From IMG/VR virus record IMGVR_UViG_3300025087_000313, positions 1-22,326 of that record: a stretch of 22,326 nt of DNA; one strand, 5' to 3'. Origin of the DNA: a virus. Shown piece by piece: positions 1 through 22,326 of this stretch; the stretch's first letter is position 1; every line of letters begins with the position of its first letter. The position numbers and the translations under genes are program-made. The notes under the pieces are model-generated. The model did no database searches. It saw only the letters and a list, made by a program, of their open reading frames with translations, and was not told where the DNA came from.

Positions 1-134
1 TTGTTGCTCTCTGGTATGAGAGGCACCATCTCAAAACGCATACCCTCGTTATCTTTTAGGAAGTTTTTGAAATGTACTTTTGTGTACTCGTTCATTGCGA
101 GTCCGCCATTTCTGGCTACCATGTGATATTTCAT
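1..134 (-). CDS. Unrecognised phage protein, N-terminal 44 residues only
   Basis: This gene is cut by the left window edge. The ATG at 134 overlaps the TGA of the upstream gene in an ATGA junction, so it is the next cistron of the leftward early operon. The visible N-terminus starts MKYHMVARNGGLAMNEYTKV and contains no stop. The segment is basic and polar, with no signal peptide or membrane helix. I do not recognise the family with confidence. Its position after recombination genes suggests a DNA-metabolism accessory protein, but that is context only. Confidence 0.7.
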   Translation of the reverse strand, partial: MKYHMVARNGGLAMNEYTKVHFKNFLKDNEGMRFEMVPLIPESN

Positions 135-415
135 ACCTCAATTATTTTCTTAAACTCCTTCGCTACTCCATCCACTACGACGAATTGACTGACTGTGTGC
201 TTTTGAGGGATGTAACGGTACCACACGTGTCCTTCTTCCTCTTTCCGTTCAAGGAGGTTATCCTCGCAAAGTTCACGCAAACGCCTCGACCCGTTACTGC
301 TCTTGTATGTTGTTTTTTGAGATATAAGCCTCTCTATCTCTCCGCCTGAAATAAATTCGCCTGCATGACGTTGGTAGTAACTCAAAATTCTTTGGCGCAG
401 TGATTGTTTTGCCAT
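131..415 (-). CDS. Small winged-helix DNA-binding protein
   Basis: The 94-residue protein has the layout of a winged helix-turn-helix. Residues 6-30 suit helix 1 and helix 2 (LRQRILSYYQRHAGEFISGG), followed by a recognition-helix region with a Ser/Arg-rich SSNGSRRLRELCE and a beta wing (KEEEGHVWYRYIP). This resembles phage helix-turn-helix proteins that read through a segment boundary, but no specific family is assigned. It starts at an ATG 12 nt after the stop of the SSB-like gene, and its stop overlaps the next start. It may regulate the early operon or assist replication; the sequence does not decide between these. Confidence 0.7.
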   Translation of the reverse strand: MAKQSLRQRILSYYQRHAGEFISGGEIERLISQKTTYKSSNGSRRLRELCEDNLLERKEEEGHVWYRYIPQKHTVSQFVVVDGVAKEFKKIIEV

Positions 416-427
416 ATAGTTTTTATA

Positions 428-679
428 TTAAAATGGAATATTTTCTGGAGCGATATCATCACCAGCTGAAGAGGCCTGTGCCTCCTTCTTTTCTTTCGGC
501 TCGTCCAAGAATAGCGAGTACTGTGCATTACGGTCGTTAAGTTCGAGGATGCCGCTCTTCTCTCCGTCATCTTTCGTGAAGATTGTCACCTTGCCAATAG
601 ATGCCCAAAAGGTTTTCTCTTCACCGTCTTTGGTCTTGTATTTTTTCGGATTTGTCACGTTGTATCGTTCTACTTTCAT
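428..679 (-). CDS. Small SSB-like protein with acidic Pro-Phe C-terminus
   Basis: The protein has 83 residues. The N-terminal ~60 residues are short, alternating beta-type segments (ERYNVTNPKKYKTKDGEEKTF onward), consistent with a small OB-like fold. A linker and an acidic tail follow, ending GDDIAPENIPF. Bacterial SSB proteins end in an acidic stretch plus Pro-Phe (DDDIPF in E. coli), which recruits partner proteins, and this tail looks like a mimic of it. The gene sits with Erf and a YqaJ exonuclease, the usual place for a phage ssDNA-binding protein. It starts 1 nt after the stop of the coiled-coil gene. The fold is not proven from sequence, so the SSB role is inferred from tail plus context. 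Confidence 0.6.
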   Translation of the reverse strand: MKVERYNVTNPKKYKTKDGEEKTFWASIGKVTIFTKDDGEKSGILELNDRNAQYSLFLDEPKEKKEAQASSAGDDIAPENIPF

Positions 680-680
680 A

Positions 681-1448
681 TTAGATAGTTATTGTCGCAA
701 TTTTGCGATAGATAGTAAATGTGTTTCCTTCGCGCTTCACTTCGTCAGTTTCCTTGTTGTAGTCGTTTGCTTTGAGGAAGTCTTGATACGCTTGGTTCTT
801 TTCTGCTCTTGCCTTTTCGTTTGCTTCCGCTTCTGCTATCGCTTTTTCATCAGCGATACGCTTTGCTTCTGATTCATTTTTCTCGCGTTCTGCCTTTTCT
901 TCTGCTTCTCGGACACGGCGGTCGGCATCTTCCTTTGCTCGTTGCTCTGCTTCAGCAACACGTCGGTCTTCAGCTTCCTTGCGGTCTTTTTCTTCTTGTT
1001 CACGGCGAGACTCTGCCGCTTCTCTTTCAATTTTATCCGCCGCGCACTGGTTTTTGTATGCGGTAAATGCAGTGTCGTCGAGAGTAAGGATGAATTCGTC
1101 TATTGCTTCCGCCCCTACCTTGGCAAGCTCTTCCTTCCGCCATGGTAGTTTTTGAGTGCGTTCCTCCATGGTTGCCTTCTGTGCTTCTTCTGCTTCGAGA
1201 GCCTTGAGTCGGTCTTCTTCTGGCTTGAGAATAGAAATATACTCCTTTTCGTTTTCCATAACCATTTTGTTATGTTTTAAGGCTTCCTCACGGAGAGCCT
1301 TGCCAGCCTTTTCGATAATGCCACGCACCTTTACGAGCATCTTTCGTGCCTCAACGGTTTCCAGTGTCTTGCTATGTTCTAGTATTGCGGTGAGTTTTGT
1401 AATGTTCTGCTCCTTTAGGTCAAAGGCTGCGAGTGTAAGTTCTTCCAT
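681..1448 (-). CDS. Coiled-coil protein of the recombination operon
   Basis: This is a 255-residue highly charged protein. Residues ~1-70 are helical (MEELTLAAFDLKEQNITKL...). Residues ~75-215 are an E/K/A/R-rich coiled coil with repeated AEA, EER and REAEEK runs. A compact C-terminal part follows (FLKANDYNKE..GNTFTIYRKIA). Long helical proteins of this kind are common beside Erf or RecT and the paired exonuclease in phages, but their function is not established. No catalytic motif is visible. It lies 4 nt after the exonuclease stop and 1 nt before the SSB-like start, so it is probably translated with both. It may be a structural partner of the recombinase; I do not assign a function. Confidence 0.75.
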   Translation of the reverse strand: MEELTLAAFDLKEQNITKLTAILEHSKTLETVEARKMLVKVRGIIEKAGKALREEALKHNKMVMENEKEYISILKPEEDRLKALEAEEAQKATMEERTQKLPWRKEELAKVGAEAIDEFILTLDDTAFTAYKNQCAADKIEREAAESRREQEEKDRKEAEDRRVAEAEQRAKEDADRRVREAEEKAEREKNESEAKRIADEKAIAEAEANEKARAEKNQAYQDFLKANDYNKETDEVKREGNTFTIYRKIATITI

Positions 1449-1452
1449 ATAT

Positions 1453-2091
1453 TTAGAATGGGTTAAGTAGTGCTTCGAGGCGGTCGATTTCTGCTAGCAC
1501 TGTTTGTTCGTTTAATAAGATTGCTTCTGCGTCCTTTTGTACATCCTCACGAGTTACTTTGAAATATACAAGTGAGGCGGTTGGTACTGATGGGTTGTAG
1601 AATACCACCCAGAGTGTTTGCAGATCGGTATTTACTGCAAAGTATTTACGTGCCTGCGATTTGTACTTAGGTGTCGCGGGGTCAGTATGGGGGTAGTCTT
1701 TCGTGAAGTGTGCGCAAAGGTGATGAGCAGCTTTGAGGCACTTCACTTCGATTGCTGTCTCTTTGTCGATTACCTTGTCAGGGGATACGTAGATACGGTC
1801 GTCGATATCGGACACCCACACAACCTTTTCAGGTTCGTTGTATTCGTACCCTAGTTCTTCCTTTGTCGCTTCGATGAATGCTTGAACTGCTACGTCTTCG
1901 AGACGGTTGCCCCGCGTCATCGGGTTCTCTGCTTCTTCAGGTATTGAGACTCGTTCTGCGAGAAGTTCGTAAAACTCTACGCCGTATTTCCCGACGGACT
2001 TCGGCTTTACGCCATGAGTTCGAGTTCCTCCGATACGTCCTTTGCGGAATTCTTTCCAGTCTTCCTCATTTTGAAATTTAATTGTTTGCAT
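1453..2091 (-). CDS. YqaJ-family (lambda-exonuclease fold) recombination nuclease
   Basis: The product is a 212-residue 5'-3' dsDNA exonuclease of the PD-(D/E)xK fold, expected to resect ends so that the neighbouring Erf can load. Motifs in order: RGNRLED (residues 60-66, the family's G-x-x-x-E), SPDKVID with candidate metal ligand Asp105, and AIEVKC with Glu115 and Lys117 as the E-x-K. Arg/Gly-rich RIGGT near residue 19 matches the start of the family domain. I chose the ATG at 2091, which overlaps the Erf gene by 14 nt. An in-frame TTG at 2103 is possible but less likely. Exonuclease plus annealing protein is the classic two-component phage recombination pair. Confidence 0.88.
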   Translation of the reverse strand: MQTIKFQNEEDWKEFRKGRIGGTRTHGVKPKSVGKYGVEFYELLAERVSIPEEAENPMTRGNRLEDVAVQAFIEATKEELGYEYNEPEKVVWVSDIDDRIYVSPDKVIDKETAIEVKCLKAAHHLCAHFTKDYPHTDPATPKYKSQARKYFAVNTDLQTLWVVFYNPSVPTASLVYFKVTREDVQKDAEAILLNEQTVLAEIDRLEALLNPF

Positions 2092-2827
2092 TTTGTTCTT
2101 CAAGAGTCGCCGATAAAAATGTGACTATGTCTTCAAAGTTATTCTCGACGAGTTCCAACTTTGTTATTTTCTTTACAGCCGCCTTGCAGGTATCGGCGGT
2201 TTCAGTGTCTTCACCAAGAGCCTTGAGGAGTGCCATGATTTTCATCTTCGGGCTTGCTGGTAACTTTGGCTTTGTTTTCTCAAGTCGAGCATCTTGGTCT
2301 TCGTCTGCAACCATAATACCGAATAAATTACAAAGTGTGTATCGCTTGAGGTACGTGATGGTGATTGCAGTTTTCTGAGGGGCGCTATTTGCTTTCGTTC
2401 CCTCTGCAATTTCTGAAACCATTGATGATGTGTCGGTGTGCCCGTTGATGTGTGTTGCTTTACACACGACCTCGATTGACTTCTCGCTCATTGAAGTATC
2501 CCAACTATATGTGAAGCCCTGCTTACGGATTAACTCCTTGCACTGTGCGACAATGTCCTCGAGTGGTGCATAGTTGCTGTTCGTTCCGCCATTTTTCTTC
2601 AGTTTCTTGACTGTTGGTATTTCTGACTGGAGTGTCGACATCGACTTAATGTACTCCGCCTTTGCCTGATTCGCTTGAAAGCGTTCTTGTAGTGACATGA
2701 GTTTCTCAAGTACTTCTACGTTTGCGCCGCTCGCGATGGCTGTCATAATCATGGCCTGTGGGGAGCTTGGATCAACCTGTAGAGCTGTTTGCTCTTGTGT
2801 TACCACCAATTCTTTTTCTTGTGTCAT
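2078..2827 (-). CDS. erf: Erf-family single-strand annealing recombinase
   Basis: A 249-residue protein of the ERF superfamily (P22 Erf type), which anneals complementary ssDNA during phage recombination and genome circularisation. The ERF core runs from about residue 45 to 175. It includes the KSMSTLQSEIPTVKK region, NYAPLEDI, then GFTYSW, and a closing TAITITYLKRYTLCNLFGI segment, which is the family's conserved aromatic and Arg/Tyr-rich end, followed by acidic DEDQDA. The C-terminal ~60 residues are a helical tail. I start at the ATG at 2827, 4 nt after the stop of the preceding small gene; a TTG at 2842 would overlap it. It is coupled to the downstream YqaJ exonuclease. Confidence 0.9.
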   Translation of the reverse strand: MTQEKELVVTQEQTALQVDPSSPQAMIMTAIASGANVEVLEKLMSLQERFQANQAKAEYIKSMSTLQSEIPTVKKLKKNGGTNSNYAPLEDIVAQCKELIRKQGFTYSWDTSMSEKSIEVVCKATHINGHTDTSSMVSEIAEGTKANSAPQKTAITITYLKRYTLCNLFGIMVADEDQDARLEKTKPKLPASPKMKIMALLKALGEDTETADTCKAAVKKITKLELVENNFEDIVTFLSATLEEQNANN

Positions 2828-2831
2828 ATAT

Positions 2832-3026
2832 TTATTCTTCAATTTCTACCAAAGCGTCAACCATCTCTTGTAAATTCTCTTGCATACCATCAGGCATCAA
2901 TCCTTCTTCTGAAAGTGCGTAGTTACGCATGAGTTCTCGTCCGTTGATGAAGAGGACTATTTGTACTGTTTTGATTTTCATAATTAACTCACCTGTTTCA
3001 AACTCTGTGAATATTGAATCTGGCAT
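2832..3026 (-). CDS. Unrecognised 64-residue protein upstream of Erf
   Basis: The small protein has a hydrophobic beta-like middle (KTVQIVLFINGRELMRNYAL) and an acidic helical C-terminus ending VEIEE. The ATG at 3026 lies 1 nt after the TAG of the upstream gene and its stop is 4 nt before the Erf ATG, so it appears translationally coupled on both sides. An internal ATG at residue 16 (MKIKTVQ) is an alternative start. I do not recognise the family. Its position suggests an early accessory role. Confidence 0.65.
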   Translation of the reverse strand: MPDSIFTEFETGELIMKIKTVQIVLFINGRELMRNYALSEEGLMPDGMQENLQEMVDALVEIEE

Positions 3027-3027
3027 A

Positions 3028-3168
3028 CTACTTCTTATAATTATCCATTAAAAATTGCACTGTTGCTTCCATGCTCGGTAGTCGTTCTTTTGCTTTAAGA
3101 ATTTGTAACTCTTGTAGCAATAGAACTGACTGGAACCTGATGCGTCCTTCTTTATTTTTTATCTGCAT
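3028..3168 (-). CDS. Unrecognised 46-residue helical protein
   Basis: A short ORF reading MQIKNKEGRIRFQSVLLLQE at its N-terminus and ending in DNYKK. It is Leu/Lys/Glu-rich and probably helical. Support for it being real comes from packing: its TAG is separated by a single base from the ATG of the following gene, and its own start lies directly beside a dyad-symmetric site at 3173-3198. It is the first gene after the 63-nt gap that splits the leftward operon, so it may be the first cistron of a sub-operon holding Erf. No function is assigned. Confidence 0.55.
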   Translation of the reverse strand: MQIKNKEGRIRFQSVLLLQELQILKAKERLPSMEATVQFLMDNYKK

Positions 3169-3172
3169 AGTC

Positions 3173-3198
3173 GTAGTGTAGCACATGTGGCACACTAC
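3173..3198. promoter_or_regulatory. 26-bp dyad, candidate operator
   Basis: The site is an inverted repeat with arms GTAGTGT and ACACTAC around a core CACATGTG palindrome; only two base pairs on each side break the symmetry. It lies just upstream of the ATG at 3168 on the minus strand. A TATATT hexamer (4 bp farther upstream on that strand, plus-strand 3202-3207) could be a -10 box, with only a poor -35. This layout fits a repressor operator over a transcription start, or an mRNA hairpin between cistrons. Confidence 0.5.
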
Positions 3199-3231
3199 AC
3201 AATATAGACAATAGATATTCTTGTGGTGTAA

Positions 3232-3411
3232 TTATACCTCTGAGTATTCTTTCTTTAATCCTTTTAACATATAAAGGATTGCTACATCCGCTCTAATAGA
3301 AAATGTTTCTTTATCGCCAAATTCAAAGTGAAGTATTATATCGCTTGAATGCAGTTGACCAATATCACCGTACTGTATTGAGTTGTCCCGTATCGTTATT
3401 TCTTTTCTCAT
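3232..3411 (-). CDS. Unrecognised 59-residue protein after the helicase loader
   Basis: The ORF starts at an ATG 2 nt beyond the stop of the DnaC-like gene. The product begins MRKEITIRDNSIQYGD, has a beta-rich middle (DIILHFEFGDKETFSI) and a helical end (ADVAILYMLKGLKKEYSEV). Coding-like amino acid composition and tight packing support it. I do not recognise the family. After it comes a 63-nt non-coding gap containing the candidate operator at 3173-3198. Confidence 0.6.
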   Translation of the reverse strand: MRKEITIRDNSIQYGDIGQLHSSDIILHFEFGDKETFSIRADVAILYMLKGLKKEYSEV

Positions 3412-3413
3412 TT

Positions 3414-3941
3414 TTATAATCGTTTATCACTACCTTCGAGACGGACAACATCACACATTCCGATAATTCTTGAAGTGATGCGTTCACCAAGACGTTCAGA
3501 CAATTCATCTGGCGAAAGGTTCGATGTGAAGATTGTCGGGAGCATTTCATTGTATCGGTGATTCAGTAAAAGATAGAACTCAGAAATTACCCACTCACTT
3601 AATTTCTCTGCACCTATATCGTCGATAAAAAGAAGTTTTCTACTCTGCACCAATTCTTCCATTGGATGTTCTTTATCTTTCCGATCAAAATCTTTTTTCA
3701 TTTCTGAGAAAAGCTCTGATGCGTTTATAAAAATACCTCTGTGAATTTTATGTACTTCGTCACCAACCTTTCTTTCTTTTGTGTAGTAATTATGCAATGA
3801 ATAAGCAATGTGAGTTTTACCCGTGCCCACTGAACCGTGGATATAAATACCACGACGTGTCTCTCTTATTTTATCAAAGCAGGCCTTCACGTTTTCAGGG
3901 ACATCATCATATTTTGCGTCTTTGTATCGTGGTGGTGTCAT
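3414..3941 (-). CDS. DnaC/IstB-like AAA+ helicase loader
   Basis: This 175-residue AAA+ ATPase is expected to load the replicative DnaB helicase at the phage origin. Walker A is GSVGTGKT (residues 36-43), Walker B is KLLFIDDIG (102-110), sensor 1 is TSN (139-141), and the arginine-finger region GERITSR is at about 152-158. It is shorter than E. coli DnaC (about 245 residues): the N-terminal helicase-binding domain is reduced to about 30 residues. Its ATG overlaps the TGA of the replication initiator gene in an ATGA junction, the usual initiator-loader pair in phages. No helicase gene lies in the window, so the loader probably recruits the host DnaB, or a phage helicase encoded elsewhere. Confidence 0.88.
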   Translation of the reverse strand: MTPPRYKDAKYDDVPENVKACFDKIRETRRGIYIHGSVGTGKTHIAYSLHNYYTKERKVGDEVHKIHRGIFINASELFSEMKKDFDRKDKEHPMEELVQSRKLLFIDDIGAEKLSEWVISEFYLLLNHRYNEMLPTIFTSNLSPDELSERLGERITSRIIGMCDVVRLEGSDKRL

Positions 3942-4750
3942 ACGTTTATTTTGATAGTTTTAATGTTTGCGTATTTTCCAGGAGTGGCTTGGATTCCAAG
4001 TGCCCCCGGCTTCTTCCGCGGCGGAATAATATCGTCTTCCCACTGTCGATTTTTGATGTAACGCTCAGGGTCTTTTACGAATCCATTTACCCACTTGTCG
4101 TCGAGTTTACGTTTTGGTACGTCAAGCATGATTGCAGCTCGGTCTTCTGCGGTTATTTTTTTCCATTCAACGAAGGCCTTTTTCTTTGCTGTATGTTTTG
4201 GATAGATTTTCCAAAATTCTTCGAAGTCCTCGGGGTATTCTTTATCCTTACCTATACTTACCTTACCTATCCTTACCTTACCTATCCTAAGTGCACGACT
4301 CGTTGACGTTACGTGCACGTGATTTTCTCCTTGTTTTTCAACGTTTTCTGAAATAAGCGTATCAAGTTGGAAGTGTCCGCTTGGGACAGGAATTGCAACA
4401 CCACTACTATTAAGCGAGTACGAACCATTCGGTCTTATATACAGCGTTTGTTTGTGGTTGAGGTATTTTGTCTCAGTGTATATATCCTTTCGGATGTAGT
4501 TGTTAATTCGCCAATGCTTAATAACCACCACGCCGTCTTCAAACGAAATGATAAACTTCTTCATTACGAGAAGTTTTATATCGTCACCTTGTGAGCCGAT
4601 ATCTCGCATCACTCTCTTTGGGTTTGCAATGAAACCGTCATCATCTGCACGGGCGTTAAGATGAAAATATAAGAGCTGAGCACTTTGAGGCATGTCTAGA
4701 AACGCATCAGTATCGATGACGTCTAGACTTGTCATTCTACGTTGAGCCAT
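3938..4750 (-). CDS. Phage replication initiator with N-terminal winged helix
   Basis: A 270-residue protein of the phage replisome-organiser type. The N-terminal ~110 residues match the typical domain: TDAFLDMPQSAQLLYFHLNA, then RADDDGFIANPKR, then LLVMKKFIISFEDGVVVIKHW and NNYIRKDIY. A variable linker follows with three RIGKV-like repeats (near residue 155-170). The C-terminal domain starts YPEDFEEFWKIYPKHTAKK and includes WKKITAEDR and PERYIKNRQWEDD, as in DnaD-related primosome proteins. It is the first gene of the leftward operon, after a structured leader, and overlaps the DnaC-like gene by 4 nt. It should bind the phage origin and recruit the loader. Confidence 0.85.
   Translation of the reverse strand: MAQRRMTSLDVIDTDAFLDMPQSAQLLYFHLNARADDDGFIANPKRVMRDIGSQGDDIKLLVMKKFIISFEDGVVVIKHWRINNYIRKDIYTETKYLNHKQTLYIRPNGSYSLNSSGVAIPVPSGHFQLDTLISENVEKQGENHVHVTSTSRALRIGKVRIGKVSIGKDKEYPEDFEEFWKIYPKHTAKKKAFVEWKKITAEDRAAIMLDVPKRKLDDKWVNGFVKDPERYIKNRQWEDDIIPPRKKPGALGIQATPGKYANIKTIKINV
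4246..4290 (-). repeat. Three 15-bp tandem repeats in the initiator linker
   Basis: On the plus strand three units in a row read CCTTACCTATACTTA, CCTTACCTATCCTTA and CCTTACCTATCCTAA. On the coding strand they give RIGKV, RIGKV and SIGKD-type pentapeptides. The unit is a multiple of 3, so copy number can change without a frameshift. Similar short Lys/Gly/Arg repeats occur in the linker of many phage replication proteins. Confidence 0.85.
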
Positions 4751-4767
4751 ATTTTATATAAATAAAA

Positions 4768-4851
4768 CCCTCTATTCAGTAAGCGAGCATTGCGTGTCGG
4801 TGCTTTCCTTCACCGATGGGCATGTAGCCCGCTCTCTTACTAAATACAGGG
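4768..4851 (-). ncRNA. Structured 5' leader of the leftward early mRNA
   Basis: A 21-nt arm at 4768-4788 pairs with 4831-4851 at 18 of 21 positions. Enclosed are two perfect small hairpins: TCGGTG/CACCGA (4797-4802 with 4811-4816) and GGGC/GCCC (4818-4821 with 4827-4830), giving a three-way-junction shape. On the minus strand the outer stem is followed by UUUUAUUUAU and then the initiator ATG at 4750, so it could act as an attenuator or partial terminator. It starts about 10 nt after the start expected from the promoter at 4868-4896. I do not recognise it as a known riboswitch. Confidence 0.55.
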
Positions 4852-4867
4852 TTGTAGTAACGGAAAG

Positions 4868-4896
4868 TTTATAACATTTTATTGGTTCGCGCGCAA
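4868..4896 (-). promoter_or_regulatory. Leftward early promoter with extended -10
   Basis: Read on the minus strand, TTGCGC (4896-4891) and TATAAA (4873-4868) are separated by exactly 17 bp. The bases before the -10 are TGT, giving an extended TGnTATAAA. Transcription would start near 4861, producing a ~110-nt leader that holds the stem-loop at 4768-4851 before the initiator gene. Confidence 0.55.
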
Positions 4897-4914
4897 CTAC
4901 TAACCAACTCCACA

Positions 4915-4943
4915 ATTTTACACCCACTTCAAAAATAACACAA
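4915..4943 (-). promoter_or_regulatory. Second leftward promoter candidate
   Basis: On the minus strand, TTGTGT (4943-4938) and TAAAAT (4920-4915) are 17 bp apart. The -10 box sits inside a 12-base sequence that is repeated, inverted, at the rightward promoter. It would be tandem to the promoter at 4868-4896 and give a leader of about 160 nt. Confidence 0.45.
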
Positions 4944-4951
4944 CCCCATAG

Positions 4952-4968
4952 TTATCCACAGGTGTGGA
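4952..4968. promoter_or_regulatory. Consensus DnaA box within a palindrome
   Basis: TTATCCACA at 4952-4960 is a perfect DnaA box. It is followed after GG by TGTGGACAT (4963-4971), which on the other strand matches 7 of 9 positions, so two boxes face each other with a TCCACA-GG-TGTGGA core. It lies between the divergent promoters, next to the rightward -35. It may mark a replication origin or host DnaA control of the switch. Confidence 0.6.
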
Positions 4969-4970
4969 CA

Positions 4971-4999
4971 TTGCATGAATTCTGTTATGGGTGTAAAAT
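4971..4999 (+). promoter_or_regulatory. Rightward promoter, predicted leaderless
   Basis: TTGCAT (4971-4976), 17 bp, then TAAAAT (4994-4999). The ATG of the KH-domain gene at 5006 begins only 6 nt after the -10, so transcription should start at or within a base or two of the A of ATG. The same 6-nt spacing recurs at 11977-11989 and 14158-14170. Confidence 0.6.
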
Positions 5000-5005
5000 A
5001 CTGAC

Positions 5006-5251
5006 ATGGAAACAGTAGATTTTGTTAAAGCGGTAGTCAGTCCACTACTTGAACACCCCGACGATTTTGTTATCACAGAAACAAAAGACGACCGAGGTAT
5101 TCTTTTAGTTCTCTCCTGCCACCCAGAAGATATGGGTATGATTATTGGTAAAAGTGGCAAAACGGCAGATGCAATTCGCCTGCTTGCACGTATTATTGGA
5201 GTTAAAAATAATGCTCACGTAGGCATTAAAATTACTGACCCTAGAAAATAA
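5006..5251 (+). CDS. khpA-like: KhpA-like single KH-domain RNA-binding protein
   Basis: An 81-residue protein that is almost entirely one type II KH domain. The RNA-binding GxxG loop is GKSG at residues 48-51, within GMIIGKSGKTADAIRLLARI, the signature of the KhpA (YlqC) family. A three-stranded sheet precedes it (DDFVITETKDDRGILLVLSC). Length matches bacterial KhpA (about 75-80 residues), which acts with KhpB as an RNA chaperone in Gram-positive and related bacteria. It is the first gene of the rightward operon and its ATG lies 6 nt from a -10 box. A phage copy could redirect host RNA control or steer late phage mRNA; this is inference. The family call is strong, the role is open. Confidence 0.88.
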   Translation: METVDFVKAVVSPLLEHPDDFVITETKDDRGILLVLSCHPEDMGMIIGKSGKTADAIRLLARIIGVKNNAHVGIKITDPRK

Positions 5252-5255
5252 CTAT

Positions 5256-5459
5256 ATGGAAAATAAAGAAGAAGTAGACGCACGAGTAAAAGAGTTTACG
5301 GAAGGTTATAAGAATCTCGTAGAAAAGCATAAGATTGATTATGCAAATGTACCGACCTTCATCCCCGATGGACAAGGTGCATTCAAATTGATCGTACAGA
5401 ACTACCCAGTTGATATTTCTCAGCGACCGACAGAAAGCCCATTCATTCCAAAAGCATAA
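5256..5459 (+). CDS. Unrecognised 67-residue protein
   Basis: The protein begins MENKEEVDARVKEFTEGYKN, a charged helix, and ends in an extended Pro-rich part (YPVDISQRPTESPFIPKA). The ATG is 4 nt after the KH gene stop with no Shine-Dalgarno. No domain, membrane helix or metal motif is seen. The next gene begins 1 nt after its stop, so it belongs to the same operon. Confidence 0.7.
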   Translation: MENKEEVDARVKEFTEGYKNLVEKHKIDYANVPTFIPDGQGAFKLIVQNYPVDISQRPTESPFIPKA

Positions 5460-5460
5460 T

Positions 5461-5583
5461 ATGAAACTCGCCGATATATTCGGTAAAACCGAAAAAGAAA
5501 CCTACGAAAAACCTGTAGGTAAAGCAACAATAGTTCAAGATGAACCATTATCAGCATTTGATGAATTTGAAAATGAAACTTAA
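5461..5583 (+). CDS. Unrecognised 40-residue acidic protein
   Basis: The short ORF starts 1 nt after the preceding stop and encodes MKLADIFGKTEKETYEKPVG followed by an acidic end (DEPLSAFDEFENET). Its 3' end overlaps the GroES-like gene by 11 nt. Packing between genes and an acidic, protein-like composition support it. No function can be given. Confidence 0.5.
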   Translation: MKLADIFGKTEKETYEKPVGKATIVQDEPLSAFDEFENET

Positions 5584-5830
5584 ACCAGTCAATAATCATA
5601 TTTTGATTGAACCCGTAGCAAGAGAAGCATTTATGGCATCTCATACAGAAACATTCCAAGAAATTGGAGTGGTTATTGCTGTGCCTGACGAATTTACTGG
5701 AATTAAAATTGGAGATAAAGTATTCTTCGATTCATGGCTTGCCGCTAAATATCCCGCAGAGAATACAGACGGGTATTATTGGTTGGTAAAATGGGAAGAT
5801 ATACGCGCCTATGTCCCGCTATCAGAATAG
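5573..5830 (+). CDS. groES-like: GroES-like co-chaperonin
   Basis: The 85-residue product has the cpn10 order: an opening strand (MKLKPVNNHILIEPVA; GroES-type K-P-x-x-x-x-V/I-L), a mobile-loop region at ~17-30, GVVIAVPDE (32-40), then GIKIGDKVFFD (43-53; cf. G-x-K-V-G-D-x-V in GroES), and a closing YYWLVKWEDIRAYV (68-81). E. coli GroES has 97 residues; the shortening is mostly in the mobile loop. It should cap the GroEL ring encoded 200 nt downstream. I use the ATG at 5573; an upstream in-frame ATG at 5540 would extend it by 11 residues into the previous gene. T4 gp31 is the classic phage co-chaperonin. Confidence 0.82.
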   Translation: MKLKPVNNHILIEPVAREAFMASHTETFQEIGVVIAVPDEFTGIKIGDKVFFDSWLAAKYPAENTDGYYWLVKWEDIRAYVPLSE

Positions 5831-6032
5831 CCTTTGTAGAAACGGCTACCTACACGATTACCGCCTTGTTTCTCAGACTCACAAAGGAATGCTAGAGCGT
5901 TGCACTCGTTGCGGTAAACAATTACACATATCAAGCGATATGCCAAACCATGTGTTCTTAAGTCACCATATTCGTTCTGCGTTACAGAAGAATGACCCAT
6001 TATTCAAAAGGGAGTACCCCGATATTAAATAA
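5811..6032 (+). CDS. Small Cys/His protein between GroES and GroEL
   Basis: A 73-residue protein with Cys9, His15, His24 and a CxxC at residues 31-34 (ERCTRCGKQLHI), which suggests a single zinc site. The remainder is polar and helical (HHIRSALQKNDPLFKREYPD). The gene overlaps the end of the GroES-like gene by 20 nt and stops 3 nt before GroEL, so it is inside the chaperonin cluster. It could be an adaptor or a small nucleic-acid-binding protein. I do not recognise the family. Confidence 0.7.
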   Translation: MSRYQNSLCRNGYLHDYRLVSQTHKGMLERCTRCGKQLHISSDMPNHVFLSHHIRSALQKNDPLFKREYPDIK

Positions 6033-6035
6033 ATT

Positions 6036-7559
6036 ATGTTGAAAAACGACAATCTGCATTTTGATGCACAAGATAAACTTTACTCAGGAATCAAGAAAAT
6101 CGCCACAGCTGTTGGAAGTACTATGGGTACGGCTGGAGGAAACGTTATTATTGAGGCAATTGAAACTCCTGGATACCTCGCAACAAACGACGGATTCAGT
6201 ATTGCAAACAGCATCATCCTTGCCGACCCCACAGAAGACCTTGGACGACGAATCCTTCTTGAATCAATAAACCGTGCCAACAAGCAGTCTGGCGACGGAT
6301 CAAGTACTACATGCGTTGTTACCGCTGCAGTCCTTGAAAATGGACGCTCACGAATTGGTAGTGCTCGTCCAATGGAAATTAAGAGAAGCCTTGAAGAATG
6401 TTTACCGTTGGTAATAGAATCAATCAATTCACAAAAGATTGACGTTACTGTAGAAGATATCCATCAAGTAGCATCAATCAGTGCTGAAGATGTCAATATC
6501 GGTAATAGAATTGGAGAGATTTACAAGGAGATTGGTAAAAAAGGAATAATCCACTGGGATATTTCAAAGACAGCGGAAGACCATCATGTTATAGGCTCAG
6601 GTATTACTGTTGAAGGTGCTGGATATTATAGCCCTTACATGTGCGATGCTTCTGAATCAGGGCAGTCAACAAATCAGGTTCGTATCAAGAATCCAAAGAT
6701 TCTTATTACAAAGCAAAAGATTTCAAGTGCCGAAGAACTAGGCGGAATCTCTGGTGCTCTCTTTTCACAAGAAGTACGAGATCTTGTAGTATTCTGCGAC
6801 GATATCGACCCACTTACAATCTCTGATATTATCAAAACACGAGCAGTCCGTGGTTTCCGCATTGTTATTGTAAAAATGCCAGTAATGTGGAAGGATTGGT
6901 GGTTTGAAGATATTGCGAAGGCGACAGGCGCATCAATTGTTGATGTAAATGCAGGACTCTCAATGAAGCAGGTTAAGATTGAGCACCTAGGAACAGTTGG
7001 AGACATCATAATTACAAAAGACGAAACACACCTTGATGGTATTCGTGACTTAAGTTCATACATTTCTTCACTCACTGAAGATAACACTGACGATGGTCTT
7101 CTTCGAGCAAGCCGTCTCAACACAAAGACAGCACGTTACTTCGTAGGTGCACCAAGTGAAAGTGCCCTTAGCTATCGTCGCCTAAAGGTTGAAGATGCAA
7201 TCAGCGCTGCATATCAAGCTCTCAATGGTGGAATTGTAGCAGGTGGAGGCGTAGCGCTTCTACAGGCATCAAAGACACTCCCACAAACTATAGGTGGAGA
7301 CATTCTGCGTGAAGCACTCAAAGCTCCTACTCTACAGATTCTATCAAACGCAGGTATTGAATCGACTAACATTGATTCACTAGAATCAAATATGGGATAC
7401 GACAGCCGTACAGGAGAAGTTGTAGACATGGTTAAAGAAGGCATCATCGACCCCGCAAACATTGTTATCAACGCCGTAAAGAATTCAATAAGTGTATCAG
7501 CAACAGTATTGACCGCACCCACACTTGTTATGCTTCCGATGGACGAATCTCAAATATAA
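6036..7559 (+). CDS. groEL: Phage-encoded GroEL chaperonin (divergent, full length)
   Basis: A 507-residue group I chaperonin subunit (host GroEL is about 545). Nucleotide-site landmarks are kept: TMGTAGGNV at 29-37 for the P-loop (usually LGPKGRNV), ATNDG with Asp52, GDGSSTT with Asp88 (family GDGTTTA), and VEDA plus GGIVAGGGVALL near residues 385-405. The apical domain is recognisable (GAGYYSPYM, KDWWFEDIAKATGA, VGDIIITKDETHLDG). The usual GFGDRR is replaced by VMWKDWW and the C-terminal Gly/Met tail is absent. It follows a GroES-like gene and precedes terminase, portal and capsid genes, so folding of capsid proteins is a likely job. It retains the ATPase residues and probably is active. 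Confidence 0.93.
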   Translation: MLKNDNLHFDAQDKLYSGIKKIATAVGSTMGTAGGNVIIEAIETPGYLATNDGFSIANSIILADPTEDLGRRILLESINRANKQSGDGSSTTCVVTAAVLENGRSRIGSARPMEIKRSLEECLPLVIESINSQKIDVTVEDIHQVASISAEDVNIGNRIGEIYKEIGKKGIIHWDISKTAEDHHVIGSGITVEGAGYYSPYMCDASESGQSTNQVRIKNPKILITKQKISSAEELGGISGALFSQEVRDLVVFCDDIDPLTISDIIKTRAVRGFRIVIVKMPVMWKDWWFEDIAKATGASIVDVNAGLSMKQVKIEHLGTVGDIIITKDETHLDGIRDLSSYISSLTEDNTDDGLLRASRLNTKTARYFVGAPSESALSYRRLKVEDAISAAYQALNGGIVAGGGVALLQASKTLPQTIGGDILREALKAPTLQILSNAGIESTNIDSLESNMGYDSRTGEVVDMVKEGIIDPANIVINAVKNSISVSATVLTAPTLVMLPMDESQI

Positions 7560-7564
7560 TAATT

Positions 7565-7747
7565 ATGAAACACTTCAGTATTCGGGGTATTTGCCGAGGT
7601 TGTAGAAAAATGAAATGGTTCGTCCGTAAAAGAAACATTACCCTACCAATCGGACAGGTTGCAGAGTCAAAAGACTTATTCTGTACAACATGTTACAATA
7701 AATTACAAGGAGTATTAAATCAACATGAAGAAAAATTCTACGATTGA
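7565..7747 (+). CDS. Small four-cysteine zinc-ribbon protein
   Basis: The 60-residue protein has CRGC at residues 10-13 and CTTC at 40-43, giving a C2-C2 zinc ribbon, and basic residues between them (KMKWFVRKR). This suggests a small nucleic-acid-binding or regulatory protein. It starts 5 nt after GroEL and overlaps the next gene by 23 nt. The family is not recognised. Confidence 0.7.
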   Translation: MKHFSIRGICRGCRKMKWFVRKRNITLPIGQVAESKDLFCTTCYNKLQGVLNQHEEKFYD

Positions 7748-7907
7748 CCAAATCGACTTTAATCCAGAGTCAAACAAAAACGTTATATCAATTATTAGAC
7801 AAGAAGACGGTAACTACATAGGGTATACACAAAGGAACGGAGGCTATGTAACTGTTCGACAAGGTGACCCGAGTACAGTACTTAGTCTTCTACTAACTCA
7901 CCCGTAA
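7725..7907 (+). CDS. Unrecognised 60-residue protein
   Basis: The small protein begins MKKNSTIDQIDFNPESNKN and continues with beta-type segments (NVISIIRQEDGNYIGYTQRN, GYVTVRQGDPSTVLSLLLTHP). Its start overlaps the zinc-ribbon gene by 23 nt. AAGGAG occurs 12 nt upstream of the ATG, but it is also coding sequence of the overlapping gene and is unlikely to be a real ribosome site. No function assigned. Confidence 0.62.
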   Translation: MKKNSTIDQIDFNPESNKNVISIIRQEDGNYIGYTQRNGGYVTVRQGDPSTVLSLLLTHP

Positions 7908-7911
7908 ACTT

Positions 7912-8319
7912 ATGGAAATGCTCACAAAACAAGAAAAGAGATTTGTTGCTGAGGTGGCTGAGCATGGAAATAAGACACTTGCAGCACAAACTGCTTTTGG
8001 TATAAAGGATACAAACTACGCAAGTGTGAAGTCCGTTAGATTGCTAGGTAAAGATAGGATTGTCAATGCTATACAGGATGCATTATCAGATGAACTATTG
8101 TTGCAAGTTCATCTTGAAGGATTGCAAGCGATGAAGGAAGAGCCCACAGCTGACAAAGAAGGGAAGCCAGATTACGCAGTACGTCACAAATACTTAGACA
8201 GCGCATACAAACTCAAAGGTTCATTCGCACCAGACAAACACGTCAATCTAAACCTAACCGCAGACGTTCCAAACGAGAAACTTAAAAAGCTCGCTGACAA
8301 ACTAAATGGCAGAGGATAA
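7912..8319 (+). CDS. terS: Terminase small subunit
   Basis: A 135-residue DNA-recognition subunit of the packaging motor. The N-terminus MLTKQEKRFVAEVAEHGNKT followed by AAQTAFG and NYASVKSVRLLGKDRIVNAI has the helix-turn-helix layout of small terminases, which find the packaging site. The central helix (DELLLQVHLEGLQAMKE) would form the oligomer. The C-terminus contains a linker (LNLTADVPNEK) that probably binds the large subunit. The large terminase starts inside its last 14 nt, and this adjacency strongly supports the call. Confidence 0.82.
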   Translation: MEMLTKQEKRFVAEVAEHGNKTLAAQTAFGIKDTNYASVKSVRLLGKDRIVNAIQDALSDELLLQVHLEGLQAMKEEPTADKEGKPDYAVRHKYLDSAYKLKGSFAPDKHVNLNLTADVPNEKLKKLADKLNGRG

Positions 8320-10030
8320 AATCATAATTGACGGTGAAGAGTATACCAACGAAGAGGTTGCACAGGCGGCAAACCTCTTTCCGTACACATGGATTATTCA
8401 GAATGAGATAAAGAACGAAACAGGTACACCAATAGACTTTGATAAGCGTCCTTGGCAGAAAGACATATACAACGACCTATCACCACATCAAGTTCTGTTG
8501 AAACCTCCACAGATTGGAGCAACAGTAATGAATACCTTGAAGTCTCTATGGGTAGCTAAGAACCTTGGTAGACAGATTATTTATACCCTCCCAACAATGG
8601 GAGACGTTCAAGTTATGGTTGGAGGTTCGTTCAACCGTATCATTGCCCAGAATCCAATACTCATGTCATGGGTAAAGGACAAAGACACTGTTGAGCAGAA
8701 GACTGTTGGTAACAGTATGATATTCTACCGCGGTACATGGAGTAACAAACAAGCGATGATGGTTCCGTCAGGTCTAAACATCCACGACGAAGTAGACGCA
8801 AGTGACCCTGAAGTTATCACACAATACGAAACACGCCTGCAAGCTCAAGATGATGGAGGCTGGCGGTGGTACTTCTCTCATCCAAGTCTCGTAGGGCATG
8901 GCGTAGATGTATACTGGCAACAGAGCGACATGAAGGAGTGGTACATCACATGTCCTCACTGTGAACACTCTCAAACTCTCTCATGGCCTGATAACATTGA
9001 TATCGAAACGCAAAAGTATATATGCCAGTCTTGTAAAGGAGAGCTTGAAACTTCTGACCGAATCAATGGAGAATGGAGGAATATTGACGGAGTACCATGG
9101 AGAGGTGAGATTGTGGGGGATTATGAATTCAGTGGATGGCATGTGTCACAGCTTATGCTACACAACAAGACCGCTGGAGATATCATACATGCATTCAACG
9201 ATCCACTAAAGAACCAGCAATACTTCTACAACTACGTTCTTGGACTACCATACGCAGACAGCGAAGACCGAGTTGACCATAATGTAGTCCTCAGAAACTG
9301 TGTTGATGTTGTGAATGACCAACAAGGAAGGACTATCATTGGAGCTGACACAGGTCATGGTATTCACTACGTCCTAATGAATAACCAAGGTGTGTTCTTC
9401 TATGACCACGAGCGTGAGATAACAGCCAGCAAAACACCATACGATGTTATCAAGGGATACCTTAAGCGATTCCCAAAATCTATCGCGGTATTCGACCAAG
9501 GTGGTGACCTTATCGGAGTTAGACAACTACAGCAAGAGTATCCAGGTAGAGTCTTCCTTTGTTTCTACACCAAAGACCGTAAGTCAATCGAGATGGTTGA
9601 ATGGGGTAAAGATGATGAGTATTGGAAAGTCCGTGTTGATAGAAACAGAATGATGACACTCGTCATGGAGCAGATACGAGACATTGGACGCATTCGCCTC
9701 AATGGAACACCTGACGAATGGAGAGATTTCGCGAATATGTTTGACAACATTCACCGTGAAAAGATTATGGTGAAGGAAACACGCGGCAAGGATAACCGTG
9801 AGCTGTACGGAGCCGAGTATGTATGGAAACGGACGGGGCACGATCACTATTGTCACGCACTGCTCTATGCTATTGTAGGTTTACAAAGATTTGGAGGAGG
9901 AGAAGCAGCGCGTGTTATAGATACTGCACGCGACGCAATACCGAACGCAAACATAATCACACCTGAGAAGCTCACAAGTCCTCTAGGATTTCGAGCAAGG
10001 GATTTCGCAAATGAAAATTTAGTGGTATAG
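8306..10030 (+). CDS. terL: Terminase large subunit, GpA type
   Basis: A 574-residue ATPase and nuclease that cuts and packages phage DNA. The deviant Walker A is KPPQIGAT (residues 66-73), with its Lys at the start of the loop as in lambda gpA. Walker B is in LNIHDEVDASD near residue 158. A zinc ribbon, CPHC then CQSC, lies near residues 216-243, again typical of the GpA family. The nuclease domain starts with IIGADTGHGIHYVL (near 345), has FDQGGDL near 395, and a late DHYCHALLYA near 511, giving the acidic metal ligands. It overlaps terS by 14 nt. GpA-type enzymes often, but not always, make cohesive ends. Confidence 0.93.
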   Translation: MAEDKIIIDGEEYTNEEVAQAANLFPYTWIIQNEIKNETGTPIDFDKRPWQKDIYNDLSPHQVLLKPPQIGATVMNTLKSLWVAKNLGRQIIYTLPTMGDVQVMVGGSFNRIIAQNPILMSWVKDKDTVEQKTVGNSMIFYRGTWSNKQAMMVPSGLNIHDEVDASDPEVITQYETRLQAQDDGGWRWYFSHPSLVGHGVDVYWQQSDMKEWYITCPHCEHSQTLSWPDNIDIETQKYICQSCKGELETSDRINGEWRNIDGVPWRGEIVGDYEFSGWHVSQLMLHNKTAGDIIHAFNDPLKNQQYFYNYVLGLPYADSEDRVDHNVVLRNCVDVVNDQQGRTIIGADTGHGIHYVLMNNQGVFFYDHEREITASKTPYDVIKGYLKRFPKSIAVFDQGGDLIGVRQLQQEYPGRVFLCFYTKDRKSIEMVEWGKDDEYWKVRVDRNRMMTLVMEQIRDIGRIRLNGTPDEWRDFANMFDNIHREKIMVKETRGKDNRELYGAEYVWKRTGHDHYCHALLYAIVGLQRFGGGEAARVIDTARDAIPNANIITPEKLTSPLGFRARDFANENLVV

Positions 10031-10072
10031 TTATACAAACACCGTATTCCCCATTATTTTTTATCGTCAATT

Positions 10073-11953
10073 ATGAACGAGACAGACCCATTTGCTCTCA
10101 ATGTACGTGGAGCAACAGATTTGGTTGAGAACCAAACAAACAAGATACGTACTCGTGGAGGAGAGTCACCAGAGGGGCTTTCTGGAGAGAAAACAGATTC
10201 TCTCGATTTAAACATGTCTGATGAAGAACTTATAAAGCTCAAGAACGAGTGGGAAAATAACTACGCAGGTTACGAGGGGAAGATGAAGACGATATGGGAG
10301 CGAAACCTTGAAAGTTATCTCGGAAAGAAGAAGGACGGGCAATGGTTAAACCCTGAAGGTCCGAGTGCTGCGAATCTTCAATTCGAGGCAGAGGAGACAT
10401 TCTTGTCGGCTGCACTCAGTAAGAATCCTGAGCCTGTTGTTTGGTCTGACAATACTCCTGAAGGGAACGAGATTTCATCAAGTGTGAAAACCATGCTCGC
10501 CTTCCACTCCGACCAGCTTGTACTTCGCCGTAAGCTCGCATTCATGGTACGACAGTGGTCTATCTATCACCTTGGTGTACTTAAGTTTGGTTGGAATGCA
10601 GAGATTGGAGACGTGGCCGTAGAGAACAGACGTATCCAGAACTTTGTGTTTGACCCCGAAGGATACGTAGATGCTTACGGAGATTATATAGGCTACGTTG
10701 GTGAACGCATTGATGTCACAGCTGAGAAGCTTGTAGGTATGTTCCCGAAGTGTAAAGAATACGTGCAAAACGAGACAGATGGTAAGTATGGCACAAAAGT
10801 AACATACACCGAATGGTGGTCTGCTGACAGTACATTTACATTCAAAACATACAAAGGGAAGGTTCTGGAAAAGAATAAGAATCCATATTTCAATCATCCT
10901 GAGGCTGATGTAAACCCAATGACGGGCGATTCTGAAGTAGATGAACTTGGAGAGGAAGTGATGATAGCACCGCGCAACCACTTCGCGATGGCAAAGAAGC
11001 CATATGTGTTCCTTAGTGTATTTAGTCTACAGCAACAGCCTCATGACATCACAGGTCTTATCGAGCAGAACATAGCTAACCAGAAGAAAATAACTGACCG
11101 TAGTGAACAGATTGATTACAACGTCGGTTCTGCAAATAATGGCTATGCGTTCAGTGAAGACAACTTCAACCAAGAAACAGCCAAGCAAGCAGCGAACGCT
11201 AGACGTCGCGGTAATCCAATTCTAATCCCAAGTGGCGGTCCTATAGCGAATGCTATCATGCCACTACCAGCACAGAGCCTTCCGCAATCAGTATTCAATG
11301 AGGTTGAGATAGCAAAGAACGACCTGCGTCAAAGCTGGGGAGTTCAAGGTATATCTGTGCAACCTCATGATGAGGACGCAACAGCGCGAGGTCTTATCAT
11401 CAATCAATCGAACGACTCTAGCCGTATTGGTGGAGGAATTGGAGATGCTATTGAACAAGTTGCTGATAATACATTCAATTGGCTCGTACAGCTCTATTAT
11501 GTTTTCTATGATGAACAGCATTTCGCTGTAATCATGGGAAGTGCTAAGGCTGTCGAGTACGTTACTCTACAGTCGAGCGACATGGATAGACAGGTGATTG
11601 TAAGCGTAAGCCCAGACAGTCTTAAGCCAAAGGATGAAGTAACTCAGATAAACCTTGCACAAGCACTATTTGATAAGGGAGCAATCGGTCCGAAGACACT
11701 GCTTAAAATGCTTGACTTCCCTGACCCCGACCAAGCAGCTGCGGATGGTATCTTGTACAAAACAGACCCCATGGCATACATGATGTTGAACTTCCCTGAG
11801 ATGGCACAACAGTTACAATCCTCACAGCAACAAGCAATGATGCAAGCATCACCACAAGGAATGGCACCAGAAGGAATAACTGAGCCAGCACCTCAAATAA
11901 GTCAAGATTCCGCAAGCGCTGCATTAAGTAACGTACCTATTCCATCACTGTAG
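10073..11953 (+). CDS. Portal protein
   Basis: A 626-residue protein placed between terminase and scaffold, as portals normally are. The N-terminal ~50 residues are disordered and polar. The core includes SAANLQFEAEETFLSAALSK, WSIYHLGVLKFGWN and NRRIQNFVFDPEGY, a stretch common to portals of the P22-like and related families, and later LRQSWGVQGISVQ. The C-terminus is Gln/Met/Pro-rich (AQQLQSSQQQ), like a portal barrel or tail extension. It forms the 12-subunit ring for DNA entry and exit and binds TerL. The ATG follows a 42-nt gap with no Shine-Dalgarno. Confidence 0.85.
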   Translation: MNETDPFALNVRGATDLVENQTNKIRTRGGESPEGLSGEKTDSLDLNMSDEELIKLKNEWENNYAGYEGKMKTIWERNLESYLGKKKDGQWLNPEGPSAANLQFEAEETFLSAALSKNPEPVVWSDNTPEGNEISSSVKTMLAFHSDQLVLRRKLAFMVRQWSIYHLGVLKFGWNAEIGDVAVENRRIQNFVFDPEGYVDAYGDYIGYVGERIDVTAEKLVGMFPKCKEYVQNETDGKYGTKVTYTEWWSADSTFTFKTYKGKVLEKNKNPYFNHPEADVNPMTGDSEVDELGEEVMIAPRNHFAMAKKPYVFLSVFSLQQQPHDITGLIEQNIANQKKITDRSEQIDYNVGSANNGYAFSEDNFNQETAKQAANARRRGNPILIPSGGPIANAIMPLPAQSLPQSVFNEVEIAKNDLRQSWGVQGISVQPHDEDATARGLIINQSNDSSRIGGGIGDAIEQVADNTFNWLVQLYYVFYDEQHFAVIMGSAKAVEYVTLQSSDMDRQVIVSVSPDSLKPKDEVTQINLAQALFDKGAIGPKTLLKMLDFPDPDQAAADGILYKTDPMAYMMLNFPEMAQQLQSSQQQAMMQASPQGMAPEGITEPAPQISQDSASAALSNVPIPSL

Positions 11954-11982
11954 TTGCTTTACAAAAATAATCATTGTATAAT
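11954..11982 (+). promoter_or_regulatory. Internal promoter with consensus TATAAT
   Basis: TTGCTT (11954-11959), 17 bp, then a perfect TATAAT (11977-11982). The ATG at 11989 starts 6 nt after the -10, so the transcript would be leaderless. The promoter begins at the last base of the portal stop codon and could supply the scaffold and capsid genes with extra mRNA. Confidence 0.6.
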
Positions 11983-11988
11983 TTATCT

Positions 11989-12078
11989 ATGAATAAATAT
12001 CATACAACAAAGCATGATATGTCTCCTAAGAAATCCGCAAAAGACAAGGCATTTGAAAATCGTCTAAAGAAGAAATAG
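11989..12078 (+). CDS. 29-residue Lys-rich micro-protein
   Basis: The ORF has an ATG exactly 6 nt after the -10 box above and ends in TAG at 12076-12078. The product begins MNKYHTTKHDMSPKKSAKDK and ends NRLKKK: 10 Lys and 1 Arg in 29 residues, strongly basic, so it may bind nucleic acid. Its stop overlaps the first hairpin of the structured segment that follows. It could be a short protein or only a translated leader for the downstream RNA. No homologue is recalled. Confidence 0.5.
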   Translation: MNKYHTTKHDMSPKKSAKDKAFENRLKKK

Positions 12079-12251
12079 CCCTTATTCGGGGGCTGAACGA
12101 CCTCTATGCGAGTTGGTAGTGCTCTTTCGTAGAAGTCGTCCAGTCCCTGAGTGGGATACCTGTGGCATGTAAAGTTGGCCAGCGTCAAAACTAGCTTGAA
12201 TTATTAAGACCTAGAAATAGGCAGTAACGCCTGCAATATGGCAATTCAACT
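12077..12251 (+). ncRNA. Structured non-coding segment before the scaffold gene
   Basis: About 175 nt without a credible ORF. Visible pairings: AGCCC/GGGCT (12077-12081 with 12090-12094); a 16-bp imperfect stem pairing 12097-12112 with 12124-12139 (14 of 16 including G-U pairs, 11-nt loop); TCCC/GGGA near 12144-12156; TGGC/GCCA near 12162-12181; CCTA-GAAA-TAGG (12210-12221); and AGGC/GCCT just after. The short conserved-looking hairpins resemble a regulatory or catalytic RNA, but no group I core, tRNA or hammerhead consensus was found. It would be transcribed from the promoter at 11954-11982. Confidence 0.5.
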
Positions 12252-12998
12252 ATGAATGAACAAGAAAAGTTCCTTGAAAGTCTCAATGTAGAACCACAAG
12301 ACGATATTTTAACTCGCTCGATTAACCCTGAAGCTCCTGAAGCAACTACGCCTGAAGTTCCTGAAAAGGAAGAAGACGAAGAGGCTGATGGAGTTTCACC
12401 ACGTAATCGCCGAGAACGACGCTTAATGAAAAAGCTCGACGCAGAACGTTCATCATCAATGCAGTTAGCTGATAGGCTAAAGGTTGTAGAGGATGCACGT
12501 AGCTCATCTGAAGAGAAGGATTATCTCAAGTCTATAGAGAAAATCTATGGTAATGATTCTCCTGAAGCTCAAGTCGCAACAAGCTTGCTAAAAAATGCAA
12601 TCATTGGCGCACGTGATGAAGCGAAGTCTCTTGCAATTGCAGAGATGCGTGCTGAACGAGAAGCTGAGAAAAATGCTATTGTAAAAGCAGAACAGGAACT
12701 CGACGATATTATCGACGAGATTGAAGAGTCACAGAATGTTACTCTGACTGCTGCACAAGAAAAAGGCTTTATCCAGCTACTTCAAAAAATGTCGCCAAAA
12801 GACCGCAATGGTACTGTGATTGAATTCGCAGACCCCTCTGCAGTTTGGGATGTCTACAAAGATAAACTAACAAAGAGAACTGACACGCGTGCAAAAGACA
12901 TCGCTGCCCGTTCGATGACTCAAGGTGGGGCACCGCAAGCAAGTACATTGCCAACGGATGCCACCGCACGTGCTTTACAAGCAATGGGTATTATTTAA
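12252..12998 (+). CDS. Capsid scaffolding protein
   Basis: A 248-residue hydrophilic, acidic protein between portal and major capsid genes, the standard scaffold location. The N-terminus is disordered and Pro/Glu-rich (PEAPEATTPEVPEKEEDEEA). Residues ~60-165 are helical and coiled-coil (RDEAKSLAIAEMRAERE and EQELDDIIDEIEES). The C-terminus (ATARALQAMGII) is a short helix that could bind the capsid protein. No protease motif is seen, so it is a scaffold rather than a protease-scaffold fusion. It is preceded by the structured segment, and its start has no Shine-Dalgarno. Confidence 0.75.
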   Translation: MNEQEKFLESLNVEPQDDILTRSINPEAPEATTPEVPEKEEDEEADGVSPRNRRERRLMKKLDAERSSSMQLADRLKVVEDARSSSEEKDYLKSIEKIYGNDSPEAQVATSLLKNAIIGARDEAKSLAIAEMRAEREAEKNAIVKAEQELDDIIDEIEESQNVTLTAAQEKGFIQLLQKMSPKDRNGTVIEFADPSAVWDVYKDKLTKRTDTRAKDIAARSMTQGGAPQASTLPTDATARALQAMGII

Positions 12999-13009
12999 TA
13001 TAAATTTAT

Positions 13010-15588
13010 ATGGCACCAGGTGTAAATATTACCACTACCACCAACCAGTATTTGGCTCCGTTAGCCTAACCCAAAGCGGCAATTAGTTGATTTATTATTA
13101 AAAGGCGCTAAGATATGGTTTATGTCACATAGTGAAGAAACCAAAATAAAAATATCTAACGCACTGAAAGGTCACAAACACTCTGAAGAAACCCTCGCAA
13201 AACTTCGTGGAAGTAAAAGGAGTGACGAGTTTCGCAAAAAGATGAGTGAAATTGCTAGAAATCGTATACCTTGGAACAAAGGAAAGAAATTAGGAAATTT
13301 ATTTCCTAATTCTGGACAGTTTGTAAAGGGTAGTAAGCGTTCTAAGGAATCTATCGAAAAACAAAGGACTTCAATGATAGGTATAAAACGTACTTCGTCT
13401 GAAATAGAGAAGAATAGACAAAGTCAATATCGTAGATTTGAAAAAGAAATAGATGGATATAGTTATGAAGATAACGGTCGTAGGAACAGAAGAAAGATAC
13501 GACTTATTAAAAATGGAGGTCATCATTCAATAAAAGAATGGAACGACTTGAAGGAAACTCATAACTTTACCTGTAAAATATGCCAACTCAAAGAACCTTA
13601 CATACGATTAACAAAAGACCATATAGTTCCAGTTTCTAAAGGAGGTAGCGACGATATAACAAATATCCAACCTCTCTGTAGGAAATGTAATTCTATAAAA
13701 TCAACAAAACTAATTGAAAATCGAGTGAACTCAGGGGAAGTCCAGAACGGATAATCCTGACCCGAGCGTGCATCTAAAAGGTGCACGAAGGAGCAACGAC
13801 TAGGTAGTGAAACTCTAACGAGAATATAATCTACCCACGAGCGCTCGACACCGAAAGGTGATGATATAGTCTGAACACTATAGGAATATAGTGAAGTGGT
13901 AATTAAAAAAGCCACGATAACAAAATTGTTTGGGTAGACCAAGTGCTTCGTGACAACTACTTCTTCGGCAAACTAATGCAGAAGACCAAGAAGTACGAAG
14001 GAAGTCAGATGCTTATCCCTAAACTATTTAGTTTCGCTTGGTAAGCGACTTCATGGGGATATAAAATCAGTTCTAATATACGGCGAAACTCCCACCTGCG
14101 CTTTGCGTAAATGGACAACGCCTACCAAGCACATTGACAGATATAATAGGAATGACATATAATGTAGTCATGGAAGATTACATTTATATGGCAGGTTTCT
14201 TTGATGGTGAAGGATGTATACGTATTAACAAACGGGTAAGACCAGTTAGTATTGAGTATTCTTTGTTTATCTCACTTGGGCAGAAAGACGGTGCCTGTAT
14301 GGACTGGTTAGTCAGTACATTTGGAGGACACGTCCATAAAGTCAAGAGAGATAACTCATTTATCTGGATAGTGAGCAATAAAAAAGCTCACGAGTTTCTA
14401 GAAAAAGTAATTCCGTATTTGAAGTACAAGAAACCACAAGCCCTAGCTGCTTTACAACTCGCTAATGGTAAAAGAACAAGAGTTCTTTCGCCAGAAGAAT
14501 TAGCAAGACGAGAAAGCATATATCTAGAAATAAAAAGACTTAAACATGTCTTTGAACAACCAATGTTCGCAGGTACAACGACTAAACGAATTGACCCGAA
14601 AGGGATGTAATAGTCTGAACACGGCAGGAATGTCGTGAGGAGAGGTCGGATAGAGTAAGCAACTATCCCTCGGAAGAATTTCTCCCTAGTAACAAGCTTG
14701 ATGAAATACCAGAAGGGTACCGCATCAGTAGCATTCAATGGCTACGACCTTCTCCCAATCTCTCAACAGCCGACGAGCGTCAACATGACTTTTTATCCAA
14801 CATTCATCGCAACAAACGTTTCTCTTGCAGGTACAGACCTTTCGGTCAACGCAACCGCAATGCAAACACTTAAGTTGCTTGCTGTTGAAATGGAAAGCCG
14901 TAAGCAGGATGCCGCAGACGACGTTGGTAACTTCCTCCAGGGTGACGGTACGTCATTCGGTGGAAAGGCTCCGAACGGTCTTGCAAACACTATCGACAAC
15001 GGTACTGTCGCAGCAAACTACGGTGGACTTAGCCGTGCAACATACAGTGGTCTTAACGCTACTGTTACAGCATCAGGCGGTACAATCTCACTCGTAAAGG
15101 TACGTACTCTTTGGAATGCAATCTCAGACGGTCCAGTAGTTCCAGACTTCATTGTAACAGACTACACAACATGGGCTTACTTTGAACAGCTCCAGACTCC
15201 ATTCCAGCGCAACACTGCTGACTTCGGTCGTGACAGTGGACGTGTAGCATCTACTTCAGGTTACAGCGAACAGATGTGGGATGGTATGATTATCAGCCGT
15301 GACAAGAAGGTAACTACTGGTTACTTCTACATGCTCAACATGAAGGACACCCTCGATTGGTACGGTCTTAAGTGGTGGGAAGGTGAACGTGTCTCTCCAA
15401 AGGCAAAGGATATCCAAGGAAACGTATATGAAAACAATCTATACGCTCCAGGTGATGCCTTTACATGGACAGGTATGATTAAGGCTTACAATCAGGGTAC
15501 TATCAACGGCTTCATGATTCTCGGTGGACAGATGATTTGTAAGGCTCCGTTCCGTAACGGAGTGCTTACGGGAATTACTGGTGTGTAA
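13010..15588 (+). CDS. Major capsid protein, three exons split by two group I introns
   Basis: Exons are 13010-13061, 13929-14020 and 14701-15588: join gives 1032 nt and 343 residues. Exon 1 reads MAPGVNITTTTNQYLAP and would stop at a TAA (13067-13069) inside the intron if not spliced. Codon TTT is formed across junction 1 (APF-WVDQVLRDNYFFGKL), and junction 2 falls between codons (SQMLIP-MKYQKGTASVAF). The body (DLLPISQQPTSVNMTFYP, later RTLWNAISDGPVVPDFIVTD) suits the HK97-like capsid shell protein that follows portal and scaffold genes. Automatic callers would start it at 14698 or 14701 and lose 48 N-terminal residues. The ATG at 13010 is preceded by AT-rich sequence without a Shine-Dalgarno. 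Family assignment rests on position and length as much as on motifs. Confidence 0.85.
13062..13928 (+). mobile_element. Group I intron 1 in the capsid gene (867 nt)
   Basis: P1: exon CCGT (13058-13061) pairs with GCGG (13076-13079), with the required U-G at the 5' splice site. P10: CCCAAA (13070-13075) pairs perfectly with exon 2 start TTTGGG (13929-13934). The intron ends in G (13928). P7: GACTA (13798-13802) with TAGTC (13867-13871). P8: CACC-GAAA-GGTG (13849-13860). P9: CACTATA-GGAA-TATAGTG (13876-13893). Stems between P7 and P8 (around 13804-13834) suggest P7.1/P7.2-type insertions as in subgroup IA. It carries an HNH endonuclease ORF. Confidence 0.92.
13122..13754 (+). CDS. NUMOD3-HNH homing endonuclease in intron 1
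   Basis: A 210-residue intron-encoded endonuclease. Residues ~2-90 carry at least three NUMOD3 DNA-binding repeats (HSEETKIKISNALKG, HSEETLAKLRG, SDEFRKKMSEIARN, and a weaker one at SKESIEKQRTSM). The C-terminal HNH domain has C151 and C154, then KDHIVPVSKGG with Asp166-His167, Asn181, and CRKCN at 186-190. It would cut intronless capsid alleles to spread the intron. A weak promoter, TTGATT-N16-TAAGAT, ends 7 nt before its ATG. The structure appears intact. Confidence 0.93.
   Translation: MSHSEETKIKISNALKGHKHSEETLAKLRGSKRSDEFRKKMSEIARNRIPWNKGKKLGNLFPNSGQFVKGSKRSKESIEKQRTSMIGIKRTSSEIEKNRQSQYRRFEKEIDGYSYEDNGRRNRRKIRLIKNGGHHSIKEWNDLKETHNFTCKICQLKEPYIRLTKDHIVPVSKGGSDDITNIQPLCRKCNSIKSTKLIENRVNSGEVQNG
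14134..14163 (+). promoter_or_regulatory. Consensus sigma70 promoter inside intron 2
   Basis: Perfect TTGACA (14134-14139), 18 bp, perfect TATAAT (14158-14163). The endonuclease ATG at 14170 is 6 nt downstream. It would make the LAGLIDADG gene independent of capsid transcription. The TTG of the -35 box is in frame with the endonuclease and is a false start. Confidence 0.7.
14170..14610 (+). CDS. LAGLIDADG homing endonuclease in intron 2
   Basis: A 146-residue protein. The single LAGLIDADG helix is YMAGFFDGEGCIRI at residues 6-19, with acidic D12 and E14 near the catalytic position. The rest contains DNA-contact beta strands (EYSLFISLGQKDGACMDWL, HKVKRDNSFIWIVSN) and a helical end. One motif means it should act as a homodimer. 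I start at the ATG at 14170 because of the promoter spacing; ATG 14152 and TTG 14134 are alternatives. Its stop overlaps the intron core between P8 and P7. It would target capsid genes lacking intron 2. Confidence 0.9.
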   Translation: MEDYIYMAGFFDGEGCIRINKRVRPVSIEYSLFISLGQKDGACMDWLVSTFGGHVHKVKRDNSFIWIVSNKKAHEFLEKVIPYLKYKKPQALAALQLANGKRTRVLSPEELARRESIYLEIKRLKHVFEQPMFAGTTTKRIDPKGM

Positions 15589-15599
15589 TCTTAACTTAT

Positions 15600-16724
15600 A
15601 TGTCTACACCAGGAAATCTTCTCGTTGAAAACAACGACCCATATACAATGACCAACGGCGGTATTCGTACTGCGAAGCCTGTATATATCGACAATGACTT
15701 GACAGTAACTGGCACCACTACTATCGCAGGAGTTTCTTTGACCGACCTTACGGTTACTGGAAACACTGTTATTGGTAACTCAGCAACCGACACACTTGCT
15801 GTGACAGGAGTCTCAACATTTACAGCAGGTGCGACAACTGACGCAGTGAATGTTACTGGTACCGCTATTACTACAGGTAAGGCTATCGAGGTCATTGACC
15901 TCGCAGCACTTACTTCTGGTATTGGTGTCAGTGTCACGTCTGCTGCGACTGCCATTACTGGTGCAGGACGCTTGATTAGTTCGTCACACTCAGGTGCGAC
16001 AACGACATCAGGTATCTTGAATGAGTTTGCCTCGGCAGCTAACGACGAAACGGTTATCGTAAAGGTAACTGCTTCGGATGTGAACGCTCTTGGTACTGCT
16101 CTTCAGGTGTCTTCTGCTACCACTACTGGTAACGGAATCACTGTAGCAGCCAACGCTCTCACCGATGGTTTCGGAGTCTCCGTCACGTCTTCGGCAACCG
16201 CCTCAACGGCTACGGGTCGCTTGCTTAACGTAAACCACTCGGGGGTGTCAAGTACCTCGGGTATTGTAGCTGAGGTTAAGTCTGCAGCAGCAGACGAAAC
16301 TGTAGTGTTCCAAGCCCTTGCCTCTGATGCTCTTGCTGCAGGTAAGGTGGTGAACGTATCAGGTGCGGCTGTCACTACAGGTATGCTTCTCTCTGTTGCG
16401 AACGCTGACGCGCTTACCACTGGTGGGATCGCTCAGTTCAAGAGTAACAGCGCAGATACCTCATCTCGTAACCTTGTGGACATCCACAACGACAACGCCT
16501 CTGCAACTGGTACAGTTCCCCTCCAAATCACGCAGGACAACGTAACAAGCACAAACTTCAAACTGATGTATAAACTCGGTTCTATCGGCTTCTATATCTC
16601 AGACGAAACATCACCGAACACTGCACTCACTGCAGCTAAGGGTTCAGTTTGTTTCAATGGTAGTGCGACTGGTCAGGCGTTCTGGAACACTGACGGAGCT
16701 ACTGCTTGGACTGCGTTCGCTTAA
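15600..16724 (+). CDS. Beta-repeat structural protein after capsid (head fibre or decoration)
   Basis: A 374-residue Thr/Ala/Gly/Ser-rich protein made of short beta repeats (DLTVTGTTTIAG, DLTVTGNTVIGN, TDTLAVTGVSTFTAG). Two ~80-residue units in tandem follow: one with GIGVSVTSAATAITGAGRL and one with GFGVSVTSSATASTATGRL, each continuing to a similar end. The C-terminal GSVCFNGSATGQAFWNTDGA is a motif often ending phage fibre proteins. Triple beta-helix fibre is a likely fold. Position directly after the capsid gene suggests a head fibre or decoration protein; tail fibre is possible. No start Shine-Dalgarno. Confidence 0.65.
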   Translation: MSTPGNLLVENNDPYTMTNGGIRTAKPVYIDNDLTVTGTTTIAGVSLTDLTVTGNTVIGNSATDTLAVTGVSTFTAGATTDAVNVTGTAITTGKAIEVIDLAALTSGIGVSVTSAATAITGAGRLISSSHSGATTTSGILNEFASAANDETVIVKVTASDVNALGTALQVSSATTTGNGITVAANALTDGFGVSVTSSATASTATGRLLNVNHSGVSSTSGIVAEVKSAAADETVVFQALASDALAAGKVVNVSGAAVTTGMLLSVANADALTTGGIAQFKSNSADTSSRNLVDIHNDNASATGTVPLQITQDNVTSTNFKLMYKLGSIGFYISDETSPNTALTAAKGSVCFNGSATGQAFWNTDGATAWTAFA

Positions 16725-16742
16725 TAACTAATAACATAAACT

Positions 16743-17498
16743 ATGTCTAGAATTACACAAAAAGGACAAGGCTCACCACTTTCTGTCGTAGCAAATGGTC
16801 TATTCCAGACCTCAACTGATGCATCCCTCGCGACTCTCGTCGGAACACGTTGGGATTTATCAGATGGACGTGAAGTCATGCTTGTATCAGCAGGTGCGGT
16901 AGCCCTCACTTCTGGTAAGCTTATGCAGGATGCAGCAATCGTTGCAGATCACCAGAACGTCGCAGTAACTGCATATCAAGCATATTCTGCAAACGGAAAC
17001 GTTCCTGCAAAGGTTACAGTTACTCTTGGTGCTACAGCAGCAACGGCTAATCAGTACGCAGGAGGCTTCGTGGTAGTGAACGACAACAACGGTGAAGGTC
17101 AAACTCTCCGTATTGCTTCACATCCAGCAGCAGACGCTTCTGCAACACTTGCTATCACACTTGAGGACGGTGCAAATACCGCTCTCACGACAGCATCAGA
17201 AGTATGTATTATCCCGCCACACGGAAAGGGCATCATCATTAACCCTACCACTCCAACAGGAGCACCAGTAGGTGTGACGCTCTACCCTATCGCAGCAAAT
17301 GCATACGGATTCATCACTACAAAGGGAGTAACATCATGCCTTAACGGCGATGCGGCACTCACTGTAGGCTCCGCAATCTCTCCTTCAAATGCTACGGCAG
17401 GAGCAGTAGAGAACGGCGTAATTGCACAAGGCTTTGTAGGAAGTGCACTCCAAACTGGAGTCGACACAGAATACCGAGCAGTGTTCATTAACCTCTAG
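16743..17498 (+). CDS. Probable head decoration or minor structural protein
   Basis: A 251-residue Ala/Thr/Val/Gly-rich protein with no long helices. It begins MSRITQKGQGSPLSVVANGL, has TRWDLSDGREVMLVSAGAVA, and ends in a region rich in conserved turns (GFITTKGVTSCLNGDAALTV, ENGVIAQGFVGSAL). Proteins with this order occur next to capsid genes in other tailed phages, usually as decoration or minor head proteins. The gene is 18 nt after the preceding fibre gene. Exact family unknown to me; the structural role is inferred from composition and context. Confidence 0.6.
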   Translation: MSRITQKGQGSPLSVVANGLFQTSTDASLATLVGTRWDLSDGREVMLVSAGAVALTSGKLMQDAAIVADHQNVAVTAYQAYSANGNVPAKVTVTLGATAATANQYAGGFVVVNDNNGEGQTLRIASHPAADASATLAITLEDGANTALTTASEVCIIPPHGKGIIINPTTPTGAPVGVTLYPIAANAYGFITTKGVTSCLNGDAALTVGSAISPSNATAGAVENGVIAQGFVGSALQTGVDTEYRAVFINL

Positions 17499-17594
17499 TT
17501 CTTCCGCTCTGCCCCATACAGGGGTGGAGACGGGTGCGTTAGGTACGGCTCGACTCTGATAAAGAGTTAATTATCTTGTAAAAAGAAACATATT
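17499..17594 (+). terminator. Two hairpins in the gap; weak terminator candidate
   Basis: This gap contains CCCC-ATACA-GGGG (17512-17524), with a flanking CTC/GAG extension, and ACTCT-GATAA-AGAGT (17553-17567) followed by an A/T-rich run without a clear T-tract. The first hairpin could partly end transcription of the head genes; the second might protect or regulate the next mRNA. No good promoter was found here. Confidence 0.35.
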
Positions 17595-18110
17595 ATGCAA
17601 AACAACGTAATGGAGTATGAAAGTGTATTGCCAGAGAATTTCAATGGTATTTTCACATTCAGTAATCCGAGTAAAGAAGATTTTATTGGCGTATGGAACC
17701 GCAAGGAATACATTTTTAGGGCTGGAACAACATCAGATATGGTGATGACAGACCATTCACCAATTGAGGTGCAGCACATTCGCAAGAAGTTTGCAAAGGA
17801 CTTGGCGGAACGTGAGTTCTTTAAGAGCAAGAATTATGAACATCACCGTTCTCGTGAATCAACACGTTCATCAAACGGAATGCTCCAGCCAACGGGGCAA
17901 GGCATGTCTCATGCTGGTGCATACACACTTAAAGACCTTGAACCATACATTCAGGAATGTCTCCAGCCTCTACCATCTTCTCAGCTCATGGCTCGTGCTG
18001 TTAAAAATCCAGACCTCGAAGACAGTTTGTCCAGAAATGACAAAGGAGAACTGAACACTAATGTGATTGATACAAAGACGTCACTACGCCAAAAGGCTCT
18101 CAATTCTTAA
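17595..18110 (+). CDS. Unrecognised 171-residue protein
   Basis: The N-terminal half is beta-rich (GIFTFSNPSKEDFIGVWNRK, then EYIFRAGTTSDMVMTDHSPI), followed by a charged helix (EVQHIRKKFAKDLAEREFFK) and a polar C-terminal half. The compact N-terminal domain seems conserved-looking, but I cannot name its family. It begins a set of genes between head and fibre modules, so it could be a head-tail connector or structural protein. The next gene starts 3 nt after its stop. Confidence 0.65.
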   Translation: MQNNVMEYESVLPENFNGIFTFSNPSKEDFIGVWNRKEYIFRAGTTSDMVMTDHSPIEVQHIRKKFAKDLAEREFFKSKNYEHHRSRESTRSSNGMLQPTGQGMSHAGAYTLKDLEPYIQECLQPLPSSQLMARAVKNPDLEDSLSRNDKGELNTNVIDTKTSLRQKALNS

Positions 18111-18113
18111 TCT

Positions 18114-18818
18114 ATGAAACTGCTCACTAAACAAGAAATACAGCAAAAAACTGCGAATGCTCGTAAGTTAGAAATTGACGAAGGCAAGAAACTTGCACAG
18201 TCTGTAGACAATTTGCGTGAATTACGTTCCTTGGAAGAGCAGAATCTTGAGAAGTTTCGAGAAAAGACAGTTTCTGCTATTCATAAAGAAATAGAAGAAT
18301 TGTCTGGTGAACGTGATTCTTTAGTCAGAGAAGTAAAAACGCTCGAAGATAAACGTGAAGAGGCTCGTAAGCCATTAGATGAAGAATGGGGCACTGTACG
18401 TAAACGTGTCGAAGAAATTGATGATCGACTTGCTAGTATATCTATTCGTGAAGAATGGTTGAAGGAAAGAGAGGAAAAAATCTCTAGTAAAGAAACACTT
18501 ACGAAACGCGAGTTTGAACGAGCAGACGCATCAAGCCTACGTGCTTCTCAGTTACTTAAATCAGCTGATTCAAAGGAGCAAGAGGCATCAAAGTGTGTTG
18601 CTTCAGCGAAAGCTATCGAGGAATCAGCCATACTTATGAAGGACGAATCCATAAAAACGTTGTTAGCACGCGAAAATGCAGTAGCACTTCGCGAAAGTAG
18701 TATGATTTTGCAGGAAAATAACGCCGAAAAAGAAAGAGAAGAACTAGCAAAAGAATGGCGGTTGCTCGAAGACCGCAAAGCATTATTCGAACGAAACAAA
18801 AAAAGATTATGTCTCTAA
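18114..18818 (+). CDS. Long coiled-coil protein
   Basis: A 234-residue protein that is almost entirely helical and charged, with heptad-like stretches (REVKTLEDKREEARKPLDEE, VEEIDDRLASISIREEWLK, ALRESSMILQENNAEKERE). No transmembrane helix or enzyme motif is present. It may be a structural rod, or a scaffold for tail or fibre assembly. The ATG is 3 nt after the previous stop, and its last 10 nt overlap the next gene. Family not recognised. Confidence 0.7.
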   Translation: MKLLTKQEIQQKTANARKLEIDEGKKLAQSVDNLRELRSLEEQNLEKFREKTVSAIHKEIEELSGERDSLVREVKTLEDKREEARKPLDEEWGTVRKRVEEIDDRLASISIREEWLKEREEKISSKETLTKREFERADASSLRASQLLKSADSKEQEASKCVASAKAIEESAILMKDESIKTLLARENAVALRESSMILQENNAEKEREELAKEWRLLEDRKALFERNKKRLCL

Positions 18819-19105
18819 ATACAGGCACTGCAGTTGGATATTCATACAAGAATATCACCACAACCACTACTACACTTGTAAAATCAGGTGCTGGTATTCT
18901 TCACACCTTAACACTTACTAAGCCTGTTGCGACTGGTACGATTGCTATTTATGATGGAATTGATGCTACAGGCACTTTGATTGGAACTATCACCGTTCCT
19001 GCAAATCCACAGCCGTCTACGCTCACATTTAACGCGCATGTTCTCGTTGGAATTACAATAGTAACGGGAACTGCTGCGCAGGATATTACCGTAACATTCA
19101 TCTAA
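18809..19105 (+). CDS. Small beta-sandwich structural protein
   Basis: A 98-residue beta-rich protein starting MSLNTGTAVGYSYKNITTTT. Its middle is LHTLTLTKPVATGTIAIYDG, with a late TIVTGTAAQDITVTF, a pattern common in small phage structural proteins of a jelly-roll-like type. An upstream in-frame GTG or TTG would overlap the coiled-coil gene; I use the ATG at 18809. It is followed after 1 nt by the next gene. Probably a virion decoration or fibre-associated protein. Confidence 0.65.
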   Translation: MSLNTGTAVGYSYKNITTTTTTLVKSGAGILHTLTLTKPVATGTIAIYDGIDATGTLIGTITVPANPQPSTLTFNAHVLVGITIVTGTAAQDITVTFI

Positions 19106-19106
19106 T

Positions 19107-19376
19107 ATGACAAATGCGCCGAGAGACGAAAATAACGTACCTGCGCTTCTTGCTGTATTAAATACTGATAGCGTTCAAGGTACGAATCTTGTACCTTTAG
19201 AAATTGATAGCAGTGGTTTGATAAAGATATCAACAAGTGCTACAATTTCATTTACGATGGTACCTGTCGACCCGAGAGACGAAAACTACCGTACCTGTGC
19301 CTTATTTCTTGGAGATGATGAATTAACATACCCCGCAGTTGCAACCAGTGACGGGAGTTTATTAATTGATATGTGA
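19107..19376 (+). CDS. Short fibre-associated protein with RDEN motifs
   Basis: The 89-residue product carries two related motifs, PRDENNVPALLAVLNTD near the N-terminus and PRDENYRTCALFLG near residue 55, each followed by a beta segment (LVPLEIDSSGLIKIS, AVATSDGSLLIDM). The next gene starts with a matching SRDQNSVPVTLFQ. This repeat is often seen in phage fibre-related proteins and may form a fibre base or a docking site. It ends in TGA. Confidence 0.65.
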   Translation: MTNAPRDENNVPALLAVLNTDSVQGTNLVPLEIDSSGLIKISTSATISFTMVPVDPRDENYRTCALFLGDDELTYPAVATSDGSLLIDM

Positions 19377-19380
19377 TCTT

Positions 19381-20805
19381 ATGGCAGAAAACGCTTCAAG
19401 AGACCAAAATTCTGTACCTGTAACCTTATTCCAGATTGACGGAGAGGCGAGAGGTAATTTAATGATGGGTAGGATAGACCAGGCCACAGGACGTATCCTT
19501 GTCGATGCAGCAGGAGGTGGTGACGTAGTAGGTCCAGCTTCATCTACCGATAACGCAATAGCTAGGTTTGACGGGACTACAGGTTTACTACTACAAAATA
19601 GCGGTGTAACCATATCTGATGCTAACGTGATGTTAGTACCGAGTCTTACTGCTTCTGAGATAGTCATTACAGATGCGTCAAAGAATCTAGTATCAGCTGC
19701 CGTAGCTACATATCCAAGTCTTACCGAACTCACTTATCTTAAGGGGGTTACTTCTGCTATCCAGACACAAATAAATACAAAGGCTCCGTCTACGTCTCCG
19801 ACTTTTGCAACATCAATAACAGGTTCATACCTAACAGCATCAGAGATTCTTATCACTGATGGCTCTAAGAATATTGTTTCTGCTGCCGTTGCTACATATC
19901 CATCACTCACAGAACTAACTTATGTCAAAGGAGTAACTAGTGCTATTCAGACACAGCTCAATGCTAAGGCTGCAACTCTAAGTGGCACTATTAACGAGAT
20001 TGCGTACTTCGATAGTTCTTCTACTATCGCATCTCTCGCTGTAGCAACATATCCGTCTCTAACGGAACTTTCTTATGTAAAGGGCGTAACAAGTGCTATA
20101 CAGACACAGTTAGGTACGAAGGCATCAACAGCACTCGACAACCTTGCATCTGTTGCAATCAATACATCTCTCGTATCAGATACAGATAACACAGATGACT
20201 TAGGTACTACGGTAAAGAAGTGGGCTAACTTATTTGTAACAACAATCGGAGCTACTGCAACGCGCGTGACGAAGGGATGGTTCACTGATATTGAATCTAG
20301 CAACATGCCAACAGTTGGTGGCACAGCAATTCTCACATCTCTCACAGCACCACAGTTCACTACAATAGAATTAGGACATGCTTCAGACACTACACTATCC
20401 CGTGTATCCGCAGGAGTGATTGCAGTAGAAGGCGTGACAATACCAAGCATTTCTAGTACGAACACATTTACGAATAAGCGTGTGACTAAACGTACAGGAA
20501 CAACAACATCAAGTGCGACACCTACTATCAACACTGATAACGTAGATGCTTACTCGCTCACAGCTCAAACAGAAGCAATTACCTCGTTCACTACAAACCT
20601 TTCAGGAACACCAACAGAAGCACAAGGTCTTTTGATTAGTGTGACAGGAACGGCAGCCCGTGCAATTACATGGGGCGCATCATTCGAGAACGGTCCCGTG
20701 GCATTACCAACAACCACAGTCACAACCACGAGACTTGATACATTCTTTATTTGGAACAGTGTCACCTCGAAATGGAGATGTATGGCAACAGGTTCAACAG
20801 TATAA
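19381..20805 (+). CDS. Tail fibre protein with repeats
   Basis: A 474-residue protein. The N-terminal ~60 residues share the RDxN motif with the previous gene. Residues ~85-250 contain three related repeats with AVATYPSLTEL followed by (S/T)YxKGVTSAIQTQ. A beta-rich shaft follows (ITKDDLGTT-like TDDLGTTVKKW, ATRVTKGWFTDIES). The C-terminal domain (WGASFENGPVALPTTTVTTT and SVTSKWRCMATGSTV) looks like a fibre tip. The repeated sequence probably forms a trimeric fibre for host binding. Start chosen at ATG 19381; a TTG at 19366 would overlap the previous gene. Confidence 0.8.
   Translation: MAENASRDQNSVPVTLFQIDGEARGNLMMGRIDQATGRILVDAAGGGDVVGPASSTDNAIARFDGTTGLLLQNSGVTISDANVMLVPSLTASEIVITDASKNLVSAAVATYPSLTELTYLKGVTSAIQTQINTKAPSTSPTFATSITGSYLTASEILITDGSKNIVSAAVATYPSLTELTYVKGVTSAIQTQLNAKAATLSGTINEIAYFDSSSTIASLAVATYPSLTELSYVKGVTSAIQTQLGTKASTALDNLASVAINTSLVSDTDNTDDLGTTVKKWANLFVTTIGATATRVTKGWFTDIESSNMPTVGGTAILTSLTAPQFTTIELGHASDTTLSRVSAGVIAVEGVTIPSISSTNTFTNKRVTKRTGTTTSSATPTINTDNVDAYSLTAQTEAITSFTTNLSGTPTEAQGLLISVTGTAARAITWGASFENGPVALPTTTVTTTRLDTFFIWNSVTSKWRCMATGSTV
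19645..20130 (+). repeat. Three degenerate repeats in the tail fibre gene
   Basis: The units share AVATYPSLTEL and KGVTSAIQTQ, with copies starting near 19699, 19885 and 20038 (spacings 186 and 153 nt). Bases have drifted but the protein is kept, so the repeats are under protein-level selection. They may allow fibre length change through recombination. Confidence 0.8.
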
Positions 20806-20815
20806 TAAATAATAT

Positions 20816-20989
20816 ATGACAAAGGTAAAAACAAACTCAAGTGTAAATATTACGAAGACATTCAATTATTCTAAAAATGGAGTAACACTCAGTTTCTCTC
20901 TTCGTACTGATGTAAAGAACCAACTCATTGACTTCAAGGAAATACTTGAGACTGCTTTGTCGGATATTAACAAGGAGATAGCAGAATAG
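20816..20989 (+). CDS. Unrecognised 57-residue protein between fibre genes
   Basis: The ORF starts at ATG 20816, after an AT-rich leader, and encodes MTKVKTNSSVNITKTFNYSK, then VTLSFSLRTDVKNQLIDFKE and an acidic helical end. It runs between the fibre and glycine-rich genes without overlap, and such small proteins are common beside fibre genes in phages. Possible roles include fibre assembly chaperone; no specific evidence. Confidence 0.65.
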   Translation: MTKVKTNSSVNITKTFNYSKNGVTLSFSLRTDVKNQLIDFKEILETALSDINKEIAE

Positions 20990-20993
20990 ATTT

Positions 20994-21827
20994 ATGGCTA
21001 CAGTTAATACATTGGTTGTTGCGGGTGGAGGCGGAGGGGCTGGCGAAGATGTTGGGGGTAACCAGGTTGGAGGAGGTGGTGGTGGTGGTGGTGGATACCA
21101 AGCCAACACGACCTTTACTGTAACTCCACAAGCATACACAATAACAGTTGGTGCTGGCGGTGCTGGCGGAAGCGGAAGCGGAAGTTCTGGTTCTATCGGA
21201 AACAACTCTGTCTTTGATTCCATAACAGCAAATGGGGGGGGGCTTGGAGGATGCCGCATAGCGGGCGGAAACGGAGGCTGCGGTGGCGGTGGCGGTGTTT
21301 TGAATACGGGCGGAGGTACAGGTTCTCAGGGTGGAAATGGGGGCGGAGGAAACGCAACAGCCCCAGGTGCAGGCGGAGGAGGTGGTGGTGCTGGAGTAAA
21401 CGGTACTGCCGCATCAGGAACTGTCGGCGGAGCAGGAGGAAACGGAACAGCCAACTCAATATCTGGTTCCTCAGTCACATATGCTGGCGGAGGAGGAGGA
21501 GGAAATACTGGAGGAGGAGGTGCAGCAGGTACTGGAGGTGGAGGCGTTGGTGGCAACAATACACACGGCACAAACGGCACGGCTAACACTGGCGGAGGAG
21601 GAGGCGGAGGAGGTTCCACTGGTGGCGCAAGAAACGGAGGTAATGGCGGTTCAGGTATCGTCATCATCGCCTACAAAACAGACGGCTCAGACGGTGTGTC
21701 CACCTCTTCAACAGGAGGTACTATCACCACGTCAGGTGCTTACACAATCCACACATTTACAACAAGTGGTACGTGGACAATGGTTGCATCGGCTTCTAAC
21801 ACCTCGAATTTCTTTGCAATGATGTAA
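20994..21827 (+). CDS. Glycine-rich adhesin, probable polyglycine-II tip
   Basis: A 277-residue protein that is nearly half Gly. It starts MATVNTLVVAGGGGGAGEDV, has TVTPQAYTITVGAGGAGGSG (residues ~40-60) and long GGGG and GGxGG runs, and closes with SGIVIIAYKTDG (near 222-233) and a Thr/Ser-rich tail. Gly-rich receptor-binding domains of phage adhesins (for example gp38 of Salmonella phage S16) fold into polyglycine-II sandwiches, and the composition fits that fold. It is expected at the tail tip, contacting the host surface. A run of nine G bases is at 21234-21242. Confidence 0.75.
   Translation: MATVNTLVVAGGGGGAGEDVGGNQVGGGGGGGGGYQANTTFTVTPQAYTITVGAGGAGGSGSGSSGSIGNNSVFDSITANGGGLGGCRIAGGNGGCGGGGGVLNTGGGTGSQGGNGGGGNATAPGAGGGGGGAGVNGTAASGTVGGAGGNGTANSISGSSVTYAGGGGGGNTGGGGAAGTGGGGVGGNNTHGTNGTANTGGGGGGGGSTGGARNGGNGGSGIVIIAYKTDGSDGVSTSSTGGTITTSGAYTIHTFTTSGTWTMVASASNTSNFFAMM
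21234..21242 (+). repeat. Nine-G homopolymer in the adhesin gene
   Basis: Nine G bases encode three Gly codons (AAT GGG GGG GGG CTT). Such a run is prone to slippage; a gain or loss of one base would shift the frame and cut the adhesin short. It may be a phase-variation site, or a sequencing-error hotspot. Confidence 0.85.
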
Positions 21828-21842
21828 TAAAAAAATATATAT

Positions 21843-22326
21843 ATGTCTTGGCGAAACGAAAAAACAAAAACAGGTTCCGACTTGGTCTGGAGTAATCCAG
21901 AAACAGGAATTGCACCATCTGCTCTAAAAGGCAATGCAATTTTACAGAACGTGAATATCGCAACTCAGTCAGGACAGGCATATGTTTCTTTTGCGCGTAT
22001 TGCACAAACGCCATTAGACGCACAAGACGCAACACTCACACCTGTTTCCTCAACACTTTTTACATCAAGCGAAACAATCAAGGCAGGTGTGTGGCTTCAG
22101 GTTACTGCTTCGACAGTGACCAGTATTAACGTGTCTACCTTCCCTACAACACTTGATGTTGATTATCTTGTGGTAGCTGGAGGTGGAGCAGGAGGTGTTG
22201 CTTTTGATGGAGGTGGAGGCGGAGGTTCTGCTGGTGAGGCTGTTGAGGACGTAGAAACAATGGCTGTTGGAACGTATACTGTTACGATTGGTGTTGGTGG
22301 TACGTCAGGTTCGATTACACCTTCAA
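21843..22326 (+). CDS. Second glycine-rich fibre protein, cut by the right edge
   Basis: The first 161 codons are visible and open to the window edge. The N-terminal domain starts MSWRNEKTKTGSDLVWSNPE and contains QSGQAYVSFARIAQTPLDAQ, then SSTLFTSSETIKAGVWLQVT. From about residue 105 it repeats the adhesin pattern of the previous gene (DYLVVAGGGAGG, GTYTVTIGVGGTSG). So it is a second Gly-rich tip protein with its own attachment domain. It may be paired with, or compete with, the first. The start follows an AT-rich tract. Confidence 0.75.
   Translation, partial: MSWRNEKTKTGSDLVWSNPETGIAPSALKGNAILQNVNIATQSGQAYVSFARIAQTPLDAQDATLTPVSSTLFTSSETIKAGVWLQVTASTVTSINVSTFPTTLDVDYLVVAGGGAGGVAFDGGGGGGSAGEAVEDVETMAVGTYTVTIGVGGTSGSITPS

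Follow-up and report, generated by a model that had tools for sequence, protein, structure and literature searches.

KhpA is a widespread and little understood RNA-binding protein of bacteria. Its gene usually lies next to rpsP, and often before trmD, a location that is not needed for membership of the family. The protein (YlqC; PF13083) has a KH domain in common with KhpB (EloR, Jag). Passages of PMC6403258 report that KhpA binds KhpB/EloR in the pneumococcus and that the pair controls elongation, that both the KhpA homodimer and its heterodimer with EloR hinge on residue 61, and that a GDDG loop abolishes RNA binding. According to passages of PMC12456014, KhpA of Bacillus is an RNA binder in vivo whose contacts are predicted to be K52, R55, R61, and K74. 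Phage-encoded GroES and GroEL are also of a known kind, and 203 INPHARED records match the GroEL of the phage described here. One phage of Tunturiibacter, an acidobacterium, encodes a KhpA-family protein. This protein, gp147 of the 308-kb phage Tunturi_5 (PP885688; L092, 4986-5258), matches PF13083 at 53.6 bits, is annotated as hypothetical, and is 29% identical to the KhpA described here; the 20 features listed in its surroundings, hypothetical with few exceptions, include no chaperonin. When INPHARED was searched with KhpA, 13 records matched and Tunturi_5 was the sole record with an annotated ORF at the match; the Listeria, Enterococcus, and unverified faecal matches are probably host DNA in phage preparations. 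Moreover, two Caudovirales proteins in BFVD (A0A6J5PF67 and A0A6J5S5E0) have predicted folds resembling our model (TM over query 0.83 and 0.78), a likeness by predicted fold at 9-16% identity, with only A0A6J5PF67 below E 0.001. No paper describing a phage-encoded KhpA was recognized among the titles and abstract openings listed in searches of open-licence PMC. Whereas KhpA and phage chaperonins are known already, the recurrent set of viral KhpAs in a chaperonin/packaging block reported below appears to be new. It represents an apparently recurrent gene, so far unnoticed, in viruses that probably infect tiny, mostly uncultured bacteria.

A true KhpA encoded by a tailed phage

The window (the whole stretch of DNA that was analyzed) is 22,326 bases long, makes up one virus record, and encodes TerL, a portal, and a capsid protein. 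A protein identical to its KhpA was found in 5 further viral contigs. Because the longest of these, G001 (38,768 bases), starts and ends within window sequence and has a terminal overlap of 132/133 bases, it most likely represents the whole of a circularly permuted genome about 38.6 kb in size; IMG/VR classes it as linear. In the longer of their two-way aligned segments (18,650 bases), the identity between the window and G001 is 99.6%. The features around khpA are as follows:

4751-5005, no strand: divergent intergenic region separating the leftward replication block from khpA, with TAAAAT at 4994-4999
5006-5251, plus strand: khpA, 81 aa, a single KH-II domain (ATG start, PF13083, AlphaFold2 model)
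5147-5158, plus strand: GKSG RNA-binding loop, residues 48-51 (from sequence)
5256-5459, plus strand: 67-aa protein, 41% identity in the related phage L278, no Pfam or PHROG match
5461-5583, plus strand: 40-aa ORF (from sequence), no PHROG match
5573-5830, plus strand: GroES-like co-chaperonin (Cpn10 at 21.4 bits, barely over the cut-off of 21.1; phrog_3188)
5811-6032, plus strand: 73-aa Cys-containing protein, 66% identity in L278
6036-7559, plus strand: phage GroEL (phrog_5725, E 1.2e-85; PF00118)
7912-8319, plus strand: terminase small subunit, weak (PF03592 at 24.8 bits, under the cut-off of 26.1)
8306-10030, plus strand: terminase large subunit (phrog_675, E 4.9e-81)

The preliminary description had proposed a complete KhpA-like gene with an intact GKSG loop, and both points were confirmed. 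The protein matched PF13083 (KH_KhpA-B) at 69.5 bits (E 2.3e-19; Pfam cut-off 32.1 bits) over positions 2-73 of the 73-position profile. This was the sole Pfam domain seen in the 81 aa, and the protein, unlike KhpB, has one domain and no R3H. The AlphaFold2 model (pLDDT 90.6) comprises H3-14, E22-28, E31-37, H40-47, H49-67, and E72-77, the same H-E-E-H-H-E order that a passage of PMC6403258 gives for KhpA. Structural matches of this model in Foldseek (best E 7.2e-4; two matches with E <0.001) include Era, ribosomal protein S3, and KhpB (9lrg, 9lri), and a sequence search of the PDB at E 0.01 returned a single match, the KhpA fusion 7xqc. Residues K49, K52, and R58 occupy the positions of Bacillus K52, R55, and R61, and H71 replaces K74, leaving three of the four predicted contacts. 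L60, which inspection of the Bacillus alignment by eye placed at the pneumococcal dimer position I61, is hydrophobic. The protein scored 51.7 bits against the NCBIfam equivalog (cut-off 106), a test that is uninformative here because the KhpA of Bacillus velezensis also misses (75.2 bits); four Patescibacteria KhpAs that were tested likewise fell below the equivalog cut-offs. These combined data show that positions 5006-5251 encode a true KhpA of a tailed phage. It resembles cellular KhpAs in its length, the order of its fold elements, the GxxG loop with R58, and a hydrophobic residue at the dimer position, but differs from them in being borne by a phage next to GroES/GroEL and terminase genes rather than rpsP, in having no KhpB in sight, and in its long branch. 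The absence of a KhpB-like partner, first noted for the window, also holds for the 38,768-base G001, in which one PF13083 gene and no R3H domain were found; no R3H was found in any of the 8 phage records searched.

Upstream of khpA, the earlier claim of a first rightward gene behind a divergent promoter was upheld in part. The gene is indeed the first of a rightward unit that also contains GroES, GroEL, terminase, and virion proteins: a DnaD-like leftward gene starts at 4750, leaving a gap of 255 bases, and AT skew is positive from the 1-kb bin holding the khpA start onwards. The promoter was not borne out, as a scan for the sigma-70 consensus upstream of khpA gave no plus-strand site. By eye, the TAAAAT lies six bases before the khpA ATG and would fit a leaderless message, and the khpA message may be leaderless. 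No Shine-Dalgarno-like motif was found upstream of 23 of the 25 window genes (with mechanically assigned starts), a proportion that agrees with leaderless messages but is no proof of them, and we would guess that a protein opening 5′ ends would be useful to this phage. The intergenic region contains one DnaA box match, compared with 1.07 expected by chance. A stretch of 45 bases (4971-5015) was unchanged in 25 of 289 loci, all 25 of them from the window phage. In G001 (19,000-38,768; L101), the cumulative GC skew minimum and the change of AT skew sign fall at the divergent region before khpA, an origin-like signature.

Recurrence of viral KhpAs and their probable link to Patescibacteria

A KhpA-alignment scan of IMG/VR yielded 22 loci, 5 from the window phage and 17 from other contigs (31-50% identity). 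A phage GroEL adjoins KhpA in 11 of these 17 contigs, in a scan made without GroEL (L208 and L209 are copies); L203 and L211 end at KhpA, and their GroEL neighborhood cannot be judged, while the KhpA of L215 looks like a host gene. Phage copies of KhpA had initially been noted as not known to be common; the collection assembled here comprises, with L211 left out, 30 different viral KhpAs, so that the window protein is no isolated case. None of the five viral KhpAs scanned (that of the window and four others) matched a PHROG family, in contrast to the neighboring chaperonins in the window.

The pairing was then counted from the side of GroEL. A scan with the GroEL type of L201 gave 62 loci, some of them copies of one phage and some ending soon after GroEL; a scan with the window type gave 7 loci, five of which were the window phage. 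In the resulting 65 GroEL loci (the 62, one window copy, L278, and L279), KhpA was present in 26, on the same strand in all 26 (25 of 62 for the L201 type and 1 of 3 for the window type). Since the two types of GroEL are only 25-28% identical, the pairing with KhpA spans distant chaperonins. In the L201 type, KhpA lies 3 to 1031 bases after GroEL, whereas in the window it lies before GroES and GroEL. (The distance of 1909 obtained for L230 and L231 arose artificially from a long ORF called from stop to stop; it is 33 in L208, the same phage.)

Neighbors within 5 kb on the same strand were also counted for 32 distinct KhpA loci, 29 viral and 3 in Patescibacteria genomes. GroEL was found near 24 of them, a ParB-methylase near 25, TerS near 24, and TerL near 25; this set was partly selected via GroEL, and the 17 IMG/VR contigs are the fairer sample. 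Some of the terminase genes were themselves queries. Either TerS or TerL was found in 28 of the 32 loci, with L213 weakly supported: its TerS has no PHROG match and is backed solely by similarity to the window TerS at 1.6e-5, while the TerL of L103 does match a PHROG. The ParB-methylase of L201 and L285 combines PF02195 and PF01555 (phrog_498). Terminase without GroEL was found near KhpA in L285-L287 and L103; conversely, L254 has GroEL and the methylase near KhpA, with no terminase found. L206 is cut short. In the available sequence of L199 and L214, none of GroEL, ParB-methylase, or terminase was found near KhpA, which lies beside a peptidoglycan-binding gene in L199 and an endolysin-type gene in L214 (regions 2197-3840 and 5986-7576, respectively). 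Taken together, viral KhpAs are a recurrent set, located mostly in a chaperonin/packaging block.

The closest cellular KhpAs among the best 80 matches listed are from Patescibacteria, including Kaiserbacteria, Adlerbacteria, Peribacteria, Peregrinibacteria, and others, with best-segment identity up to 55%. When 11 Patescibacteria khpA loci were inspected by eye, 10 were found to follow an rpsP-type gene (the 11th, L118, ends there) and 7 to precede a trmD-type gene; Pfam confirmed S16 in L117, L120, and L123, and trmD in L117. The window khpA has phage genes as neighbors instead. Relatives of the window TerL were found in 5 of 379 Patescibacteria genomes (33-38% identity, one with an internal stop). 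All five genomes contain at least two KhpA-type matches, one of them linked to the terminase-bearing element; in G342, the start of the contig truncates the element-linked KhpA. In L285-L287, KhpA lies about 2.4-2.6 kb upstream of TerL. In G162 and G321 (contigs of 819 kb and 1.10 Mb), KhpA lies beside a capsid gene (SU10_MCP, phrog_1328), 12-14 kb from TerL, and the host khpA is elsewhere, next to S16. A search of the 379 genomes for the phage-type GroEL, which had no positive control, gave no match at 1e-110. On the basis of these relationships, the KhpA-carrying phages probably infect Patescibacteria, the host of the window phage being inferred from its relatives. The KhpA-chaperonin block could accordingly serve as a marker for phages probably infecting Patescibacteria, whose viruses are little known.

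As a separate observation, L285, L286, and L287 each show an island of KhpA, a 101-aa ORF, ParB-methylase, TerS, and TerL within a Patescibacteria genome. No portal was seen by eye among the ORFs listed after TerL, and the island would be a remnant or a packaging-gene satellite.

Sequence constraint and patchy distribution

Constraint was examined in an alignment of 31 viral rows, from which the partial L215 was excluded; L211, also partial, was dropped afterwards. G48, G51, and R58 are invariant in all 31 rows, and 29 rows have K or R at position 49. The loop reads G[K/R]xG in 29 rows (28 by pattern and L270 by eye), the exceptions being L214 and L103. The dimer position is L, I, or V in 30 rows and F in one. 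Just behind the loop, a basic residue occupies position 52 in only 8 of the 31 viral rows compared with 70 of 80 cellular ones; the window protein retains K52. Of eight pairs used to estimate dN/dS, four gave values (0.215, 0.101, 0.050, and 0.229, at dS of 0.14, 1.32, 3.22, and 1.34, respectively), three of which are rough because dS is high. The other four pairs were saturated, among them the only pair that includes the window KhpA, so the values pertain to other KhpAs.

The distribution of the gene is patchy. L278 has a GroEL 55% identical to that of the window and keeps the order 67-aa ORF, GroES, Cys protein, GroEL, but no KhpA was found before this block and no PF13083 anywhere in the 42.4-kb record. 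In total, 39 of the 65 GroEL loci have no KhpA in the available sequence, some of them ending soon after GroEL. Whole records were checked for 27 of these 39 and for 9 KhpA-positive loci: PF13083 was found in none of the former and exactly once in each of the latter. With none found in the sister phage L278 or in the available sequence of these 39 loci, phage KhpA is dispensable. On a GroEL tree built by a quick method from 53 loci, 19 of them with KhpA (the 12 others were too short or had less than 2 kb downstream), the presence of KhpA required 11 changes, and supported branches made 7 of these unavoidable. When the KhpA labels were shuffled, the mean was 15.4 changes, and a number as low as that observed was reached in 6 of 500 shuffles. 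KhpA thus behaves like an accessory gene that has undergone several gains or losses at approximately one place. A single clade of viral KhpAs (28 rows, without L092 and L103) was not rejected (p-AU 0.204), with 87 columns being too few to choose between one viral origin and several. The window KhpA has a long branch (1.64) and groups with Kaiserbacteria/Adlerbacteria-like KhpAs at a support of only 63/81.

Possible roles of the phage protein

The preliminary description had suggested that the phage KhpA may control host or phage mRNA, perhaps using the host's KhpB. The usual position in a chaperonin/packaging block suggests late expression. We favor, with a probability of about 0.5, the reading that the protein is a late phage RNA-binding protein or chaperone acting as a homodimer or with the host KhpB. 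Under this reading, khpA would be transcribed together with the late genes, its product would dimerize through the third helix, and the GKSG loop would bind single-stranded RNA. As an RNA chaperone, KhpA would preserve the translatability or stability of late phage messages, most of which lack Shine-Dalgarno motifs, and the phage chaperonin would fold the products of those messages. Host KhpB, where present, may also pair with the phage KhpA, which would add to the host KhpA rather than replace it. Family and fold, the retained key residues, the dN/dS values, the gene neighborhood, and the ties to Patescibacteria speak for this reading. Against it weigh the dispensability of the gene, the long branch of the window protein, the scarcity of a basic residue at position 52 in viral copies and the change to H71, the lysis-type neighbors in L199 and L214, and, for the host, TerL relatives of only 33-38% identity and the lack of a phage-type GroEL match in the 379 genomes. 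A phage copy under selection beside phage chaperonins points to KhpA being useful in infection, and the phage protein could offer a small system for finding KhpA targets. A broader and more tentative proposal is a mobile "folding kit" common to Patescibacteria phages, in which a viral KhpA lineage, open to gain or loss at one place and often changed at the residue behind the RNA loop, would be a dedicated late RNA chaperone accompanying the phage GroES/GroEL and would allow a phage that encodes no KhpB partner itself to run a large late program in tiny-genome hosts.

A less probable alternative is a host takeover, in which the phage protein would enter into a pair with host KhpB, or compete with it, and would alter host RNA regulation, for example of wall synthesis or division, instead of serving phage messages. 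Such a takeover would be in keeping with the pneumococcal KhpA-EloR pair and with the hydrophobic residue seen at the dimer position in every one of the 31 viral rows. R3H proteins were found in 10 of the 16 Patescibacteria genomes nearest by KhpA, and one each in G291 and G302, which carry an element-linked KhpA. Against it, no R3H protein was found in the Kaiserbacteria/Adlerbacteria-like drafts G120, G121, and G123 (the fourth, G122, has one, as do 9 of the other 12 relatives), nor in G342, which also has an element-linked KhpA. From these counts, a host KhpB partner is possible but not assured. The usual block position, suggesting late expression, also speaks against a takeover of the host.

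A role in packaging, in which the KH domain would serve the terminase or the genome (by acting on single strands where the genome is cut, or as a terminase cofactor), appears unlikely. The 28 of 32 loci with TerS or TerL within 5 kb, which include the weakly supported L213 and the GroEL-less L285-L287 and L103, would fit such a role, but the prophages of G162 and G321 have their KhpA by capsid genes, at 12-14 kb from TerL, and the KhpAs of L199 and L214 lie beside lysis-type genes. In addition, the family is known for RNA, and neighborhood within a late operon is weak evidence of function.

Still more doubtful is that khpA is a selfish or neutral passenger, picked up repeatedly and of little function for the phage. 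The 11 changes on the 53-locus tree, 7 of them forced, and the absence from L278 would suit a passenger; the dN/dS of 0.05-0.23 in the four estimable pairs, the retention of functional residues, and the similar position in most loci would not.

The window also contains an interrupted major capsid gene (13122-15588), in which capsid residues 18-48 match 13928-14020 and residues 49-341 match 14701-15585. The following features lie in the same region:

13122-13754: HNH gene
13626-13893: group I intron, 58.7 bits
14134-14610: LAGLIDADG gene

A second intervening sequence is implied between the two capsid exons. It is improbable that KhpA exists to help the capsid-gene intron or introns to fold and splice. 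The split gene invites the idea, as does the related phage L011, which has an uninterrupted capsid gene and no KhpA found in its 30.4-kb record. KhpA recurs in many phages, however, whereas an intron is known here in the window phage only. No intron over threshold was found in the KhpA-positive L201, L208, L210, and L212, by a scan that also missed the known L101 intron. Rfam gathering scans of the whole window and L101 likewise missed the group I intron, and a genome search for group I introns did not recover the known window intron that served as its positive control.

Finally, it is very improbable that the window khpA belongs to a host and lies at a prophage edge or on a contig wrongly called viral: such cases exist, as in L215 (3843-4294), where khpA beside a RimM fragment (PF01782), with tail-type genes directly before it (by eye), probably marks a prophage/host boundary with a host khpA, but the window gene lies inside an apparently complete phage genome, flanked by replication and chaperonin/packaging genes, with no rpsP-type neighbor and at most 55% identity to cellular KhpAs among the matches listed, so that its initial assignment to the phage holds and the prophage-edge reading is ruled out for this copy.

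Sequence differences within the window phage itself are concentrated in one gene: of the 83 that separate the window from G001, 82 fall in 10591-11458, inside the portal gene, in a pattern resembling a recombination tract.
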